From NCBI GenBank assembly GCA_900169975.1, contig LT827126.1:496001-560000 (forward strand): a DNA stretch of 64,000 nt, written 5' to 3'. Shown piece after piece: positions 1 through 64,000 of the stretch. Origin of the DNA: Pseudoflavonifractor sp. Marseille-P3106. GTDB lineage: Bacteria; Bacillota; Clostridia; Oscillospirales; Oscillospiraceae. The position numbers were made by a program, and so were the translations under genes. Numbering within the stretch: the first letter of the stretch is position 1; each line of letters opens with the position of its first letter. Below the pieces are notes generated by a model. It was not told where the DNA came from, did no database searches, and was given only the letters and a program-made list of their open reading frames with translations.

Positions 1-81
1 CACAAAAAGAATGTGGACGCGGTGGCGGCCACGCTCATTTTGGAGGGCTATCTGACCTATCGCCGCACCCATCCGGACTGA
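1..81 (+). CDS. C-terminal end of an unidentified protein (partial)
   Basis: An open frame runs in from the window edge and ends at TGA after 26 codons, finishing in GYLTYRRTHPD. Too little is present to assign a family. Its 3' end overlaps by 47 bp, tail to tail, with the membrane-protein gene on the other strand. No terminator follows it directly. Confidence 0.5.
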   Translation, partial: HKKNVDAVAATLILEGYLTYRRTHPD

Positions 82-439
82 CGCCTTTCCCGACGGGCCT
101 GCGGAACAGCTCGGACAGGCCCACACAGATGAGAAACCCGCCGAAGAGCCGGTGGAGGAGTGCCGTGTCCAGCGCGGTGGCTGCCCAGGCAGCCAGAGCG
201 GTTCCCACCAGCCCGGAGAGGACGGCGGGGAGGAGGACGCTTCGCTCCACGAACCCGTTTTTCACGTGGGCTGGGAGGGCCATGGCGGCGGTGGGAAGGA
301 AGTAGAGCAGGTTGATCCCCTGGGCCAGCGTCTGGGGCATCCCCGCAAAGACAGTCATGTAGATGAGCAGAAGGGTTCCGCCCCCCACGCCGAAGCCGGA
401 GAGCACCCCCGCCGCCAGACCGGCCAGAAAGGCCGCCAT
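35..439 (-). CDS. Half-size TauE/SafE (DUF81) membrane protein, second of a pair
   Basis: A 134-residue, very hydrophobic protein that starts MAAFLAGLAAGVLSGFGVGG, the glycine-rich first helix of the TauE/SafE sulfite/anion exporter superfamily. About four membrane segments are visible (near residues 2-30, 38-55, 68-88 and 95-115). Classical members are about 250 residues and contain this unit twice, so this is one repeat. Its ATG shares the A of the preceding gene's TGA, which implies translational coupling and a two-subunit transporter. The hydrophilic C-terminal tail (about residues 118-134) may be little constrained. The transported substrate cannot be read from sequence. Confidence 0.8.
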   Translation of the reverse strand: MAAFLAGLAAGVLSGFGVGGGTLLLIYMTVFAGMPQTLAQGINLLYFLPTAAMALPAHVKNGFVERSVLLPAVLSGLVGTALAAWAATALDTALLHRLFGGFLICVGLSELFRRPVGKGVSPDGCGDRSDSPPK

Positions 440-801
440 CAGGAGAAAAACGCGGCCCGGACGCCCGCGTAGAGAATGAGCAGGGCAAAGCCCCGGCGCA
501 GCCAGGTCATGTTCAGCCGCTTGAAGAGCACGCCCCCCAGCGTTCCTCCCGCCAGACCGCCCAACAGGTAGGGAAGGGCGGCGGAGAGGGCCAGCCCGCC
601 CCGGAGGAAGTAGATCCCGGCGGACAGGGCGCACAGGGGCAGGATGACCGCCACCGAGGTGGCGAAGGCCCGCCGGTCCCCAAGGCCCCTCCAACGGGCC
701 AGGAGAGGCACCAGAAGCATCCCGCCGCCCCCGCCGAAGAACCCGTTGATGAGTCCGGCCGCGCCGCCCGCTACAGCAGAGCGCAGCTTGTTTTTTTCCA
801 T
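439..801 (-). CDS. Half-size TauE/SafE (DUF81) membrane protein, first of a pair
   Basis: A 120-residue membrane protein starting MEKNKLRSAVAGGAAGLING, followed by FFGGGGGMLLVPLL, the signature opening of a TauE/SafE repeat. About four helices are predicted by eye. It is followed without a gap by a second half-size member (TGATG overlap). The two together have the length and repeat content of one normal exporter, which suggests they act as a heterodimer in the cytoplasmic membrane. The start is the only ATG that opens directly into the first helix. The substrate is unknown; sulfite, sulfonate or another organic anion would fit the family. Confidence 0.82.
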   Translation of the reverse strand: MEKNKLRSAVAGGAAGLINGFFGGGGGMLLVPLLARWRGLGDRRAFATSVAVILPLCALSAGIYFLRGGLALSAALPYLLGGLAGGTLGGVLFKRLNMTWLRRGFALLILYAGVRAAFFS

Positions 802-811
802 TGACACACAG

Positions 812-850
812 AGACCCCCTCCCGCCGTAGTTTGGGCGGGAGGGGGTCTT
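812..850. terminator. GC-rich hairpin between tcdA and the TauE pair
   Basis: Perfect 14-bp arms (GACCCCCTCCCGCC and its complement) around a 7-nt loop. The T-rich side faces the + direction and the A-rich side lies just after the tcdA stop, so it may work weakly as a terminator for tcdA or in both directions. Confidence 0.5.
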
Positions 851-851
851 T

Positions 852-1577
852 TTATCCGTGTTCGATCCCAGTCAGGCGGAGAATGGTGTCTCCCGCCAGC
901 ATGAGTCCGGCGCAGGAGGGGACCCAGGCCACGCTGCCGGGCACGCTCCGGCGGCCGGGCGGGGGCGCCTCCCGATCCTCGGGACGGCGGGGGGCCTCCG
1001 GGGACCAGAGAACCCGGTGGTGGAGAATGCCCCGGTTCCGCAGCTCTTTGCGGATCACCCGTGCCAGGGGACAGCCCTCTGTCTTGGAGAGGTCGGTGAT
1101 GCGGAACTGGGTAGGGTCCAGCTTGTTGCCGGTGCCCAGGGCGGAGACGATGGGCACCGACCGGCTCAGGGCGGTCTGGATCAGATCCAGCTTGCAGGAG
1201 ACCAGGTCGATGGCGTCCACGATATAGTCGTATTCCACAGCGAAAAAGGTCTCCCGGTCCTCCGGAGTGTAGCGGTAGAGAAGGGGATGAACCTTGCAGT
1301 CCGGGGCCAGGAGCGCCACCCGGCGGGCCATGGCCTCGGCCTTGGGCTGCCCCACAGTCTCCCGGGTGGCTTCCAGCTGGCGGTTGAGGTTGGAAAGCCC
1401 CACTTCGTCGCAATCGGCCAGGGTCAGCTCTCCCACACCGGAGCGGGCCAGCGCCTCCACGCACCAGCTGCCCACACCTCCCAGGCCCAGCACCGCCACA
1501 TGGCTGCGGGCCAGCTTCTCCATCGCCTCTGCACCCAGCAGCATCTCGGTGCGGAGAAAAGCTTCGTCTCCCATCAT
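852..1577 (-). CDS. tcdA: tRNA threonylcarbamoyladenosine dehydratase (TcdA/CsdL)
   Basis: A 241-residue ThiF/E1-like protein. It cyclises the t6A37 base of ANN-decoding tRNAs to ct6A, using ATP. The nucleotide-binding loop VLGLGGVGSWCVEALAR lies near residues 29-46, followed by the family motif NLNRQ (about 63-67) and the acidic D of VDAIDLV near residue 123. Length fits the family (about 240-270). AGGAGG precedes the first of two adjacent ATG codons by 7 nt. It stands alone, between a hairpin downstream and the prsA terminator upstream. A more general ThiF-family role is the main alternative. Confidence 0.88.
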   Translation of the reverse strand: MMGDEAFLRTEMLLGAEAMEKLARSHVAVLGLGGVGSWCVEALARSGVGELTLADCDEVGLSNLNRQLEATRETVGQPKAEAMARRVALLAPDCKVHPLLYRYTPEDRETFFAVEYDYIVDAIDLVSCKLDLIQTALSRSVPIVSALGTGNKLDPTQFRITDLSKTEGCPLARVIRKELRNRGILHHRVLWSPEAPRRPEDREAPPPGRRSVPGSVAWVPSCAGLMLAGDTILRLTGIEHG

Positions 1578-1596
1578 TCACATACCTCCTGATAAA

Positions 1597-1632
1597 AACC
1601 GCCCCGCGGAAGCTCTCCCGCGGGGCGGTCTG
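1597..1632 (-). terminator. Rho-independent terminator of the parvulin gene
   Basis: Read on the minus strand, ACCGCCCCGCGG pairs with its complement around an 8-nt loop and is followed by TTTTTATC, 10 nt after the stop codon of the parvulin gene. Confidence 0.85.
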
Positions 1633-1641
1633 GGTTCAATG

Positions 1642-3405
1642 TTACGCCGCCGGGCTCTTGGAAACCTCGGGGGCAGCGGACTCAGCCGCGCCGCTCTCGG
1701 AGGGGGCCTCGGACTCGGCTGCACCGCTCTCCGCGGGAGCCTCACCGGCGTCGGAGATGGTGTTGGCCTGGCCGACATACTTCATGCCGTCGGCGGCAGC
1801 GGCCTCCACGTCGTCGGTGATGCCGGTCAGCCATTCGGCCTGGTCGGCAGACTGCTTGGCCGAGATGGCCAGGCTCTTCCAGTAGGGCTCCTCCGTCTTT
1901 TCAAAATAGACGATGTGCCAGCCCTGCTGTCCGGACTGGGTGTTCTCAATGAGCTCCACATCGCCGCTCTTGCGGGCGGGGTCGAAGATCCACTGGTCAA
2001 AGGCGTCGAACATCTGGCCCTGACGGACAAAGGTGTACTCGCCGCCCTTGGAGACGGAGCCGGGATCCTCGGAGTTCTCTCTGGCCAGCTTGCCGAAGCT
2101 CTCCTCGGTGGTCTCGCCGGCCTTCCACTCGTCCAGGAGGGACTGGGCCTTGGCCTTGGCGGCGTCCATCTCCTCCTGAGAGGGGATCTTACTGCCTTTG
2201 TCGTCGGTGGTGTCGGCGTCGCTGGTCTCCGCCTTGATGAGGATGTGGCGGATATCCACGGTGGGGTCCTGTACCAGAGTGCGGTCCAGGAAGAGAACCA
2301 CGGTATAGCCGTTGGAGGTCTCCAAGGCTGTGACGTCTCCGGACTTGCGGGCGGGATCCATCAGCCAGCCGGCGATGGCGGAGGCGTTCTGGGTGAGCAC
2401 ACTGCCCTGGACCTTCTCATTGAGGGAGTAGCCGGCGTCGGCGTAGTTCTCCTTGGCGCTCTCGGCCACGTAGTTGGGGGCGGCGGCGATGAAGGCGGCC
2501 TCCCGGTCGGAAGCGGCCCGGATCTCGGCCACGGCGGCGTCGGCGCTGGCCTTGGCGGCGTCCATGGCGGCCTGTTTCTCCTCGTCGGTGGCCGTGACGG
2601 TGTTGCCATCGGCGTCCTTCACAGGATCTCCGTTGGCGTCGGTGGGATCAGCTGCGGTACCGTCGATCTGAAAGGAACGATAGGTGTAGCTGTCCAGATC
2701 GTTGGGGTTTTCGTTGTAGTAAGCCTGGAGCTCCTCGTCGGGGTAGGAGAGGCTGTTCTGGTGATACTGCTCGTACTCAGAGGCCAGTACGGCCTTTTCC
2801 AGGTTGCGGGCAAAGACCTTCTCAGTGACTCCGTTCCCATAGACCTGAGCAAAATAGGAACTGCGGGTCAGGCCGTTCTGGGCACAGACCTTGTCGATCT
2901 GGGCAAAGGTGTCGTCGATCTGGGACTGTCCATCCTCAGAGAGGGTGTATCCTTCGGCCGCGGCAGCCTTACACAGCGCGGCCACCTGCTTGAGGCTGTC
3001 CAGTCCGGTCTCCCGGAAGTAATCGGCGTAGGTCTTTCCATCGGCCTCACTGTACCACTGCTCGCCGTCTCCCTTGGAGGGGTCGTAGCCGGTGGAGATC
3101 CCATAGGCGGAATACATCTGATACATGGAATACTGGTTGTTGCGGGCCTGCACATAGTAGTACTGGAGATCGGGCACCTTATAATCGGTTCCGTCCACCG
3201 TGGCCGCCGTGGCGGTCTTGACCCAGAAATTGGAGTTCCACACAAGAAGGGCGGCGGCAGCCACCGCGCAGACCACGCCGACCACTGTGTAGGCGGTTTT
3301 CTTCTGCTTGGCAGCCTGGGCCTCGGCGCGTTCTTTGAGCTCCCGCTGGGTGAGACCCGCAGTCGAATCGCTCTTGCGCTGCTGTTTTTTATCGGATGCG
3401 CTCAT
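1642..3405 (-). CDS. Membrane-anchored peptidyl-prolyl isomerase, PrsA/SurA-like (parvulin)
   Basis: A 587-residue extracytoplasmic foldase. A basic cytoplasmic N-terminus (about 1-35) precedes one membrane anchor (YTVVGVVCAVAAAALLVW) with no lipobox cysteine, so it is anchored by the helix and is not a lipoprotein. A SurA-N-like helical region follows, then parvulin domains. The clear one starts at VDIRHILIKA (about residue 370) and includes EDPGSVSKGGEYTFV. An upstream segment, PARKSGDVTALETSNGYTVV, looks like the remnant of another parvulin unit. The tail is rich in Ser, Glu and Ala. The chosen ATG has GAGAGG 10 nt upstream; an in-frame ATG six codons earlier has a poorer site. Likely helps fold exported proteins. 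Confidence 0.85.
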   Translation of the reverse strand: MSASDKKQQRKSDSTAGLTQRELKERAEAQAAKQKKTAYTVVGVVCAVAAAALLVWNSNFWVKTATAATVDGTDYKVPDLQYYYVQARNNQYSMYQMYSAYGISTGYDPSKGDGEQWYSEADGKTYADYFRETGLDSLKQVAALCKAAAAEGYTLSEDGQSQIDDTFAQIDKVCAQNGLTRSSYFAQVYGNGVTEKVFARNLEKAVLASEYEQYHQNSLSYPDEELQAYYNENPNDLDSYTYRSFQIDGTAADPTDANGDPVKDADGNTVTATDEEKQAAMDAAKASADAAVAEIRAASDREAAFIAAAPNYVAESAKENYADAGYSLNEKVQGSVLTQNASAIAGWLMDPARKSGDVTALETSNGYTVVLFLDRTLVQDPTVDIRHILIKAETSDADTTDDKGSKIPSQEEMDAAKAKAQSLLDEWKAGETTEESFGKLARENSEDPGSVSKGGEYTFVRQGQMFDAFDQWIFDPARKSGDVELIENTQSGQQGWHIVYFEKTEEPYWKSLAISAKQSADQAEWLTGITDDVEAAAADGMKYVGQANTISDAGEAPAESGAAESEAPSESGAAESAAPEVSKSPAA

Positions 3406-3546
3406 GCAGTTCAGTCCTCTCATTTTTACCTGTCAGGAAGGGGTTTCCTGAAAGCGGCGCTTCCTTTGCGGGAAGCGTTTTACGCAAGTTGTTATTATAC
3501 AGGAAAACGCTCTTTCTTGCAAGCCCCAAACGAAATGGGAAAAAGA

Positions 3547-3571
3547 AAAACCGCTGTAAACAGCGGTTTTA
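3547..3571 (-). terminator. Hairpin terminator downstream of the probable 6S RNA
   Basis: AAAACCGCTG and its complement form a perfect short hairpin. On the minus strand it is followed by a long T run (GGTTTTTCTTTTTCCC). It would end a minus-strand transcript coming from the structured RNA region just upstream. Confidence 0.6.
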
Positions 3572-3597
3572 AGCCGTATTTGGAGGAAAAAATAAAG

Positions 3598-3795
3598 ATC
3601 CCCCGCCTTAGCCGTGTGGACCCATTTAAAACCTGCACGTCTCCGGCAGGTGGGTTGCCTCCGCACCGATTCACCGCTTCCAACTTCCGGCAGATGCCGG
3701 GAGGCCTGCGATCCGCGGCGCGAGTGAGCGTCCCGTTTCATAAATGTGGGTTTAAATAAGACCCATCACGCACCAGGCAGGGGAACAAGCCTTTT
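3598..3795 (-). ncRNA. ssrS: Probable 6S RNA
   Basis: About 200 nt without a credible protein gene but with long-range pairing. The ends form a closing helix (CCCC, GCCT and CGTG blocks pairing with CACG, AGGC and GGGG, with small internal mismatches). A central less-paired region follows, and a small hairpin (ACCTGC...GCAGGT) lies on the 3' side of the bubble, as in 6S RNA. 6S RNA mimics an open promoter and binds the housekeeping RNA polymerase holoenzyme. The minus strand is chosen because the hairpin then sits on the 3' side and a T-rich terminator follows. The opposite strand cannot be excluded. It directly follows the DUF1292 gene. Confidence 0.52.
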
Positions 3796-3799
3796 TCAG

Positions 3800-4108
3800 T
3801 TACTCCTCGTCGCCGTCTTCGTCCTGGAACAGGTCCTCCATGAACTGGTCATAGACCTCCTGGAGCTCCTCTTCACTGTCCAGGGTGGACAGCTGCTCCT
3901 CACCGTTTTCCGCAACGACCTTCAGGATGATGAGCCCGTTTTCCTCTTCGTCGTCGCCCTTCTCCTCGCCCTCCGCGCCGGTGTCCGCGGGGAAGAAGGC
4001 CATGTAGACCTGTCCCTTGTACTCAATGGTGTCTACGTGCTCCAGCTCGAATTCATTTCCGTCCTCATCGGTGATAGAGACAAAATCGGGACCGTATTCC
4101 TCGCTCAT
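3800..4108 (-). CDS. DUF1292 domain protein (YrzB-like)
   Basis: A 102-residue, strongly acidic protein of the DUF1292 family that is widespread in Firmicutes (YrzB in Bacillus). The family core is visible: FVSITDEDGNEFELEHVDTI, then a beta-strand region ending in ENGLIILKVV. The C-terminal 35 residues are almost all Asp, Glu, Leu and Phe (LSTDSEEEL-type, FMEDLFQDEDGDEE). Function is unknown. In Bacillus the homologue sits next to yrrK and mtnN-type genes; here it precedes a probable 6S RNA on the same strand. Confidence 0.88.
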   Translation of the reverse strand: MSEEYGPDFVSITDEDGNEFELEHVDTIEYKGQVYMAFFPADTGAEGEEKGDDEEENGLIILKVVAENGEEQLSTLDSEEELQEVYDQFMEDLFQDEDGDEE

Positions 4109-4248
4109 GCAGGACGCCTCGCTTTCTCATTGTCTTGGGTGTTTTTATTGTACCCCGCTGTGCGGAAAAATGCAAGTCGGGTCTTTTGAAATTTTTACCG
4201 CGCTTTTTAAAATATGGGTCATTATCCCTGAAATGTAAATAATTAGGG

Positions 4249-4276
4249 TGGACAAACGGTCAACTCGTGATATAAT
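4249..4276 (+). promoter_or_regulatory. Sigma-A-type promoter for the class A PBP
   Basis: TGGACA, 16-bp spacer, TATAAT, in an AT-rich gap 66 bp upstream of the PBP start codon. Confidence 0.7.
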
Positions 4277-4342
4277 GTAAAAATCGGTTTCTTCTGTCGT
4301 GACAAGGAATCACATCAGACCACCATTTCCGGAGGTGTAAAA

Positions 4343-7024
4343 GTGGCTGAACAACATTCGAACCATCCGCAGAAACGTCCCGCCGAGGGGACTGCCCGCA
4401 GGCACAAACGCGGGGGCGCCCATCGCGCCCTGACGGTGATCGGCACGCTTTTGCTGGTCTTTGCCATCACATGTTCCTTTCTGGCGTGCTTTGCCGCGGT
4501 CTACATCAAGACCGTCATTCTGCCCCAGACCGAGCTGGACGTGGCGGACTATCCCATGAATCTCTCCAGCACCATCTATTATACCGATCCAGAAACGGGG
4601 GCGGTGTCGGAATACGAGACCCTGCACGGGGATCAGAACCGCGTCTGGGTGGCCTATTCCGAGATCCCGCAGAATCTGATCCACGCCGCCGTGGCCATCG
4701 AGGACCGGCGCTTCTACGACCACCACGGCGTGGACTGGATCCGCACGGCCAAGAGCATCCTCACCATGTTCACCGGCGGGAGCATCCAGGGCGGCTCCAC
4801 CATCACCCAGCAGCTCATCAAAAACCTGACCACCTACGACGACGTCACCGTCAAGCGCAAGGTGCTGGAGATCTTCCGCGCCCTGGAGTTTGACAAGAAG
4901 TACTCCAAGGAGCAGACGCTGGAGTGGTACCTCAACTATATCTACTTTGGCCGCCGGAGTTACGGGGTATACACCGCCGCCTACGCCTACTTCGGCAAGA
5001 GTGTCGATCAGCTGAGTCTGGCCGAGTGCGCCAGCCTCATCAGCATCACCAACAACCCCTCTCTCTACGACCCCTACACCCACCCCGACCAGAACAACTA
5101 CCGCCGGGGACTGGTGCTGGACGCCATGTGCAAGGAGGGCTATATCTCCGAGGCGGAGCGGGACGCTGCCAAGTCCGAGGTCCTGACCTTCCAGAGTGCC
5201 AGCGCCGGGGACCAGAACAGCACGGTCTACAGCTGGTACACCGAGCAGGTCATCACCGACGTGACCAACGACCTCATCAAAACCTATGACTACTCCGAGA
5301 CGGTGGCCCGGGATCTGGTCTACTCCGGCGGCCTGGAGATCTACGCCTGCGTGGATCCCAAGATCCAGTCCGCAGTGAACGAGATCTACTCCAACGTGGA
5401 GAACCTGCCCTACACCTCGGCCTCCGGCCAGCAGCTCCAGTCCGCCATCGTCATCGTGGACCCCCGGGGCAACGTGGTGGGCCTGTCGGGCAAGATCGGA
5501 GAAAAGACGGCCAAGGACACCCGTGGCTGGAACCGGGCCACCCGGACCATCCGGCAGCCCGGCTCTTCCATCAAGCCGCTGGCTGTCTATGCCCCCGCTT
5601 TGGAGATGGGGCTCATTACCCCCTATTCCGTCTTTGAGGACAGCCCCCCCATGCTGCTGGAGAACAGCCCCTGGCCCTCCAACGTCAACCACCGCTACAC
5701 CGGGCTCATGACGGTGTCCAACGCGGTCACCAACTCCACCAACACCGTGGCGGTGCGGGTGCTCCAGAAGGTCACCCCTCAGGTCGCCTTCGAATACCTG
5801 GAGGACAAGTTCGGCGTGGACCCCAACCACCTGGTGGTCAGCCGGATGATCAACGGCAAGGAGTACTCCGATATCGGCTACTCCCAGATGGCTTTGGGCG
5901 GCCTCACCGACGGCGTGTCCACCCTGGACATGGCGGGGGCCTACTCCGTGTTCCCCCGGGACGGGGTGTATATCAAGCCCCGCACCTACTCCAAGGTGGT
6001 GGACTCCAACGGCAAGGAGCTGCTCACCCAGGAGACCGAGGGCAAGGCTGTGCTCAAGGAAAAGACCACTTATTATGTCAATCAGATGCTCAAAGACGTG
6101 GTGAACGACGGCTCGGGCACCTACGCCAGCTTCCCGGGCATGACCATCGCCGGCAAGACCGGCTCCACCAACTCCAACAACGACCGGTGGTTCGTGGGCT
6201 ACACGCCCTACTACACGGCGGCAGTCTGGGTGGGCTACGACAACCCGGAGCGGGTCAAGGCCTCCGGAAACCCGGCGGCCTCCCTGTGGAAGAAGGTCAT
6301 GAGCCAGGTCCACGAGGGGCTGGAGAACAAGGACTTCACAAAGCCGGGAGGACTGGTGTCCGTATCCTACTGCCTGGACAGCGGCCTGAAGGCCACCGAC
6401 AAATGCAGAAGCGACATGCGGGGCAGCCGGGTGGCGGTGGGTTACCTCTTCCCGGAGGATGTGCCCACGCAATCCTGTGATCTCCATACCATGGTGGAGG
6501 TGTGCACCGGCTCTCCCATCCTCAACGACTCGGGTGAGCCCACAGGCCGCTACCACCTGGCGGGGGAGTTCTGTCCGGAGACCTCCACGGGGGATGACGG
6601 CGAACCCGTCAAGGGCCGCACCAGTGTGGCCGTGCTGAATCTGACCCGGGAGTACCTGGGCGGTGTGATCCCCGAGGACGACGCCTATCTCCTCCGTTCT
6701 GTGGAGGCGGCTGGGACCTGCACGGTCCACACCAGTGAGATCTCCGAAGAGCCGGAGCCCTATGATCCTTCCCAATTCGACATCACCGATCCCTCCACCT
6801 GGCCCTCCGAGGAGCAGGATCCGGAGTTTGACCCCGGAGACCCCTCCACCTGGCCCACAGCGGGGGGACATCCCTCGTCTCCCGAGCCGGGGGAGAGCGG
6901 GTCCCACACTCAGGAACCCACCCATACGCCGAACACCACTCAGCCCCCCGCCGCACACACGCCGGAGCCCTCGCAGTCGGCGGGCGGGGGAGGGGAGGAT
7001 CCGCTTCTTCCTCCCGGGGCCTGA
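4343..7024 (+). CDS. Class A penicillin-binding protein 1A (glycosyltransferase/transpeptidase)
   Basis: An 893-residue bifunctional murein synthase. A short basic N-terminus and one membrane anchor (about 35-60) are followed by a GT51 transglycosylase domain: catalytic Glu in EDRRFYDHHGVDW (near 120), GGSTITQQLIKN, and RKVLEIFRALEFDKKYSKEQ. The transpeptidase domain has the active-site Ser in GSSIKP (near 407), the SxN motif in TNSTNTVAV and KTG in AGKTGSTN (near 603). The last 140 residues are a Pro/Ser/Thr/Glu-rich disordered tail with repeated DPSTWP units. GTG start with GGAGGTG 6 nt upstream. Transcribed alone, between its own promoter and a strong terminator. Confidence 0.95.
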   Translation: MAEQHSNHPQKRPAEGTARRHKRGGAHRALTVIGTLLLVFAITCSFLACFAAVYIKTVILPQTELDVADYPMNLSSTIYYTDPETGAVSEYETLHGDQNRVWVAYSEIPQNLIHAAVAIEDRRFYDHHGVDWIRTAKSILTMFTGGSIQGGSTITQQLIKNLTTYDDVTVKRKVLEIFRALEFDKKYSKEQTLEWYLNYIYFGRRSYGVYTAAYAYFGKSVDQLSLAECASLISITNNPSLYDPYTHPDQNNYRRGLVLDAMCKEGYISEAERDAAKSEVLTFQSASAGDQNSTVYSWYTEQVITDVTNDLIKTYDYSETVARDLVYSGGLEIYACVDPKIQSAVNEIYSNVENLPYTSASGQQLQSAIVIVDPRGNVVGLSGKIGEKTAKDTRGWNRATRTIRQPGSSIKPLAVYAPALEMGLITPYSVFEDSPPMLLENSPWPSNVNHRYTGLMTVSNAVTNSTNTVAVRVLQKVTPQVAFEYLEDKFGVDPNHLVVSRMINGKEYSDIGYSQMALGGLTDGVSTLDMAGAYSVFPRDGVYIKPRTYSKVVDSNGKELLTQETEGKAVLKEKTTYYVNQMLKDVVNDGSGTYASFPGMTIAGKTGSTNSNNDRWFVGYTPYYTAAVWVGYDNPERVKASGNPAASLWKKVMSQVHEGLENKDFTKPGGLVSVSYCLDSGLKATDKCRSDMRGSRVAVGYLFPEDVPTQSCDLHTMVEVCTGSPILNDSGEPTGRYHLAGEFCPETSTGDDGEPVKGRTSVAVLNLTREYLGGVIPEDDAYLLRSVEAAGTCTVHTSEISEEPEPYDPSQFDITDPSTWPSEEQDPEFDPGDPSTWPTAGGHPSSPEPGESGSHTQEPTHTPNTTQPPAAHTPEPSQSAGGGGEDPLLPPGA

Positions 7025-7035
7025 TTCAAAATTTC

Positions 7036-7076
7036 TCACGAAGGGACACGCTTTTGCGTGTCCCTTCGTGATTTTT
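7036..7076 (+). terminator. Rho-independent terminator of the PBP gene
   Basis: A 16-bp perfect stem (TCACGAAGGGACACGC) with a TTTT loop and a following T run, 11 nt after the stop. Confidence 0.95.
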
Positions 7077-7134
7077 GTCAATTCTCCCCCATCTGCGTCC
7101 CCGAGAAATTAGCGGGTATTTTGAAAACTCGTCA

Positions 7135-7163
7135 TTGCGTTTCGTAATGTACTGTGCTAAAAT
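7135..7163 (+). promoter_or_regulatory. Sigma-A-type promoter for the ACT-hom-lysC genes
   Basis: TTGCGT, 17-bp spacer, TAAAAT, about 60 bp before the ACT-domain gene. No riboswitch fold was recognised between it and the gene. Confidence 0.65.
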
Positions 7164-7226
7164 ATATCACATCATACACACAAATGACTTTCATATACGG
7201 ACACATTCGGGGAGGGCTTGCATAAG

Positions 7227-7667
7227 ATGGGAAAACTGCCGCAATATTTTATCGTGGACGCGGACGCGCTGCCCGAGATTTTTCTCAAGGTGGCTGAGGC
7301 CAAACGGCTACTGGAGACCGGCGAGTCCGGGACGGTCAACCAGGCGGCCCGGCGGGTTGGGATCAGCCGCAGCGCCTTTTACAAGTACAAGGACTCCCTG
7401 CGGCCCTTCAACGACATGCTCAACGGGCGCATCATCACCTTTCAGATCCTGCTGAAAAATGAGCCCGGCGTTCTCTCTGCGGTACTGAACATATTTGCCC
7501 GCAGCGGGGCGAACATCCTGACCATCAACCAGAGCATCCCCGCCGGGGGCAGCGCGGTGGTCAGCGTGGGCACGGAGACCTCCGGTCTCACCATGACGGT
7601 GGAGGAACTGCTGGGCCAGCTGGGACAGGAGACCGGGGTCGTCCGGTGTGAAATTCTGGCTGGCTGA
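7227..7667 (+). CDS. UPF0735 family ACT domain protein (PheB-like)
   Basis: A 146-residue protein with an N-terminal helix-turn-helix-like part (NQAARRVGISRSAFYKYKDS, about residues 33-55) and a C-terminal ACT domain (LLKNEPGVLSAVLNIFARSGANI and onward). The family is found upstream of hom or pheA in Firmicutes and is thought to sense an amino acid. Exact function is unproven. The ATG has a GGGGAGGG box 10 nt upstream; an in-frame TTG three codons earlier sits too close to it. It leads the threonine/lysine branch genes hom and lysC, so a regulatory role in aspartate-family synthesis is likely. Confidence 0.85.
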   Translation: MGKLPQYFIVDADALPEIFLKVAEAKRLLETGESGTVNQAARRVGISRSAFYKYKDSLRPFNDMLNGRIITFQILLKNEPGVLSAVLNIFARSGANILTINQSIPAGGSAVVSVGTETSGLTMTVEELLGQLGQETGVVRCEILAG

Positions 7668-7706
7668 GCGCAGCCGTGGTCAGACAGCCCGAAAGGAGAG
7701 AATTCG

Positions 7707-8924
7707 ATGGCAAAGGTAGCGATCCTGGGGTTCGGCGTGGTGGGGTCTGGCGTGGCGGAGGTCCTGCGACGCAACGGCCCACACATTGATGAAAAAATAC
7801 ATTCCGCGGTGGAGCTGAAATACATTCTGGACGTCCGGGACTTTCCGAACAGTCCCTTCGCGCCGTACGTCGTCCACGATTTTGCCCAAATCGAGGGCGA
7901 TCCCGAGGTGGATATCGTGGTGGAGACCATCGGCGGAGCCACGATCGCCAGGGAATTCACCGAGCGCGCGCTTCGTGCGGGCAAGAGCGTGGTCACCTCC
8001 AACAAGGAACTGGTGGCCGAGCACGGCTACGAGTTGATGCGCCTAGCCCAGGAGCACGGGGCCAGCTATCTCTATGAGGCCAGTGTGGGGGGCGGCATCC
8101 CCATCATCCGGCCGCTGAAGCAGTGCCTGGCCGCCAACGAGATCACCGAGATCTGCGGCATCTTAAACGGCACCACCAACTACATCCTCACCCGGATGAT
8201 CCGGGCGGGGCTGCCCTTCGGGGAGGCGCTGAAGGAGGCCCAGGCTAACGGCTATGCCGAGCAGGACCCCACCGCCGACATCGAGGGCCACGACGCCTGC
8301 CGGAAGATCTGCATCCTGGCCTCTCTTGCCTTCGGCCGCCACGTGTACCCGGCTCAGGCCCCCACCGAGGGGATCTCCGGGGTGGCCCTGGCCGATGTGG
8401 CCTACGCCGAGTCCTGCGGCCGGAAGATCAAGCTGCTGGGCCGGGCCATCCGGGGGACGGACGGAAAAGTCCGGGCCTTTGTGGCCCCTCACCTGGTGGA
8501 CGGGGAGAATCCCCTGGCCGGGGTGGAGGATGTGTTCAACGCCATTACGGTCAAGGGCAACGCCATCGGCGACGTGATGTTCTACGGCAGGGGCGCGGGC
8601 AAGCTGCCCACCGCCTCGGCGGTGGTGGCCGACGTGATGGAGGCCGCCCGCAGCATGGACCGGCCCAAGTATCTGGACTGGGGCCCCGGCGGGGAGGATG
8701 TGGCGGTGCCGCCCGACGATGTAGCCAGCGCCTGGTACGTCCGGGCGGAGGCCTCTGCCGAGCAGGTCCGCGCCGCCTTCCCCGATGCGTCCTTCCTGGC
8801 CCGGGCCGGCGCTCCGGCCGGGGAGACCGCATTTCTCACCGCGGGAACCCTGACCCGGCCGGCCCTGGATGGGAAATTGACCGCGCTGACGCCCCGCTCC
8901 GTGTTCCGGATCCTGACCGACTGA
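7707..8924 (+). CDS. hom: Homoserine dehydrogenase
   Basis: A 405-residue enzyme that reduces aspartate semialdehyde to homoserine with NAD(P)H, the branch step toward threonine and methionine. The dinucleotide fold opens with AILGFGVVGSGVAEVL (residues 4-19). The catalytic region has SVGGGIPIIRPLK, GTTNYILTRM and the EQDPTADIEGHDA lysine-side motif. The C-terminal part (about 330-405) is shorter than the usual ACT regulatory domain and only weakly resembles it, so feedback sensing may be reduced or shared with the stand-alone ACT protein upstream. AAAGGAGAG precedes the ATG by 8 nt. Confidence 0.94.
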   Translation: MAKVAILGFGVVGSGVAEVLRRNGPHIDEKIHSAVELKYILDVRDFPNSPFAPYVVHDFAQIEGDPEVDIVVETIGGATIAREFTERALRAGKSVVTSNKELVAEHGYELMRLAQEHGASYLYEASVGGGIPIIRPLKQCLAANEITEICGILNGTTNYILTRMIRAGLPFGEALKEAQANGYAEQDPTADIEGHDACRKICILASLAFGRHVYPAQAPTEGISGVALADVAYAESCGRKIKLLGRAIRGTDGKVRAFVAPHLVDGENPLAGVEDVFNAITVKGNAIGDVMFYGRGAGKLPTASAVVADVMEAARSMDRPKYLDWGPGGEDVAVPPDDVASAWYVRAEASAEQVRAAFPDASFLARAGAPAGETAFLTAGTLTRPALDGKLTALTPRSVFRILTD

Positions 8925-8981
8925 CGGCGGGCCGCCTCCCGGCATAAACTAGACCGTAAGCCTACAAGGGGGTACTTTCAC

Positions 8982-10214
8982 ATGGGACTCATTGTGCAAA
9001 AATTCGGCGGGAGCTCTGTCGCGGACGCAGACCGCATCCGCAACGTGGCCCGTATCATCACGGAGACTTATAAGCGCGGCCACAACGTGGTGGCCGTCCT
9101 CTCGGCCCAGGGTGACACCACCGACGACCTGATCGCCAAGGCCGCAGAGATCAACCCTCACGCCTCCAAGCGGGAGATGGATATGCTGCTGTCCACGGGA
9201 GAGCAGATCTCCTGTTCCCTCTGTGCCATGGCCGTCGAGGCCATGGGTCTCCCGGTGGTCTCCCTCACCGGCTGGCAGGCGGGGGTGCAGTCCAACTCCA
9301 GCTACGGAAATGCCCGCATCAACCGCATCGTCACAGAACGCATCCTCACCGAGCTGGACAGGCGATGCATCGTCATCGTCACCGGCTTCCAGGGGATCAA
9401 CAAATACGGCGACATCACCACCCTGGGCCGCGGCGGTTCGGACACCTCGGCGGTGGCGCTGGCCGCCAGCCTCCACGCTGATCTCTGCCAGATCTACACC
9501 GACGTGGACGGCGTGTATACCGCCGATCCCCGGCTGGTCCCCGGCGCCCACAAGCTGGATGAGATCACCTTCGATGAGATGCTGGAGCTGGCCACTCTGG
9601 GGGCCCAGGTGCTCCACAACCGCTCCGTCGAGATGGCAAAACGCTACAATGTCAATCTGGAGGTCCTCTCCAGTTTCTCCGGAAAGCCGGGGACAAGAGT
9701 CAAGGAGGTCGTGAAAATCATGGAAAAATCCCATGTCAGCGGAATCGCAAAGGATAAAAATGTAGCCCGTCTGGCTCTGGTGGGCCTGGCCGACGAGCCT
9801 GGCATCGCCTTCCGGATCTTCTCCCTGCTGGCCCGGGAGAAGATCAACGTGGACATCATCCTCCAGTCCATCGGCCGGGGGGACAAGAAGGACATCAGCT
9901 TCACAGTGGCCAAGAGCGACGCCGGGGAAGCCACCCGTATTTTGGAGGAAAACCGGGAATACATCGGCTTCGACCACATCGACGTCAACGACAAAATCGC
10001 CAAGGTCTCCATCGTGGGGGCGGGCATGATCAACAACCCCGGCGTGGCATCCTCCATGTTTGAGGCCCTCTTCAATGCGGGCATCAACATCCATATGATC
10101 TCCACCAGTGAGATCAAGGTCTCCGTCCTGGTGGACCTGGACGACGCCGATCGGGCGGTCCAGGTGGTGCACAACAAGTTCTTCGGCGAAGTGGAGCTCC
10201 AAAGCGCCCTGTAA
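8982..10214 (+). CDS. lysC: Aspartate kinase
   Basis: A 410-residue aspartokinase that phosphorylates aspartate, the first step to lysine, threonine and methionine. The kinase domain starts with IVQKFGGSSVADADRI (residues 3-18) and has FQGINKYGDITTLGRGGSDT and DVDGVYTADPR. Two ACT domains follow from about residue 262 (LVGLADEPGIAFRIFSLLAR, and IVGAGMINNPGVASSMFEAL), the usual site of allosteric control by lysine and/or threonine. It is 57 nt after hom and ends in a strong terminator, so ACT-hom-lysC reads as one operon. asd, dapA and dapB are at 52-55 kb under separate lysine control. Confidence 0.95.
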   Translation: MGLIVQKFGGSSVADADRIRNVARIITETYKRGHNVVAVLSAQGDTTDDLIAKAAEINPHASKREMDMLLSTGEQISCSLCAMAVEAMGLPVVSLTGWQAGVQSNSSYGNARINRIVTERILTELDRRCIVIVTGFQGINKYGDITTLGRGGSDTSAVALAASLHADLCQIYTDVDGVYTADPRLVPGAHKLDEITFDEMLELATLGAQVLHNRSVEMAKRYNVNLEVLSSFSGKPGTRVKEVVKIMEKSHVSGIAKDKNVARLALVGLADEPGIAFRIFSLLAREKINVDIILQSIGRGDKKDISFTVAKSDAGEATRILEENREYIGFDHIDVNDKIAKVSIVGAGMINNPGVASSMFEALFNAGINIHMISTSEIKVSVLVDLDDADRAVQVVHNKFFGEVELQSAL

Positions 10215-10223
10215 AGGGTGCGG

Positions 10224-10268
10224 AAAGACCTCCCGCCGCGGCATACGCCGCGGCGGGAGGTCTTTTTT
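10224..10268 (+). terminator. Strong bidirectional terminator after lysC
   Basis: A 19-bp perfect stem (AAAGACCTCCCGCCGCGGC) with a 4-nt loop and T6. It separates lysC from the convergent peptidoglycan-binding gene and can serve both. Confidence 0.95.
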
Positions 10269-10277
10269 CTGTTCCGG

Positions 10278-10871
10278 TCACCGGGAGGCCCGGGACTTGC
10301 GGGCGGAAGCGGGGGGGCGATCCAGAAGCTGGCACGGGTTGGGTTCAACAAAGCGGATGAGAAAGACCTCGTAGATCCGGACCAGCAGATTCCACTCATC
10401 CTTGCCCATGACGCCGGTCTCCTTCAGATTTCCCTTGCGCTGGAGCCACTTGGTGTTGCGGACCGAGCCGCCTGCGTGGAGTCCGTCCACGGGGACATTC
10501 TCCACCTCCTCCAGCGTGTGGCTCAGAGCGTTGAACATGGCCTGGATCATCAGCAGGTAGACACAGCGGTCTCCGGGGGAGAAGGTGGAGAGCCGGTCGG
10601 GGAACCCGTTGGTGAGCAGGGGGTTCTCCAGGTTCTGGGTGGTCCTGGCATAGGTCAGCACCACCGCATCCCAGGTGGCGTTGTCCACGGTGCCGGTAAC
10701 GGGGAGACGGAACTCCCGCTGGAAGATCATCACCGCCTCCAGCGTCTCCTCTCCAAACAGCCCGTCGGGGACCAGCCGGGGGATGACGGGGTAGACATAG
10801 GAGATCTGCCGGAGCATGGCCTGGAGGCTCTTTACCGGCCGGCCCAGGTACTTGCTTTCGTCGAGCGCCAT
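10278..10871 (-). CDS. Peptidoglycan-binding domain protein, third gene of the SleC-like set
   Basis: A 197-residue protein made of PGBD-type repeats. The first is clear (VKSLQAMLRQISYVYPVIP, PDGLFGEETLEAVMIFQREF, TGTVDNATWDAV). A second, degenerate unit lies at about 90-175 (FSPGDRCVYLLMIQAMFNAL, VPVDGL, TGVMGKDEWNLL). No signal peptide is visible, as for spore proteins made and retained inside the mother cell or forespore. The ATG lies 3 nt after the preceding gene and has GGAAGGAGG upstream. It probably supplies extra cortex-binding modules to the SpoIID/PGBD protein. It has no catalytic domain of its own. Confidence 0.8.
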   Translation of the reverse strand: MALDESKYLGRPVKSLQAMLRQISYVYPVIPRLVPDGLFGEETLEAVMIFQREFRLPVTGTVDNATWDAVVLTYARTTQNLENPLLTNGFPDRLSTFSPGDRCVYLLMIQAMFNALSHTLEEVENVPVDGLHAGGSVRNTKWLQRKGNLKETGVMGKDEWNLLVRIYEVFLIRFVEPNPCQLLDRPPASARKSRASR

Positions 10872-10874
10872 TGT

Positions 10875-12092
10875 TTAAAACCCTCCTTCCGTATCCCGGC
10901 TGCCCAGGGTCAGGGAATAGCCGGGGTATTGGGTCAGCCGGGTGGTGGTGCCGTAGGCGCTGCTGGCGTCAGCCCCGGCCGCCTTCTCCTGGGGGAAGAG
11001 GACCGGATTATCCAGCACGGTCTCCGACACCCCCTGGAACTCCCGGTAAAGGTAATCCCAGGTCTCTGCGTCCACCACGCCGGTCTCCGGCAGGTGTTTT
11101 TTATGCTGGAAAGCCCGCACGGCCTCCTCCGTCTCCGCACCGAACACCCCGTCCACCGTCACTGGGGGTATGGTGTCGTTAAACTGGGCCAGCATCGAGA
11201 GCATGTACTGGAGAATGCGCACCTTCTCCCCGGTGTCTCCCCGCTTCAGGGCGTCGGGGTACTGGAAGGAGATGCCGAAATAGTCCTGCCCCTCGCTCAC
11301 CAGCTCGGAGAGCTTTTTGATGCCCGCGTAGAGATAGATCATCTTGTACCAGGTGGCCTCGCCCACGATGCCGTCAGAGGTGAGGTTGAAGATGGACTGG
11401 AACTTCCGCACGGCGGCCTCGGTCTGATCGCCGAACACCCCGTCCACCGGCCAGATCTTGGGGATGGCGGGGTAGTCCTGGGAAATGCGGTTCATGGCGG
11501 TCTGAAGAAAGGTGACGTTGGATCCGCTGCTGCCCTTGCGCAGCGGCGAGCCCGGGTAGGACTGCTGGATCCCCCGGATGGGGGCGTCTGTGACCAGCTC
11601 GATGTTGTTTCCGTAGTAGTTTCGCAGGATCTCCATGGAATCATATCCCTCCAAAGCCAGGTCCTGGCTGCCCCACTGGGACAGTCCGTCGCATGTGGTG
11701 GTGGTGCCGTTGCAGAACTTGGCGGAGAGGGGCTCCACGTTGCCCTGGCGGCGGATGTAGTCGGTGAAGATCTCATCCACCAGCTGAGAGATGTTCTCGA
11801 AGATGTTCCGCCCGGGGATGAACTTCTGATCCTGAGCGGTGGTGGAGGTGATCTGGAAGGGGTAGCCCCGGCTGCGGTAAAACTCGGTGTACACCCGGTT
11901 GAGGGCAAAGGAGATCTGTGCCAGGATGTTGGCCCGAAGGGCGGAGGGCTCCCAGGTGGGGTAGATCTCGCTGGAGGCCACGTTCTTGATGTAGTCAGGG
12001 AAGGAGACGGTGACGTTCTGCCCGCCGGAGCCCGCTGTGCCGATATGGACGGTGATGTACTCCGGGACGTAGGGGGTGGTGGTCAGTGCCAT
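10875..12092 (-). CDS. SleC-like spore cortex-lytic enzyme core: SpoIID domain plus two peptidoglycan-binding repeats
   Basis: A 405-residue protein. A SpoIID/LytB lytic transglycosylase-type domain spans about residues 25-165: FPDYIKNVASSEIYPTW carries the expected catalytic Glu, and GLSQWGSQDLALEGYDSM matches the SpoIID GxSQxGA region. Two PGBD repeats follow (VDGVFGDQTEAAVRKFQ and VDGVFGAETEEAVRAFQ). This is the domain order of clostridial SleC, which degrades cortex peptidoglycan in germination. The SleC N-terminal pro-domain is encoded by the separate gene just upstream. It is about 45-50% similar by eye to the AT-rich SleC-like protein in the inserted element. AAGGAGG precedes the ATG. 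No signal peptide. Confidence 0.82.
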   Translation of the reverse strand: MALTTTPYVPEYITVHIGTAGSGGQNVTVSFPDYIKNVASSEIYPTWEPSALRANILAQISFALNRVYTEFYRSRGYPFQITSTTAQDQKFIPGRNIFENISQLVDEIFTDYIRRQGNVEPLSAKFCNGTTTTCDGLSQWGSQDLALEGYDSMEILRNYYGNNIELVTDAPIRGIQQSYPGSPLRKGSSGSNVTFLQTAMNRISQDYPAIPKIWPVDGVFGDQTEAAVRKFQSIFNLTSDGIVGEATWYKMIYLYAGIKKLSELVSEGQDYFGISFQYPDALKRGDTGEKVRILQYMLSMLAQFNDTIPPVTVDGVFGAETEEAVRAFQHKKHLPETGVVDAETWDYLYREFQGVSETVLDNPVLFPQEKAAGADASSAYGTTTRLTQYPGYSLTLGSRDTEGGF

Positions 12093-12104
12093 GGCATAGC
12101 CTCC

Positions 12105-12497
12105 TTATGTGAGCGGCTGGGGCGTGATCTGGACGATGTTGTAGGAGTTTCGGGGGATCTCGTGTTCGGCCATGGGGATGAGCTCCACCTCCTGAAGGGA
12201 GTTGACCCCGGGGAACACCTGGGCATCCTCCACGACCTCCTGCTGGTACCCGGGATGCTCCACCCGCAGGTCCACGGCGGTGAAGGGATTGACCGTTCCC
12301 GGCGTTTTGCTCTCCTGGGCAGGGGGCGCCGGAACTTCGACAGGGGGGATCTCCCCGTTTTCATCGGTGATACGGACCGCCAGCAGGGTGTGTTTTTTGC
12401 CGGTCTGGCGCTGGCTGATGGCCACAGTGGCCCCAGCCACAGGGATCTGCGCCACGGAGGTATAAACCCGGGCGGAAATCGTTCCATTCTGGTACAA
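12105..12497 (-). CDS. SleC-type N-terminal (pro) domain protein, separate gene
   Basis: A 130-residue beta-sandwich protein like a carboxypeptidase-regulatory domain: GTISARVYTSVAQIPVAGAT, a central ENGEIPPVEVPAPP turn, then AVDLRVEHPGYQQEVVEDAQ and VFPGVNSLQEVELIPM. The same fold forms the N-terminal part of the fused SleC-like protein at 19.9 kb (QVNTFLQGVGSPTQGVTVRV and LFPGQTAIQNVFLLPS). Here it is a stand-alone gene 12 nt before the SpoIID/PGBD gene. TTG start with AGGAGG 8 nt upstream. A sporulation sigma-E-like promoter precedes it. It may act as a pro-peptide or assembly partner supplied in trans. Confidence 0.78.
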   Translation of the reverse strand: MYQNGTISARVYTSVAQIPVAGATVAISQRQTGKKHTLLAVRITDENGEIPPVEVPAPPAQESKTPGTVNPFTAVDLRVEHPGYQQEVVEDAQVFPGVNSLQEVELIPMAEHEIPRNSYNIVQITPQPLT

Positions 12498-12518
12498 GCT
12501 TCATTCCTCCTTTTTTTA

Positions 12519-12548
12519 TACCTATGCTGAGGGGTGAAAAATATTGAC
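12519..12548 (-). promoter_or_regulatory. Sigma-E-like promoter for the resident SleC-like set
   Basis: On the minus strand GTCAATATT, 13-bp spacer, CATAGGTA resembles the mother-cell sigma-E consensus (GTCATATT / CATACAAT). The predicted start lies just before the AGGAGG of the first gene. Assignment is by eye. Confidence 0.45.
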
Positions 12549-12761
12549 CAGCCCCTATCTACGGAGAAAATTTTTCATTTATTGTACGAAAGGGTGCACC
12601 TTTTCCCATATTTCCCGCAGGGATTGGAAGGAGGCGGCGACCCGGCCGCGGGCGGGTGTACGACCGCCTGCTGGAGCTGTGTGTCCCGGTGTGCTTCCGG
12701 GGGGAGAGCCAGCGGCAGGCCCTGGGGGCGGAGAAGCTCCGCTCCTTCCGGGCGCTGGCGC

Positions 12762-12800
12762 AAAAAGAGCCCCGCCGGGGCAAAGACCCAGACGGGGCAA
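12762..12800 (-). terminator. Probable terminator after cotJC
   Basis: On the minus strand GCCCCG/CGGGGC arms are followed by CTCTTTTT, shortly after the cotJC stop. The rest of the roughly 320-bp gap to the next gene holds no convincing gene; GC-rich + strand frames there lack a ribosome site. Confidence 0.5.
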
Positions 12801-12816
12801 CCGGGGAGAATGAAAA

Positions 12817-13219
12817 TTACTTGTCGAACGCCGGGTTGACGAAATAGACGTTTTTCTGGTCCATGCGCTCTTTGGCCAGCCGGACGGCCTCGCCGAAGCG
12901 CTGGAAGTGGACGATCTCCCGCTCCCGAAGGAAGCGAATGACGTCGCTGACGTCGGGATCGTCGGACAGGCGGAGGATGTTGTCGTAGGTGACCCGGGCC
13001 TTCTGCTCAGCGGCCATGTCCTCGCTCAGATCGCAGATGGGGTCGCCCTTAACTGCCATGGAAGCGGCTGTCCAGGGGAAGCCGGAGGCGGCGGTGGGAT
13101 AGATGCCGGCAGTATGGTCCACAAAATAGGCATCGAAACCGCCGGTCTTGATCTGCTCTTCGGAGAGGCTCCGGGTGAGCTGGTGGACGATGGTTCCGAT
13201 CATCTCCAGGTGGCCCAGT
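12817..13219 (-). CDS. cotJC: CotJC spore-coat protein (Mn-catalase family), C-terminal segment of a split gene
   Basis: Encodes the last two-thirds of CotJC, from LGHLEM to NPAFDK, including HQLTRSLSEEQ, GGFDAYFVDHTAGIYP and the EREIVHFQRFGEA metal-ligand helix. There is no proper start. The first in-frame Met (IGTIVHQ follows) has no ribosome site, and the frame runs back into the inserted element. The missing first 65 residues are encoded at 21537-21730 on the same strand. Joining the segments at the shared GA core gives a continuous 198-residue protein, the normal CotJC length. The break lies in the EE-L-G-H motif that supplies metal ligands, so neither part can be active alone. Confidence 0.9.
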
Positions 13220-13240
13220 TCGTGCGTACCATGAGAATAT
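13213..13240. other. Left attachment junction (attL)
   Basis: On the + strand cotJC sequence GGCCCAG runs into the TC core (13220-13221; GA on the coding strand), then 6 nt, ACCAT, 3 nt, AATAT. This ACCAT/AATAT arm is the mirror of the arm at the other junction. The recombinase gene ends 32 nt away. Confidence 0.8.
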
Positions 13241-13253
13241 ATATGAGTATATT

Positions 13254-14864
13254 TTAATATGGCAGTTTGGGATATATGCGGATATTCATATCCCCGCCGC
13301 CGCTCCGACGATTCCGGTTTGTTTTTGTGTATTCCACTTTCTGAAGGACACGTTTCAGAAGGTCATTTTTTTCTTTTGGGCTCTGTGCCAGAGGGTAAGA
13401 GGCCAAAACAGTGCGGATCATAGGGGAGATCGCCGCCCGGGCCTTTTCCTGATGTTCCATATGCTGAAGCTCTATCGAGATCTGCTCAAGCTGCGTTTGG
13501 TTTTCCTTCTGCCGCTCCGAAATAGCACGACTGCGCTGCAAGAAAATCTCCGTCGAATAGATTCCCTGCTCCACCAGCTCATAAGCGCGCGCCTCCTGCG
13601 CGGCAAGCTGATCGTGCTCCTTCTGCAGCGCGGAGAGGGCTGCGCGGAGCGCGCCGGAAGAGTCACCCTGGGCCGGATCTGACTTTGTGGACTGATATTC
13701 CAGATCAAAGTTCTCCAGCCATTCCCTCATGGCCTGAAGGACGCCCTGCTCGACCACCACCAGGTTGGAGGCAACGGTGGGACAGTATGTATGCGGACAG
13801 AGCAGCGTCTCCTGCCGGCCGTTTTGATAGGGCCGCCGTACCATGGCGTGGCCACAGCTTCCGCAGATTACCAGGCCGGAGAGAGGATTCTTCATGGCAA
13901 CCTGCTTGGGTCCGGGACGGCTTGGATTGTCCAGCAGAAATTTTTTCACATCATCAAAGACCTCTTGGGAGATCTGCCCCCGGTGGCGTCCCGGATAGAG
14001 CGAGACATCCTCCTGGGAACTGCGTGGACGGGAGACGCGCACCTCTCCATCCACAACGGATTTTTTAGCCGGACGGTAATTGTGCCGGACCCAGCCGGCA
14101 TTGACAGGGTTGATCAAAATCTCCCGCACCACGGCCGCCGTCCATTTTTTTCCGGACGGGGAAGGGATGGACATCTCGTTCAACTTGGTGGTGATGGCGG
14201 CGGAACCCATCCGGCGGGTGGTGCCGTCAGGCATGGGCTGCGGATGGCTGGCCCAGTAATACATGAGCTGAAGGACCTCGGAAGCCCCGGTGTCATCCGG
14301 CTCCAGCGTATAGCCCTTTTCGTGCTCCAGCTTGACTCTTCGCCAGCCGTAGGGGGCCTTGTTGGCAATCCATTTTCCCTCTTGGACGCTGAACAGGCGG
14401 CCGCGCTGGATCCGGCGATTAATAGCCTTGTATTCCCGGCGGGACATGAACAGGCCGAACTCCATGTATTCCTCGTCGTACTCGTCGTCCGGTCGGTAAG
14501 TCTTTTCCGGTGTGACAATCAGCGTGCCGCTGTATCGAAATGCCTGGGCGACCACGCCCTGATCAATGGTATCTCCGCGGGCCAGACGTGGGATCTCCAT
14601 CACCAGGACGCCTTTCCAGGCTCCCTGCTCCACTGCGTCCAGAAGTTTTTGCATCTGTGGACGTTCCGCAATGGTGTCTCCGGACATGACGCCCTCTTCG
14701 TAGATGTAGGTCACATTGATCTGCATCTTCGCTGCCAAAGACAGCAGCGTTTCCCGGTGGCGCTTCAGTGTGTCCCCGGATCCCTGGGCCTCCATCTCCA
14801 TATCCTTTCTGGATTTTCGGAGGTACATGCAGTATTCGGTGGAACTGTTTGTGCTAAAGGGCAT
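13254..14864 (-). CDS. Large serine recombinase (site-specific integrase/excisionase)
   Basis: A 536-residue protein. The N-terminal resolvase domain has the nucleophilic Ser in YLRKSRKD (about residue 16), then EEGVMSGDTIAERPQMQKLL and EIPRLARGD, the conserved Arg region. A recombinase (DNA-binding) domain follows from about 165 (NKAPYGWRR, NPVNAGWVRHNYRP). A zinc ribbon lies near 365-395 (CGSCGHAM...CPHTYC), then a long coiled coil (about 425-490). All parts of an active large serine recombinase are present. ATG chosen with AGAGG 8 nt upstream; an in-frame GTG three codons earlier overlaps that site. GC content is close to the host, unlike the csp genes in the same element. Confidence 0.93.
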   Translation of the reverse strand: MPFSTNSSTEYCMYLRKSRKDMEMEAQGSGDTLKRHRETLLSLAAKMQINVTYIYEEGVMSGDTIAERPQMQKLLDAVEQGAWKGVLVMEIPRLARGDTIDQGVVAQAFRYSGTLIVTPEKTYRPDDEYDEEYMEFGLFMSRREYKAINRRIQRGRLFSVQEGKWIANKAPYGWRRVKLEHEKGYTLEPDDTGASEVLQLMYYWASHPQPMPDGTTRRMGSAAITTKLNEMSIPSPSGKKWTAAVVREILINPVNAGWVRHNYRPAKKSVVDGEVRVSRPRSSQEDVSLYPGRHRGQISQEVFDDVKKFLLDNPSRPGPKQVAMKNPLSGLVICGSCGHAMVRRPYQNGRQETLLCPHTYCPTVASNLVVVEQGVLQAMREWLENFDLEYQSTKSDPAQGDSSGALRAALSALQKEHDQLAAQEARAYELVEQGIYSTEIFLQRSRAISERQKENQTQLEQISIELQHMEHQEKARAAISPMIRTVLASYPLAQSPKEKNDLLKRVLQKVEYTKTNRNRRSGGGDMNIRIYPKLPY

Positions 14865-14865
14865 A

Positions 14866-15178
14866 GGGGTCACCTCTTAATCTTTGTGAAGCGTGGACTC
14901 GTAATAAGTGCCGCCGTTGCGGTTGGGATCGTAGTAGTACCGCTGTGGAAATACTGGACATCTGGGTCTCGGGGATCCAATCGGCCTTGGCGTTGAGCAC
15001 AACAAGCGCTGCGACCGCGGCGAGGGGCGGGATGTACGTCGTCTCATATAAATTCTGGTTGATAATTATGCATGAAAAGCTGTGCGTAAAATCACTAATA
15101 AAATGTGGCGCCGCATATCTTCAGCGGGCGCGGATCTCATCGATGGTCTGAACTTTCCGCCTTGATCCTGTATAGCGG
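14866..15178. other. Gap upstream of the recombinase; no supportable gene
   Basis: About 310 bp. Minus-strand frames contain protein-like fragments (for example YETTYIPPLAAVAAL, and in another frame RYYYDPNRNGGTYYESTL ending at a TAA just before the recombinase). No single frame joins them with a start and ribosome site. This may be a decayed small gene. It also likely holds the recombinase promoter. Confidence 0.4.
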
Positions 15179-15379
15179 ATGTCTGAGCCAGCAGATCACG
15201 ATAATAAGTGGAATCGTCTGAATCGGATCGCGGAAACCGTAGACAAGGTAATCAGTATCATCAGAAATACCTTTGGACAGCAAGCCGCCTGCAGCGGAAA
15301 TCAGCTTTTGTCTGCAGAGCAGGAGAAGGTAAAGGAACTCACGAGGGAAATTATCTTAAGGAAGAAACACAATAACTGA
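15179..15379 (+). CDS. Small hypothetical protein, first of three small ORFs in the element
   Basis: A 66-residue, helix-rich, highly charged frame (NRIAETVDKVISIIRNTFGQ, then SAEQEKVKELTREIILRKK). No family was recognised and no clear ribosome site precedes the ATG. Its TGA lies 1 nt before the next small ORF, and a third follows within 30 nt, so the three may be co-transcribed. It sits beside the recombinase in the opposite orientation, a usual place for accessory or control genes. Confidence 0.4.
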   Translation: MSEPADHDNKWNRLNRIAETVDKVISIIRNTFGQQAACSGNQLLSAEQEKVKELTREIILRKKHNN

Positions 15380-15380
15380 G

Positions 15381-15512
15381 ATGCGACGGGTAACAGTATC
15401 GGTTCCAGAAAGCGTTGACAAAAGAATCCTTAACTCATTGAGGCTGGAATGGCCAACGAGTTTAGCAAGAAGGACAGCGCGCGAGCGCGGCATGGGACAA
15501 ACCGCATTTTGA
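15381..15512 (+). CDS. Very small basic protein, second of three small ORFs
   Basis: A 43-residue frame, MRRVTVSVPESVDKRILNSL then an Arg-rich tail (ARRTARERGMGQTAF). The ATG follows the previous stop by one base, so translation could be coupled. The basic composition and short beta-like N-terminus recall small DNA-binding proteins of the ribbon-helix-helix type, but no family match can be claimed. Confidence 0.35.
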   Translation: MRRVTVSVPESVDKRILNSLRLEWPTSLARRTARERGMGQTAF

Positions 15513-15539
15513 ATAGGATTTTCTGAGGAGGTGGCAGTG

Positions 15540-15719
15540 ATGATTGAGCCCCAGGGAAATTTGGTCAAGACCTATCATTTTAAAGATTGCACAGTAGAGG
15601 TCTATGACGCTGCCTACGCCGGAAAAACGGAGGCGGAGCTAGATCAGATCCGGCTGGAGGCCCGCCGGGTGGCCTGTGACATTGTAGACCGGGCAGCGGC
15701 CAGAGGGATCAAGGTGTAA
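15540..15719 (+). CDS. Small conserved-looking protein, third of three small ORFs; candidate recombination accessory factor
   Basis: A 59-residue protein beginning MIEPQGNLVKTYHFKDCTVE, then a helical second half (AELDQIRLEARRVACDIVDR). The ATG has a good GAGGAGGTG site 7-8 nt upstream; an in-frame GTG three codons earlier touches that site. From general knowledge, short proteins of this look occur next to serine recombinases in Firmicute mobile elements. A role as a directionality factor is a guess from position only. Confidence 0.55.
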   Translation: MIEPQGNLVKTYHFKDCTVEVYDAAYAGKTEAELDQIRLEARRVACDIVDRAAARGIKV

Positions 15720-15721
15720 AA

Positions 15722-15744
15722 AAACCTGCCCGGAAGGGCAGGCT
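15722..15744 (-). terminator. Short hairpin after the small-ORF cluster
   Basis: ACCTGCCC, GGAA loop, GGGCAGGC immediately after the third small ORF. The T run lies on the minus-strand side, so it would terminate minus transcription or simply cap the + transcript. Confidence 0.4.
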
Positions 15745-15767
15745 CACGAAAGAGAGGGGGACGAGCT

Positions 15768-15842
15768 GTGGGTCTGTCCGTGGACGACAAGTTCTGGATA
15801 TCGGCGGCGGCCCTGATTCTTTGGGCCGCTTGCCGAATCTAA
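15768..15842 (+). CDS. Possible 24-residue membrane micro-protein
   Basis: GTG start, with GAGAGGGGG about 6 nt upstream. The product is MGLSVDDKFW followed by ISAAALILWAACRI, one membrane-spanning stretch. The ribosome site and the single clean hydrophobic helix argue for translation. The short length means it could be chance. Confidence 0.35.
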   Translation: MGLSVDDKFWISAAALILWAACRI

Positions 15843-16103
15843 AACCATCTGCCAAGGTAGAACGGAGATCGTCACCTGTAAAAGGGCGGTGTAGCCGTTG
15901 CTTTTCATTCCTGCGGGATATGTTGAATTGTATAAACATATAATGTGCAACTCAAATAGTTTGCCATGTTATTGGCAACGATGCAAGGCGGAGTTTGATA
16001 GAAGTAACAGCTTGCCATAGAACGGCATACCAATAATTAAGGAGAGAGTATATCCAAACCCTTATCATTGAGTTTTTCATAGGCAGAACTGAAGGAGACC
16101 AAC
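15843..16103. other. AT-rich leader region before the csp operon
   Basis: No gene is supported. It holds a sigma-E-like promoter and a copy (15877-15895) of the sequence CACCTGTAAAAGGGCGGTG, close to one in the terminator hairpin at the far end of the csp operon. Confidence 0.4.
15916..15944 (+). promoter_or_regulatory. Sigma-E-like promoter for the csp-sleC operon
   Basis: GGATATG, 14-bp spacer, CATATAAT fits the mother-cell sigma-E pattern (ATAT core at -35; CATANNAT at -10). It lies in the AT-rich leader 160 bp before the first small gene and 460 bp before the first protease. By-eye assignment. Confidence 0.42.
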
Positions 16104-16367
16104 ATGATTAAGTCATACGCTGCATCGCGCACACATAAACTATTATTAAATTTTAAACCCAGTCCGGATTGTTGTTTATCTGGAATTGCGTTAAACGATC
16201 TGAAAAATCTTTCAAAAACAATCGTATTTATATGGCTGAGAAACAAAACTGGGCTTTGGTTTCATATTAACTCGGTTCGTGACGGTTTCGTGGATGGATA
16301 TGCTTTAATCCAAAGTCAATGGATATATCAACGTATTCCAATATCCCGGATCTATGCATATTACTAA
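16104..16367 (+). CDS. Small hypothetical protein preceding the csp genes
   Basis: An 87-residue frame with a good GAAGGAGA site 7 nt before the ATG. The second half is rich in aromatic and beta-forming residues (IVFIWLRNKTGLWFHINSV, GYALIQSQWIYQRIPIS) and resembles short beta-barrel-like proteins common in clostridial genomes. No function is known. It ends 40 bp before the first protease gene, in the same orientation, and has the same AT-rich composition. Confidence 0.48.
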   Translation: MIKSYAASRTHKLLLNFKPSPDCCLSGIALNDLKNLSKTIVFIWLRNKTGLWFHINSVRDGFVDGYALIQSQWIYQRIPISRIYAYY

Positions 16368-16407
16368 TTCCTGGTTTCAAATATGATTAGTGTTCGGAGG
16401 AATCAAC

Positions 16408-18162
16408 GTGACCGATTTTCAAAGGAACCCGGGACATTTGATGCACACACAATTTATGCCTGCATTTGTCGAAGGTGCCAATCATGATTTTATGCAGAGC
16501 GATTTAACAGAGGTAATTGTAAAATTCAGCGGCGATATTCAATCCATCAGACAGGATTTGGATGCCCAAGTTGAAATTTTGCTGAAAGGATATGCCATTA
16601 TTACATTAAGTCCGAATAAGATCGGACGGTTATACTCCTATCCGCAAATTGAAAGCGTTGAAATCCCCAAAAATCTATACATTGGAGGTTTATACAACCT
16701 TACCTCCTCCTGTATCCGCGCCGTTCAAAGTACAAACAGTTATGGCTTAACAGGGAAAGGAGTCATTGTATCGGTTATTGACTATGGGATTGACTATATG
16801 CACCCCGACTTCCGAAAAGCAGATGGAAAAAGCCGGATATTATACTTATGGGATCAGACAGTTGCGGGAACACCGCCTGATGGATTTTCGGGCGGTTCTG
16901 AATATTCGAACGAACAGATCGATCAGGCAATACAATCATCGGATCCATATTCCGTGGTTCCAAGCATAGATGCCGGAGGCCACGGTACAGCAGTTGCCGG
17001 GATCGCGGCAGGAAATGGAAGCGAGAATCCTGATAACATTGGAGTTGCTCCTGAGTCAGATCTGATAGTTGTTAAAATTGGTCAAAGAGGGTTTCGTTCT
17101 TTTGCCCGTACAACAGAATTAATGCGCGCGATAAAATATGTCATTGAAAAATCCCGTCAATTAAATCAGCCAGTTGTGATTAATATGAGCTTCGGGATGA
17201 ACGAAGGTTCCCACCGTGGGGATTCCTTATTTGAAACCTATGTTTCAGATATCAGCAGCGAATGGAAAACATCCATTGTTGTTCCAACAGGCAATGAGGC
17301 TGCAGCCGGGCACCATTATTCGACAAAATTGCGCTCTGACAGCGTAAAGGTTGTTGAATTTTTTGTTGCAAACGGAATCAGTAAATGTTTCCTTTCCGTT
17401 TGGAAAGATTTTGCCGACATATTCTCAGTGGAGATGGTTTATCCCGACGGCTTCTCCTCGGGAATCATCAGTTTGGAAAACCAAATTCGGAACATTAGTG
17501 TTGGTAATTCTGTCATGACCGTTATTTATAGACAGCCCAGTCATTATTCTGTTAGACAGGAAATCAGTTTTAACATTCAATCTGCCAACGGAATGATTCC
17601 CTCCGGGCTTTGGAAATTGCGTTTTGTTACGTCTTCGATTGTAAACGGAAAAATTGAAATTTGGCTGCCGACGGTTGAAGAGGTTACTTCCAGTACTCGT
17701 TTTTCTAAACCGATTGAAACAATGACCATGACGATACCGTCTACAGCCAGGAAGGTGATCAAAGTCGCGGGTTACAACGATCGGGTTGGAAATATTGCTG
17801 AATTCTCTGGAATTGGGAGCGCAGAGGAGGCAGAACCCAGACCGGATGTGGCAGCCCCGGCTGTTTCTATTTTGGCACCCAAAAACGGCGGCGGCTATGA
17901 TGCCTATACAGGCACTAGCATGGCGGCGCCGTTTGTTACCGGTTCGGCAGCGTTAATGATGCAGTGGGGAATTGTTTTGAAAAATGATCCTTTCCTATAC
18001 GGTGAACGGCTGAAAGCCTTTTTACGTCTGGGTGCTGCCCGCAGACAGAATCAGGATTATCCAAACGCCTCATTTGGCTACGGCACATTATGTTTGAGCA
18101 ATACAATGAGTTATTTGGAACGATACAAATGGGGAGGGGATAATCAATGGCTTTCAATATAG
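16408..18162 (+). CDS. Subtilisin-like germination protease, Csp family (first copy)
   Basis: A 584-residue S8 peptidase. The triad is intact: Asp in VSVIDYGIDY (about residue 127), His in DAGGHGTAVAGIAAGNG (about 192) and Ser in TGTSMAAPFVTG (about 506). The oxyanion Asn is in PTGNEAAAGHH. A 90-residue pro-domain precedes the catalytic domain and a jelly-roll-like insertion (about 310-430) interrupts it, as in clostridial CspA/B/C. Csp proteases activate pro-SleC in germinating spores. GTG start with CGGAGG 7 nt upstream. It overlaps the next protease gene by 16 bp. No signal peptide, and AT-rich codon use unlike the host. Confidence 0.92.
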   Translation: MTDFQRNPGHLMHTQFMPAFVEGANHDFMQSDLTEVIVKFSGDIQSIRQDLDAQVEILLKGYAIITLSPNKIGRLYSYPQIESVEIPKNLYIGGLYNLTSSCIRAVQSTNSYGLTGKGVIVSVIDYGIDYMHPDFRKADGKSRILYLWDQTVAGTPPDGFSGGSEYSNEQIDQAIQSSDPYSVVPSIDAGGHGTAVAGIAAGNGSENPDNIGVAPESDLIVVKIGQRGFRSFARTTELMRAIKYVIEKSRQLNQPVVINMSFGMNEGSHRGDSLFETYVSDISSEWKTSIVVPTGNEAAAGHHYSTKLRSDSVKVVEFFVANGISKCFLSVWKDFADIFSVEMVYPDGFSSGIISLENQIRNISVGNSVMTVIYRQPSHYSVRQEISFNIQSANGMIPSGLWKLRFVTSSIVNGKIEIWLPTVEEVTSSTRFSKPIETMTMTIPSTARKVIKVAGYNDRVGNIAEFSGIGSAEEAEPRPDVAAPAVSILAPKNGGGYDAYTGTSMAAPFVTGSAALMMQWGIVLKNDPFLYGERLKAFLRLGAARRQNQDYPNASFGYGTLCLSNTMSYLERYKWGGDNQWLSI

Positions 18163-19904
18163 ATGACGAACAGAATCTTCCGCTTTCAGAGTTTGTCAAA
18201 TTGCCTACTACAGTAGATTTTCAGGCTCTCAATACGGAAAGATTCAAAATATTTGCCAAAAGTCGTCCCTACATACGTCTTGGAACTGAATTTGAAAACG
18301 GCTATATTGTAGGCTATATCAATTACGCTTATGTAACACAGCTGTTGAACGACCTGGGTGGTGACTTTTTATATTTTTTGCCTCGGATCATGTCACCTAC
18401 AGATAGTCAGAGTAATGATGCATCCGGAATTACGCAGGTTCTTAACCAGCCATTTTTAAATTTGTCTGGTCGGGGCGTTATCATTGGCATTGTGGATACA
18501 GGAATTGATTATCGAAAAGATGCCTTTAAGTTTGAGGACGGCTCTACAAAAATCTTGGGAATCTGGGATCAAACCGTTGATGGAAACAGACAGGATGATT
18601 TATACTTTGGCTCCACATATACAAGTGACGATATTAATCGAGCCAATCGCGCTTCAGATCCCTACAGCATTGTGCCGTCGGTTGATGAAGATGGTCATGG
18701 AACGTTTTTGGCCTCTGTGGCGGCAAGCAATGAAACAGGCGAATATATTGGTGCGGCACCCAAAGCATATTTACTAATTGTCAAACTGAAAAAAGCCAGT
18801 CAGTATTTGATAGACCGTTATCTGGTTACAAATGACAACCCCAATCTGTACGAATCTACCGATTATATGCTTGGAATGAAATATATTCTTGATGCGTCGG
18901 AAAAATTCAATATGCCGATTGCCATGTGTATCGGAATGGGAACAAACGGGGGCGCACATGACGGCAGCACGTTGATAGAGGAGTATATCAGCTTCGTATC
19001 CCAGCGAGTGGGGTATGCCTTTATTACAGCTGTCGGGAACGAAGCCAATGCGAAACACCATACCCAAGGGAGAATACCTGCAACAAGAGCCTCGGACCGA
19101 ATCAGCATCAAGGTGGGAGAGCAAGGGGCATCGTTTACAGTCATTATTCACAGCCCAGGATATGATAAAATATCGGCAGGAGTCACATCCCCCACTGGCG
19201 AAGCAGTATCCAGAGTGTCGTTTCAATCGGGACTCGAATACAGTAATCAGCTTATTTTGGAAAATACCAATATCACTCTTCGATACTTTCGAGATAACAA
19301 CAATAATGTAATTGTTTCGTTCAAGAACGCCACTCAGGGAATCTGGAACATTATTCTATATGGGGATCTGATTATTAACGGCGAATATTGGGCATGGCTT
19401 CCGATCACCGGGCAGGTCAGTCCTACCGTTGAATTTTTGAGACCGACACCTGAGTATACGACTGTAATTCCTTCTACGGCCCTACACGCCATTAAATGTG
19501 GTGCATACAACAGCAAGGATCAGAGCCTGCTTGTATCCTCATCGTGGGGGCCGACCAGGTTATTCCGGTTTGCACCGGATTTTGTTGCTCCCGGAGTAGA
19601 TGTAAAAGGGATTTATCCTACAGGTTATGGAACAATGACAGGGACCAGTGTAGCAGCTGCCATAACGACAGGCCTTACCGCATTGCTGTTCGAGTGGGGG
19701 ATTGTCAACAGAAATAAAACTGCGATGGATTCAGATCTCATCAGAAGTTATTTGATTAGTGGGTGTCAGCGAGAAAGCAACTTAACATATCCAAATGTAC
19801 AATGGGGCTTCGGAAAGGTCAATCTATATGGTACCTTCGAGGTGATCAAAGAGTCTGCACTGGACTTTAATACAATAATTGAAGAAGGTGATTTTTTACA
19901 ATGA
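18147..19904 (+). CDS. Subtilisin-like germination protease, Csp family (second copy)
   Basis: A 585-residue S8 peptidase paralogous to the gene before it. The triad is again complete: Asp in IGIVDTGIDYRKDAF (about residue 117), His in DEDGHGTFLASVAASNE (about 183) and Ser in TGTSVAAAITTG (about 502), with Asn in AVGNEANAKHH. In Clostridioides difficile some Csp members are pseudoproteases, whereas both copies here look active. The pro-domain is about 85 residues and the inserted beta-domain spans about 300-430. GGGGAGGGG precedes the ATG inside the previous gene. The stop overlaps the next start (ATGA), giving a tightly coupled three-gene operon. Confidence 0.92.
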   Translation: MAFNIDDEQNLPLSEFVKLPTTVDFQALNTERFKIFAKSRPYIRLGTEFENGYIVGYINYAYVTQLLNDLGGDFLYFLPRIMSPTDSQSNDASGITQVLNQPFLNLSGRGVIIGIVDTGIDYRKDAFKFEDGSTKILGIWDQTVDGNRQDDLYFGSTYTSDDINRANRASDPYSIVPSVDEDGHGTFLASVAASNETGEYIGAAPKAYLLIVKLKKASQYLIDRYLVTNDNPNLYESTDYMLGMKYILDASEKFNMPIAMCIGMGTNGGAHDGSTLIEEYISFVSQRVGYAFITAVGNEANAKHHTQGRIPATRASDRISIKVGEQGASFTVIIHSPGYDKISAGVTSPTGEAVSRVSFQSGLEYSNQLILENTNITLRYFRDNNNNVIVSFKNATQGIWNIILYGDLIINGEYWAWLPITGQVSPTVEFLRPTPEYTTVIPSTALHAIKCGAYNSKDQSLLVSSSWGPTRLFRFAPDFVAPGVDVKGIYPTGYGTMTGTSVAAAITTGLTALLFEWGIVNRNKTAMDSDLIRSYLISGCQRESNLTYPNVQWGFGKVNLYGTFEVIKESALDFNTIIEEGDFLQ

Positions 19905-21139
19905 GTAATGGTAATACGCCTAAGGATTTCAATACAAGTGGAGGCCTTGGCTATCTGCAAGTGAATACTTTTTTGCAGGGTGTTGGAAGTCCAACGCAAG
20001 GGGTGACTGTTCGTGTTTTAAATTCGGATACCAAATCGATCGTGAGCGAATCTCAAACTGATGCGCAGGGGCAGGTAAAAAATATTGCACTGATCACTCC
20101 TCCGATTGAGTACTCCCTGCAATACGGTTCACCCAGGCCCTTTAATCAATATGATGTACAGGTAATTTACCAGGACTATCAGTCAGCATATATCAGCAAT
20201 GTTCAGCTTTTTCCGGGACAAACTGCAATCCAGAATGTTTTTCTGCTGCCAAGCTACAACGCCATCGACATTCCATATCCCACTTTATGGGGGATATATC
20301 CGCCTAAAATTCCTGAATCGGAGGTGAAAAAATTGCCGTTACCGACCGGGCAGATTGTCCTGCCGGAGCCGGTTGTGCCGAGTTTGATAACAGTACATGA
20401 GGGGCGACCAGAGGATTCATCGGCAAGTAACTATACGGTTGGGTTTAAGGATTATATAAAAAACGTGGCCAGCAGTGAAATTTATTCCACCTGGCCGCGT
20501 GAAGCAATCAAAGCGAATGTGTTTGCGATTCTGTCGTTTACCCTGAATCGTGTTTACACAGAATGGTATCGGGGGAAGGGATACGGATTTACCATAACAA
20601 ACTCAACGGCGTTTGATCAGTCTTTTTCCTTCGGCAGAAACATTTTTGACGAAATTTCCGAGGTTGTTGATGAAATATTTACAACCTATATTTCAAGGCC
20701 CGACTTGGTCCAGCCGCTGTTCACGCAATACTGTGACGGCAAACGCGTAAAACGGGCGGGTTGGCTCAGCCAGTGGGGCTCTAAAGATCTGGCAGATCAG
20801 GGGTTGAATGCTTTACAAATACTGAAGACCTATTACGGCTCCGATATTGTCCTGAAACAGGCTAAAAAGGTGGAAGGAATCCCATTATCCTTTACAAATG
20901 TTCTTAAAATAGGTTCAACAGGCGGTGCTGTAAAGACAATACAACAGCAATTAAATGCCATTTCCAACAATTATCCTTTGATCAAAAAGGTAGTAGTTGA
21001 TGGGGTTTACGGAGCCCGTACCGCCGAGGCGGTCCGTACATTCCAACAAATATTTAATCTTCCAGAGACAGGAGAAGTAAATTTCCCAACATGGTATAGC
21101 ATATCAAATATTTTTGTAGCGATTAGCAAACTAGCATAA
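19901..21139 (+). CDS. sleC: SleC-like spore cortex-lytic enzyme (pro-domain, SpoIID domain, peptidoglycan-binding domain)
   Basis: A 412-residue protein. An N-terminal beta-sandwich pro-domain (about 18-125: YLQVNTFLQGVGSPTQGVTV, LFPGQTAIQNVFLLPS) is followed by a linker and a SpoIID-type domain (about 180-320) with FKDYIKNVASSEIYSTW, whose Glu is the expected catalytic residue, and WLSQWGSKDLADQGLNAL. One PGBD repeat ends the protein (VDGVYGARTAEAVRTFQQIF). This is SleC architecture, directly behind two Csp proteases, matching the csp-sleC locus of clostridia where Csp cleaves pro-SleC to start cortex degradation. ATG overlaps the preceding stop. AT-rich. The resident GC-rich homologues at 10.3-12.5 kb carry the same domains on three genes. 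Confidence 0.88.
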   Translation: MSNGNTPKDFNTSGGLGYLQVNTFLQGVGSPTQGVTVRVLNSDTKSIVSESQTDAQGQVKNIALITPPIEYSLQYGSPRPFNQYDVQVIYQDYQSAYISNVQLFPGQTAIQNVFLLPSYNAIDIPYPTLWGIYPPKIPESEVKKLPLPTGQIVLPEPVVPSLITVHEGRPEDSSASNYTVGFKDYIKNVASSEIYSTWPREAIKANVFAILSFTLNRVYTEWYRGKGYGFTITNSTAFDQSFSFGRNIFDEISEVVDEIFTTYISRPDLVQPLFTQYCDGKRVKRAGWLSQWGSKDLADQGLNALQILKTYYGSDIVLKQAKKVEGIPLSFTNVLKIGSTGGAVKTIQQQLNAISNNYPLIKKVVVDGVYGARTAEAVRTFQQIFNLPETGEVNFPTWYSISNIFVAISKLA

Positions 21140-21246
21140 TAACAGAAACAATACCCTGCCCTGCCAAACTCTCTAGGGCGTATCTGAAAAGTGGAAATGC
21201 TTGTCTTTTTCTGCAAAGAGCAGCATTTGCTTCGTTAAAAAGCCTC

Positions 21247-21277
21247 GGAATCCACAAAGGATTCCTGCGTTTTTTGC
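21247..21277 (+). terminator. Terminator 1 after sleC
   Basis: GGAATCC, ACAAA loop, GGATTCC, then TGCGTTTTTTG, about 110 nt after the sleC stop. Confidence 0.65.
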
Positions 21278-21360
21278 CTTGCGTCTGCTTGCCCTTTGCG
21301 AAAAATCCGTTGATTTCTTTGTTTTCAGAATGAAATGGAGAAATTTTGACGATAATTAGA

Positions 21361-21403
21361 ACACGCCGCCATCACCTGCAAAAGGGTGGTGGCGGCGTGT
21401 TTT
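21361..21403 (+). terminator. Terminator 2 near the right end of the element
   Basis: ACACGCCGCC...GGCGGCGTGT with inner CACC/GGTG pairs, followed by TTTTC. It would stop transcription from the element before it enters the cotJ operon antisense. Confidence 0.8.
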
Positions 21404-21517
21404 CATGCCTTGGATAACCTATACCAGATGACAGAGTACGCCTTGACAATACAATATGCAGACTCGGGATGAGGTATATTGAAGTCAGTTGCTGTTTTCC
21501 ATACGTCCATTTTATTG

Positions 21518-21546
21518 ATATTTAAATGGTCTGTATTCTTCCGTGC
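21518..21546. other. Right attachment junction (attR)
   Basis: On the + strand ATATT, 3 nt, ATGGT, 6 nt, then the TC core (21537-21538) and cotJC sequence TTCCGTGC. Joined to the left junction arm this gives a 40-bp site symmetric about the core. Confidence 0.8.
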
Positions 21547-21730
21547 CGATATCGGTCAGCAGAGCCTTCAGCTCAGGGTAGGGCATGGCGTACCGCTGGG
21601 ACAGATACCGCAGGGACGCGCCCAGTTCGCCGTCCGGTCCGCCATATTGACTGATGATCAAAGCCGCCAGTTTGGGGTTGGTGTTTTTGATCTTCACCGG
21701 GTACTGGAGTTTTTTCTCATAGACAAACAT
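21537..21730 (-). CDS. cotJC: CotJC spore-coat protein, N-terminal segment of a split gene
   Basis: Encodes the first 65 residues of CotJC: MFVYEKKLQYPVKIKNTNPK, then SQYGGPDGELGASLRYLSQR and LTDIGTEE. The frame then enters the element and stops after YRPFKYQ, so the integrated state gives a 72-residue truncated product. The remainder lies at 12817-13219. AAGGAGG precedes the ATG by 14 nt, and the start lies 3 nt after the CotJA-CotJB gene, so promoter and translation signals are intact. CotJC is a mother-cell-made manganese-catalase-like inner-coat protein. 194 + 403 nt gives 199 codons including the stop, with no frameshift. Confidence 0.9.
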
Positions 21731-21733
21731 AGT

Positions 21734-22192
21734 TTACGCTTTGCCTCCTTCCGGGAAGGCCCAGGGCCAGGGATCCTTGATCCAGCTGGAAAAATTCTTC
21801 TGCCCGGCCGCGGCGTGCTGGAACAGCGGGCCGTACATGGATTCATACTTCTCCCGGCCCTCTTTTTCCAGCGCGGCATACTGCTGGAAGAGGGAAAAGG
21901 CCTCGCCGTCCCCCTGGTGAGTGTCCAGATAGAGGCCCAGCTCCAGCAGCACGAACTCCAGTGCCTGGAGCTCGCCCAGAGGACCGGAGACCGCGTTGGG
22001 CGCGTCCGCCTTCATATGGAAGGGGAGGTTGAGCCCTGGGAAGAGCGTTCCGTTGCTGAGGGCGTCGTTCTGGCTGTACTTCTGCGCGCCCGTCTGCTGA
22101 AATGGGACATAGGGGACCGCCAGCGGAGCGCACTCCGGCAGGGCGCCGGAGCCGTCGGGACAGGCGGGAGCCGTCGGTTGATCGGGATACAA
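21734..22192 (-). CDS. CotJA-CotJB fusion spore-coat protein
   Basis: A 152-residue protein joining two normally separate coat proteins. Residues about 25-60 are CotJA-like (AVPYVPFQQTGAQKYSQNDA, then LSNGTLFPGLNLPF). Residues about 75-150 are CotJB-like (LGELQALEFVLLELGLYLDT, H, EKYESMYGPLFQ, and WIKDPWPWAFPEGGKA). In Bacillus and clostridia cotJA, cotJB and cotJC are three genes. The fusion lies 3 nt before cotJC. TTG start is preferred because AGGAGG lies 9 nt before it; an upstream in-frame ATG would place that site inside the gene. Spore-coat assembly function is inferred from the family. Confidence 0.85.
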   Translation of the reverse strand: MYPDQPTAPACPDGSGALPECAPLAVPYVPFQQTGAQKYSQNDALSNGTLFPGLNLPFHMKADAPNAVSGPLGELQALEFVLLELGLYLDTHQGDGEAFSLFQQYAALEKEGREKYESMYGPLFQHAAAGQKNFSSWIKDPWPWAFPEGGKA

Positions 22193-22345
22193 GATAGGAC
22201 TCCTCCTTTGCATTTGCTCAAGAGGGAAGGATGTTCCCCCGGGCTATCCTATGCCGCCGGGGGAACCGGAGCGTCCCGGCCCTTTCCGCGCCGGCGGGCA
22301 TATTAGCGGGTAAGGCTCATAAATTGGCAGGGGAGGGGATGCCCT

Positions 22346-23068
22346 GTGAAAAATTGGAGCTGGAAAAAAATTTTTATCTGCGCCTTGGCCTTTGTACTCT
22401 GCAGTACGGCGGGAAGCCTGTTCCTGCTGTCCCGGAGGGCGGAAGAGATCCTGGCCCCGGTGCGCCTGCCGGAACGGCGGCTGGTTCTGGACGCCGGACA
22501 CGGCGGGGAAGACGGCGGCGCAGTGTCCCGGACGGGCGTGCCCGAGAGCGTCATCAATCTGGCCGTGGTCCAAAAGCTGGATCAGCTTCTGGGCTTTTAC
22601 GGCGTGGCCCCGGTGCTCCTGCGGGACAGCGATGTCTCTCTGCACGACCCCTCGGCGTCCACACTGCGGGAAAAGAAGGTTTCCGACCTCCACAACCGGG
22701 TAGCGGCCATTGAGGCCACGGAGAACGCCACCCTGATCAGCATCCACCAAAACACCTTCCCGGATCCCGCTTACCACGGTGCCCAGGTCTTTTTCCGGCC
22801 CGGGGAGGACAGCCGCGCCCTGGCCCTGCTGGTCCAGGACAGCCTGCGCGCGCTGGATCCGGCCAACAAGAGGATCCCGGCCAAAATCCCGGACACCGTG
22901 TATCTCATGAAGCACATCACCTGCCCCGCCGTGCTGGTGGAGTGCGGCTTTCTCTCCAACGCCGGGGAGGAGGAGCGCCTGCGCAGCGGGGGCTATCAGA
23001 CCAAGCTGGCGCTGTGTGTTGCGGGAGCGTGGCTCCGGAGCGGGGAAATTCCGCCTGCCGCCGGATAA
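22346..23068 (+). CDS. cwlD: N-acetylmuramoyl-L-alanine amidase, CwlD-like (spore cortex)
   Basis: A 240-residue amidase_3 enzyme with an N-terminal membrane anchor/signal (WKKIFICALAFVLCSTAGSL). Zinc ligands are His in LVLDAGHGGEDGGA (about residue 52), Glu in GVPESVINL (about 66) and His in LISIHQNTF (about 134). The catalytic Glu is in PAVLVECGFLSN. Length and the single domain match CwlD, which removes stem peptides so that muramic-delta-lactam can form in cortex; SleC- and SleB-type enzymes need that mark. GTG start with GGGAGGGG upstream. Divergent from the cotJ operon, in a spore-gene neighbourhood. Confidence 0.88.
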   Translation: MKNWSWKKIFICALAFVLCSTAGSLFLLSRRAEEILAPVRLPERRLVLDAGHGGEDGGAVSRTGVPESVINLAVVQKLDQLLGFYGVAPVLLRDSDVSLHDPSASTLREKKVSDLHNRVAAIEATENATLISIHQNTFPDPAYHGAQVFFRPGEDSRALALLVQDSLRALDPANKRIPAKIPDTVYLMKHITCPAVLVECGFLSNAGEEERLRSGGYQTKLALCVAGAWLRSGEIPPAAG

Positions 23069-23144
23069 AGAAAAAGATGGGGTGGCATTGTTGGAACACC
23101 TGTGCTATAATAGGTCCAGTCAATCCCACAAAGGAGAAACCGAT

Positions 23145-23396
23145 ATGCTGGAATACCGTTTTGACACACAGTTGCTCATCGCGGGTCAGGGGCTGGACGA
23201 GGACGACATCCACGACCACATCATGGCTCACATCCCCGGGGACTGCCTGCTGGTTATCGGGGACGAGGACCTCATCAAGATCCACTTCCATACCAATGAA
23301 CCCTGGAAACTGCTGGAATACTGTGCCTCCCTGGGGGACATCCACGACATCGTCGTGGAGAACATGGAACGGCAGGAGCAGGGGCTCCAGGGCTGA
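23145..23396 (+). CDS. Stand-alone FakA/YloV-type middle-domain protein
   Basis: An 83-residue protein matching one internal part of the DAK-family fatty-acid kinase FakA (YloV): FDTQLLIAGQGLDEDDIHDH, GDCLLVIGDEDLIKIHFHTN, and a final DIHDIVVENMERQ. FakA itself is about 550 residues with kinase and C-terminal domains that are absent here, so this is a single-domain relative with no catalytic part. AAAGGAG precedes the ATG. An extended -10 (TGCTATAAT, near 23103-23111) lies just upstream. It may be a structural or regulatory partner. It sits 12 nt before radA. Confidence 0.75.
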   Translation: MLEYRFDTQLLIAGQGLDEDDIHDHIMAHIPGDCLLVIGDEDLIKIHFHTNEPWKLLEYCASLGDIHDIVVENMERQEQGLQG

Positions 23397-23407
23397 GGAG
23401 AGAGAGA

Positions 23408-24781
23408 ATGGTCAAGGAAAAGAGTGTTTTTTACTGTACGGACTGCGGCAATGAGGTCCTGCGCTGGCAGGGGCAGTGTCCGGCCTGCGGGGCCTGGAAC
23501 ACCATCGCAGAGCGCCCCTCCGCCCCCAAAAGCAAGACCCCCAGGTCCAGCAGCGGCCGCCGGGAGATAGGAGGGATGGGCTTTGCCCGCCCCCGGCGCC
23601 TCACGGAGGTGGAGACCACTGACGAGTTGCGCTTCGACACCGGCATGAACGAGCTGGACCGGGTGCTGGGCGGGGGAGCGGTGAAGGGTTCTCTGGTGCT
23701 GGTAGGGGGTGCGCCGGGCATCGGAAAGTCCACTTTGATGCTCCAGATCTGCGACAGCCTTTGCCGGTTTGCGGACGTGCTCTACGTCTCCGGCGAGGAG
23801 TCGGAGCGCCAGATCAAGCTCCGGGCAGAGCGGCTCCACGTCCGGGGAGAGGGGCTCTACCTGATGGCGGAGACCAACCTGGAAAACATTTTGGAGGCGG
23901 TGAGCGAGCTCAAGCCCGATGTGCTTATCGTGGACTCCATCCAGACCCTCTACAACGGCGATCTCACCGCCTCGCCGGGAAGTGTGGGCCAGGTGAAGGA
24001 CTGCACCCTGGCCCTGATGAACGTGGCCAAGGGGGTGGGGGTCACCGTCTTTGTCATCGGCCATGTGAACAAGGAGGGCTCTATCGCGGGGCCCAAGGTG
24101 CTGGAGCACATGGTGGACTGCGTACTCTACTTTGAAGGGGAACAGCAGACCACCTACCGCATCCTCCGGGCGGCCAAGAACCGTTTCGGGGCCACCAATG
24201 AGATCGGCGTCTTTGAGATGGCGGACAGCGGCCTGGCCGAGGTCCCAAACCCATCGGAAATGCTCCTGGAGGGCCGTCCCACAGATACGCCGGGCACCTG
24301 TGTCACCTGTGCCATGGAGGGGGTCCGGCCGGTGCTGGCCGAGATCCAGGCCCTGTTGACGCCCACCAGCTTCAACATGCCCCGGCGGATGGTTTCGGGT
24401 GTGGATTTCAACCGCACCATGCTGCTGCTGGCCGTGCTGGAGAAGCGGGGCGGGCTGATGGTGAACGCCTGCGACGCCTACGTCAACGTGGTGGGCGGCC
24501 TGGAGCTGGAGGAGCCGGCGTCCGATCTGGCCACGGTGATCGCGCTGGCGTCCAGTTTTCGGGACAAGCCGGTGCCGGGGGATCTGGCCGCCGTGGGCGA
24601 AGTAGGCCTGACCGGTGAGCTGCGGGCCGTGAGCGCGCTCAACCAGCGCTTGGCCGAGGTCCGGCGGTTGGGCTTCACCAAATGCCTGGTGCCGTCCCGG
24701 TGCGCCAAGCTCACCGCGCCGGAGGGACTGCAGCTCATCAAAGTGCGCAACATCCGGGAGGCGCTGGCCGCGGTGCTCTGA
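23408..24781 (+). CDS. radA: DNA repair protein RadA
   Basis: A 457-residue RecA-like branch-migration ATPase that works with RecA in recombination. An N-terminal C4 zinc finger (CTDCGNEV...CPACGAWN, about 10-30) is followed by Walker A GGAPGIGKSTL (about 98), Walker B VLIVDSIQ, the RadA signature KNRFGATNE (about 256) and a Lon-like C-terminal domain with GEVGLTGELRAVS. Length is standard. The start lies 12 nt after the small FakA-domain gene, with a GAGAGAG box. In many Firmicutes radA neighbours disA; that gene is not present here. Confidence 0.96.
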   Translation: MVKEKSVFYCTDCGNEVLRWQGQCPACGAWNTIAERPSAPKSKTPRSSSGRREIGGMGFARPRRLTEVETTDELRFDTGMNELDRVLGGGAVKGSLVLVGGAPGIGKSTLMLQICDSLCRFADVLYVSGEESERQIKLRAERLHVRGEGLYLMAETNLENILEAVSELKPDVLIVDSIQTLYNGDLTASPGSVGQVKDCTLALMNVAKGVGVTVFVIGHVNKEGSIAGPKVLEHMVDCVLYFEGEQQTTYRILRAAKNRFGATNEIGVFEMADSGLAEVPNPSEMLLEGRPTDTPGTCVTCAMEGVRPVLAEIQALLTPTSFNMPRRMVSGVDFNRTMLLLAVLEKRGGLMVNACDAYVNVVGGLELEEPASDLATVIALASSFRDKPVPGDLAAVGEVGLTGELRAVSALNQRLAEVRRLGFTKCLVPSRCAKLTAPEGLQLIKVRNIREALAAVL

Positions 24782-24831
24782 CCCCGCGGCAGGCTCCCGA
24801 ACCCAGAGAGAGGAGGTTCGGAGAGGGATTG

Positions 24832-24865
24832 CGAAGTAAACAAAATAAAAATTTTGTTTACTTCG
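24832..24865. repeat. Perfect AT-rich palindrome between radA and a tyrosine recombinase
   Basis: 15-bp perfect arms (CGAAGTAAACAAAAT and complement) around AAAA. It has no T tail beyond the arm. A second small inverted repeat (CGAACC...GGTTCG, 24799-24820) lies before it. It stands out as AT-rich in a GC-rich stretch. It may be a terminator-like hairpin or a protein-binding site. Confidence 0.75.
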
Positions 24866-24925
24866 AGGGAGGGAAAAAGCCCCTTCCCCGGGGGTTGGCC
24901 CCGTTTGACCCGCTCCGCCGCTGAT

Positions 24926-25954
24926 ATGGACTACCGTACCGAGGCCCCGCCCATTCTGCGGGATTTTCTTTCTTATCACGACACCATCCAGGGACACTCC
25001 CGGAAAACCGTGGACGAATACTTTCTCGACCTGCGGAATTTCTTCCGCTATCTCAAGGTGGAAAAAAACAAAGTGCCCCGGGACACCGAATTTGACGACA
25101 TCGACATCAGCGACGTGGATCTGGATCTGGTGCGCTCCGTCACGCTCTCCGATGTCTACAACTACATGAACTACCTCAGCCGCGACCGCGCCCAGCACCC
25201 CAACAGCGACCACAGCGGCCACGGCCTCAAAGCCTCCTCCCGGGCCCGCAAGGTCGCCGCCATCCGTTCCTTTTACAAATACCTCACCAGCAAGGCCAAG
25301 CTGCTGAGCGAAAACCCCATGCAGGACCTGGATTCGCCCCGGATGAAAAAATCCCTCCCCCGGTACCTGGATCTGGAAGGCAGCATCCAGTTACTGGAAA
25401 GTGTGGACGGGCCTTTTGAGGAGCGGGACCGATGCATCCTGACGCTGTTTCTCAACTGCGGCCTTCGGATCTCCGAGCTCATTGGCCTGAATCTCAACGA
25501 CATCCGTGGCGACCAGCTCCGGGTCCTGGGCAAGGGCAACAAGGAGCGGATGCTCTACCTGAACGACGCCTGTCTGGAGGCCCTGCAGGATTACCGGGCG
25601 GTGCGGGGCGACCAGCTGGCCATCGACAAAAACGCCCTGTTTCTCAGCCGCCGGCGCACCCGCATCTCCAAGGCCGCCGTGGAGAAGATGGTGAAAAAAT
25701 ATCTGACGCAGGCAGGGTTGGACGCGGCCCAGTACTCTCCCCACAAGCTCCGCCACACCGCGGCCACGCTGATGCTGCAAAACGGCGTGGATGTGCGCAC
25801 GCTCCAGGAGGTGCTGGGCCACGAAAATCTGAACACTACCCAGATCTATACCCACGTGGACAGCGACAACCTCCGTCTGGCGGCCAAGGCCAATCCCCTG
25901 GGCCGGGTCAAGGGGCGGAAAAAGGCGGTGCCGCCGGAGGAGCCGGAGGCGTGA
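24926..25954 (+). CDS. Tyrosine recombinase, XerC/XerD type
   Basis: A 342-residue integrase with a SAM-like N-terminal DNA-binding domain (about 5-115) and a C-terminal catalytic domain. Catalytic residues are Arg in GLRISELIGL (about 187), Lys in LGKGNKERM, the HxxR box HKLRHTAATLML (about 277), His in LGHENLNTTQ and Tyr in IYTHV (about 311). It is longer than XerC/XerD (about 295) because of an insertion near 85-105 (QHPNSDHSGHGLKASSRARK). A second, standard-length XerD is at 45.1 kb, so this one may be the XerC partner. No good ribosome site precedes the ATG. Its end overlaps the convergent amidase gene by 47 bp. Confidence 0.85.
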   Translation: MDYRTEAPPILRDFLSYHDTIQGHSRKTVDEYFLDLRNFFRYLKVEKNKVPRDTEFDDIDISDVDLDLVRSVTLSDVYNYMNYLSRDRAQHPNSDHSGHGLKASSRARKVAAIRSFYKYLTSKAKLLSENPMQDLDSPRMKKSLPRYLDLEGSIQLLESVDGPFEERDRCILTLFLNCGLRISELIGLNLNDIRGDQLRVLGKGNKERMLYLNDACLEALQDYRAVRGDQLAIDKNALFLSRRRTRISKAAVEKMVKKYLTQAGLDAAQYSPHKLRHTAATLMLQNGVDVRTLQEVLGHENLNTTQIYTHVDSDNLRLAAKANPLGRVKGRKKAVPPEEPEA

Positions 25955-26465
25955 CTTTTTCCAGCGGATAGGCCCCCAGCACATGGAGGTATCGGATCTG
26001 CTGGTAGAAATAAGTGCTCAGCGGCCGGTTGTCGGCGTCATAGGAGTGTGCGGCCAACAGGATATTCTCCGGCGCGGGCGGGTTTCCCACCGCCACTACC
26101 ACCGGGGTGTGCGAGAAGATCTCCCCCTTGAAGTTGAACTGGAGAAAGTCGCCGGGCTCGAGTTCCTGAATCGGGACCTCGGCGGCAAAGGGGCCGGGCG
26201 AAGGCTGGCAGCGGACGAGGAAATTTCGGAAATACTCCACACCCGTCCAGGCGGGAGCCTTTTCGTTGGCGTTGATATAGTACCAGCCGTAGACCGGGGT
26301 GTAATTCATCACGCCCGTCCCGGCGTAGAGACACTGGGAGGCAAAGTTGGTACAGTCGCCCCCCAGCTCCTCATAATCGTAAAACTGGGGGTTCCGGCCG
26401 AAGGCCCAGCGGTGGGCGTAGGCCACGGCGGCGGCCCGGTCATAGGGGATCACGGGAGATTTCAA
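25908..26465 (-). CDS. Amidase_6-type (CHAP/NlpC-like) cysteine hydrolase domain protein
   Basis: A 185-residue protein resembling the amidase domain family PF12671. It opens with IPYDRAAAVAYAHRWAFGRN, then the catalytic Cys in GGDCTNFASQCLYAG (about residue 35) and His in EIFSHTPVVVAVG (about 133). Family members act on peptidoglycan or related amides, often in spore-formers. No signal peptide is seen. TTG start with AGGAGGGG upstream; extending further upstream would run through the preceding gene's terminator. The C-terminus is Pro/Ala-rich and overlaps the 3' end of the recombinase gene. Confidence 0.75.
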   Translation of the reverse strand: MKSPVIPYDRAAAVAYAHRWAFGRNPQFYDYEELGGDCTNFASQCLYAGTGVMNYTPVYGWYYINANEKAPAWTGVEYFRNFLVRCQPSPGPFAAEVPIQELEPGDFLQFNFKGEIFSHTPVVVAVGNPPAPENILLAAHSYDADNRPLSTYFYQQIRYLHVLGAYPLEKVTPPAPPAAPPFSAP

Positions 26466-26504
26466 GCCTCTCCCCTCCTTTCCATCCCTCCATGCTATGC
26501 CGCC

Positions 26505-26550
26505 CCCAAAAAAAGGAAACCGCCAACGTCGAAGAGACGTCGGCGGTTTT
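26505..26550 (-). terminator. Terminator of the rex-SLH gene pair
   Basis: On the minus strand AAACCGCCGACGTC pairs with its near-complement around TCTTC, followed by CCTTTTTTTGG, 17 nt after the SLH-gene stop. Confidence 0.9.
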
Positions 26551-26566
26551 GCCATTCGATATTCCT

Positions 26567-27658
26567 TTACAGTCTTTGAACCGCAACGGCTTTTATCGCA
26601 GTCTGTGCCACCGCGGCATTCACGGCGCCGGAGGCGGTGAGGCGGTCGAGCAGGGTGGTCTCCCCTCCCCGAACCGAAGCCCCCAGGGCGTAGTAGGACA
26701 GATAGGCCACCTGGGCCCGCAGGAAAGGCCTGCCGCCGGTGAGCAGCGTCTCCTCCCCCGCTGTCAGCACACCCAGCGCCCGGGCATCCCGGGCGGCGGT
26801 GAGCCAGGAAAAGTCGCCTCCTGCCTCAGAATAGCCCAGGGCCCGGAGCAGGAAGGTCACATAGTCGTTGGGGGCCAGAGCGTTTTCCGTACCGAACCAG
26901 ACCCGCCACTGGCTGTCCACCGCCATGCCCTTGGTATATCCCTTGTCGTAAGCATAGGCCACATAGGGCTTTGCCCACGTCGGCACGTCGGCAAAGGTGA
27001 CACCGCTGCCGGGATAGGACAAAGCGGCCTGCTCTTCCCCCAAAAGCCGGAGGAAGAGGATGAGCCCCTGGATGCGGGTGGGTGCGTTTTCCAGCTCATA
27101 GCCCGAGCCGTAAGGGGTATCGCTTCCCCGGAAAAGCCCCATGATCTTGAGGGCGTCGGCCAGTGCGTTATAGTCGGTCTCCCCGCTGAGGCTGAGGGTA
27201 TATCGTCCGGTAAGCCGCACCACGGCGGTGTCCGTGGAAACTGAGAAGGCCGCTGTGGTGTTCTCCGCCGCCAGATACCGGTGCCGGGGAGTCAAAGGGC
27301 CGCCCGGGGCCAGCTCCGTGCCGTCAGTGACGTCCACCACCGTTCCGGACGCGGAGCCGGAGAGACCTCCGGCCAGAGAGAGCACGCCGCTCCCCGTCTC
27401 CAGACGCAGCACATCGCCCCGCTTAAGGCGCAGTTCCGTCCCACCCGCCTGGGCCGAGAGCACCTGCCGGTAGGTCTCCTCGGTGGCACTGTCGACGCGC
27501 TGCGATGCCTGTTCCAGCGCCGAGGGGAGGAAGGTGTTTTTGATCCAGTTCAAAGAGATAAGAGGATCGCCGGCCGAGCCGGCTTCCGAGGCCAGAGCGG
27601 CCCCACTGGTCAGCAGGGTCCCTGCCAGAAGCAGGGCAACGGCTTGTTTTCGTTTCAT
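26567..27658 (-). CDS. Secreted protein with an S-layer-homology-type repeat
   Basis: A 363-residue exported protein with a signal peptide (MKRKQAVALLLAGTLLTSGA, ALA cleavage region). A beta-rich central region (about 70-200, with LKRGDVLRLETGSGVLSLAG) follows. One good SLH motif (VTFADVPTWAKPYVAYAYDK, G) lies near 255, and a weaker one follows (NDYVTFLLRALGYSEAGGDF). SLH domains tether proteins to secondary cell-wall polymers. The substrate-binding or structural role is unknown. The ATG overlaps the rex stop by 4 nt with GGAGG upstream, so it is translated together with a redox repressor, an unusual pairing. Confidence 0.8.
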   Translation of the reverse strand: MKRKQAVALLLAGTLLTSGAALASEAGSAGDPLISLNWIKNTFLPSALEQASQRVDSATEETYRQVLSAQAGGTELRLKRGDVLRLETGSGVLSLAGGLSGSASGTVVDVTDGTELAPGGPLTPRHRYLAAENTTAAFSVSTDTAVVRLTGRYTLSLSGETDYNALADALKIMGLFRGSDTPYGSGYELENAPTRIQGLILFLRLLGEEQAALSYPGSGVTFADVPTWAKPYVAYAYDKGYTKGMAVDSQWRVWFGTENALAPNDYVTFLLRALGYSEAGGDFSWLTAARDARALGVLTAGEETLLTGGRPFLRAQVAYLSYYALGASVRGGETTLLDRLTASGAVNAAVAQTAIKAVAVQRL

Positions 27659-28287
27659 GGTGCCTCCGAAATCATATAGCTCAGTGCCAGCAAGCTGTCT
27701 GCAAAATGTACATTCTCCACCACCACGCCGGACTTGTGCACGTTGAGCTCGGCGTTGGTAAAGTTCCAAATGCCCCGGACGCCGCCCGCCACCAACCGGT
27801 CGGCCATGGGGGCCGCGGCGGTGCGAGGCACCGTAAGCACCCCGACGCTGGTGGGCGTGCTCTGGAGGTAGGAATTCAGATGTTCCACCGAGTAGACCGG
27901 AACCCCTGCCAGGGATTTACCCACCAGGGAGGGATTGACGTCGAATGCCGCGGTGAGTACAAAGCCGCTGTGGCTGAAATGAAAATTCTCCATCAACGCC
28001 CGGCCCAGGTTGCCCACCCCCAAAATAATGGCGGTATGTTTTTGATCCATGCCCAAAATCTCAGACACCGCGTTCCGAAGCGACTCCACGTTGTAGCCGT
28101 AGCCCTGCTGTCCAAACTCCCCGAAACAGGACAGGTCCTGCCGGATCTGGGAGGCGGTCAGATTCATGGCCTTGCCCAGGGTATTGGAGGAGATCCGAAC
28201 CACACCGGCCAGGGTGAGGTCGGTCAGGTGCCGGTAGTAGCGCGGCAGACGGCGAATGACTGCACTGGAAACCTTTTCCCGTTTCAT
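27655..28287 (-). CDS. rex: Redox-sensing transcriptional repressor Rex
   Basis: A 210-residue NADH-sensing repressor that controls fermentation and redox genes. The N-terminal winged helix (about 1-75) has SSAVIRRLPRYYRHLTDL, GVVRISSNTLGKAMNLTASQ and QIRQDLSCFGEFGQQGYGY, the standard Rex recognition region. The Rossmann domain starts at IILGVGNLGRALM (about 87) and ends with a helix for domain swapping. Length is typical. The nearby + strand nitroreductase could be a target, but no clear TTGTGA-type operator was found. ATG chosen as the family start; longer frames upstream run through the nitroreductase gene. Confidence 0.94.
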   Translation of the reverse strand: MKREKVSSAVIRRLPRYYRHLTDLTLAGVVRISSNTLGKAMNLTASQIRQDLSCFGEFGQQGYGYNVESLRNAVSEILGMDQKHTAIILGVGNLGRALMENFHFSHSGFVLTAAFDVNPSLVGKSLAGVPVYSVEHLNSYLQSTPTSVGVLTVPRTAAAPMADRLVAGGVRGIWNFTNAELNVHKSGVVVENVHFADSLLALSYMISEAP

Positions 28288-28425
28288 TCGTCTCACCTTA
28301 CCTTTCTGCCATAGCAAATTTAGTCTAATCGATTCCGGCCCTCTTGTCAACTTTTTCCCCGAGGCTTGCATGGAATGGGGCGTTGTGATATAACCAAAGC
28401 CAGAAGAAAAAAGGAGGAATTCCGC

Positions 28426-28929
28426 ATGCTTCAGGAAATTTTCGACCGACGGAGCGTCCGGCACTATACGGAAGAGCCCGTCACCCGGGATCAGCTCACC
28501 GAAATGCTCCGCGCCGCCATGAATGCCCCAAGCGCCAAAAACTGTCAGGAGTGGCGTTTCGTGGTCATTACCGATCGAGCCACCCTGGACCGCATCAGCG
28601 AGATCCACCCCTTCGCCAAAATGATGCTCCAGGCCCAGGCGGCCATCCTGGTATCCTGCGACATGGATCTGGCTTTTACAGACGGACACGGCTATCTGGA
28701 CTGCGGAGCCGCGATCGAGAACCTGCTTTTGGAGGCGGTGCATCAGGGCCTGTCCACCTGCTGGTGCGGCATCGCGCCTATGGTGGATCGAATCTCCAAT
28801 TTTCGAATGGAATTTGAGCTTCCCGGAAATCTCGTCCCCATGGGTATTGTCGCCGTAGGACATGCCAAGCAATCCAGAGATCGGAAAGACCAGTACGACC
28901 CGGAAAAGGTCGTCTGGTGGAAGAACTGA
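28426..28929 (+). CDS. Nitroreductase family protein
   Basis: A 167-residue FMN-dependent oxidoreductase. It opens with the hallmark EIFDRRSVRHYTEEPV (about 4-19), whose Arg-Arg-Ser-x-Arg binds FMN phosphate, then APSAKNCQEWRFVV and the dimer/FMN region GAAIENLLLEAVHQGLSTCW. The C-terminal GHAKQSRDRKDQYDPEKVVW is as in small clostridial members. The physiological substrate is unknown. AAGGAGG lies 8 nt before the ATG. It is divergent from rex, with about 140 bp between them. Confidence 0.9.
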   Translation: MLQEIFDRRSVRHYTEEPVTRDQLTEMLRAAMNAPSAKNCQEWRFVVITDRATLDRISEIHPFAKMMLQAQAAILVSCDMDLAFTDGHGYLDCGAAIENLLLEAVHQGLSTCWCGIAPMVDRISNFRMEFELPGNLVPMGIVAVGHAKQSRDRKDQYDPEKVVWWKN

Positions 28930-28945
28930 AAACTCCACAGGCAGC

Positions 28946-28990
28946 TACAGTCCCCACAGAGCCTTCCAGCCCTGTGGGGACTGTACTTTT

Positions 28991-28991
<1 letters not shown>
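28946..28991 (+). terminator. Terminator of the nitroreductase gene
   Basis: TACAGTCCCCACAG and its complement form a 14-bp stem, followed by CTTTTT. It abuts the convergent ligA stop. Confidence 0.9.
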
Positions 28992-31595
<2,604 letters not shown>

Positions 31596-31614
31596 CAAAG
31601 GCCCCTCCCTCCTT

Positions 31615-32307
31615 TCAGGAATTTAAATTCAGATAGGCGTCGGGCACCTGCCCCACCACCACAGTCTCTGCCACGCAGACGGGGGCGGTGACTTCAGTCT
31701 CCACCACGCCGCCGGGCAGCAGCAGCCGGGCGCTGACCGTCACGTCCAGCATCACCCGATAGTGGGTCTGGTTAATGCCCGCGCTGGTGAATTCATTGCG
31801 GAAGGCCGCGTCGGTGGAGGCCACCGTCAGCACCCGCACCGGCAGCTTCGGTCCCAGGGCGGAGAGCAGGTCGATCCCGGTCACCGAACCGATGGGAACG
31901 CCCAGATCATGGCTGTTAAGTGTTTCCACCTGCGCCACCATCTCCTCCATCACCTCGGTCCGTAGACGGTTGAGCCTGGCGGTATCGGTGGTGAGCATGG
32001 AGATCTCCCCGTTTTCCCCGGTCCGAACAGAGATGAGATCGCCGGAGGAGACGGTGGCATCGGCCAGAACGTCGGAGACGGTCTGGTCGGCCATCCGGGT
32101 GATCTGGTTGCGCACCTTGGCCTCGGCCAGATTCTCCAGCTGAGGCCGCAGGGCGAGATTGAGCCGGTGGATGAGCAGCAGCGCCAGCCCCACGCCCAGA
32201 ACGGCGGCGAGGAAGAGCTGTCCACCCCCCTCTTCCCGGCGGGTCTGTCTCCGGCCGACCCGCCCCGGCCTGCGGAGCCAAAGGCCCCGTCCCAACGGTC
32301 TGCGCAT
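31615..32307 (-). CDS. yunB: Sporulation protein YunB
   Basis: A 230-residue protein with an Arg-rich N-terminus (about 1-28), one membrane anchor (LFLAAVLGVGLALLLIHRLN) and an extracytoplasmic domain. Family features include ITRMADQTVSDVLADA, the GVPIGSVTGIDLLSALGPKL segment and a C-terminal beta region with VEVTAPVCVAET-like sequence. YunB is a sigma-E-controlled mother-cell protein needed for normal spores; its biochemical role is unknown. The highly basic start is unusual but the upstream ATG is the only good one. Confidence 0.88.
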   Translation of the reverse strand: MRRPLGRGLWLRRPGRVGRRQTRREEGGGQLFLAAVLGVGLALLLIHRLNLALRPQLENLAEAKVRNQITRMADQTVSDVLADATVSSGDLISVRTGENGEISMLTTDTARLNRLRTEVMEEMVAQVETLNSHDLGVPIGSVTGIDLLSALGPKLPVRVLTVASTDAAFRNEFTSAGINQTHYRVMLDVTVSARLLLPGGVVETEVTAPVCVAETVVVGQVPDAYLNLNS

Positions 32308-32350
32308 GCGCCCACCCCCTCTGGACAGCGTATGCGAAAACCGGCTTGTC

Positions 32351-33601
32351 TTAGGACCGCAGGGCCTCCACGGCCAGCAAAATTCCCAGCTTGCCCGACT
32401 CGTAAGTGAGGCCGCCCTGGAGGTAGGCGGTGTAAGGCTCCCGCATGGGCCCGTCGGCGGACAGCTCGATGGAGGCTCCCTGGATAAAGGAGCCCGCCGC
32501 CATGATGACGGGGGTGTCGTAGCCCGGCATGTCCCAGGGCTCCGGGGTCACATACGAGTCCACGGGCGCCCCCATCTGGATGCCCTTGCAGAACTTCTTG
32601 AGCGCCTCCGGCGCCCCGAAGTGGATCATCTGGATGATGTCGTGGCGGGTCTGGGTGGAGGCGGGGTCGGTGCGGTAGCCCAACAGCTCCATCATCCGCG
32701 CCGCGAAGAGGGCGGTCTTGACCGCCTGAGCCGCGGTATGAGGGGCAAGGAAAAGCCCTTGATAGAGGTTGCGGTTGTTGCCCAGAGAGCAGCCGCCCTC
32801 TTTGCCGATGCCGGGAACGGAGAGCCGCATGGAGGCCGCCTCCACCAGGTCGTGCCGTCCGGCGAGATAGCCGCCGGTGGGGGCCAGACCGCCGCCCGGA
32901 TTCTTGATGAGGGAGCCCACCACCAGGTCGGCCCCCACCTGCGTGGGCTCCAGGGTCTCCACGAACTCGCCGTAGCAGTTGTCCACCAGAATGGCCAGAT
33001 CCCGCCGGACGCCGTGGACGGCGTCACAGATGGCCCCGATCTCCGCCACGGACAGGGACGCCCGGGTGGCGTAGCCCCGGGAGCGCTGGATCATCACCGC
33101 CTTGATGGTGGGGTCCTCCCCCACCGTCCGGGCGATGGCCGCCAGGTCGGGCTTTTCGTCGGCGGTGAGCTCCACCTGACGGTAGCCGATCCCGTAGGAC
33201 TTGAGGGAACCGGGGGCATTGCCCACGATGCCGATGGCGCTCTGAATGGTGTCGTAGGGCGCGCCTACGGCGTAGAGAAGGGTCTCTCCGGGCTTCAGCG
33301 CCCCGAAGAGGGCGCAGGTGATGGCGTGGGTGCCGTTGATGAACTGGATGCGCACCAGAGCATCCTCGGTGTGGAAGATCTGAGCGTAGATCTCTTCCAG
33401 TTTGTCCCGGCCCAGGTCATCATATCCGTAGCCGGTGGTTCCGGCAAAGTAGCTCTCGGAGACCCGGTGGGTCTGAAAGGCGTCCAGCACCTTCTCCGCG
33501 TTGGCCTGGGCCACCTGATCCACCCGGTCGAACTGCTCCCGCAGGTCGTCCTCGGCCTGTCGGGCCAGCGCCCGGGTCTCCTTGCTGATCTGTAAAGGCA
33601 T
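32351..33601 (-). CDS. PLP-dependent methionine gamma-lyase-family protein (YnbB type)
   Basis: A 416-residue PLP enzyme of the aluminium-resistance/methionine gamma-lyase-like family (PF06838, YnbB in Bacillus). Motifs: TTGYGYDDLGRDKLEEIYAQ, FINGTHAITCALFG, the PLP-Asp region LAILVDNCYGEFVE (about 235) and the Schiff-base Lys in GSLIKNPGGGLAPTGGY (about 255). Substrate is not established. It has no regulatory domain. ATG selected with AGGAG 12 nt upstream; a TTG four codons earlier sits on that site. It is directly downstream of three M42 peptidases. Confidence 0.9.
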   Translation of the reverse strand: MPLQISKETRALARQAEDDLREQFDRVDQVAQANAEKVLDAFQTHRVSESYFAGTTGYGYDDLGRDKLEEIYAQIFHTEDALVRIQFINGTHAITCALFGALKPGETLLYAVGAPYDTIQSAIGIVGNAPGSLKSYGIGYRQVELTADEKPDLAAIARTVGEDPTIKAVMIQRSRGYATRASLSVAEIGAICDAVHGVRRDLAILVDNCYGEFVETLEPTQVGADLVVGSLIKNPGGGLAPTGGYLAGRHDLVEAASMRLSVPGIGKEGGCSLGNNRNLYQGLFLAPHTAAQAVKTALFAARMMELLGYRTDPASTQTRHDIIQMIHFGAPEALKKFCKGIQMGAPVDSYVTPEPWDMPGYDTPVIMAAGSFIQGASIELSADGPMREPYTAYLQGGLTYESGKLGILLAVEALRS

Positions 33602-33619
33602 TTTAGCTGACAACTCCTG

Positions 33620-34612
33620 TTATAGTTTACACTGAGCAAAGGCCGCAGCCAGCCGGGCGCAGGCCTCCACATCGGACAGATCCACCGTCTCGGTGGGGGT
33701 GTGGGTGTAGCGGCAGGGAATGGAGATTCCTCCGGTGATCACCCCCAGGCGGCTTTGATGGATGGCTCCTGCGTCGGTGCCGCCTCGGGTGAGCACGTCG
33801 ATCTGGTAAGGAATTTCACTTTCTACCGCCAGAGCGGAAAGCTTTTCCACCATTTGCGGATGGCAGATGACGGAGGTGTCCATCACCTTGACGGCCGCGC
33901 CCTTGCCCAGGGCTGCGCTGCCCGCCCTGGACGCGCCGGGGTAGTCATAGGCGCCCGTGACGTCCACGGCCACGGCAAACTCCGGATCCACGACGTAGGC
34001 GGCGGTCTTGGCGCCCCGGAGGCCAACCTCCTCCTGGACGGTAAAGACAAAATAGAGATCGTTCTCCCGGCTCTCCAACCGCTCCAGCGCCATCAGCAGC
34101 ACGGCGCAGGAGACCCGGTTGTCCAGGTAGGGGGAGATGACCCGATTCCCCGTCCGCCCGGCGGCGGTGGCGTAGACGGCGGTATCTCCCAGCTTCACCA
34201 GGGCGGCGGCCTCCTCCCGGCTGGCCGCGCCGATATCCAGATAGAGATCGTCCATCGTGAGCTTGTCCTCGTCGGCCTTGCCGTTCACCTTCACCGCGCC
34301 CAGGACCCCGTTTTCAAAGCGGACGGGGACGTTGCGGATGTTCTGTGGCTGCACGCCGCCCAGCTTGCCGAAGCGGACCGCGCCGTTTTCCTCCAGGTAG
34401 GTGGCCACCAGCCCGATGGAGTCCATGTGGGCGGCGAACATCACCTTGGGCCCGCTGCCCTTCCGGTGGACGATGAGATTGCCCAGGGTGTCGGTGGTGA
34501 TGTCGTCGGCAAAGGGTCGGGCCAGCCCGGCAATGGCCGCAGCCACTGCGCCCTCCCGGCCGGAGGGGCCGTGGATAGCGGTGAGCCGGGCAATGAGATC
34601 GAATGTTTCCAT
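33620..34612 (-). CDS. M42 family metallopeptidase (third of three in tandem)
   Basis: A 330-residue glutamyl-aminopeptidase/cellulase-M-like enzyme. Metal ligands and base are in place: His in FAAHMDSIG (about 64), Asp in PYLDNRVSC (about 175), the Glu-Glu pair in VQEEVGLRGA (about 207), Asp in VAVDVTGAYD and His in RYTHTPTETV (about 310). GGTDAGAIHQ is the usual substrate loop. These cobalt/zinc aminopeptidases trim peptides in the cytoplasm, typically as dodecamers. GGAGG precedes the ATG, which lies 1 nt after the second M42 gene. Confidence 0.92.
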   Translation of the reverse strand: METFDLIARLTAIHGPSGREGAVAAAIAGLARPFADDITTDTLGNLIVHRKGSGPKVMFAAHMDSIGLVATYLEENGAVRFGKLGGVQPQNIRNVPVRFENGVLGAVKVNGKADEDKLTMDDLYLDIGAASREEAAALVKLGDTAVYATAAGRTGNRVISPYLDNRVSCAVLLMALERLESRENDLYFVFTVQEEVGLRGAKTAAYVVDPEFAVAVDVTGAYDYPGASRAGSAALGKGAAVKVMDTSVICHPQMVEKLSALAVESEIPYQIDVLTRGGTDAGAIHQSRLGVITGGISIPCRYTHTPTETVDLSDVEACARLAAAFAQCKL

Positions 34613-34613
34613 A

Positions 34614-35645
34614 TTAAATCCTCCCCTCGGCGGCAGACCGGATGAAGAGCCGGGCCAGCGCCTTGATGTGGTCAAAGTCCCGAACGGCCGCCACGCTGGA
34701 CGGCGAGTGGAGATAGCGCACGGCGGCGGACACGGCCCCCACCCGGATGCCGTCCTTGGTCCGCTGAACGGCCTTGGCGTCGGTGCCGCCGGAGACGTAC
34801 TCCTTGGTCTGCCAGGGAATACGGTTCTCCCCGGCCAGGTCCCGTAGCAGCTCGAACACTCCACGGTCGTAGATGGTGCCACCGTCCATATAGGGGATCA
34901 CCGGACCCATGCCCGGGCGGCACACCCGGCGGTGGGCGTCGGTGGTGGGGCTGTCGGCGGCGGTGGTGCCCTCCAGGATCAGAGCCAGCTCCGGCGTCAC
35001 GGAGAAAGCCGCGCCGAAGGCCCCGCGGGTGCCCACCTCCTCCTGAACGGTGAAGGCGAAGGTCACGTCCATGGGCAGCTCCTCCTCCAGCAGCTCGATC
35101 ATCACCGCGCAGCCGATGCGGTCGTCAATGGCTTTGGCCTTGAGCATTCCCTGCCCGAACTCCGCCATGGTGTCGGAAAAAACAACGAAATCCCCCGGAT
35201 AGGTGAGCTGCCGGGCGTCCTCGCCGTCCTTCGCGCCGATGTCGATATAGAGCTCCTCCAGCTTGGGCACTTTCTTCCGCTCCTCGGGAGAGGTCAGGTG
35301 AATCGCCTTCAGCCCGATGACGCCGGGGATGCGCTTCTCCCCCACAAAGACCGGCTTGCCGATGAGCACCCGGCGGTCGACGCCGCCCAGGCAGCCAAAT
35401 TTCAGATAGCCTTCGTCAGTGATGCGTTTGACGATGAGCCCCACCTCGTCCATGTGGGCGCAGAGCATCAGCTTCCCGGGGGCGGACTTTGCCCCCTTCT
35501 TGACGCAGATGAGGTTTCCCATCCCGTCGGTGCGGACCTCCGCGCCGGCGGCCTCCGCCCGGGAGCGGAGGTAGTCCCGGACCGGCCCTTCAAAGCTGGA
35601 TGGCCCGCTGAGGGCGCAGAGGGTCTTGACCGTATCCAGCAGCAT
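34614..35645 (-). CDS. M42 family metallopeptidase (second of three in tandem)
   Basis: A 343-residue M42 peptidase: His in LCAHMDEVG (about 64), Asp in KAIDDRIGC (about 182), Glu-Glu in VQEEVGTRGA (about 214), a variant LILEGTTAAD metal motif (Glu where the third copy has Asp) and His in RYLHSPSSVA (about 319). It keeps the full apical PDZ-like domain. The neighbouring copies differ mainly in the substrate loops, which suggests different peptide preferences. The ATG follows the first copy's stop immediately. Confidence 0.92.
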   Translation of the reverse strand: MLLDTVKTLCALSGPSSFEGPVRDYLRSRAEAAGAEVRTDGMGNLICVKKGAKSAPGKLMLCAHMDEVGLIVKRITDEGYLKFGCLGGVDRRVLIGKPVFVGEKRIPGVIGLKAIHLTSPEERKKVPKLEELYIDIGAKDGEDARQLTYPGDFVVFSDTMAEFGQGMLKAKAIDDRIGCAVMIELLEEELPMDVTFAFTVQEEVGTRGAFGAAFSVTPELALILEGTTAADSPTTDAHRRVCRPGMGPVIPYMDGGTIYDRGVFELLRDLAGENRIPWQTKEYVSGGTDAKAVQRTKDGIRVGAVSAAVRYLHSPSSVAAVRDFDHIKALARLFIRSAAEGRI

Positions 35646-36683
35646 TTACGCCCCCTCCTTTCCAAGTCCCCGGGCGAAAGCGGCCAGGAGCTGGGCGGTG
35701 CGCTCCATGTCCTCCAGCGCCACCACCTCAATGGGACTGTGCATATACTTCAGCGGCAGAGAGACCACCGAGGTAGGGATGCCCTCCAGGCAGGTCTGCA
35801 TATGCCAACCGTTGGTGCCGGAATGCCCCTCCATCACCTCGATCTGATAGGGGATGTCAAGGGCTTTCGCCTTCTCCTCCATCCGGCGGGTCATCCACCA
35901 GGCCATGTTGGGGCCCGCGCCGATGGCGGGGCCGCCGAACACCTTGCAGGGGGCGTCGTCCTCCGAGAGACCGGGGGTACGGCCGAAGGTCACATCCACC
36001 GCCACGCACCAGTCGGGATTGACGGCGTTGGTGCCCACGATGGCGCCGGCGCCCGAGATCTCCTCCCGGACGCTGCCCAAAAGATAGAGGTCCACGTCCA
36101 GCTCGGCGTCCTTCAAAAGCTCCGCCGTCCGCAGCAGAATGGTGAAGCAGGAGCGGTCGTCCAGGGACTTGCCGCACACTTGGCCGTTCTCCAGCCGGAA
36201 GCAGCCCTCCCGGTAGACCATGGGGGTCCCGACGGGGATGAGGCGCTCGGCCTCCTCCTGGGCAAGGCCCACATCCACCCGCAGATCCTCGATGGTCACC
36301 GCCTTGTCGTGGTCGGCGGCGGTCTGGACGTGGGGCGGCAGACAGGCCACCACGCCGAAGAGGGGCTCCGGCCGGGTGAGGATGGTCAGCTCCCGGGCGG
36401 GGAGCATCCGGGAATCCACCCCGCCGATGGGGGCGAAGCGGAGGAAGCCCTCTTCGATGCCGGTGACGATGAGGCCGATCTCGTCCAGATGGGCGTCCAA
36501 CAGCAGCCGCTTGGCCCCCGGCTTTCCGCACCGGCGCACGCCCACCACGCTGCCCAACCGGTCGACAGACACCTCGTCCATCCACGGGGAGAGCAGTTCC
36601 CGGGCCGTCCGGGCCACCGGGCCCTCAAAGCCGGAGGGTCCGGCCCGGGTGCACAGGCGGCTCAGAGTATCATACAGATCCAT
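35646..36683 (-). CDS. M42 family metallopeptidase (first of three, divergent)
   Basis: A 345-residue M42 peptidase. Metal motifs are kept: His in LDAHLDEIG (about 65), Asp in KSLDDRSCF (about 175), Glu-Glu in SVREEISGAGA (about 208), Asp in AVDVTFGRTP and His in KYMHSPIEVV (about 320). The usual GGTDA loop is replaced by GHSGTNGWHMQ, a change at the substrate-binding end, so specificity probably differs from the other two. AGGAACG precedes the ATG. It lies 17 nt after murD, so murD and the three peptidases may share a transcript. Confidence 0.9.
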   Translation of the reverse strand: MDLYDTLSRLCTRAGPSGFEGPVARTARELLSPWMDEVSVDRLGSVVGVRRCGKPGAKRLLLDAHLDEIGLIVTGIEEGFLRFAPIGGVDSRMLPARELTILTRPEPLFGVVACLPPHVQTAADHDKAVTIEDLRVDVGLAQEEAERLIPVGTPMVYREGCFRLENGQVCGKSLDDRSCFTILLRTAELLKDAELDVDLYLLGSVREEISGAGAIVGTNAVNPDWCVAVDVTFGRTPGLSEDDAPCKVFGGPAIGAGPNMAWWMTRRMEEKAKALDIPYQIEVMEGHSGTNGWHMQTCLEGIPTSVVSLPLKYMHSPIEVVALEDMERTAQLLAAFARGLGKEGA

Positions 36684-36700
36684 AGGTCACGTTCCTTTCG

Positions 36701-38098
36701 TTACGCTTCCAGCTCGCGTACTATTTTCTTGAAGGCGTCGCCCCGCTCCATGAAGTTTTTGAACTTATCGAAGGAGGCACAGGCGGGAGACAGGATCACC
36801 ACGTCCCCGGGTCGGGCGGCCTTGTGGGCGGCCAGAACGGCGTCCCGGAAGTCGTGATACTCCTGAATGGGAAGCTGTCCCTCGGCGTAGTCCGGGGCGC
36901 TCTCCACCGCGGCACGGATCTTGGGAGAGGTGTCCCCTGTCAAAATAAGGAGCTTTACATGCTCTGTCACCAAAGGTCCCAGGTCGTCGAATGGGATGTG
37001 CTTGTCGTAGCCGCCGGCGATGAGGATGACCTTTTCCGCAAAGCACTTGAGCCCGGCCATGGTGCGGGTGGGGCTGGAGGCGATGGAGTCGTTGTAGTAG
37101 CGCACGCCGTTCAGGGTGCGCACCAGCTCGATGCGGTGCTCCACCCCGCTGAAGGAGGCGGCGAAAGCACGGATGGTCTCGTCCTTCACAAGGCCCTCCA
37201 CGGCGGCGATGGCCGCCATGTAGTTCTCCACGTTGTGGTCGCCGGGGAGCAGGATGTCCTCCCGGGGAAGCACCGCCCGGCTCTTCTCCCCGTCTGAGAC
37301 CCAGATGGCCCCGTCCCGCAGGAACACGGAGGAGCCCTCCGGCTCCTCCCGGCGGCTGAACAGGGTCACCTGCCCCGGGGCCCCGGCGGCGAAGGAGCGG
37401 GTAATGTCGTTGTCGGCGTTGAGAATCACCCGGTCTCCGGCGCTTTGGTGGGTAAAGATGTTCTCCTTGGCAGAGATATACTCCCCCATGGAGCGGTGGA
37501 TGTCCAGGTGATTGGGGGCCAGATTGGTGACCACGGCGACGCGGGGGCTCAGATCCATGGTCATCAGCTGGAAGGAGCTCAGCTCCACCACGGCGAAATC
37601 GCCCGGCTCCATCATTTCCGCGTCGGGGAGCAGAGGCTTGCCGATGTTGCCTCCCAGGTAGACATTATATCCCTCGGCCTTCAAAAGCCCGGCGATGATG
37701 GTGGTGGTGGTGGTCTTTCCATCGCTGCCGGTCACCCCCAGGATGGGGCAGGGACAGACCTGGAAAAACACCTCCATCTCCGAGGTGAGCTCACTCCCAC
37801 GCTCAACGGCGGCCATGAGCTGCGGCACGTCGGGGCGCAGGCCGGGGGTGCGGAAAATGACGTCCTGGCCCTCCAGATGATCCAGGTAGTCCTTGCCCAG
37901 ATGGACGGAGGCCCCCAGGCTCTCCAGGGCCTCGATGCGGCCGTCGAACTCCTCCCGGGAGCGTTTGTCGCAGGCGGTGACTCTGGCCCCCGCCCGGAGC
38001 AGCATCCGAATGAGCGGGGTGTTGGACACGCCGATGCCCAGTACCGCCACCCGTTTTCCCTTAAGGCCCTCCAAGTATTCCCGAATGGTGAGGTGCAT
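36701..38098 (-). CDS. murD: UDP-N-acetylmuramoylalanine-D-glutamate ligase MurD
   Basis: A 465-residue cytoplasmic ligase that adds D-Glu to UDP-MurNAc-L-Ala. The Rossmann N-terminal domain (VAVLGIGVSNTPLIRMLLRA, about 17) is followed by the ATP loop GVTGSDGKTTTTTIIAGLL (about 118), the catalytic ELSSFQL, NLAPNHLDIH and the C-terminal FSGVEHRIELVRTLNGVRYY and SPACASFDKFKNF motifs. Length is standard. No ribosome site stronger than GGAGGGAG lies upstream. It is isolated from the dcw cluster genes, which is common in this group. Confidence 0.96.
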   Translation of the reverse strand: MHLTIREYLEGLKGKRVAVLGIGVSNTPLIRMLLRAGARVTACDKRSREEFDGRIEALESLGASVHLGKDYLDHLEGQDVIFRTPGLRPDVPQLMAAVERGSELTSEMEVFFQVCPCPILGVTGSDGKTTTTTIIAGLLKAEGYNVYLGGNIGKPLLPDAEMMEPGDFAVVELSSFQLMTMDLSPRVAVVTNLAPNHLDIHRSMGEYISAKENIFTHQSAGDRVILNADNDITRSFAAGAPGQVTLFSRREEPEGSSVFLRDGAIWVSDGEKSRAVLPREDILLPGDHNVENYMAAIAAVEGLVKDETIRAFAASFSGVEHRIELVRTLNGVRYYNDSIASSPTRTMAGLKCFAEKVILIAGGYDKHIPFDDLGPLVTEHVKLLILTGDTSPKIRAAVESAPDYAEGQLPIQEYHDFRDAVLAAHKAARPGDVVILSPACASFDKFKNFMERGDAFKKIVRELEA

Positions 38099-38190
38099 AT
38101 CGGGCTCCCTCCTTCCCTTCCAAAATCATTTCAAAAAAAGTCGCCAAAATATTATATCGCGTTTGGTAGAAGATTTCAATGAAAACAGGT

Positions 38191-38219
38191 TTGACATTGG
38201 CGGCCTGATGGGATAAAAT
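38191..38219 (+). promoter_or_regulatory. Consensus sigma-A promoter of rnpB
   Basis: TTGACA, 17-bp spacer, TAAAAT, ending about 6 bp before the RNase P RNA. Confidence 0.9.
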
Positions 38220-38225
38220 GAGACA

Positions 38226-38608
38226 GCAAGCAAGCTGGGCAGCCGCGGGGCGAGGCCGAAAGGCCCGTTCTGAGGAAAGTCCGGGCTCCATAGGGCAAGG
38301 ATAACGGGTAACACCCGCCGGGGGCGACCCCAGGAAAAGTGCAACAGAGAGATACCGCCTCGCCCCTTTTTGGGGCCCCGCGAAAACTGCGTTTTCGTGG
38401 GGAGAGGTAAGGATGGAAAGGCGGAGGTAAGAGCCCGCCCGATGGCTGGGAACAGCCCATCGCTGTAAACTCTATCCGGAGCAACACCGTGGGAGCACGC
38501 ATGGCCGGCCCGGCCGTGCTCGGGAGGTGGCTGGAGCGTGTCGGCAACGGCACGTCGAGATAGATGGCTGTCTTGAATGACAGAACCCGGCTTACAGGCT
38601 TACTTGCA
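38226..38608 (+). ncRNA. rnpB: RNase P RNA, class A
   Basis: The ribozyme that matures the 5' ends of tRNAs. Conserved blocks occur in order: GAGGAAAGTCCGGGCTCC (CR-I), ACAGAGAGATACCGCC, GTAAACTCTATCCGGAGCAA (CR-III region), AGATAGATGGCTGT, CAGAACCCGGCTTACAGGC (CR-V). The 5' and 3' ends pair (GCAAGC with the final CTTGC region). Structure is class A as in most clostridia outside the Bacillus class B group. Own promoter and terminator. Length is about 380 nt. Confidence 0.96.
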
Positions 38609-38610
38609 CC

Positions 38611-38646
38611 AAAAAAGGACACGCCCCGGGGCGTGTCCTTTTTTGG
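38611..38646 (+). terminator. Terminator of rnpB
   Basis: AAAAAAGGACACGCCCC pairs with its complement with essentially no loop spacer, ending in T6. It also serves the convergent ABC exporter gene. Confidence 0.92.
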
Positions 38647-38652
38647 CCTTTT

Positions 38653-40494
38653 TTACGCCTCGCCTCCGGAGCGGTGGTGATACCGCTCCTCGGCCTCCTG
38701 GGCGAACTGCCGGGCGTAGAGGTCGTGGTAGTAGCCCCGCCGTGCCAGCAGCTCCCGGTGGGTGCCCTGCTCCACGATCCTGCCGTCCCGGACCACCAGG
38801 ATGAGGTCGGCCTGACGGATGGTGGAGAGCCGGTGGGCGATGAGGAAGGAGGTGCGCCCCTCCAGAAGCCGTGCGGTGGCCTGCTGGATGAGTTGCTCGG
38901 TCTCGGTGTCGATGGAGCTGGTGGCCTCGTCCAGCACGAAGATGCGGGGGTCGGCCAGCACTGCCCGGGCGAAGGAGATGAGCTGCTTTTCCCCGGTGGA
39001 GAGCCGGTCGCCGCCCTCTCCCACCTGGGTGTCGTAGCCCTGCTCCAGCTTCTCCACCACCGTGTCGGCCGAGACCGCCCGGGCCGCGGCGTACACCTCT
39101 TCGTCGGTGGCGTCCAGACGGCCGTAGCGGATGTTCTCCATCACGGTGCCGGAGAAGAGGTGGGGCGTCTGAAGGACATAGCCTAGGGCGGAGTGGAGCC
39201 ACAGCTGGCTCCGACGGCGGTAGTCGATCCCGTCGATGAGCACCCGGCCTCCGGTGGGCTCGAAGAACCGACAGGCCAAATTGACCAGGGTGCTCTTCCC
39301 CGCCCCGGTCTCCCCCACGATGGCCACCGTGGTCCCCGCGGGGACATGAAGGTTAAAATGGGAGAGCACGTCCTCTGTGCCGTCGGGGTAGCGGAAGGAC
39401 ACATCCTCAAAGGTGATGTCCCCCCGGATGGGGACCCAGTTCTCCTTTTTCGGATGGAAGGCGTCCCCCCAGCGCTCGGTCACCTCGGGGGGATCGGTCA
39501 CGCCCGGCTCCTCGTGCAGAAGGTCCAGCACCCGCTCCAGGCTGGCCTGGACCGAGACGATGTCGGACAGATCCCGGGCGGTCTGCTGGATGGGCTCAAA
39601 CAGCCCGGTGGCGTAGGAGAAGAAGGCGGAGAGGGTGCCCAGCAGCAGCACGCCCTCCCGCTCCAGCCAGCCGCCCCGGACCAGCACCAGCGCGGTGGCC
39701 GTGGTGCTGAGGAAGAGGATGAGGGGCACATAGAGCGCCGAGACCCGGGCGGCGCGGACGCCGGAGCGCTCCATCTCCCCGGTGAGGCCCTGGAAGTCCT
39801 CCAGATTCTGATCCTCGATGACCAGGGTCTTGGAGGTCTTGGCGCCGGTGATCCCCTCGTTGAAGGCCCCGGTGATCCGGGAGTTGAGCTTGCGCACCCG
39901 GCGGTTCCAGGTCAAAATGCGCTTTTGGAAATAGCCGGAGAGCAGGACGATCACCGGCGCCACCAGAAGCACCAGCAGGGCCATCCGCCAGTTGAGCCAG
40001 AGCATGGCCAGGAAGGACCCCGCCATGTAGAGCACCCCCCACAGGATGCTGGCCACGTTCCAGCCAAGAACGGCGGAAACCTTGCCCGTGTCGTTCATGG
40101 TCCTGGCCAGAAGGTAGCCCACCGGGGTGACGTTGTAGTAGGACAGGGACAGCTTTTGCAGGTGGACGAACTGGGTCCGGCGCAGATCCTTGCCGAAATT
40201 CATCTCCACCCGCATGCAGGCCCGGGTCCACCAGACCACCAGCAGCGCCTGGAGCACCGTACAAAGGGCGTAGAGCACCCCGAAGGGGACCAGACCCCGG
40301 GTGGTGGCCTCCCCGACAAAACGGTCGATGGCGTAGCGCTGGAACAGGGGGAACAGCACATCGATGACGGCGCAGAGCAGGTTGCCCAGCAGGATGACGG
40401 TGAACTCCCACCGGTAGGGCTTCAAATAGGGCAGGATCCCCTTCCAGATCCCGGGATCAAAGGATGTCCCGAAGTCTTTTTCCGCGGTGGCCAT
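38653..40494 (-). CDS. Heterodimeric ABC exporter, second subunit
   Basis: A 613-residue half-transporter with six membrane helices (about 30-320) and a nucleotide-binding domain. Walker A is GETGAGKSTL (about 415) and Walker B keeps the catalytic Glu (FVLDEATSSID). The signature loop is LSTGEKQ, not the canonical LSGGQ. The partner has the complementary defect, so the pair forms one consensus and one degenerate ATP site, typical of heterodimeric multidrug/lipid exporters. ATG overlaps the partner's TGA (TGATG). The substrate is unknown. Confidence 0.93.
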   Translation of the reverse strand: MATAEKDFGTSFDPGIWKGILPYLKPYRWEFTVILLGNLLCAVIDVLFPLFQRYAIDRFVGEATTRGLVPFGVLYALCTVLQALLVVWWTRACMRVEMNFGKDLRRTQFVHLQKLSLSYYNVTPVGYLLARTMNDTGKVSAVLGWNVASILWGVLYMAGSFLAMLWLNWRMALLVLLVAPVIVLLSGYFQKRILTWNRRVRKLNSRITGAFNEGITGAKTSKTLVIEDQNLEDFQGLTGEMERSGVRAARVSALYVPLILFLSTTATALVLVRGGWLEREGVLLLGTLSAFFSYATGLFEPIQQTARDLSDIVSVQASLERVLDLLHEEPGVTDPPEVTERWGDAFHPKKENWVPIRGDITFEDVSFRYPDGTEDVLSHFNLHVPAGTTVAIVGETGAGKSTLVNLACRFFEPTGGRVLIDGIDYRRRSQLWLHSALGYVLQTPHLFSGTVMENIRYGRLDATDEEVYAAARAVSADTVVEKLEQGYDTQVGEGGDRLSTGEKQLISFARAVLADPRIFVLDEATSSIDTETEQLIQQATARLLEGRTSFLIAHRLSTIRQADLILVVRDGRIVEQGTHRELLARRGYYHDLYARQFAQEAEERYHHRSGGEA

Positions 40495-42314
40495 CACGCC
40501 TCCCCCCCTTCTTCGGCCAGCAGGGCCCGGTCGTCCTGATTCATCTGAATGTCGCACACCCGGCGGTATGGCCCGTCCCGGGCGATGAGCTGGGCGTGGG
40601 TCCCCTCCTCGGCCACCCGGCCGTTTTCCAGCACCAGAATCCGGTCGGCCTGCATGAGGGTAGTGACCCGGTGGGAGATGAGGACGAGGGTGGTACCCGC
40701 CGCCTGTTGGAGGAGAGCTGAACGGATGTTCGCGTCCGTTTCCGTGTCCACAGCGGAGAGAGAGTCATCCAGCAGAAGCACCGGCGCGCCCGCCAGAAGA
40801 GTCCGGGCGATGGCCACCCGCTGCTTCTGCCCGCCGGAGAGGGTGACGCCCCGCTCCCCCACCACGGTGTCGTAGCCCAGGGCCATCTCGGCCAGGGCCT
40901 CGTCCACGCAGGCCGCCCGGGCGGCCCGTCGGACCTCCTCCCGCCCGGCGGCGGGGCGGACGGCCCGGATGTTCTCCTCCACCGTCCGGGAGTAGAGGAA
41001 GGGCTCCTGAAGAACCAGGGCGATGTGGCGGCGGACCTCCTCCCGGGGGATGTCCCGCAGATCCACGCCGCCCACGGTGATGCGCCCTGCCCCGGGGGCC
41101 AGGTCATAGAGCCGGGTGAGGAGGGCGGCCACGGTGCTCTTGCCGCTGCCGGTGCCGCCCAGAATGGCAAAAGTCCTGCCCGCGGGGATGGTAAAGGACA
41201 CGTCCCGGAGCACCGGCTCCTCCCCGCTGTAGCCGAAGGTGACGTGCTCAAAGGCGATGTCTCCGCCCCAGTCGGGGGTTTGAGGGAAGGCAGGCGCGGT
41301 CTCCTCCTCCGCGTCCAGGATCTCCCCCACCCGGTCGATGGACACCCCGGCCTTGCTCATCTCGGAGAGCACCCGGCCCAGAGAGCGCACCGGCCAGATC
41401 ATGGCGGCATTGTAGGAGAGGAAGGCCAGGAGGGTGCCGGGGGTGATGGACCCTGAGACAGTCTCCGACACACCCACCAGCAGCACGGCCAGGATCTGGA
41501 ACCCGCACAGCAGGTCGCCGCAGGCCCAGTAGATGCTCATCAGCTTGCCCAGGCGGATCCAAAGCTCCGAAAACCGGCCGTTCTGGCGGTCGAACTTCTC
41601 CACCTCGAAAGCCTCCCGGCCGAAGGCGCGGACCACCCGCACCCCGGTCAGGTTCTCCTGTACGCCGGTGGTCAGCTCTCCCTCTGCCTCGTCGGCGTCC
41701 AGAAAGCGCTGGGCCATCCGGCGATAAAAGAAGAGGGAGTAGGCCACCACCACCGGCAGAAACAGCAGGGCCACCAGAGAGATTTTGGCGTTCATGGGAA
41801 ACATGAGGGCAAAGGAGACCGCCACCAGGAAAAAGACGCGGAAGGCCTCCAGGCACTGGGTGGTGACGAAATTGCGGATGACCTCCACGTCGGAGGTGCA
41901 GCGCTGGATGATCTCTCCCGTCTGGTGGCCGGTGTGCCAGGCGAAGGGCAGGCGCTGAATGTGGCCGAAGAGGGTATCCCGAATGGACTTGACAAACCGC
42001 TCCGAACACATGGCGGTGCCGGTGCGGCTCAAAAATCCGCAGAGGGCGGCCAAGGCGGAGACCGTCAGCACCGCCCCGGCCGACCAGAGCAGTGCCTCCC
42101 GAAAGGGCAGGCCGGCCAGCCTTCCGGCCAGGACCGCGGGCAGTCCGCCGAAGGGCTCCGTTCCGATGACCGAATCCACCGCCGCCCGGATGATCTGGGG
42201 GGTGAGGGCGGTGAAGAGGGTATTGAGCATGGAGCACAGCAAAGACGCCAGAAACAGGGGCGTCACCCCGCGCAGAAAGCGCCAGATGACGGACAATTTG
42301 CGGTGGGGCTTCAC
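40494..42314 (-). CDS. Heterodimeric ABC exporter, first subunit
   Basis: A 606-residue half-transporter with six helices (about 10-315) and an NBD containing GGTGSGKSTV (about 385), canonical signature LSGGQKQ (about 490) and Walker B LLLDDSLSAVD, where Asp replaces the catalytic Glu. This is the standard degenerate-site subunit of TM287/288- and BmrCD-type exporters. GGAGG precedes the ATG. The two genes are co-translated. Drug efflux or lipid/peptide export are both possible. Confidence 0.93.
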   Translation of the reverse strand: MKPHRKLSVIWRFLRGVTPLFLASLLCSMLNTLFTALTPQIIRAAVDSVIGTEPFGGLPAVLAGRLAGLPFREALLWSAGAVLTVSALAALCGFLSRTGTAMCSERFVKSIRDTLFGHIQRLPFAWHTGHQTGEIIQRCTSDVEVIRNFVTTQCLEAFRVFFLVAVSFALMFPMNAKISLVALLFLPVVVAYSLFFYRRMAQRFLDADEAEGELTTGVQENLTGVRVVRAFGREAFEVEKFDRQNGRFSELWIRLGKLMSIYWACGDLLCGFQILAVLLVGVSETVSGSITPGTLLAFLSYNAAMIWPVRSLGRVLSEMSKAGVSIDRVGEILDAEEETAPAFPQTPDWGGDIAFEHVTFGYSGEEPVLRDVSFTIPAGRTFAILGGTGSGKSTVAALLTRLYDLAPGAGRITVGGVDLRDIPREEVRRHIALVLQEPFLYSRTVEENIRAVRPAAGREEVRRAARAACVDEALAEMALGYDTVVGERGVTLSGGQKQRVAIARTLLAGAPVLLLDDSLSAVDTETDANIRSALLQQAAGTTLVLISHRVTTLMQADRILVLENGRVAEEGTHAQLIARDGPYRRVCDIQMNQDDRALLAEEGGEA

Positions 42315-42406
42315 AGGGGACCTCCTTTCCGGTCTGTGGATGGAAAGCGCCCCCGCGCGCCGCCGGTGAGGCGGAACGCGGAGGCGCGGCTTCGATCAGC
42401 GGGAGC

Positions 42407-43135
42407 TCACTCCTGTTCCCAGTTGTGCCAGACGTTCTGCACGTCGTCGTTCTCCTCCAGGAGTTCGATGAGCTTCTCCATATTCTTGATATCTTCCTCG
42501 GATTCCAGCTTGATGTAGGTCTGGGGCACCATCTCCACCGCGGCGTTGACAAAGGAGTAGCCCTTGGCCTCCAGAGCCTCCAGCACGGTGCCGAAGGCAT
42601 CGGGGCCGGTGGTGATCTCAAAGCAGTCGCCCTCGGCGTTCATGTCGTCGGCCCCGGCGTCCAGGGCATCCATCATCATGGTGTCCTCGTCCAGGTCCTC
42701 TTTCTCAATGATGATGACGCCCTTCTGATCGAAGGACCAGGACACACAGCCCGTCGCGCCCAGGCCTTTGCCGTACTTGTCCAGCAGGTGCCGGACCTCT
42801 GGGGCGGTGCGGTTGCGGTTGTCGGTGAGAGCGTCGACGATAATGGCCACGCCGGAGGGGCCGTAGCCCTCGTAGGTGACGTTCTCAAAGTCGTCGCTGT
42901 TGCCGGAGCCCATAGCGCGGTCAATGGTGCGCTTGATGTTGTCGTTGGGCATGTTCACCGCGCGGGCCTTGGCGATGACAGTGGCCAGGCGGGAGTTGTT
43001 GTTGGGGTCGCCGCCGCCGCCCTGCTTGACCGCCACGATCATCTCACGGGCGATCTTGGTAAAGGCCTGAGAACGCTTGGCGTCCGCGGCCCCCTTGGTC
43101 TTTTGAATGTTATGCCATTTGGAATGTCCCGACAT
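42407..43135 (-). CDS. YebC/PmpR family protein
   Basis: A 242-residue YebC-family protein: MSGHSKWHNIQKTKGAADAK, then MPNDNIKRTIDRAMG, YEGYGPSGVAIIVDALTDN and VSWSFDQKGVI. YebC proteins were described as transcriptional regulators and, more recently, as factors that relieve ribosome stalling at proline-rich sequences. The three-domain length is standard. A GGGACAG-type weak site lies before the ATG. Monocistronic by spacing. Confidence 0.95.
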   Translation of the reverse strand: MSGHSKWHNIQKTKGAADAKRSQAFTKIAREMIVAVKQGGGGDPNNNSRLATVIAKARAVNMPNDNIKRTIDRAMGSGNSDDFENVTYEGYGPSGVAIIVDALTDNRNRTAPEVRHLLDKYGKGLGATGCVSWSFDQKGVIIIEKEDLDEDTMMMDALDAGADDMNAEGDCFEITTGPDAFGTVLEALEAKGYSFVNAAVEMVPQTYIKLESEEDIKNMEKLIELLEENDDVQNVWHNWEQE

Positions 43136-43200
43136 AAGATCTGTCCCTTCCTGAAAAGTTGCTCATTCAGTTTATCATATCAATCCCCATTTTGCAACGG

Positions 43201-43995
43201 TCAAAGGGAATAAAATACCTCTTTGTGCCGTTTGGAGGAGAAAATCTCCACTTCCCGGAACGCGCGGCTCAGCCAGTCGATCAGCACCGGGCATACCACG
43301 TTCTCCGTGGAGAAGTGCCCTGCGTCGATGAGGTTGATGCCAATGGCCCGGGCGTCGAGAAAGACGTTATACTTCACATCGGCGGTGACAAAGGTGTCGC
43401 AGCCCAGCCGGAGGACGTCCTCCAGCATGTCCCCGCAGGCACCGCCGCCCACCGCCACCCGGCGCACCGGACGTCCGGCGTCCTCCAGGCGCAGGCCCTG
43501 CGCGTCCAGCCGCTCCCGGACAAAGGCGGCAAACTCCGGGAGGTAGAAATGCCCCGGGGCCGTCCCCACCCGGCCGATGCCGTAGCTGCGCCCGGCGGCG
43601 TCCACTCCGTCAGGGTGGAGCTGCTCCACATCGGTGAGCTCCAGCCGCTTGGCGAGAGCGTCGTTGACCCCGCCCGCCACTGCGTCCAGGTTGGTGTGAG
43701 CGCAAATGGCGGCGATCCGGTTCTCGGTCAGCGCCAGCAGACACCGCCCCGTGGGATCGGCGTCGGTGACGCTCCGGGCCGGACGAAAAATCACGGGGTG
43801 GTGGGAGACGATGAGCTGGCACCCCAGCTCAGCGGCCTCGGCCGCCACCTCCTCGGTAATGTCCAGCGCCACCAGCAGCCGCCGAACCTCCGCCTCCCTC
43901 CGGCCCACCAGGAATCCGGCGTTGTCAAAGGACATCTGCATGGAAAAGGGTGCTCTGGAATCCAGATACCGGTAAATTTCCGCTACGCTTGCCAC
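43201..43995 (-). CDS. Nif3-like dinuclear metal centre protein (YqfO/DUF34)
   Basis: A 264-residue Nif3/DUF34 protein. Metal ligands: His-His in LIVSHHPVIF (about 62), Asp/His in ICAHTNLDAV (about 99), and the C-terminal NLIDAGHFSTENVV (His, Glu, about 235). The central insertion found in Bacillus YqfO is absent. Family function is unsettled (GTP cyclohydrolase I type 2-like or metal-linked roles). It follows the tRNA methyltransferase TrmK, a pairing conserved across Firmicutes. GTG start with GAGGAG 8 nt upstream, within the end of trmK. Confidence 0.9.
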   Translation of the reverse strand: MASVAEIYRYLDSRAPFSMQMSFDNAGFLVGRREAEVRRLLVALDITEEVAAEAAELGCQLIVSHHPVIFRPARSVTDADPTGRCLLALTENRIAAICAHTNLDAVAGGVNDALAKRLELTDVEQLHPDGVDAAGRSYGIGRVGTAPGHFYLPEFAAFVRERLDAQGLRLEDAGRPVRRVAVGGGACGDMLEDVLRLGCDTFVTADVKYNVFLDARAIGINLIDAGHFSTENVVCPVLIDWLSRAFREVEIFSSKRHKEVFYSL

Positions 43996-44699
43996 TGACG
44001 CCACTCCTCTCTCATCCGCTCCACTTCCTCCGCCGCGGCCTCATACCGCGCCCGCTTGGCCTGATCCTCGGCCCGCTCCGTCCGGGAGAGGCCCTCGGCC
44101 GCCCGCCGGAGCTTGCCCAACTCCTGCTCCAAGTACCGCTCCCGCAGGGGGCCGTCCTCTCCCCTGCTCTGCCGGCCCACCCAGATCTCCCCCACGGTGA
44201 GGGGAGGCATCTCCCCGGGCTCGGCCAGCAGTACCACATAGAGGGTCTCCCCCTCCTCCACCAGCGTTTCCCGCCGGATGGCAAAACCGTGCCCGGACAG
44301 GTAGCGCCGCAGACCGTCCAGTCCGCTCATGGGCTGGAGGATGTACCGGTGACCGCTCTCCCCGGTCCAGGGGGCGGCGGCCAGAATCTCCGCAATGGTC
44401 TCCCCGCCCATCCCCGCGACGGTGACCGTCCGCGCCTCCTCGGATCCAATGCCGGACAGCCCGTCGCACAACCGGAAGGAGATCCGGTCGGCCACCGCCC
44501 AGCGCTCGGCCAGTGCTCTGGCCCGGCTCAGAGGGCCGGGGCGCAGGTCGGAGGCCACCGCCCGCTCCACCACGCCGTGCTGGATGAGCCACACGGGGAG
44601 CCGTCCATGATCTGTGCCCACGTCGGCCAGACGGGTACCCTGCGGCACCAGTTCCGCCACGGCGGCCAGCCGCGGGGAGAGAGAAAAGGGTCGTTTCAT
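43983..44699 (-). CDS. trmK: tRNA (adenine(22)-N1)-methyltransferase TrmK
   Basis: A 238-residue SAM-dependent enzyme that methylates A22 in the tRNA D-loop. It begins MKRPFSLSPRLAAVAELVPQ, with SAM motif I at RLADVGTDHGRLPVWL (about 24), SDLRPGPLSRAR and VTVAGMGGETIAEIL (about 93). The C-terminal coiled helix (about 180-235) is typical. The stop lies inside the nif3 start region, so the two are translationally coupled. A stronger-looking frame upstream belongs to the DUF1858 region and is not part of it. Confidence 0.93.
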   Translation of the reverse strand: MKRPFSLSPRLAAVAELVPQGTRLADVGTDHGRLPVWLIQHGVVERAVASDLRPGPLSRARALAERWAVADRISFRLCDGLSGIGSEEARTVTVAGMGGETIAEILAAAPWTGESGHRYILQPMSGLDGLRRYLSGHGFAIRRETLVEEGETLYVVLLAEPGEMPPLTVGEIWVGRQSRGEDGPLRERYLEQELGKLRRAAEGLSRTERAEDQAKRARYEAAAEEVERMREEWRQWQA

Positions 44700-44737
44700 G
44701 GGGAACCTCCAAACTTGACATGAAAAATGGGAATGAC

Positions 44738-44766
44738 AAAAAGGAGCGGCAGCGCCGCTCCTTTTT
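44738..44766 (-). terminator. Symmetric terminator after the DUF1858 gene
   Basis: AAAAAGGAGCGGC, 3-nt loop, GCCGCTCCTTTTT. It follows the DUF1858 stop and precedes trmK. Confidence 0.9.
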
Positions 44767-44778
44767 CGGACTGTGAAC

Positions 44779-44985
44779 TTACTGCTCGACGGGAACCAGT
44801 TTGTTGATCTCCGCCAGCAGAGCGTCGGCGTCCACGCCGTGGACCATGCAGGCCTGCTCCACGGTCTCGCCCCGGGAAGAGGGGCAGCCCAGGCAGTGCA
44901 TGCCGATGGAGAGGAACACGGGAGCGGTCTGGGGCGCAATGTCCAGAATGTCGCCGATAATGGTATCTTTGGTGATCTGAGCCAT
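44779..44985 (-). CDS. DUF1858 domain protein
   Basis: A 68-residue protein of the hybrid-cluster-associated DUF1858 family: ITKDTIIGDILDIAPQTAPV, FLSIGMHCLGCPSSRGETVE and a Cys-x2-Cys pair (HCLGC) that could bind metal or be redox-active. The function is unknown; members are small cytoplasmic proteins common in anaerobes. GGAGG lies before the ATG. Transcribed alone, between two terminators. Confidence 0.9.
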   Translation of the reverse strand: MAQITKDTIIGDILDIAPQTAPVFLSIGMHCLGCPSSRGETVEQACMVHGVDADALLAEINKLVPVEQ

Positions 44986-45063
44986 AATAAATAACCTCCG
45001 TAAACGGTAAAATCAGTGATACAAAGATATTATACCCCGGCTGTAGACTTTTTTCAACAGGAA

Positions 45064-45110
45064 AATCAAAGCCGGACCGGCTTTTTTAAAAAACCGGTCC
45101 GGCGTTTTTT
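45064..45110 (-). terminator. Terminator after xerD
   Basis: GCCGGACCGG and CCGGTCCGGC arms separated by a T/A-rich loop, with T runs on both sides. Confidence 0.85.
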
Positions 45111-45988
45111 TATGTACGGGGATGGGCCTTGTTGTACACGTCCTTCAGCTTCTGGTTGACCACCTGGGTGTACACCTGGGTGGATGAGATGTCGGCATGC
45201 CCCAGCATCTCCTGAATGGAGTGCAGATCCGCCCCGTTTTCCAGCAGATGGGCAGCGAAGGAGTGGCGCAGGGTGTGGGGCGTGATGTCCTTCTGGATGC
45301 CAGCCAGCTCCTGATAGTGCTTGATGATCTTCCAAAAGCCCTGCCGGGACATCCGGGAGCCGTTCATATTCACGAACAGGGACGGCTCCTCCGGCTGTTC
45401 GATCATCTGGGGCCGGACGTGGCGAAGATAGTCATCCAGCGCCCGGACCGCCGTGGGGTAGAGAGGGATGATCCGCTCCTTTTTGGCCCCCGGACAGCGG
45501 AGGAAGCCGGCACTGAGGTTCAGGTGTTCCACGTCCAGCCCGATCAGCTCGCTGACCCGGATGCCCGTGGCATACAGCAGCTCCAGCATGGCCTTGTCCC
45601 GGCAGCCCTTGGCGTCCCGGGCGTCAGGCTGCTCCAGGAAAAGTTCCACCTCTTTGCTGGTAAGGATCTGTGGCAGCTTACGCTCCACCTTCTCCAGCGC
45701 CAGCCCCCTGGCGGGATTTCGGGAAACCGCCCCCACGGACATGAGGTAGGTGTAAAAAGACTTGAGAGCCGCCAGCGCCCGGGTGGCGGTGGCCACCGAC
45801 TTGCCCAGGCTGAGCAGGTACCGGGTGTACCTCTCCACATCCGCCTGGGCGGCCTTCTCGGGCGTCAGCTCCTCACTCTCCAGCCAGCGCAGATACTGCC
45901 GGAGATCCCGCAGGTAAGAGCTGACGGTATTGTCGGAGGAATGCTTTTCTCCGGACAGGAACGCCCGGTATTCCAGCATCAGATCCAT
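45110..45988 (-). CDS. xerD: Site-specific tyrosine recombinase XerD
   Basis: A 292-residue recombinase for chromosome-dimer resolution at dif. N-terminal core-binding domain (YRAFLSGEKHSSDNTVSSYL), catalytic Arg in ATGIRVSELIGL (about 150), Lys in PGAKKERIIPL, HxxR in HTLRHSFAAHLLENGADL (about 245), His in LGHADISSTQ and Tyr in VYTQV (about 277). Length is standard for XerC/D. It lies just after the SpoIIM-type gene, as spoIIM-xerD does in Bacillus, which supports the XerD rather than XerC call. Confidence 0.94.
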   Translation of the reverse strand: MDLMLEYRAFLSGEKHSSDNTVSSYLRDLRQYLRWLESEELTPEKAAQADVERYTRYLLSLGKSVATATRALAALKSFYTYLMSVGAVSRNPARGLALEKVERKLPQILTSKEVELFLEQPDARDAKGCRDKAMLELLYATGIRVSELIGLDVEHLNLSAGFLRCPGAKKERIIPLYPTAVRALDDYLRHVRPQMIEQPEEPSLFVNMNGSRMSRQGFWKIIKHYQELAGIQKDITPHTLRHSFAAHLLENGADLHSIQEMLGHADISSTQVYTQVVNQKLKDVYNKAHPRT

Positions 45989-46018
45989 CCGCTCTCACCT
46001 ACTTTTCTTCCTGAATTT

Positions 46019-46645
46019 TCAAGACAACACAGACACAGCCCCCATCAGCAGAACGGGGACCAGATAGCGCTCCATGAGGACGCAGACACACAGCGCACCG
46101 GCGCATAGGCCGGAGCGATAAAAGAATTCTCTGTGATAGGGCAGCTCTCTGCACCCCTGTCCGGCAGGGCGGGCGGCCAGGCTCCAGGCGTTGGAAAAGC
46201 TCTGCACCGACAGCAGCAGAAAGACCGGAATGGACACCAGTCCCGTGACCCCCAGCAGCAAAAAAGCCGCACTCAGCCCCGCCCTGCCGTAGACCCGGGC
46301 GAAGGAGGCAATGGAAAAGGCCAGAAAAAAACCGCGGAGCGAGGAGAGCACCGGGACCCCCAGCAGTCCCAGCCCCGTAAAGGCAAACAGAAACGCGGCC
46401 AGGGGCCAGCGAACGGTCCTCCAGATGAGTCCCGGCCACGCGGGAACACTCAGCTGCCCCTCCGACGCCGCGGCCAGAAACTGTTCCAGATAGGCGCGCA
46501 GGGCCTCATCTCCCCCGCCGCCGGAATGAAACGCGATCCAGCATCCAAAGAGCCCACCCAGCGCAAAAAAGACCGCCGTCACGACGAGGGCCGGGGTTCC
46601 CTCCGCCGCCGGGGTCCCCCAAATTCCTGCGACCGCTCTGCGCAT
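46019..46645 (-). CDS. spoIIM: Stage II sporulation protein M-like (SpoIIM)
   Basis: A 208-residue protein with five to six membrane helices. SpoIIM is part of the SpoIIDMP engulfment machine in the mother-cell membrane. The conserved fold features PVLSSLRGFFLAFSIASFAR and LLGVTGLVSIPVFLLLSVQS are visible. GGAGGTGAGG lies before the chosen ATG; an ATG five codons upstream overlaps that site. Immediately before xerD, the classical neighbourhood. SpoIID-type proteins are elsewhere in the window (50 kb). Confidence 0.85.
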   Translation of the reverse strand: MRRAVAGIWGTPAAEGTPALVVTAVFFALGGLFGCWIAFHSGGGGDEALRAYLEQFLAAASEGQLSVPAWPGLIWRTVRWPLAAFLFAFTGLGLLGVPVLSSLRGFFLAFSIASFARVYGRAGLSAAFLLLGVTGLVSIPVFLLLSVQSFSNAWSLAARPAGQGCRELPYHREFFYRSGLCAGALCVCVLMERYLVPVLLMGAVSVLS

Positions 46646-47048
46646 TGACCTCACCTCCATGGCACACTCTATGCCGAAGTGGACAGGTCCATGCCTCAAA
46701 AAGGGGCTCTCAAAGTGTTTCTTATTTTAATCTACTTTCCCTACCCGCGCAACCCTTTTTTGAAAAAAATTATTATGTTACAATATTATGTAAATATTAT
46801 TATGTAAAGCTTTGAGGGAAACCCCTTCTTCCCGTAAGAGGCCCAAACGCACTCTTCACGAAAAAAGCACATGATGTGGTGCTGTTCCCTCGCTTTTTGC
46901 TCAAGATACGCGGTTTTCACAGGGGAACGCAGGGGGTATACGCTCTGTATTGATAACAGAGCGTATACCCCCTGCGTTTGGCGCCGAATCGCAAGTCCCC
47001 GCTGAATTCTGACATTTTATGTCACCGGCAGAAAGCGGGGACACACCG
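46646..47048. other. AT-rich intergenic region with a large palindrome
   Basis: No gene is supported. It contains a run of ATTATTATG(T)A repeats (about 46768-46806) and the perfect palindrome listed separately. A promoter for spoIIM-xerD is expected near 46700-46760. Confidence 0.6.
46926..46978. repeat. Perfect 23-bp inverted repeat
   Basis: Arms AACGCAGGGGGTATACGCTC (plus TGT) and their exact complement, with a 7-nt ATTGATA loop. There is no T tail on either side. It lies about 70 bp after the TIGR04086 gene, so it could be its terminator or an unrelated palindromic element. Confidence 0.85.
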
Positions 47049-47480
47049 TCAGCGCCGCCGCCGCTTCCCTCCCCTGCCAGAGCCGCGCCTCCCGCCGCCC
47101 AGGATGCCAGCGGCTGCGCCGCCGCACAGTGCGCCGCAGAGAAGACCCAGGCCGCCGTTTTCCGGCGTCATAGTGTCGTAAAGGAGCAGCCCCAGGGTCA
47201 GCTGAAGGAGGAACAGCACCGCTCCCACTGCCAGACCCACGAAAAGCCCTCTTCCTTTACAGCTTCTGACTGCCAGGAGCCCTCCGGTGAAGCTGCCCAG
47301 CACACACCCCACCACAGTCAAGCGCTCCTGGAGTCCGGGGTCCAGAATTCCCTGGGAGACCCCCACCGCCGCCAGGAACAGAAAGGCCAGGCAGATGAGA
47401 AAGGCAGTCCCGCCGCCCAGGAGAATGCTTTTGCAGTACCGCAGGAGCCTGGCCCCCTGCTCTTCCTCAGTTTTTCGCAT
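47049..47480 (-). CDS. TIGR04086 family membrane protein (YrzE-like)
   Basis: A 143-residue protein with four membrane helices (CKSILLGGGTAFLICLAFLF; ERLTVVGCVLGSFTGGLLAV; GLFVGLAVGAVLFLLQLTLG; GLGLLCGALCGGAAAGILGG) and a basic Arg/Gly-rich tail. The family is conserved next to yajC in spore-formers and its function is unknown. It follows yajC by 68 nt on the same strand. Confidence 0.88.
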   Translation of the reverse strand: MRKTEEEQGARLLRYCKSILLGGGTAFLICLAFLFLAAVGVSQGILDPGLQERLTVVGCVLGSFTGGLLAVRSCKGRGLFVGLAVGAVLFLLQLTLGLLLYDTMTPENGGLGLLCGALCGGAAAGILGGGRRGSGRGGKRRRR

Positions 47481-47548
47481 AAAAAGTCCCCTCCCCGCAC
47501 CGATGTTTCACAGCATCTTATGCAGGGAGGGGCGCCAGCATGTCTTTT

Positions 47549-47848
47549 TTACTTGGTGTTTTCCACGGACTGAGTACCCTTGCTGGACACAGACCACTTG
47601 GTGAACTCCATCCGGACCCGGTCTGCACCGGTCTCAATGACGATGGTGTTGTCCTTCACGGCACAGATGGTGCCAACCACACCACCGATGGTGGTGATCA
47701 CGTCGCCCACCGTCAGCTCGGAACGCATCTTCTCCGCTTCCTTTTTCCGCTTGTTCTCCGGACGAATCAGCATGAAATAGAAGATAGCGATCATCGCTAC
47801 CAGCATGACGATCGTCATAACGTTCTGGTCCAAATTAATTCCCTCCAT
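47549..47848 (-). CDS. yajC: Preprotein translocase subunit YajC
   Basis: A 99-residue single-pass membrane protein that joins the SecDF-YajC complex. Hydrophobic N-terminal helix (VMTIVMLVAMIAIFYFMLIR), then PENKRKKEAEKMRSELTVGD and the SH3-like VITTIGGVVGTICAVKDNTI stretch. GGAGGG precedes the ATG. Downstream of tgt on the same strand, the usual queA-tgt-yajC order. Confidence 0.94.
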   Translation of the reverse strand: MEGINLDQNVMTIVMLVAMIAIFYFMLIRPENKRKKEAEKMRSELTVGDVITTIGGVVGTICAVKDNTIVIETGADRVRMEFTKWSVSSKGTQSVENTK

Positions 47849-47919
47849 GAAAGATTTTTTATTTGCAGTGAAAAGTAGTATATCCTATCAGCCAAACTTT
47901 TGCAATAGTTTCCGGCAAA

Positions 47920-49050
47920 TTAAATCCTGCGTTCCAATTTTTCCGAATACTCTGCCCGGAAGTCCTCAAAGGTTCCGGCGTCCAAAGCGGAACGGATCCG
48001 CTCCATGAGGGTGTTGTAGAAATGCAGATTGTGGAGCACCGCCAGGCGCATGGCCAGCATCTCCCCCGCCGCAAACAGGTGGCGCAGGTAAGCCCGGGAG
48101 AAGGACTGGCAGGCCGGGCAGTCACAGGTCGGGTCGATGGGCCGGTCGTCCAGCTTGTACTTCTCGTTTTTGAGGTTGATGGAGCCCTCCCAGGTATAGA
48201 GCTTGCCGTGGCGGGCGTTCCGGGCAGGCATGACGCAGTCGAAGAAGTCCACGCCCCGGGCCACCGCCTCGATGATGTTGGATGGGGTGCCCACCCCCAT
48301 GAGGTAGCGGGGTTTGCCGGTGGGCATATGGGGTTCCACCGCGTCGATGATATCGTACATCACCTGGGTGGGCTCCCCCACCGCCAGGCCGCCGATGGCG
48401 TAGCCCTCGCAGTCGATCTTCCTGATCTCCTCCATATGCCACACCCGCAGATCAGGGAAGGTGGCGCCCTGGTTGATGCCGAAGAGCATCTGATCCGGAT
48501 TCACGGTGTCAGGCAGGGCATTGAGCCGGTCGTGCTCGGCCTTGCAGCGCTCCAGCCAGCGCACCGTGCGCTCGCATGAGGCCTTGGCGTAGTCGTAGGC
48601 GGCGGGGTTCTCCACGCACTCATCAAAGGCCATGGCCACGTCGCTGCCCAGGCGGGACTGGATCCGCATGGACTCCTCAGGCCCCATGAAGATCTTCCGG
48701 CCGTCGATGTGGGAAGAGAAATAGACCCCCTCCTCCCTGATCTTCCGCAGGCTGGCCAGAGAGAAGACCTGGAACCCGCCCGAGTCGGTGAGGATGGGCC
48801 CGCTCCAGTCCATGAACTTGTGGAGCCCGCCCAGGGCGCGCACCACGTCGTCGCCGGGTCGGAGGTGGAGATGATAGGTGTTGGACAGCTCGATCTGGCA
48901 GCCGATGTCCACCAGATCGTGGGCGGAGACGGCCCCCTTGATGGCCCCCTGGGTACCCACATTCATGAACACAGGGGTCTGGGCGACGCCGTGGGCGCAG
49001 GTAAAAACGCCCCGTCTGGCCCGGCCCTCGGTCTTGGTCACTTTAAACAC
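47920..49050 (-). CDS. tgt: Queuine tRNA-ribosyltransferase Tgt
   Basis: A 376-residue enzyme that exchanges G34 for preQ1 in GUN-anticodon tRNAs. Catalytic Asp in PILTDSGGFQVFSL (about 90), second Asp in GVDFFDCVMPARNARHG (about 263) and zinc ligands Cys-x-Cys-x2-Cys and His in TCDCPACQSFSRAYLRH (about 302-330). GTG start with AAAGGAG 7 nt upstream; further upstream the frame runs into queA's end. Length matches the family. Confidence 0.95.
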   Translation of the reverse strand: MFKVTKTEGRARRGVFTCAHGVAQTPVFMNVGTQGAIKGAVSAHDLVDIGCQIELSNTYHLHLRPGDDVVRALGGLHKFMDWSGPILTDSGGFQVFSLASLRKIREEGVYFSSHIDGRKIFMGPEESMRIQSRLGSDVAMAFDECVENPAAYDYAKASCERTVRWLERCKAEHDRLNALPDTVNPDQMLFGINQGATFPDLRVWHMEEIRKIDCEGYAIGGLAVGEPTQVMYDIIDAVEPHMPTGKPRYLMGVGTPSNIIEAVARGVDFFDCVMPARNARHGKLYTWEGSINLKNEKYKLDDRPIDPTCDCPACQSFSRAYLRHLFAAGEMLAMRLAVLHNLHFYNTLMERIRSALDAGTFEDFRAEYSEKLERRI

Positions 49051-49087
49051 AGAAAAACTCCTTTGTCGTTGGAATGGGGCCCGGCGT

Positions 49088-50116
49088 TCAGGAGATGAAC
49101 ATGGCATCTCCGAAGGAGAAGAAGCGGTAGCGCTCCTTCACCGCCTCGGCATAGGCGTCCAGCACATGCTCCCGGCCCGCCAGGGCGGAGACCAGCATGA
49201 TGAGGGTGGACTCCGGGAGGTGGAAGTTGGTGATGAGGCAGTCCAGCGCCTTGAAGCGGTAGCCGGGGAAGATGTAGATGCTGGTCCATCCGGCGCTCTC
49301 CTTCAGCGTACCGTCCTCTGCCGCCCAGCTCTCGATGGTGCGGCAGGAGGTGGTGCCCACGCAGATCACCCGCCCGCCGTTTCGCCGGGTGGCATTGATG
49401 GTCTCAGCGGTCCCGGCGGAGATCATGCAGTATTCCGAGTGCATCTCGTGCTCGGTGGGGTCATCCTCCTTCACCGGCCGGAAGGTGCCCAGGCCCACAT
49501 GGAGGGTCACATAGCAGAGCTTGACGCCCATGGCCTCGATCTGTCCCAGCAGCTCCCGGGTGAAGTGTAGTCCCGCGGTGGGGGCGGCGGCGGAGCCCAC
49601 CTCCCGGGAATAGACGGTCTGGTACCGCTCCGGATCCTGGAGCTCGGCCTTGATGTAGGGAGGCAGGGGCATGCGGCCCAGCTGTTCCAATATCTCCAGG
49701 AAAATGCCCTCATAGTGGAAGGAGACGATCCGGTTTCCCCCGGGCAGTTCCTTCTCCACTGTGGCAGTGAGAAGCGTTCCGTCCCCAAAGACGATCTTCT
49801 GTCCGGCGTGCATTTTCCGGCCGGGCCGGACCAGGCACTCCCACTTCCCTTCTCCCCGGTCGATGAGGAGGAGGATCTCCACCGCGCCGCCGGAGGGATC
49901 CCGGTGACCCAGCAGGCGGGCAGGCAGCACCCTGCTGTCATTGAGGACCAGGCAGTCCCCCGGGCGGAGGAACTGGGGCAGGTCGTAGAAATGCCGGTGC
50001 TCCACAGCGCCGGTCTCCTTGTTCAGCAGCATGAGCCGGGAGCCGTCCCGGCGCTCCAGCGGGGTCTGGGCGATCAGTTCCTGGGGCAGGTCATAGTAAA
50101 AATCAGAGGTCTTCAT
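49088..50116 (-). CDS. queA: S-adenosylmethionine:tRNA ribosyltransferase-isomerase QueA
   Basis: A 342-residue enzyme that builds epoxyqueuosine from preQ1-tRNA and SAM. It begins [20 protein letters not shown] and contains [47 protein letters not shown] and [19 protein letters not shown]. Length is standard. ATG preferred over a TTG five codons earlier. It precedes tgt by 37 nt and follows a SpoIID-type gene by 20 nt. Confidence 0.95.
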
Positions 50117-50136
50117 CTTGCGCGTTTCCAACTTTC

Positions 50137-51789
50137 TCAGCGAATTTCGGTGCCGGGGTAATAGAAGGTCAATATCTGCTCAAAGGTCTTGCCCTGCTGA
50201 GCCATGGCATATGCGCCCCATTGGCTCATACCCACGCTGTGCCCCCAGCCGGAGCCGGTAACGGTGAACACGTTCTCCCCCGCCGAGGTGCTCCCCGTCG
50301 GAGCGGGCAAAAACTGTGTACCGGAGCCGGTGATGACGTAGGGGTTGCCGGTGATCCTGGCCGCCGCGCCGCTGCCGCCGATGGCATAGACGCCGCTCAT
50401 GGAGGTCAGGGTCCCTCCCCCGTCGGTATAGTATACCCCGCCGGAGGTCTTTTCTGACGCCGAGACCGTATATCGCATGGACTTCAGCCCCAGCAGGTTC
50501 CGCACCCCGCCCTCCTTGGTGAAGGGCCAGCTCTTGCCGTTGGCGTCCAGGAAGGCGATGGACTTGACATTCCCTGTGGGAGTGGTGGCGGTGATCTGGA
50601 AGTCCACGATAGAGGCGCAGTTGTACCCCTTGGCCTGGAGCTTCTCCGTCAGCTGAGCGGCGGTAAAGGTCTCACTCCAGCTCCAGTAGGAGATCTTGTC
50701 GGAGACCGCGGCCTCATAGGGATCGGCCACGCCGGAGAGGTAGGGGATGGGCTGGCTGCCCCAGACATTGCGCACGTCTTCAGTGCCGCCGCCGCTGGAG
50801 GAGAAATAGTAGGTCTGGGCGGGCGTTCCGTTGTACAGCACCCGCAGCCCCGCCGTCTCCGCCGCCGCCTGGGCGGTGCGGGAATCGGTCTCCCCCATGC
50901 CGTAGTAGGCCTGGCAGTGGGTGGTGGAGCAGATGTCGAAGCCGGAGGCGTTATGGCGGCCCAGATTGATCTCGTAGTAGGTCCGGGCACACACCGCCTG
51001 TGCCTTCAGTGCCTCCAGCGGCCAGCTCCGGCTCATTTCCCGGGAGACGACGCAGTTGATGTAGTCCTCCAGGGGCAGAAGGTTGGAAACCGTCAGATCT
51101 CCCCCGCCCACCCGGCGGTACTGGAACGCACCGTAATAGCGGTTCCCCTTGAACCAGGTGACGGGCCGGGTGGTGCCGTCCGTCCCCGGCTGAACGGTCA
51201 GGGATCTCTCGGCCCCGCCGTCAAACTGGAAGAGGATTTTGGCCGTGCCTGTTTTTACCACCGACACGCCGTAAGAGCTGGTGCCTGCTGCTGTGCCGCC
51301 TGCGGCGTCGGCGGCCGCCTGAGCCTCCTCCCGGGTGGCGTAGGCCCCTGTGCGGACCTGGTAGGCCCCGTCGATCCAGGCGGGAAAGCCGCCCGCGGCG
51401 TCGGCCGCAGCCCGGGCCTCTTCAAACGTGGCCGGGGCCAGGGGGAGCTGCACATGCCAGCAACCCACGCAAACATCGGAGGTGACGGCATCGGAATAAC
51501 TGGTGTAGCCGTTGTAGGTCCCGTACCACACAGTCTGGGTCTTGACCACGGACACGCCGGTCTCCCTGGTCTCCCCCACCGGACAGAAGTTCCGGTCGGT
51601 GTCCAGATAACCGAAGCGGTAGCCGCTGCCGGCGTCGTTTTTCAGGTTGGCTCCGTCCAGGGCGTCGCTGCCGTAGACCAGTCCCACCAGCACGGGAACC
51701 GTCTCCGTCCCGGCCGCCCGGGCGGCGGGAGGCAGAAAGGCGCTCAAAAGTGCGGCGGTGCACAGAACCGTCAACCATTTTTGTCTCAT
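50137..51789 (-). CDS. Secreted SpoIID/LytB-domain protein with SPOR-like repeats
   Basis: A 550-residue exported protein. Signal peptide ([20 protein letters not shown]). SPOR-like peptidoglycan-binding units lie at about 110-165 ([40 protein letters not shown]). A SpoIID domain (about 240-540) has the catalytic Glu in [20 protein letters not shown] (A), [12 protein letters not shown], and [20 protein letters not shown] (Q). SpoIID is a lytic transglycosylase of engulfment; LytB-type relatives remodel wall in vegetative cells. The SPOR units suggest binding to denuded glycan. Upstream of queA, a conserved neighbourhood in this group. Confidence 0.88.
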
Positions 51790-51805
51790 AGTCCACTCCT
51801 TTGTC

Positions 51806-51834
51806 TTGACACCGCGGGGCGGTTGTGATAGTAT
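51806..51834 (+). promoter_or_regulatory. Sigma-A promoter of the lysine-riboswitch operon
   Basis: TTGACA, 17-bp spacer, TAGTAT, about 14 bp before the L-box. Confidence 0.85.
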
Positions 51835-51847
51835 CAGGAAAATATTC

Positions 51848-52018
51848 GTCAGATAGAGGCGCGGCAGACCTGGTGTAGCGCGGCGAGGGCTCCGGAGCCC
51901 TGTGACCCGCGTGAAGGAGGCGGCCGCCGAAGGGAGCGTCCTCCGGAGGGACCTTCTCTGGTCGCAGAGAGAGACCTCTCCCGACTGTCACCGGGCCCCC
52001 GGTGGAGCGCTGTCTGAT
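51848..52018 (+). promoter_or_regulatory. Lysine riboswitch (L-box)
   Basis: Conserved L-box blocks occur in order: AGATAGAGGCGCG at the 5' side, GAAGGAGGCGGCCGCCGAAG, CTGTCACCGG...GGTGGAGCGCTG, closed by P1 pairing of GTCAGA with TCTGAT. CTGATTTTG at its 3' end (52014-52022) is exactly complementary to CAAAATCAG (52064-52072), which is also the 5' arm of the terminator. Lysine binding would hold CTGAT in P1 and free the terminator to form. Confidence 0.9.
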
Positions 52019-52064
52019 TTTGACTGACGTGAGGGATGGGCGACCATCTCTGACATTATAGTAC

Positions 52065-52100
52065 AAAATCAGCCGCTGGTAAAGCCGCTGATTTTTCTTT
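52065..52100 (+). terminator. Regulated terminator of the lysine riboswitch
   Basis: AAAATCAGC and GCTGATTTT arms followed by TTCTTTTTATTT. Competes with the L-box antiterminator pairing. Confidence 0.85.
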
Positions 52101-52161
52101 TTATTTCGGGAGATTCAAAGGGCATCCGTGTCATAGAATAAAAATATGGAGGTAGATGGAG

Positions 52162-53247
52162 ATGGAGAAATTCAAGGTCGGGATCATTGGCTGCACGGGC
52201 ATGGTGGGACAGCGGTTCATTACCCTCACCTGCGGCCACCCGTGGTTTGAACTCACCGTTCTGGCGGCCAGCGCCCGGTCCGCCGGGAGACCCTACGGCG
52301 AGGCCGTGGAGGGCCGCTGGAAGCTGGACATTCCCATGCCGGAGCAGGTGCGGAACATGACTGTTCTGGACGCCGAGGCCGATCTGGAGCAGATCGCCGC
52401 CCAGGTGGACTTCGTCTTCTCCGCCGTGGATATGAAGAAGGAGGAGATCCAGGCGCTGGAGGAAGCCTATGCCAGGCACGAGTGCCCGGTGGTCTCCAAC
52501 AACTCCGCCCACCGCTGGACCCCCGACGTGCCCATGGTGGTGCCCGAGCTCAATCCGGAGCATCTGGAGGTCATCCCCGCCCAGCGCAAGCGTCTGGGCA
52601 CTCAGCGGGGCTTTATCGCGGTAAAGTCCAACTGCTCCATCCAGAGCTACGCCCCCGCCCTCACCCCCCTTCGGAAATTCGGGCTGGAGAAGGTGCTGGC
52701 TTGCACCTATCAGGCAATCTCCGGCGCGGGCAAGACCTTCGGGACATGGCCCGAGATGGTGGATAACCTCATCCCCTACATCGGCGGCGAGGAGGAAAAG
52801 AGCGAGCAGGAGCCGCTGAAGGTCTGGGGCAAGGTGGAAAACGGCGTCATCGTCAGCGCCGCCAAGCCCGCCATTACCGCCCAGTGTCTGCGGGTGCCCG
52901 TGTCCAACGGCCACACTGCCGCCGTCTTTGTCACCTTTGAAAACAGGCCCTCCATGGAGGAAATGAAGCAGATCTGGGCGGAGTTCAAGGGCATTCCCCA
53001 GGAGTTGGGCCTCCCCACCGCGCCCAAGCAGTTCTTCCATTATTTTGAGGAGTCCGACCGGCCCCAATGCAGGCTGGACCGGATGCTGGAGGGCGGTATG
53101 GCCATCTCCATCGGCCGCCTCCGCCCCGACACCCAGTACGACTACAAGTTCGTCTGCCTGTCTCACAACACCCTGCGGGGAGCTGCCGGCGGCGCGGTGC
53201 TGCTTGCAGAGCTGCTCTGCGCCCAAGGGTACATCGGCCACCGGTAA
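52162..53247 (+). CDS. asd: Aspartate-semialdehyde dehydrogenase
   Basis: A 361-residue enzyme that reduces aspartyl phosphate to the semialdehyde. NADP fold opens with VGIIGCTGMVGQRF, catalytic Cys in KSNCSIQSYAPA (about 155), His-region GHTAAVFVTF and the acid-base residues in the Glu-rich GGEEEKSEQEP stretch. It is longer than the typical 330-residue bacterial form and resembles the archaeal/fungal-type class found in many clostridia. Second ATG used because GGAGG lies 9 nt before it; the first is only 3 nt away. First gene after the lysine riboswitch. Confidence 0.93.
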   Translation: MEKFKVGIIGCTGMVGQRFITLTCGHPWFELTVLAASARSAGRPYGEAVEGRWKLDIPMPEQVRNMTVLDAEADLEQIAAQVDFVFSAVDMKKEEIQALEEAYARHECPVVSNNSAHRWTPDVPMVVPELNPEHLEVIPAQRKRLGTQRGFIAVKSNCSIQSYAPALTPLRKFGLEKVLACTYQAISGAGKTFGTWPEMVDNLIPYIGGEEEKSEQEPLKVWGKVENGVIVSAAKPAITAQCLRVPVSNGHTAAVFVTFENRPSMEEMKQIWAEFKGIPQELGLPTAPKQFFHYFEESDRPQCRLDRMLEGGMAISIGRLRPDTQYDYKFVCLSHNTLRGAAGGAVLLAELLCAQGYIGHR

Positions 53248-53262
53248 GAAAGGATGAAGACC

Positions 53263-54153
53263 ATGCGCGAACCTGTTTTCAGCGGCGCCTGCACCGCCAT
53301 CATCACCCCCTTTGATGAAAACGGGGCGGTGAACTACGACTCCTTCGGCGCGCTCATTGAGGAGCAGATCGCCGGGGGCGTGGACGCCATCTGCGTCTGC
53401 GGCACCACCGGCGAGAGCGCCACCATGTCCATCCGGGAGCATATTGCCGTGGTGGAGTACTGTGTCAAAAAGGTAAACCGCCGTGTGAAGGTGGTGGCAG
53501 GCGCGGGCAGCAACGACACCTCCGCCGCCGTCTACCTCTCCCAGCACGCCCAGGACTCCGGGGCGGACGCGCTGCTGCTGGTGACCCCCTACTACAATAA
53601 GGCCACTCAATCGGGTCTCATCAAACACTATGAGTACATTGCCGACCGGGTGGAACTGCCCATTATTCTCTATAACGTCCCCTCCCGCACCGGGGTTTCC
53701 TTCACTGCCGAGACCTATCAGGTTCTCGCACAGAATCCAAAGATCAACGGCGTCAAGGAGGCCAGCGGCAACTTCTCCCTGCTGGCCCACACCCGGTTCC
53801 TATGTGGAGACGACTTCTACATCTGGTCAGGCAACGACGACCAGGTGGTGCCCATGATGAGCCTGGGGGCCAAGGGAGTCGTCTCGGTGGCCGCCAACAT
53901 CGTCCCCGAGGTGATGGTGCGGATGAGCCACCTGTGTCTGGAGGGGGATTTCCACGCCGCCGCCCGGCTCCAGGTGGAGTACATGGACTTCATCGACGCC
54001 CTCTTTGTGGAGGTCAACCCCATTCCCATCAAGACCGCGCTGGAACTTGCGGGCAAGCGGGCGGGCGGTCTGCGCCTGCCCCTGTGCGAGATGACCCCTC
54101 AGCATCTGGAGGTGCTGCGCGCCTCCATGGTCCGCATGGGTCTTTTACAGTAA
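53263..54153 (+). CDS. dapA: 4-hydroxy-tetrahydrodipicolinate synthase
   Basis: A 296-residue TIM-barrel aldolase that condenses pyruvate with aspartate semialdehyde, the committed lysine/dipicolinate step. Catalytic Lys in INGVKEASGNFSLL (about 162), Tyr in YYNKATQSGL (about 133) and GTTGESATM. The product also feeds dipicolinic acid for spores. ATG preferred with AGGA 8 nt upstream; another in-frame ATG lies three codons earlier. It starts 15 nt after asd. Confidence 0.95.
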   Translation: MREPVFSGACTAIITPFDENGAVNYDSFGALIEEQIAGGVDAICVCGTTGESATMSIREHIAVVEYCVKKVNRRVKVVAGAGSNDTSAAVYLSQHAQDSGADALLLVTPYYNKATQSGLIKHYEYIADRVELPIILYNVPSRTGVSFTAETYQVLAQNPKINGVKEASGNFSLLAHTRFLCGDDFYIWSGNDDQVVPMMSLGAKGVVSVAANIVPEVMVRMSHLCLEGDFHAAARLQVEYMDFIDALFVEVNPIPIKTALELAGKRAGGLRLPLCEMTPQHLEVLRASMVRMGLLQ

Positions 54154-54179
54154 CCGCCCCGCGGAGAAAGGACGTACCA

Positions 54180-54941
54180 ATGCTCAAGGTGCTTATTTCC
54201 GGCTGCAACGGCCACATGGGCCGGGTGGTGGCACAGATTTGCCGGGAGGCCGGGGACGTGGAGATTACCGCCGGGTTCGACCTGCTGGGCGCGGAGAATG
54301 GGGATTTCCCGGTCCTCTCCTCCCCCGCCGCTTTTTTCGGAGAGGCCGACGTTCTCATCGACTTCTCCTCCCCAGCCGCCCTGCCCGCTCTGCTGGAGTT
54401 CGGCGTGCGCCGCCGCGTCCCCCTGGTGCTGGCCACCACAGGCTACTCAGCCGAACAGGCGGCAGCCGTGGAATCGGCTGCGGAACGGGTCCCCATCTTT
54501 CGCTCGGGCAACATGTCCCTGGGCATCAACGTGCTCATGGCCCTGGTAACCAAGGCCGCCGCCGCGCTGGAGGGCTTCGACGTGGAGATCGTGGAGCGCC
54601 ACCACAACCGCAAGGTGGACGCCCCCAGCGGCACCGCCCTCATGCTGGCTCAGGCTGCCGCCGAGGGGCTCCCTTATGTCCCGGACTACGTCTACGAGCG
54701 GGAGAGCGTCCGCAAACCCCGGGACAAACGGGAGATCGGCATCTCCTCCATCCGGGGCGGGAACATCGTGGGCGATCACGAAGTCCTCTTCGCCGGCCGG
54801 GATGAGACTATCGAACTTCGGCACTCGGCCATGAGCCGGGAGGTCTTTGCCTCCGGTGCCCTGCGGGCGGCCCGCTTTCTGGCCGCTGCCCCCGGGCCGG
54901 GTCTGTACTCCATGAAGGATCTGGTGGGGCAGATCATCTGA
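54180..54941 (+). CDS. dapB: 4-hydroxy-tetrahydrodipicolinate reductase
   Basis: A 253-residue reductase. NAD(P) fold LISGCNGHMGRVVAQICREA, then ATTGYSAEQ, catalytic EIVERHHNRKVDAPSGTA (His about 138, Lys about 142) and the C-terminal ISSIRGGNIVGDHEV-type motif. Length is normal. AAAGGAC precedes the ATG. Last gene of asd-dapA-dapB, closed by a terminator. Confidence 0.95.
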   Translation: MLKVLISGCNGHMGRVVAQICREAGDVEITAGFDLLGAENGDFPVLSSPAAFFGEADVLIDFSSPAALPALLEFGVRRRVPLVLATTGYSAEQAAAVESAAERVPIFRSGNMSLGINVLMALVTKAAAALEGFDVEIVERHHNRKVDAPSGTALMLAQAAAEGLPYVPDYVYERESVRKPRDKREIGISSIRGGNIVGDHEVLFAGRDETIELRHSAMSREVFASGALRAARFLAAAPGPGLYSMKDLVGQII

Positions 54942-54944
54942 ATC

Positions 54945-54983
54945 AAAAAAGAGCTGTGAACAGTATCGTTCACAGCTCTTTTT
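54945..54983 (+). terminator. Terminator of asd-dapA-dapB
   Basis: AAAAAGAGCTGTGAAC, 6-nt loop, GTTCACAGCTCTTTTT, immediately after dapB and serving the convergent exporter too. Confidence 0.95.
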
Positions 54984-54991
54984 GCATCCGG

Positions 54992-56206
54992 TCAGTCCTC
55001 CGGCACGGTGTCCGGCTCCTGGCCGTCCGTCCTGGGAGGCGACACCGGCTCGCCGCTGGCGTTGATCCCCTTCTTCGCCAGACGGGCATCCGCCCACTCC
55101 CTCATCAGGGAGTAGAGCACCGCGAAGGTGGGCACGCCCAGCAGCATCCCGGGGAAGCCGAACAGTCCGCCGCCCACTACGATGGATACCAGGACCCAGA
55201 TGGCGGAGAGGCCGGTGCTGTCCCCCAGGATCTTGGGGCCCAGCACGTTGCCGTCGAACTGCTGAAGAGCCACCACCAAAATCCCGAACCGCAGCGCCGC
55301 CCAGGGATCCACCATGATCAGGATCATGAGGCAGGGCACCGCGCCGATGATTGGCCCAAAAAAAGGAATGATATTGGTCACGCCGATGATGACGCTGAGC
55401 AGGATGGCATACGGGGTACGGATGGCGGTGGAGAGCAGAAAGCAGAGCACACCGATGATGGCCGAGTCGATGAGCTTGCCGTTGATGAAGCCCACGAACA
55501 CCTGGTTTGCCTTGCTGCACACCCGGAGGATGTGGCTGACACCGTTGGCGGGAAAGAGCGCGTAGATGAGCTTTTTCAGCTGTCTGATCAGCCGGTTCTT
55601 TCCCGAGAGCATATAGATGGAGGCGATGACGGCGGTGACGCCGGTAATGACGCCGTTGCCCACAGCCATGCCGAAGTTAAGGAGATTGGGTACGGCGGAC
55701 TGCAGAAACTCGGTGGCCTTTTGGATAATCTCGTTGTAGGAGGAGATCAGATCCGACAGTCCCTTTCCCTCCAGATCGAAACGCCGGACGATTTCGCCCA
55801 CCAGCTGATCCAGATTTTCCAGGTAATAGGACATGTTGTTCATCAGGTTGAAAATGCTGTCAAACACCTGGGGCAGGACCAGCTGCAGCAGGAATGCGAT
55901 CACAGCCACAGCCAGCAGGAACACCGTGAGGATGGACAGGCCCCGCCTGCATTTGAACCGGCGATAGACCTTCCGCTCAAAAAAATTGGTGGGGGTACTG
56001 AGGAGGTACGCGATCACAAACCCGAAAATAAAGGGAGAGATCACCGTCAAAAAGGAACGGATCGCCCCCCGGACCTGCGGCAGATGGGTCAGGCCCAGGT
56101 AGAGCAGGATTCCCACGCAGACCACCACCAGATTGGACAGGCTCCTGCCGTCCAGCTGGTACCATTTTTGTTTGCGCAACTTGCTCACCCGCCTTTTCCG
56201 TTCCAT
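54992..56206 (-). CDS. AI-2E family transporter
   Basis: A 404-residue membrane protein of the AI-2E (TqsA/YdiK/YtvI-like) family with about eight helices. Family features are a large extracytoplasmic/helical region between helices 3 and 4 (VFDSIFNLMNNMSYYLENLD onward) and the C-terminal GVTNIIPFFGPIIGAVPCLM and GDSTGLSAIWVLVSIVVGGG motifs. In Firmicutes YtvI-type members are sporulation-linked or sodium/proton antiporters, so autoinducer export should not be assumed. N-terminus is basic (MERKRRVSKLRKQKW). Confidence 0.9.
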   Translation of the reverse strand: MERKRRVSKLRKQKWYQLDGRSLSNLVVVCVGILLYLGLTHLPQVRGAIRSFLTVISPFIFGFVIAYLLSTPTNFFERKVYRRFKCRRGLSILTVFLLAVAVIAFLLQLVLPQVFDSIFNLMNNMSYYLENLDQLVGEIVRRFDLEGKGLSDLISSYNEIIQKATEFLQSAVPNLLNFGMAVGNGVITGVTAVIASIYMLSGKNRLIRQLKKLIYALFPANGVSHILRVCSKANQVFVGFINGKLIDSAIIGVLCFLLSTAIRTPYAILLSVIIGVTNIIPFFGPIIGAVPCLMILIMVDPWAALRFGILVVALQQFDGNVLGPKILGDSTGLSAIWVLVSIVVGGGLFGFPGMLLGVPTFAVLYSLMREWADARLAKKGINASGEPVSPPRTDGQEPDTVPED

Positions 56207-56221
56207 TGTATCATGCGCGCC

Positions 56222-57448
56222 TTATTCTGTCACGACCCGGTGAAAAACTTTCTTTCCTTTTTTCAGCATCAGGCCGTCCCCGCCGAAGGCGGCGGAGTCA
56301 AACCGGGCGGCGGGGTCGGAGACCTTCTCGCCGTCGGCCTCCACACCTCCCTGCTCCACAAGACGGCGGGCCTCCTTTTTGGAGGGGGCCAAACCGCACT
56401 TCACCATCAGATCCAGCACGCCGATGGCCCCGTCAGAGAAATCCCAGGCAGTCAGGGCTGTGGTGGGCATGTTGGCTTTGTCCCCGCCGCTGGCGAAGAG
56501 GGCCCGGGCGGCGTCCTGCGCCTTCTGTGCCTCCTCTTCCCCGTGGACCAGCTTGGTCAGCTCAAAGGCCAGGATCTCCTTGGCGGTGTTGAGCTGCGCC
56601 CCCTCCCACTTGTCCATCTCGTCGATCTGCTCCAGCGGCAGGAAGGTGAGCATTCTGAGGCACTTCAAAACGTCGCCGTCGCCCACGTTGCGCCAGTACT
56701 GGTAGAAGTCGTAGGGAGAGGTCTTGTTGGGGTCCAGCCACACCGCGCCGGAGGCGGTCTTGCCCATCTTCTTTCCCTCGGAATTCAGCAGGAGAGTGAT
56801 GGTCATGGCATAGGCGTCCTTACCCAGCTTGCGGCGGATAAGCTCGGTGCCGCCCAGCATGTTGGACCACTGGTCGTCGCCGCCGAACTGCATGTTGCAG
56901 CCCACGCTCTGGAACATGTGGTAGAAGTCGTAGGACTGCATGATCATATAGTTGAATTCCAGGAAGGAGAGCCCCTTCTCCATGCGCTGCTTGTAGCACT
57001 CGGCCCTGAGCATGTTGTTCACTGAGAAGCAGGCGCCCACCTCCCGCAGCAGATCCACGTAGTTGAGCTTCAAAAGCCAGTCGGCGTTGTTGAGCATCAT
57101 GGCCTTGCCCTCGCCGAACTCGATGAAACGCTCCATCTGCTTTTTAAAGCAGTCGCAGTTGTGCTGGATGGTCTCGGGGGTCATCATGTTGCGCATGTCG
57201 GTGCGGCCGGAGGGATCGCCGATATAGCCGGTACCGCCTCCGATGAGGGCGATGGGCCGGTTGCCCGCCATCTGGAGCCGCTTCATCAGGCACAGAGCCA
57301 TAAAGTGGCCCACGTGGAGAGAGTCGGCGGTGGGGTCAAAGCCGATATAAAAGGTGGCCTTGCCGGAGTTGATGAGCTCCTTGATCTCTTCCTCGTCGGT
57401 GACCTGGGCGATGAGCCCCCGGGCCTTCAGTTCGTCGTAGACAGTCAT
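56222..57448 (-). CDS. tyrS: Tyrosyl-tRNA synthetase
   Basis: A 408-residue class I synthetase. HIGH-like motif in [10 protein letters not shown] (about 47), [27 protein letters not shown]-like KKMGKTASG (about 231) and a C-terminal S4 RNA-binding domain ([20 protein letters not shown]). Length is standard for TyrS type 1. AAGGAG precedes the ATG; earlier in-frame codons lie in the T-box terminator region. Controlled by the T-box upstream. Confidence 0.96.
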
Positions 57449-57487
57449 GTTGCGTTCTCCTTTTCTTTCTGGTTGTTCGCAGGGGGC

Positions 57488-57755
57488 ATACAAAAAGCCC
57501 CCTGTCCCTGGGGACAGAGGGCGTCAATACGCGGTACCACCTCTGGTTCGCCGCCCCCTCACGGGAAGCGGCCTCAGGCCGTGCTGCACACGGCTGCGCG
57601 TTAACGGGCGTACCCGGCCTCCCCTACTGCGCACAGGCGGTTCGGAGGGCGGCTCAGAGGGGTATTCGTCCGTGCCCGCCCTCCCCCTCGCACCAAAATG
57701 GGGTCTCTCTGCCCGACGGGATCACGGCTTACTTTTCCTCATCATCGCTGTATGA
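57488..57755 (-). promoter_or_regulatory. T-box riboswitch controlling tyrS
   Basis: Minus-strand leader with the invariant T-box AGAGGTGGTACCGCG (57530-57544). Stem I opens with GATGATGAGGAAAAGTA. A terminator (GCCCTCTGTCC, then AGGGACAGGGGGC and T5, 57492-57523) lies before tyrS. A UAC tyrosine specifier candidate lies at 57662-57664 (GAAUACCCC). Uncharged tRNA-Tyr would favour the antiterminator. Confidence 0.92.
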
Positions 57756-57758
57756 AAC

Positions 57759-57787
57759 ATTATAATATGCCTTTTCCGGTTTGTCAA
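57759..57787 (-). promoter_or_regulatory. Sigma-A promoter of the T-box/tyrS transcript
   Basis: On the minus strand TTGACA, 17-bp spacer, TATAAT, directly before the T-box leader. Confidence 0.9.
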
Positions 57788-57852
57788 CTCGGCAGCTTGA
57801 CAAGCGTCCCTGATTTCCTTAGGATAAAAGAGACAAAAAAGGAGGAATTTTG

Positions 57853-58206
57853 ATGCTGTTTATCTGTTACGCCAAATGCTCCACCTGTCAGAAGGCCAGG
57901 GCCTTTCTGGAGGGGAAGGGCGCGGCCTTTGAAACGCGGGAGATCAAGACCGACCGCCCCACTGTCCCGGAGCTGCGCGCTTGGCATGCCCTCTCGGGCC
58001 TCCCTCTTCGAAAGCTCTTCAACACAAGCGGTCTGCAGTACAAGGCCCTGGGGCTCAAGGACAAGCTGGACGCCATGACCGATGACGAGCAGTATGAGCT
58101 GCTGGCCTCCGACGGGATGCTGGTGCGCCGCCCCATTCTGGTGGGGGACGGCTTCGTTCTGTTCGGATTCCGGGAGGCGGACTGGGCCGAACGGTTCCCG
58201 TCATAA
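57853..58206 (+). CDS. Spx/ArsC family thioredoxin-fold protein (YffB/Spx-like)
   Basis: A 117-residue protein of the ArsC/Spx/MgsR family. The N-terminal CSTCQKARAFLEGKGA keeps a Cys-x2-Cys redox pair (residues 9 and 12), then ETREIKTDRPTVPELRAW and the C-terminal LVRRPILVGDGFVLFGFREA, whose Arg-Pro is the family mark. Family members are arsenate-reductase-like enzymes or the RNA-polymerase-binding regulator Spx. Sequence alone does not separate them, but the short form with IKTDRPT fits the enzyme-like YffB group. AGGAGG lies 7 nt before the ATG. Confidence 0.85.
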   Translation: MLFICYAKCSTCQKARAFLEGKGAAFETREIKTDRPTVPELRAWHALSGLPLRKLFNTSGLQYKALGLKDKLDAMTDDEQYELLASDGMLVRRPILVGDGFVLFGFREADWAERFPS

Positions 58207-58284
58207 AAACCCATAAAGAGATTGCATTTTTTGACGGTGCAGGGTAAAATAACCTTTATGATGTAAAAAAGGAGCGTGTGTGCC

Positions 58285-59976
<1,692 letters not shown>

Positions 59977-60111
59977 AAGAGCAGGCAGAGAGGACTTTTG
60001 CAGAGGCTTATCCCGCTGGGGCGAGACTGCCGAACCGGGCAGATGCGCAACCATGTGCGGAGCAAATTCTTTAGACAAGATATCAATAGAGACGAGGGGG
60101 ATCTTCTCATC

Positions 60112-61140
60112 ATGTACAATTTCCGCAACGACTACTCCGAGGCCTGCCATCCGGCCGTGCTGGAGGCCCTGACTAAAATGAACGCCGAGAGCGTCATCGG
60201 CTACGGCTGCGACGACTACTGCAAGCAGTGCGCCGACCTCATCCGGGACCTGTGCAAGGCCCCTCATGCCGATGTGCAGTTCCTGGTAGGCGGCACCCAG
60301 ACCAACTTCACCGCCATCGCCGCCTTCCTGCGCCCCTGGGAGAGCGTGATCTGCGCCCACACCGCCCACGTCAACGGCCATGAGGCCGGCGCCGTGGAGG
60401 CCACCGGCCACAAGCTGCTGCAGGCCCAGGCGGCCGGGGACGGCAAGCTCACTCCCGCCCACATCCTGCCTCTGGTGGAGGAGGGCAAAAACGAGCATGT
60501 GACCAAGCCCCGCCTGGTCTACATCTCCGACGCCACCGAGACCGGAGCGGTCTACACCAGAGCCGAGCTGGCTGCCCTGTCCCAGTGCTGCCGGGACAAC
60601 GACCTGCTCCTCTTCCTGGACGGTGCGCGGCTGGGCTGCGCCCTCTCTTCCCCCGCCAGCGACCTGACCCTCCCCGACCTGGCCGCCCTCACCGACGCCT
60701 TCTACATCGGCGGCACCAAGAACGGCGCCATGATGGGCGAGGCGCTGGTCATTGTGAACCCGGCGCTTCAGGACGACTTCTTCCGCATGAAGAAGCAGCA
60801 GGGCGCGGTGCTGGCCAAGGGTTGGCTGCTGGGTGTACAGTTCTACACGCTGTTGAAGGATGGGCTCTACTTCACCATCGCCGGCCACGCCGTGGAGGTC
60901 GCCCAGCGGCTGCAGAGCGGACTGAAAGAGCTGGGGATCCCCATGATGGTGGACTCCCCCACCAATCAGATCTTCCCCGTGTTCCCCGACCGGCTCCTCC
61001 CGGAGCTGGGCAAGCTCTGTACTTACGAAGTCTGGTCCAAAGCTGACGACACCCACACCAACGTCCGCTTCGTCACCTCTTTCGCCACCCCCGCAGAAAG
61101 CGTGGAGGGAATCCTCTCCGGGCTGAAGCCGCTTCTCTAA
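60112..61140 (+). CDS. Threonine-aldolase-type PLP enzyme (beta-eliminating lyase family)
   Basis: A 342-residue fold-type I PLP enzyme resembling low-specificity L-threonine aldolase (Thr to Gly plus acetaldehyde). Features: FRNDYSEACHPAVLEAL at the N-terminus, the substrate/PLP loop GGTQTNFTAIAAFL (about 59-72), the PLP-binding Asp in LLFLDGARLGCAL (about 168) and the Schiff-base Lys in YIGGTKNGAMMGEAL (about 204). Length is typical. GAGGGGGA precedes the ATG. Tryptophanase-like or other beta-lyase activity is the alternative. Confidence 0.88.
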   Translation: MYNFRNDYSEACHPAVLEALTKMNAESVIGYGCDDYCKQCADLIRDLCKAPHADVQFLVGGTQTNFTAIAAFLRPWESVICAHTAHVNGHEAGAVEATGHKLLQAQAAGDGKLTPAHILPLVEEGKNEHVTKPRLVYISDATETGAVYTRAELAALSQCCRDNDLLLFLDGARLGCALSSPASDLTLPDLAALTDAFYIGGTKNGAMMGEALVIVNPALQDDFFRMKKQQGAVLAKGWLLGVQFYTLLKDGLYFTIAGHAVEVAQRLQSGLKELGIPMMVDSPTNQIFPVFPDRLLPELGKLCTYEVWSKADDTHTNVRFVTSFATPAESVEGILSGLKPLL

Positions 61141-61155
61141 GCGGGGAGACAGAAT

Positions 61156-61608
61156 ATGAGGGACCTTCAGAATCAGATCCCCAATCTGCTCTACCGGATC
61201 GCCCAGTTTTTGGAGATCCTTGTGGGCATCATCCTGGTGGCAGCCACCTGCGTGGCACTCCTGGCCGTGGTCCGGGAGGTGGGTGCTCTATGGGACGCCG
61301 ACGGCAGCGCCGCAGCATTCCACGAGTTCCTGGGCAACGCCTTCAGTGTTGTCATCGGCGTGGAATTCCTTAAAATGCTCTGCCGGCACAACATGAGCTC
61401 GGTGGTGGAAGTGGTCCTCTTTGCCACGGCCCGGCAGATGGTGGTAGAGCACACCAACCCCACCGAAACTCTGGTTATGGTCCTTGCCCTTGCCATTCTG
61501 TTTCTCATCCGCAAGTATCTCTTCATCCCCGGCCTGGACGATAAGGACCACACGGTCCATCTCCCCTTCAGCCGTCGGGAAGAGCAGGAGGGGCAAACCG
61601 TTCGCTGA
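61156..61608 (+). CDS. PsiE-type membrane protein (phosphate-starvation-inducible family)
   Basis: A 150-residue protein with four membrane helices (IAQFLEILVGIILVAATCVA; FSVVIGVEFLKMLC; VVEVVLFATARQMVV; TLVMVLALAILFLI) like PsiE family proteins. The function is unknown and the name comes from a phosphate-starvation phenotype elsewhere. Charged C-terminus. GGGGAGA precedes the ATG, and the start is 15 nt after the aldolase gene, so they may be co-transcribed. The IS element begins 12 nt beyond the stop. Confidence 0.8.
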   Translation: MRDLQNQIPNLLYRIAQFLEILVGIILVAATCVALLAVVREVGALWDADGSAAAFHEFLGNAFSVVIGVEFLKMLCRHNMSSVVEVVLFATARQMVVEHTNPTETLVMVLALAILFLIRKYLFIPGLDDKDHTVHLPFSRREEQEGQTVR

Positions 61609-61698
61609 ATGGACAAAATGAGGCCCCGGAACAAAAGTGAACCGCCCCAAATTGTGCGGACAGCACAAAAAGGCCTCAATGTAGGGAAATATGAAGTT

Positions 61699-62556
61699 TT
61701 AAGCGGAGTGGCGCAGCGTGAGCGGCGCCACTCCAGTTTTTAGCTGGATGCGCTCGTGGTTGTAAAAATTGATATAGCGGTCAATCATCTCATTGGCCTC
61801 ACAGAATGAGGCCGGTTTATGGCGGTAGATACACTCTGTCTTGAGGATGGAAAAGAAATTTTCCGCCATAGCGTTGTCGTAACAGTTTCCGCGTCTTGAC
61901 ATGGAAGGCGTAATGCCATAAGATTTTGTCAGGTCGAAGTATGCTTGCGAGGTGTACTGGAACCCCTGGTCGCTGTGGAGCTGCAACTCCGCAGCGGCCC
62001 TCTTTTTCTCCTTGCGCATGGCCAGGCGAATGGTGTCCAGCACCAGGTTGACTGTCTGCTTTGTGCCGGTCTTGTAGGCAACAATGCTGTTGTCGTAAAG
62101 GTCCCGGATCATGGACAGGTACAATACGCCCTGCTTGGTGTGGATGTAGGAGATGTCCGTCACCCATTTGCTGTTGGGCCTGTTCGCATAAAACTCCCTA
62201 TTCAGCAGATTCTTGTACTTGTGGACTTGCTGCCCCATCTGCTGCCATTTTCTGCGTCTCCGGATCTCCGCAAGCAAACCATATTTCTCCATGATACGCA
62301 GGATGGTCTTGGGATTACGGTGGATGCCTCGCTTCTTCAGCACCAGCCACATTCTGCGGTAGCCATACGTACGAAAGCTGCGCTCTCGCTGTTCCGCGAT
62401 GATTTCTGCAAGGGCCGCGTCTTTCTCCGGCCTGCCCAAACGATGGACGAAATCATAGTATCCGCTGCGGGATACCTGAAAGAAGCGACACATAACGGTT
62501 ACCGGATATTCGTTTCTGTGCCGGTAGATTACTGCGTATTTTGCCCTTGGCCTCAC
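61699..62556 (-). CDS. IS3-family transposase OrfB (DDE integrase)
   Basis: A 285-residue rve-type transposase. HTH_21 region RERSFRTYGYRRMWLVLKKR; catalytic DDE residues: Asp in KWVTDISYIHT (about 133), Asp in LHSDQGFQYTS (about 193), Glu in AENFFSILKTE (about 230). The end YNHERIQLKTGVAPLTLRHS is typical. GTG start overlaps the OrfA stop (GTGA). Intact, so the IS may be active. Confidence 0.95.
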   Translation of the reverse strand: MRPRAKYAVIYRHRNEYPVTVMCRFFQVSRSGYYDFVHRLGRPEKDAALAEIIAEQRERSFRTYGYRRMWLVLKKRGIHRNPKTILRIMEKYGLLAEIRRRRKWQQMGQQVHKYKNLLNREFYANRPNSKWVTDISYIHTKQGVLYLSMIRDLYDNSIVAYKTGTKQTVNLVLDTIRLAMRKEKKRAAAELQLHSDQGFQYTSQAYFDLTKSYGITPSMSRRGNCYDNAMAENFFSILKTECIYRHKPASFCEANEMIDRYINFYNHERIQLKTGVAPLTLRHSA

Positions 62557-62825
62557 TTCCTTCCTGTGGAGCGCAGAAAATCCCGCAACAGCTCGTTTTC
62601 CATCTTTAGCCGTTTGTTCTCATACTTGTACTCCGCCAGTGTTTTTGCGGGTTTACGCCCCCGCGCTTTTGGAAGGGCAGGCTCCTTTAGCCAGCACTGA
62701 ATAGCCCACCGGCTGATCCCATACTCCCGACATAAAGCACGCTGGCTTTCTCCTCCGCGGATTCGTGACACCACTTCTTCTCGTATCCCTACCGGATACT
62801 TTTTCATCCCTTTTTTTCCGGACAT
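62553..62825 (-). CDS. IS3-family OrfA (helix-turn-helix DNA-binding protein)
   Basis: A 90-residue basic protein with a transposase_8-type HTH (SQRALCREYGISRWAIQCWL, about 28-47) and a C-terminal leucine-zipper-like helix (YKYENKRLKMENELLRDFLR). Translated just before OrfB. In other IS3 elements the two are also fused by ribosomal frameshift; no clear slippery run was identified here. Confidence 0.93.
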   Translation of the reverse strand: MSGKKGMKKYPVGIREEVVSRIRGGESQRALCREYGISRWAIQCWLKEPALPKARGRKPAKTLAEYKYENKRLKMENELLRDFLRSTGRK

Positions 62826-62832
62826 AGCAAGA

Positions 62833-62868
62833 CCCCCTAATGTAGCTTTATTTTCCTACATTAGGGGG
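62833..62868. repeat. Hairpin inside the IS right end
   Basis: Perfect 13-bp arms (CCCCCTAATGTAG and complement) around a 10-nt AT-rich loop, just before the OrfA start. It could limit read-through transcription into the transposase genes from the aldolase side. Confidence 0.8.
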
Positions 62869-62925
62869 CCTTTTGTCTATTGTCCGGTTTTACTGGAGCT
62901 GTTCAAAGTTCCGGGGCCTTTTCTT

Positions 62926-63861
62926 TTATGCCTTGTCGTTGCTGCCCAGGACGTTGACGATCTTGTCCTTGACCAGCTCCTTGATATAGTCCCGGCCGTC
63001 GGCCAGGTACTGGCGGGGATCGAAGTGGTCGGGATGGGCGTCAAAGTGCTCCCGGATCCCGGCGGTCATGGCCAGACGCAGGTCGGAGTCGATGTTGATC
63101 TTGCACACTGCCATACGGGCCGCCTGACGAAGCTGATCCTCCGGTACGCCGATGGCACCGGGCATCTTCCCGCCGTGGTCGTTGATGATCTTCACAAAGC
63201 GCGCAGGCACGGAGGAAGAGCCGTGGAGCACGATGGGGAACCCGGGCAACCGCTTCTGGACCTCCTCCAGGATGTCGAAGCGCAGGTGGGGATCGGTGCC
63301 GGGCTTGAATTTGTAAGCACCGTGGCTGGTGCCAATGGCGATGGCCAGGGAGTCGCAGCCGCTCTTGGAGACGAACTCCTCCACTTCCTCAGGCCGGGTG
63401 TAGTGAGACTCCTCGGCGGAGACCTGTACGTCGTCCTCGATCCCGGCCAGCGCGCCCAGTTCGGCCTCCACCACCACGCCGTGGTCATGGGCATACTCCA
63501 CCACCTGCTTGGTGATGGCGATATTCTCCGCGATGGGCTTAGAGCTTGCGTCGATCATGACAGAGGTAAAGCCGCCGTCGATGCAGTCCTTGCAGGACTG
63601 GAAGTCCGCACCGTGATCCAGGTGCAGCACAATGGGCAGGCCGGTGTCCTCCACGGCGGCCTCCACAAGCTTGCGCAGATAAACAGGCTTGGCATACTTC
63701 CGGGCCCCGGCGGAGGCCTGGAGGATGATGGGGGCCTTCACTTCGGCAGCCGCCTCGGTGATCCCCTGCACGATCTCCATGTTGTTGACGTTGAAGGCGC
63801 CGATGGCGTAACCTCCCTCATAGGCTTTTCGGAACATTTCAGTCGAAGTAACCAGTGGCAT
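62926..63861 (-). CDS. fba: Class II fructose-1,6-bisphosphate aldolase
   Basis: A 311-residue zinc aldolase of glycolysis and gluconeogenesis. Family motifs: AFNVNNMEIVQGI, catalytic Asp and zinc His in VLHLDHGADFQSC (about 82-86), EAELGALAGIEDD, IAIGTSHGAYKF (zinc His about 178) and FPIVLHGSSSVP (zinc His about 210). Here SSSVP replaces the more common SSGVP. Length is standard. It follows a probable phosphofructokinase on the same strand, consistent with a glycolytic pair. Confidence 0.95.
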   Translation of the reverse strand: MPLVTSTEMFRKAYEGGYAIGAFNVNNMEIVQGITEAAAEVKAPIILQASAGARKYAKPVYLRKLVEAAVEDTGLPIVLHLDHGADFQSCKDCIDGGFTSVMIDASSKPIAENIAITKQVVEYAHDHGVVVEAELGALAGIEDDVQVSAEESHYTRPEEVEEFVSKSGCDSLAIAIGTSHGAYKFKPGTDPHLRFDILEEVQKRLPGFPIVLHGSSSVPARFVKIINDHGGKMPGAIGVPEDQLRQAARMAVCKINIDSDLRLAMTAGIREHFDAHPDHFDPRQYLADGRDYIKELVKDKIVNVLGSNDKA

Positions 63862-63903
63862 AACTCACAACTCCTTCTTTTCAATTATGCAAACTTCCGA
63901 TTG

Positions 63904-64000
63904 TTAATCAGGCTGTCCGATCATCGTGCGCATCACGGTATATTTATCCTCATCGATGCCCTTTTTCATGCTGAGGGCCTCGGTGATGTCATAGTCCACA
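63904..64000 (-). CDS. C-terminal end of a probable 6-phosphofructokinase (partial)
   Basis: Only the last 31 codons lie in the window: VDYDITEALSMKKGIDEDKY then TVMRTMIGQPD. The VDYDI-EAL-M-K pattern is like the C-terminus of clostridial phosphofructokinases, and placement directly upstream of fba fits. Identification is tentative because the catalytic domain is outside the window. Confidence 0.45.
   Translation of the reverse strand, partial: VDYDITEALSMKKGIDEDKYTVMRTMIGQPD

Follow-up and report, generated by a model that had tools for sequence, protein, structure and literature searches.

Within the window analyzed here, a 64,000-nucleotide stretch of the Pseudoflavonifractor sp. Marseille-P3106 genome, the spore-coat gene cotJC lies in two pieces on either side of a large insert, which raises the question of whether the gene is dead or is rebuilt during sporulation. 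A profile search of the window placed both pieces on the same strand, flanking an element of 8,317 nt (Table 1): PF05067 matched 21512-21730 (minus strand, model positions 1-67) and 12817-13203 (minus strand, model to 198), and no stop codon interrupts either piece. This bore out the sequence-only reading, in which cotJC halves on one strand enclose an insert of about 8.3 kb. That reading had also claimed a precise in-frame removal. Joining the flanks at the common GAA (13219-13221 / 21536-21538) indeed gave 597 nt encoding 198 amino acids and a stop, while the boundaries had to be corrected, the core being the GAA only and the element having the length given above. The rebuilt protein contains EELGHLE and thereby regains the predicted EE-L-G-H motif. 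Uninterrupted cotJC, which was to be sought in relatives, was found in 10 genus genomes, and the rebuilt CotJC aligned end to end with these intact proteins at 81-93% identity, that of L012 being the closest (93.4%). The locus thus has the layout of skin and gin, in which exact removal of an element brings a split sporulation gene back into frame.

The GAA stands at both ends in equal codon register at codon 65, a Glu that we take to be a Mn ligand of CotJC. Being only 3 nt long, this putative crossover core says little by itself; its register is the same as that of the 9-nt core of L028, a related locus. In the 3.1-Mb assembly (99.15% complete), the two pieces were the sole PF05067 matches at E <= 0.001 and no intact second copy was found. 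Because there is no intact copy by this search, the in-frame junction falls in the presumed metal-ligand codon, and split cotJC of relatives appears to be kept functional (see below), the sequences support the proposal that cotJC is the gene rebuilt on element removal.

Table 1. Features of the split cotJC locus and its element (window coordinates)
Feature	Position	Strand	Evidence
cotJC 3' piece, codons 65-198 and stop	12817..13221	-	PF05067 to model 198; rebuilt protein
att core GAA, 3' side, codon 65	13219..13221	-	identical to 21536-21538; Glu presumed to be Mn ligand
Intervening element, 8,317 nt with one core copy	13222..21535		between the two cores; GC drop over cargo
Large serine recombinase, B2 clade	13254..14873	-	PF00239, PF07508, PF13408; clade of 3 with L044 and L028
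59-residue ORF, candidate directionality factor, divergent from recombinase	15540..15719	+	53% identity over 55 aa to ORF beside L044 recombinase
CspB-like germination protease with prodomain	16390..18162	+	PF18425 and PF00082; NCBIfam CspBA; CspB 4i0w
Second Csp-like subtilase	18147..19904	+	PF00082; NCBIfam CspBA 293 bits, CspC 280 bits, both below cut-offs
SleC-like protein, SpoIID-like region and peptidoglycan-binding domain	19901..21139	+	PF01471 above cut-off, PF08486 just below; TIGR02669 40 bits, below cut-off
cotJC 5' piece, codons 1-65, terminating in GAA core	21536..21730	-	PF05067 model 1-67
att core GAA, 5' side	21536..21538	-	identical to 13219-13221, same codon register
Fused cotJA-cotJB, first cotJ operon gene	21734..22213	-	PF11007 and PF12652 in one 159-aa ORF

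The element carries a large serine recombinase at its edge. As first described, this enzyme is complete and sits 32 nt from the core, measured from its stop codon; it has three domains. The divergent 59-residue ORF had no Pfam match and is a candidate for the directionality factor. Between about 16 kb and 21.2 kb, the element has a GC content of 38-47%, compared with about 57-70% on either side and about 53-60% over the recombinase stretch. The cargo consists of CspB/CspA-like proteases and a SleC-like gene, which would work in germination. The first protease was assigned to the CspB type by PF18425 (51 bits) and PF00082 (130 bits), both above cut-off; it scored 333 bits with CspB 4i0w and 491 bits with NCBIfam CspBA, below a cut-off of 1250 that is set for the fused protein. 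The cargo resembles the clostridial CspBAC-SleC cascade in its CspB/CspBA matches and SleC-like domains, but here it is housed by an element that interrupts a coat gene, and a search of 15 genus mates gave no CspB-like match. Pfam or NCBIfam scans of six element ORFs revealed no phage family and no relaxase or mobilisation gene, and no relative of the recombinase was found in the genome contigs or viral contigs scanned. A prophage reading of the element was rejected on the lack of phage families in these ORFs and of viral-contig relatives of the recombinase.

We propose, with a probability of about 0.74, that the cassette is reversibly inserted in cotJC and is removed in the mother cell to rebuild the gene. 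Its own large serine recombinase would insert the non-phage 8.3-kb cassette into the Glu65 codon, and the recombinase together with a small directionality factor would reverse the reaction, with exact removal between two GA dinucleotides restoring cotJC. Comparison with relatives, skin, SP-beta, and gin suggests the mother cell as the place of excision; since the mother cell dies, the germ line would keep the insert at no cost. In skin of sigK (B. subtilis and C. difficile), a mother-cell gene is likewise split by an element that encodes a large serine recombinase, and in C. difficile the directionality factor is under sigma-E control (PMC5025042). Unlike skin, the present element targets cotJC, is 8.3 kb long, and shows no phage family in the six scanned ORFs; its excision, the timing, and the directionality factor are inferred by analogy. 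A similar layout is that of gin in gerE of B. cereus ATCC10987, a non-prophage element with a serine recombinase (GirC) and a 6.5-kDa factor (GirX) from which gerE is rebuilt in sporulation (PMC5595907), although target gene and cargo differ and the likeness is drawn from layout. SP-beta in spsM, vfbin in spoVFB, vrin in spoVR, and yin in yabG, described in PMC4191935 and PMC10747680 as prophages or prophage-like, also split sporulation genes and bear recombinases. In these sources, rearrangement of sporulation genes amounts to a handful of published cases in six genes. A cotJC-targeting element was new to the sequence-only reading, and we found none in the literature searched, a search that was not exhaustive and covered sources in part.

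The split is not confined to this strain. PF05067 matched in 318 of 400 sampled genomes of the family, and by hand tally at least 45 of these 318 have cotJC pieces that complement each other and follow in gene order on a single contig. The hand tallies of same-contig pieces gave at least 41 of 80 family candidates and at least 13 of 46 genomes in the wider sample; of five further family candidates beyond the 80, four were examined, with G125 adding one, and G339 was left out. Further families contributed at least 13 sampled genomes with interrupted cotJC, from 12 families. Since two genus mates are split at positions other than that of the window and such splits are found again across the family and the class, the split exceeds chance. 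The single case first noticed is real, and the gene is in fact a hotspot struck by several recombinase lineages. Breaks fall at few fixed positions. Among the tallied genomes, 33 loci whose two pieces share a contig were fetched whole; all 33 elements contain a large serine recombinase, which lies at most 253 bp from a junction in 31. Genomes having pieces without an element were excluded from the element counts: the frame is broken with no insert in L233 (G470) and L234 (G670), and G595, G651, and G720 also appear element-free. G559 was dropped, its two pieces overlapping widely. A match to the SpoIIIAD family (60 bits) fell below the cut-off and was left out of the argument.

Five recombinase clades sort perfectly by insertion position in cotJC, with the minimum of 5 changes, a value as low as which was reached in none of 200 shuffles. 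The window element belongs to the rare B2 clade (3 of 44 recombinases). In the rebuilt attP of L028, a member of the same clade, a near-perfect dyad (17/18) has its center at the same GA within the Glu codon, and the rebuilt attP of the window gave a dyad of 11/18, which is not significant (p about 0.2). Several cases were strong in this test, while the window and most C-site cases were not; L040 yielded no run, and the automatic anchor was off site for L029, L039, L042, L043, L047, L048, and L051. In contrast to SP-beta, vfbin, vrin, and yin, cotJC is struck at six positions by unrelated clades, and up to three recombinases lie beside the pieces of one gene. The cotJC site is thus probably widely used for docking, with inserts probably spliced out during spore formation. 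We lean towards a broader view of cotJC as a developmental safe harbour across Clostridia, in which at least six docking positions in 198 codons, mostly a few codons from metal ligands, would be used by unrelated serine-recombinase lineages. The gene would lie in two to four pieces, its inserts all spliced from the mother-cell chromosome, and accessory genes, here a germination cascade, would be passed from species to species in cassettes concealed within a gene needed by the doomed cell alone. With this recurrence, the question of why integrases are drawn to mother-cell genes becomes testable, and the cotJC loci supply many recombinases matched to their sites, along with natural att sites. 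Among the host-type genes on the small cassettes is a germination module that could alter spore behaviour on transfer.

Mother-cell timing was compared with an alternative that we consider unlikely, namely an ordinary mobile element whose integration and excision occur randomly in vegetative cells, so that cotJC returns in cured cells only, without developmental control. The recombinases of L035 and L043 are 87% identical in different genera, which shows transfer and suits such an element, as do the mobilisation genes on another cotJC element (L022) and the published excision of yin at every time point (PMC10747680). The 42 regions immediately upstream of recombinases showed no enrichment of full sigma-E or sigma-K patterns, which also fits; in the same set the CATACA hexamer alone was enriched, with 5 occurrences versus 1.4 expected and no more than 4 in any of 100 shuffles, and a single strict match is present at this place in L028. 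Against this alternative, insertions recur in one mother-cell gene, and a position-specific sigma-E-like motif precedes the small gene upstream of the recombinase in B1, the commonest clade. The motif occurs in 39 of 56 upstreams versus 1.8 expected from shuffles that ignore common descent, and the argument rests on neighbouring columns showing near-zero conservation. In the window, the derived matrix placed sites upstream of cwlD-like and sleC-like genes of the host, and the genome encodes sigma-E (390 bits). Motif and matrix scans gave no good sigma-E-like site upstream of the window recombinase or the candidate factor. A skin-like, mother-cell timing of excision is thus suggested by the relatives' promoter and not by the window element itself.

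A quite improbable reading is that the element inserted into a coat gene the cell can do without and decayed there, cotJC being dead in this strain and excision irrelevant. The tiny core is compatible with decay, as is the lack of any clear sporulation promoter on the element of the window, whereas both window pieces are open and the recombinase retains its three domains. Moreover, split pieces of relatives are constrained like intact genes across long divergence. The median pN/pS was 0.097 for promoterless 3' pieces (15 within-genus pairs, 10 split at the same site and 5 at different sites) and 0.098 for intact genes (36 pairs), with pairs sharing rows. The 3' pieces of L031/L032 have pN 0 and pS 0.31 (pS 0.52 for their recombinases), and those of L045/L046 pN 0 and pS 0.36 (recombinases, 0.46). 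These comparisons support the view that split cotJC of relatives is kept functional. The 3' piece of the window gave pN/pS of 0.08-0.30 against nine intact genus mates; because it exceeded the intact maximum of 0.189 in six of the nine, its constraint may be somewhat relaxed, which speaks for decay. That two fragments are translated separately and assemble into working CotJC without DNA excision is highly improbable: the 3' piece does hold an internal ATG-started ORF (12817-13203), but it lies 8.3 kb away from the cotJ promoter, the window break is inside a metal-ligand codon, and cotJC 5' pieces terminate in variable, unrelated tails.

The genome that carries the window (3.12 Mb in 20 contigs, 99% complete) has a leftward-oriented cotJ operon, in which a fused cotJA-cotJB gene comes first and the spore-coat gene cotJC second, and cotJC is interrupted at codon 65. 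When the two pieces were joined at the GAA common to both junctions, they gave a protein of 198 residues with 81-93% identity over the full length to the intact CotJC of 10 genus genomes, which supports the sequence-only reading that cotJC is the rebuilt gene. The core shared by the junctions is GAA only and the element is 8,317 nt long; therefore, the extent proposed in that reading was correct to within a few bases. A PF05067 search of the whole assembly for the other intact copy that would have made this a simple decayed insertion returned no match besides the two pieces. The window element has the sequence-level features of the skin (in sigK) and gin (in gerE) elements and, judged by these features from sequence alone, would work like an intervening element of this type.

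Features of the window and break sites in cotJC (site positions are residues of the CotJC alignment, one more than in the window protein)
Feature	Position	Strand	Remark
Host sleC-like operon	10278-12497		adjoins cotJ; over three ORFs
cotJC remainder	12817-13221		same strand as 5' piece
Large serine recombinase	13254-14873	-	all three domains present
59-residue ORF	15540-15719	+	divergent from recombinase; candidate directionality factor
Three cargo genes		+	in order, CspB-like protease with prodomain, second Csp-like protease, SleC-like protein
Fused cotJA-cotJB	21734-22213		single 159-aa ORF
Site A	about 30-33		near Glu36
Site B1	Gly63
Site B2	Glu66		window's site
Site C	134-138		at Glu137
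Site D	about 178-180		after His170
Further break	about 54-55		one case

By analogy with manganese catalases, we take Glu36, Glu66/His69, Glu137, and His170 to be the manganese ligands. We place the crossover at the GG of a glycine codon for B1 and, for B2, at the GA of the glutamate codon. The attP sites that were rebuilt for the fetched loci L028 (17/18), L033 (17/18), and L036 (15/18) were strongly symmetric, and the attP of L028, which belongs to the window's clade, is centered on the same GA as the window site; the symmetry of the window's own rebuilt attP is 11/18, which is not significant. Each fetched locus that has both pieces on a single contig (33 in total, the window and L022-L053) contains a large serine recombinase between them. 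Its distance from a junction is at most 253 bp in 31 of these loci, 2.0 kb in L033, and 3.7 kb in L049. A tree of 44 recombinases, a quick one with long branches and unsure deep order, gave one group per site (B1, 21; A, 10; C, 7; B2, 3; D, 2; one single) and five site changes, the minimum, a value as low as which was reached in 0 of 200 shuffles. Among the best 80 named loci of more found with a B1 profile, a cotJC piece lay within 400 bp in 58 and anywhere in the locus in 67. Among viral-contig loci from this profile, 4 of 80 hold a cotJC piece, always the middle one between sites A and B. In L145, L146, L147, and L148, on viral-collection contigs, only this middle piece (residues about 27-65) and a B1-type recombinase are in the locus.

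Uninterrupted cotJC was also present among relatives, as 14 of the 16 genus genomes passed the PF05067 cut-off, 10 with full-length and 4 with interrupted genes. The recombinase groups of these four all differ (G000, B2; G015, B1; G001, D; G010, further site), and the cotJC 3' end was not found in G001. In the family sample, PF05067 matched in 318 of 400 genomes; a hand tally of the 80 with several partial matches found complementary pieces on one contig and strand in gene order in at least 41, and together with G125, G000, G010, and G015 at least 45 of the 318 have a same-contig split cotJC. The class sample gave 257 matches in 391 genomes, and at least 13 of 46 re-examined genomes (12 families) showed the same split pattern, the gaps measuring 2.8 kb or more. 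In the 8 of these 13 that were fetched, a recombinase was inside every element covered by the fetched stretch. It was close to a junction in each of these elements but one, the B element in G540 (L225); cotJC is in three pieces in this genome, which is a single contig. In L075, one cotJC has recombinases at three of its junctions (A, B, and D), the outer pieces lying beyond the locus, and G564 has four pieces over three contigs, one below the family cut-off. In G156 (contig C1) one piece is opposite in strand to the other two, which suggests an inversion, and in the one-contig genome G441 (C1) the pieces are 157 kb apart, through either a rearrangement or a very large insert. In two genomes of another family, the frame is broken at site B without an insert (L233:584-1166 and L234:673-1264, both minus strand); these are possibly imprecise-excision scars or sequence errors.

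The median pN/pS of split loci (15 within-genus pairs) was 0.073 for the 5' piece and 0.097 for the 3' piece, and that of intact cotJC (36 within-genus pairs) was 0.098. Site and recombinase are common within each of the pairs L031/L032 and L045/L046, the recombinase synonymous divergence (0.52 and 0.46, respectively) is near that of cotJC (0.31-0.54), and the 3' pieces have zero amino acid change at pS 0.31 and 0.36, a pattern that a dead 3' piece would not show. The window 5' piece is tight (pN/pS 0.03-0.10) and its 3' piece looser (0.08-0.30); 6 of the 9 values for the 3' piece exceed 0.189, the highest among intact genes, and all are still below 1.

By eye, the Asp, His, and Ser motifs are retained in both element proteases. 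The CspB-like gene and its neighbor are the sole homologues in the window genome at E <= 1e-10, and no CspB-like gene was found in 15 other genus genomes, several of them incomplete; therefore, the cargo is probably accessory. The element homologue of the host sleC-like operon is in one piece, and the six element ORFs scanned contained no phage or mobilisation families. In C. difficile, the csp operon is sigma-E-controlled and sleC sigma-K-controlled (PMC3789822). We found no description of cotJC as a target, of multiple sites and recombinase clades, or of germination cargo in the literature within reach, which excludes preprints and most subscription papers, and these three would set it apart from the known skin and gin elements.

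Small cotJC elements elsewhere carry host-type genes: pyrimidine nucleoside phosphorylase (L030 by Pfam; L029 and L041 by eye), MATE transporter (L037), methylguanine transferase and methyladenine glycosylase (L048), DinB-type polymerase and pyrroline-5-carboxylate reductase (L052), S-layer protein (L044), DNA methylase (L053), and ADP-ribosylglycohydrolase (L040). The elements of L029, L030, and L041, about 3 kb each, hold little beyond the recombinase and the apparent phosphorylase. A sleC-like operon also occurs in the L058 locus, as possible element cargo.

Clustering picked out a small gene in 14 of the 20 B1 elements that were searched; it lies on the recombinase strand upstream of the recombinase gene, mostly directly before it. 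A different small gene in this position clustered in 7 of 7 C elements. Of 56 distinct upstreams of the B1 small gene, 39 have CATAnnnT 12-45 nt before the start codon (1.8 expected; maximum of 10 in 300 shuffles), and only 2 have it in each of the more distant intervals. An A 18 nt before the motif is conserved in 40 of the 44 upstreams having CATA. The -10 of clostridial sigma-E promoters is CATA-type. As a sequence pattern, the B1 motif fits clostridial sigma-E, with an ATA -35 and this -10. The ATA -35 is given in PMC3789822. A scan of the window with the motif matrix found no clear sigma-E-like site of the B1 kind in the element; two of the three best sites over the window lie immediately ahead of host genes, one at the cwlD-like gene (22318) and one at the sleC-like operon (12526). 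In C. difficile skin, the recombinase is constitutive and the factor sigma-E-controlled (PMC5025042), and in B1 elements sigma-E control would likewise fall on the small gene rather than on the recombinase.
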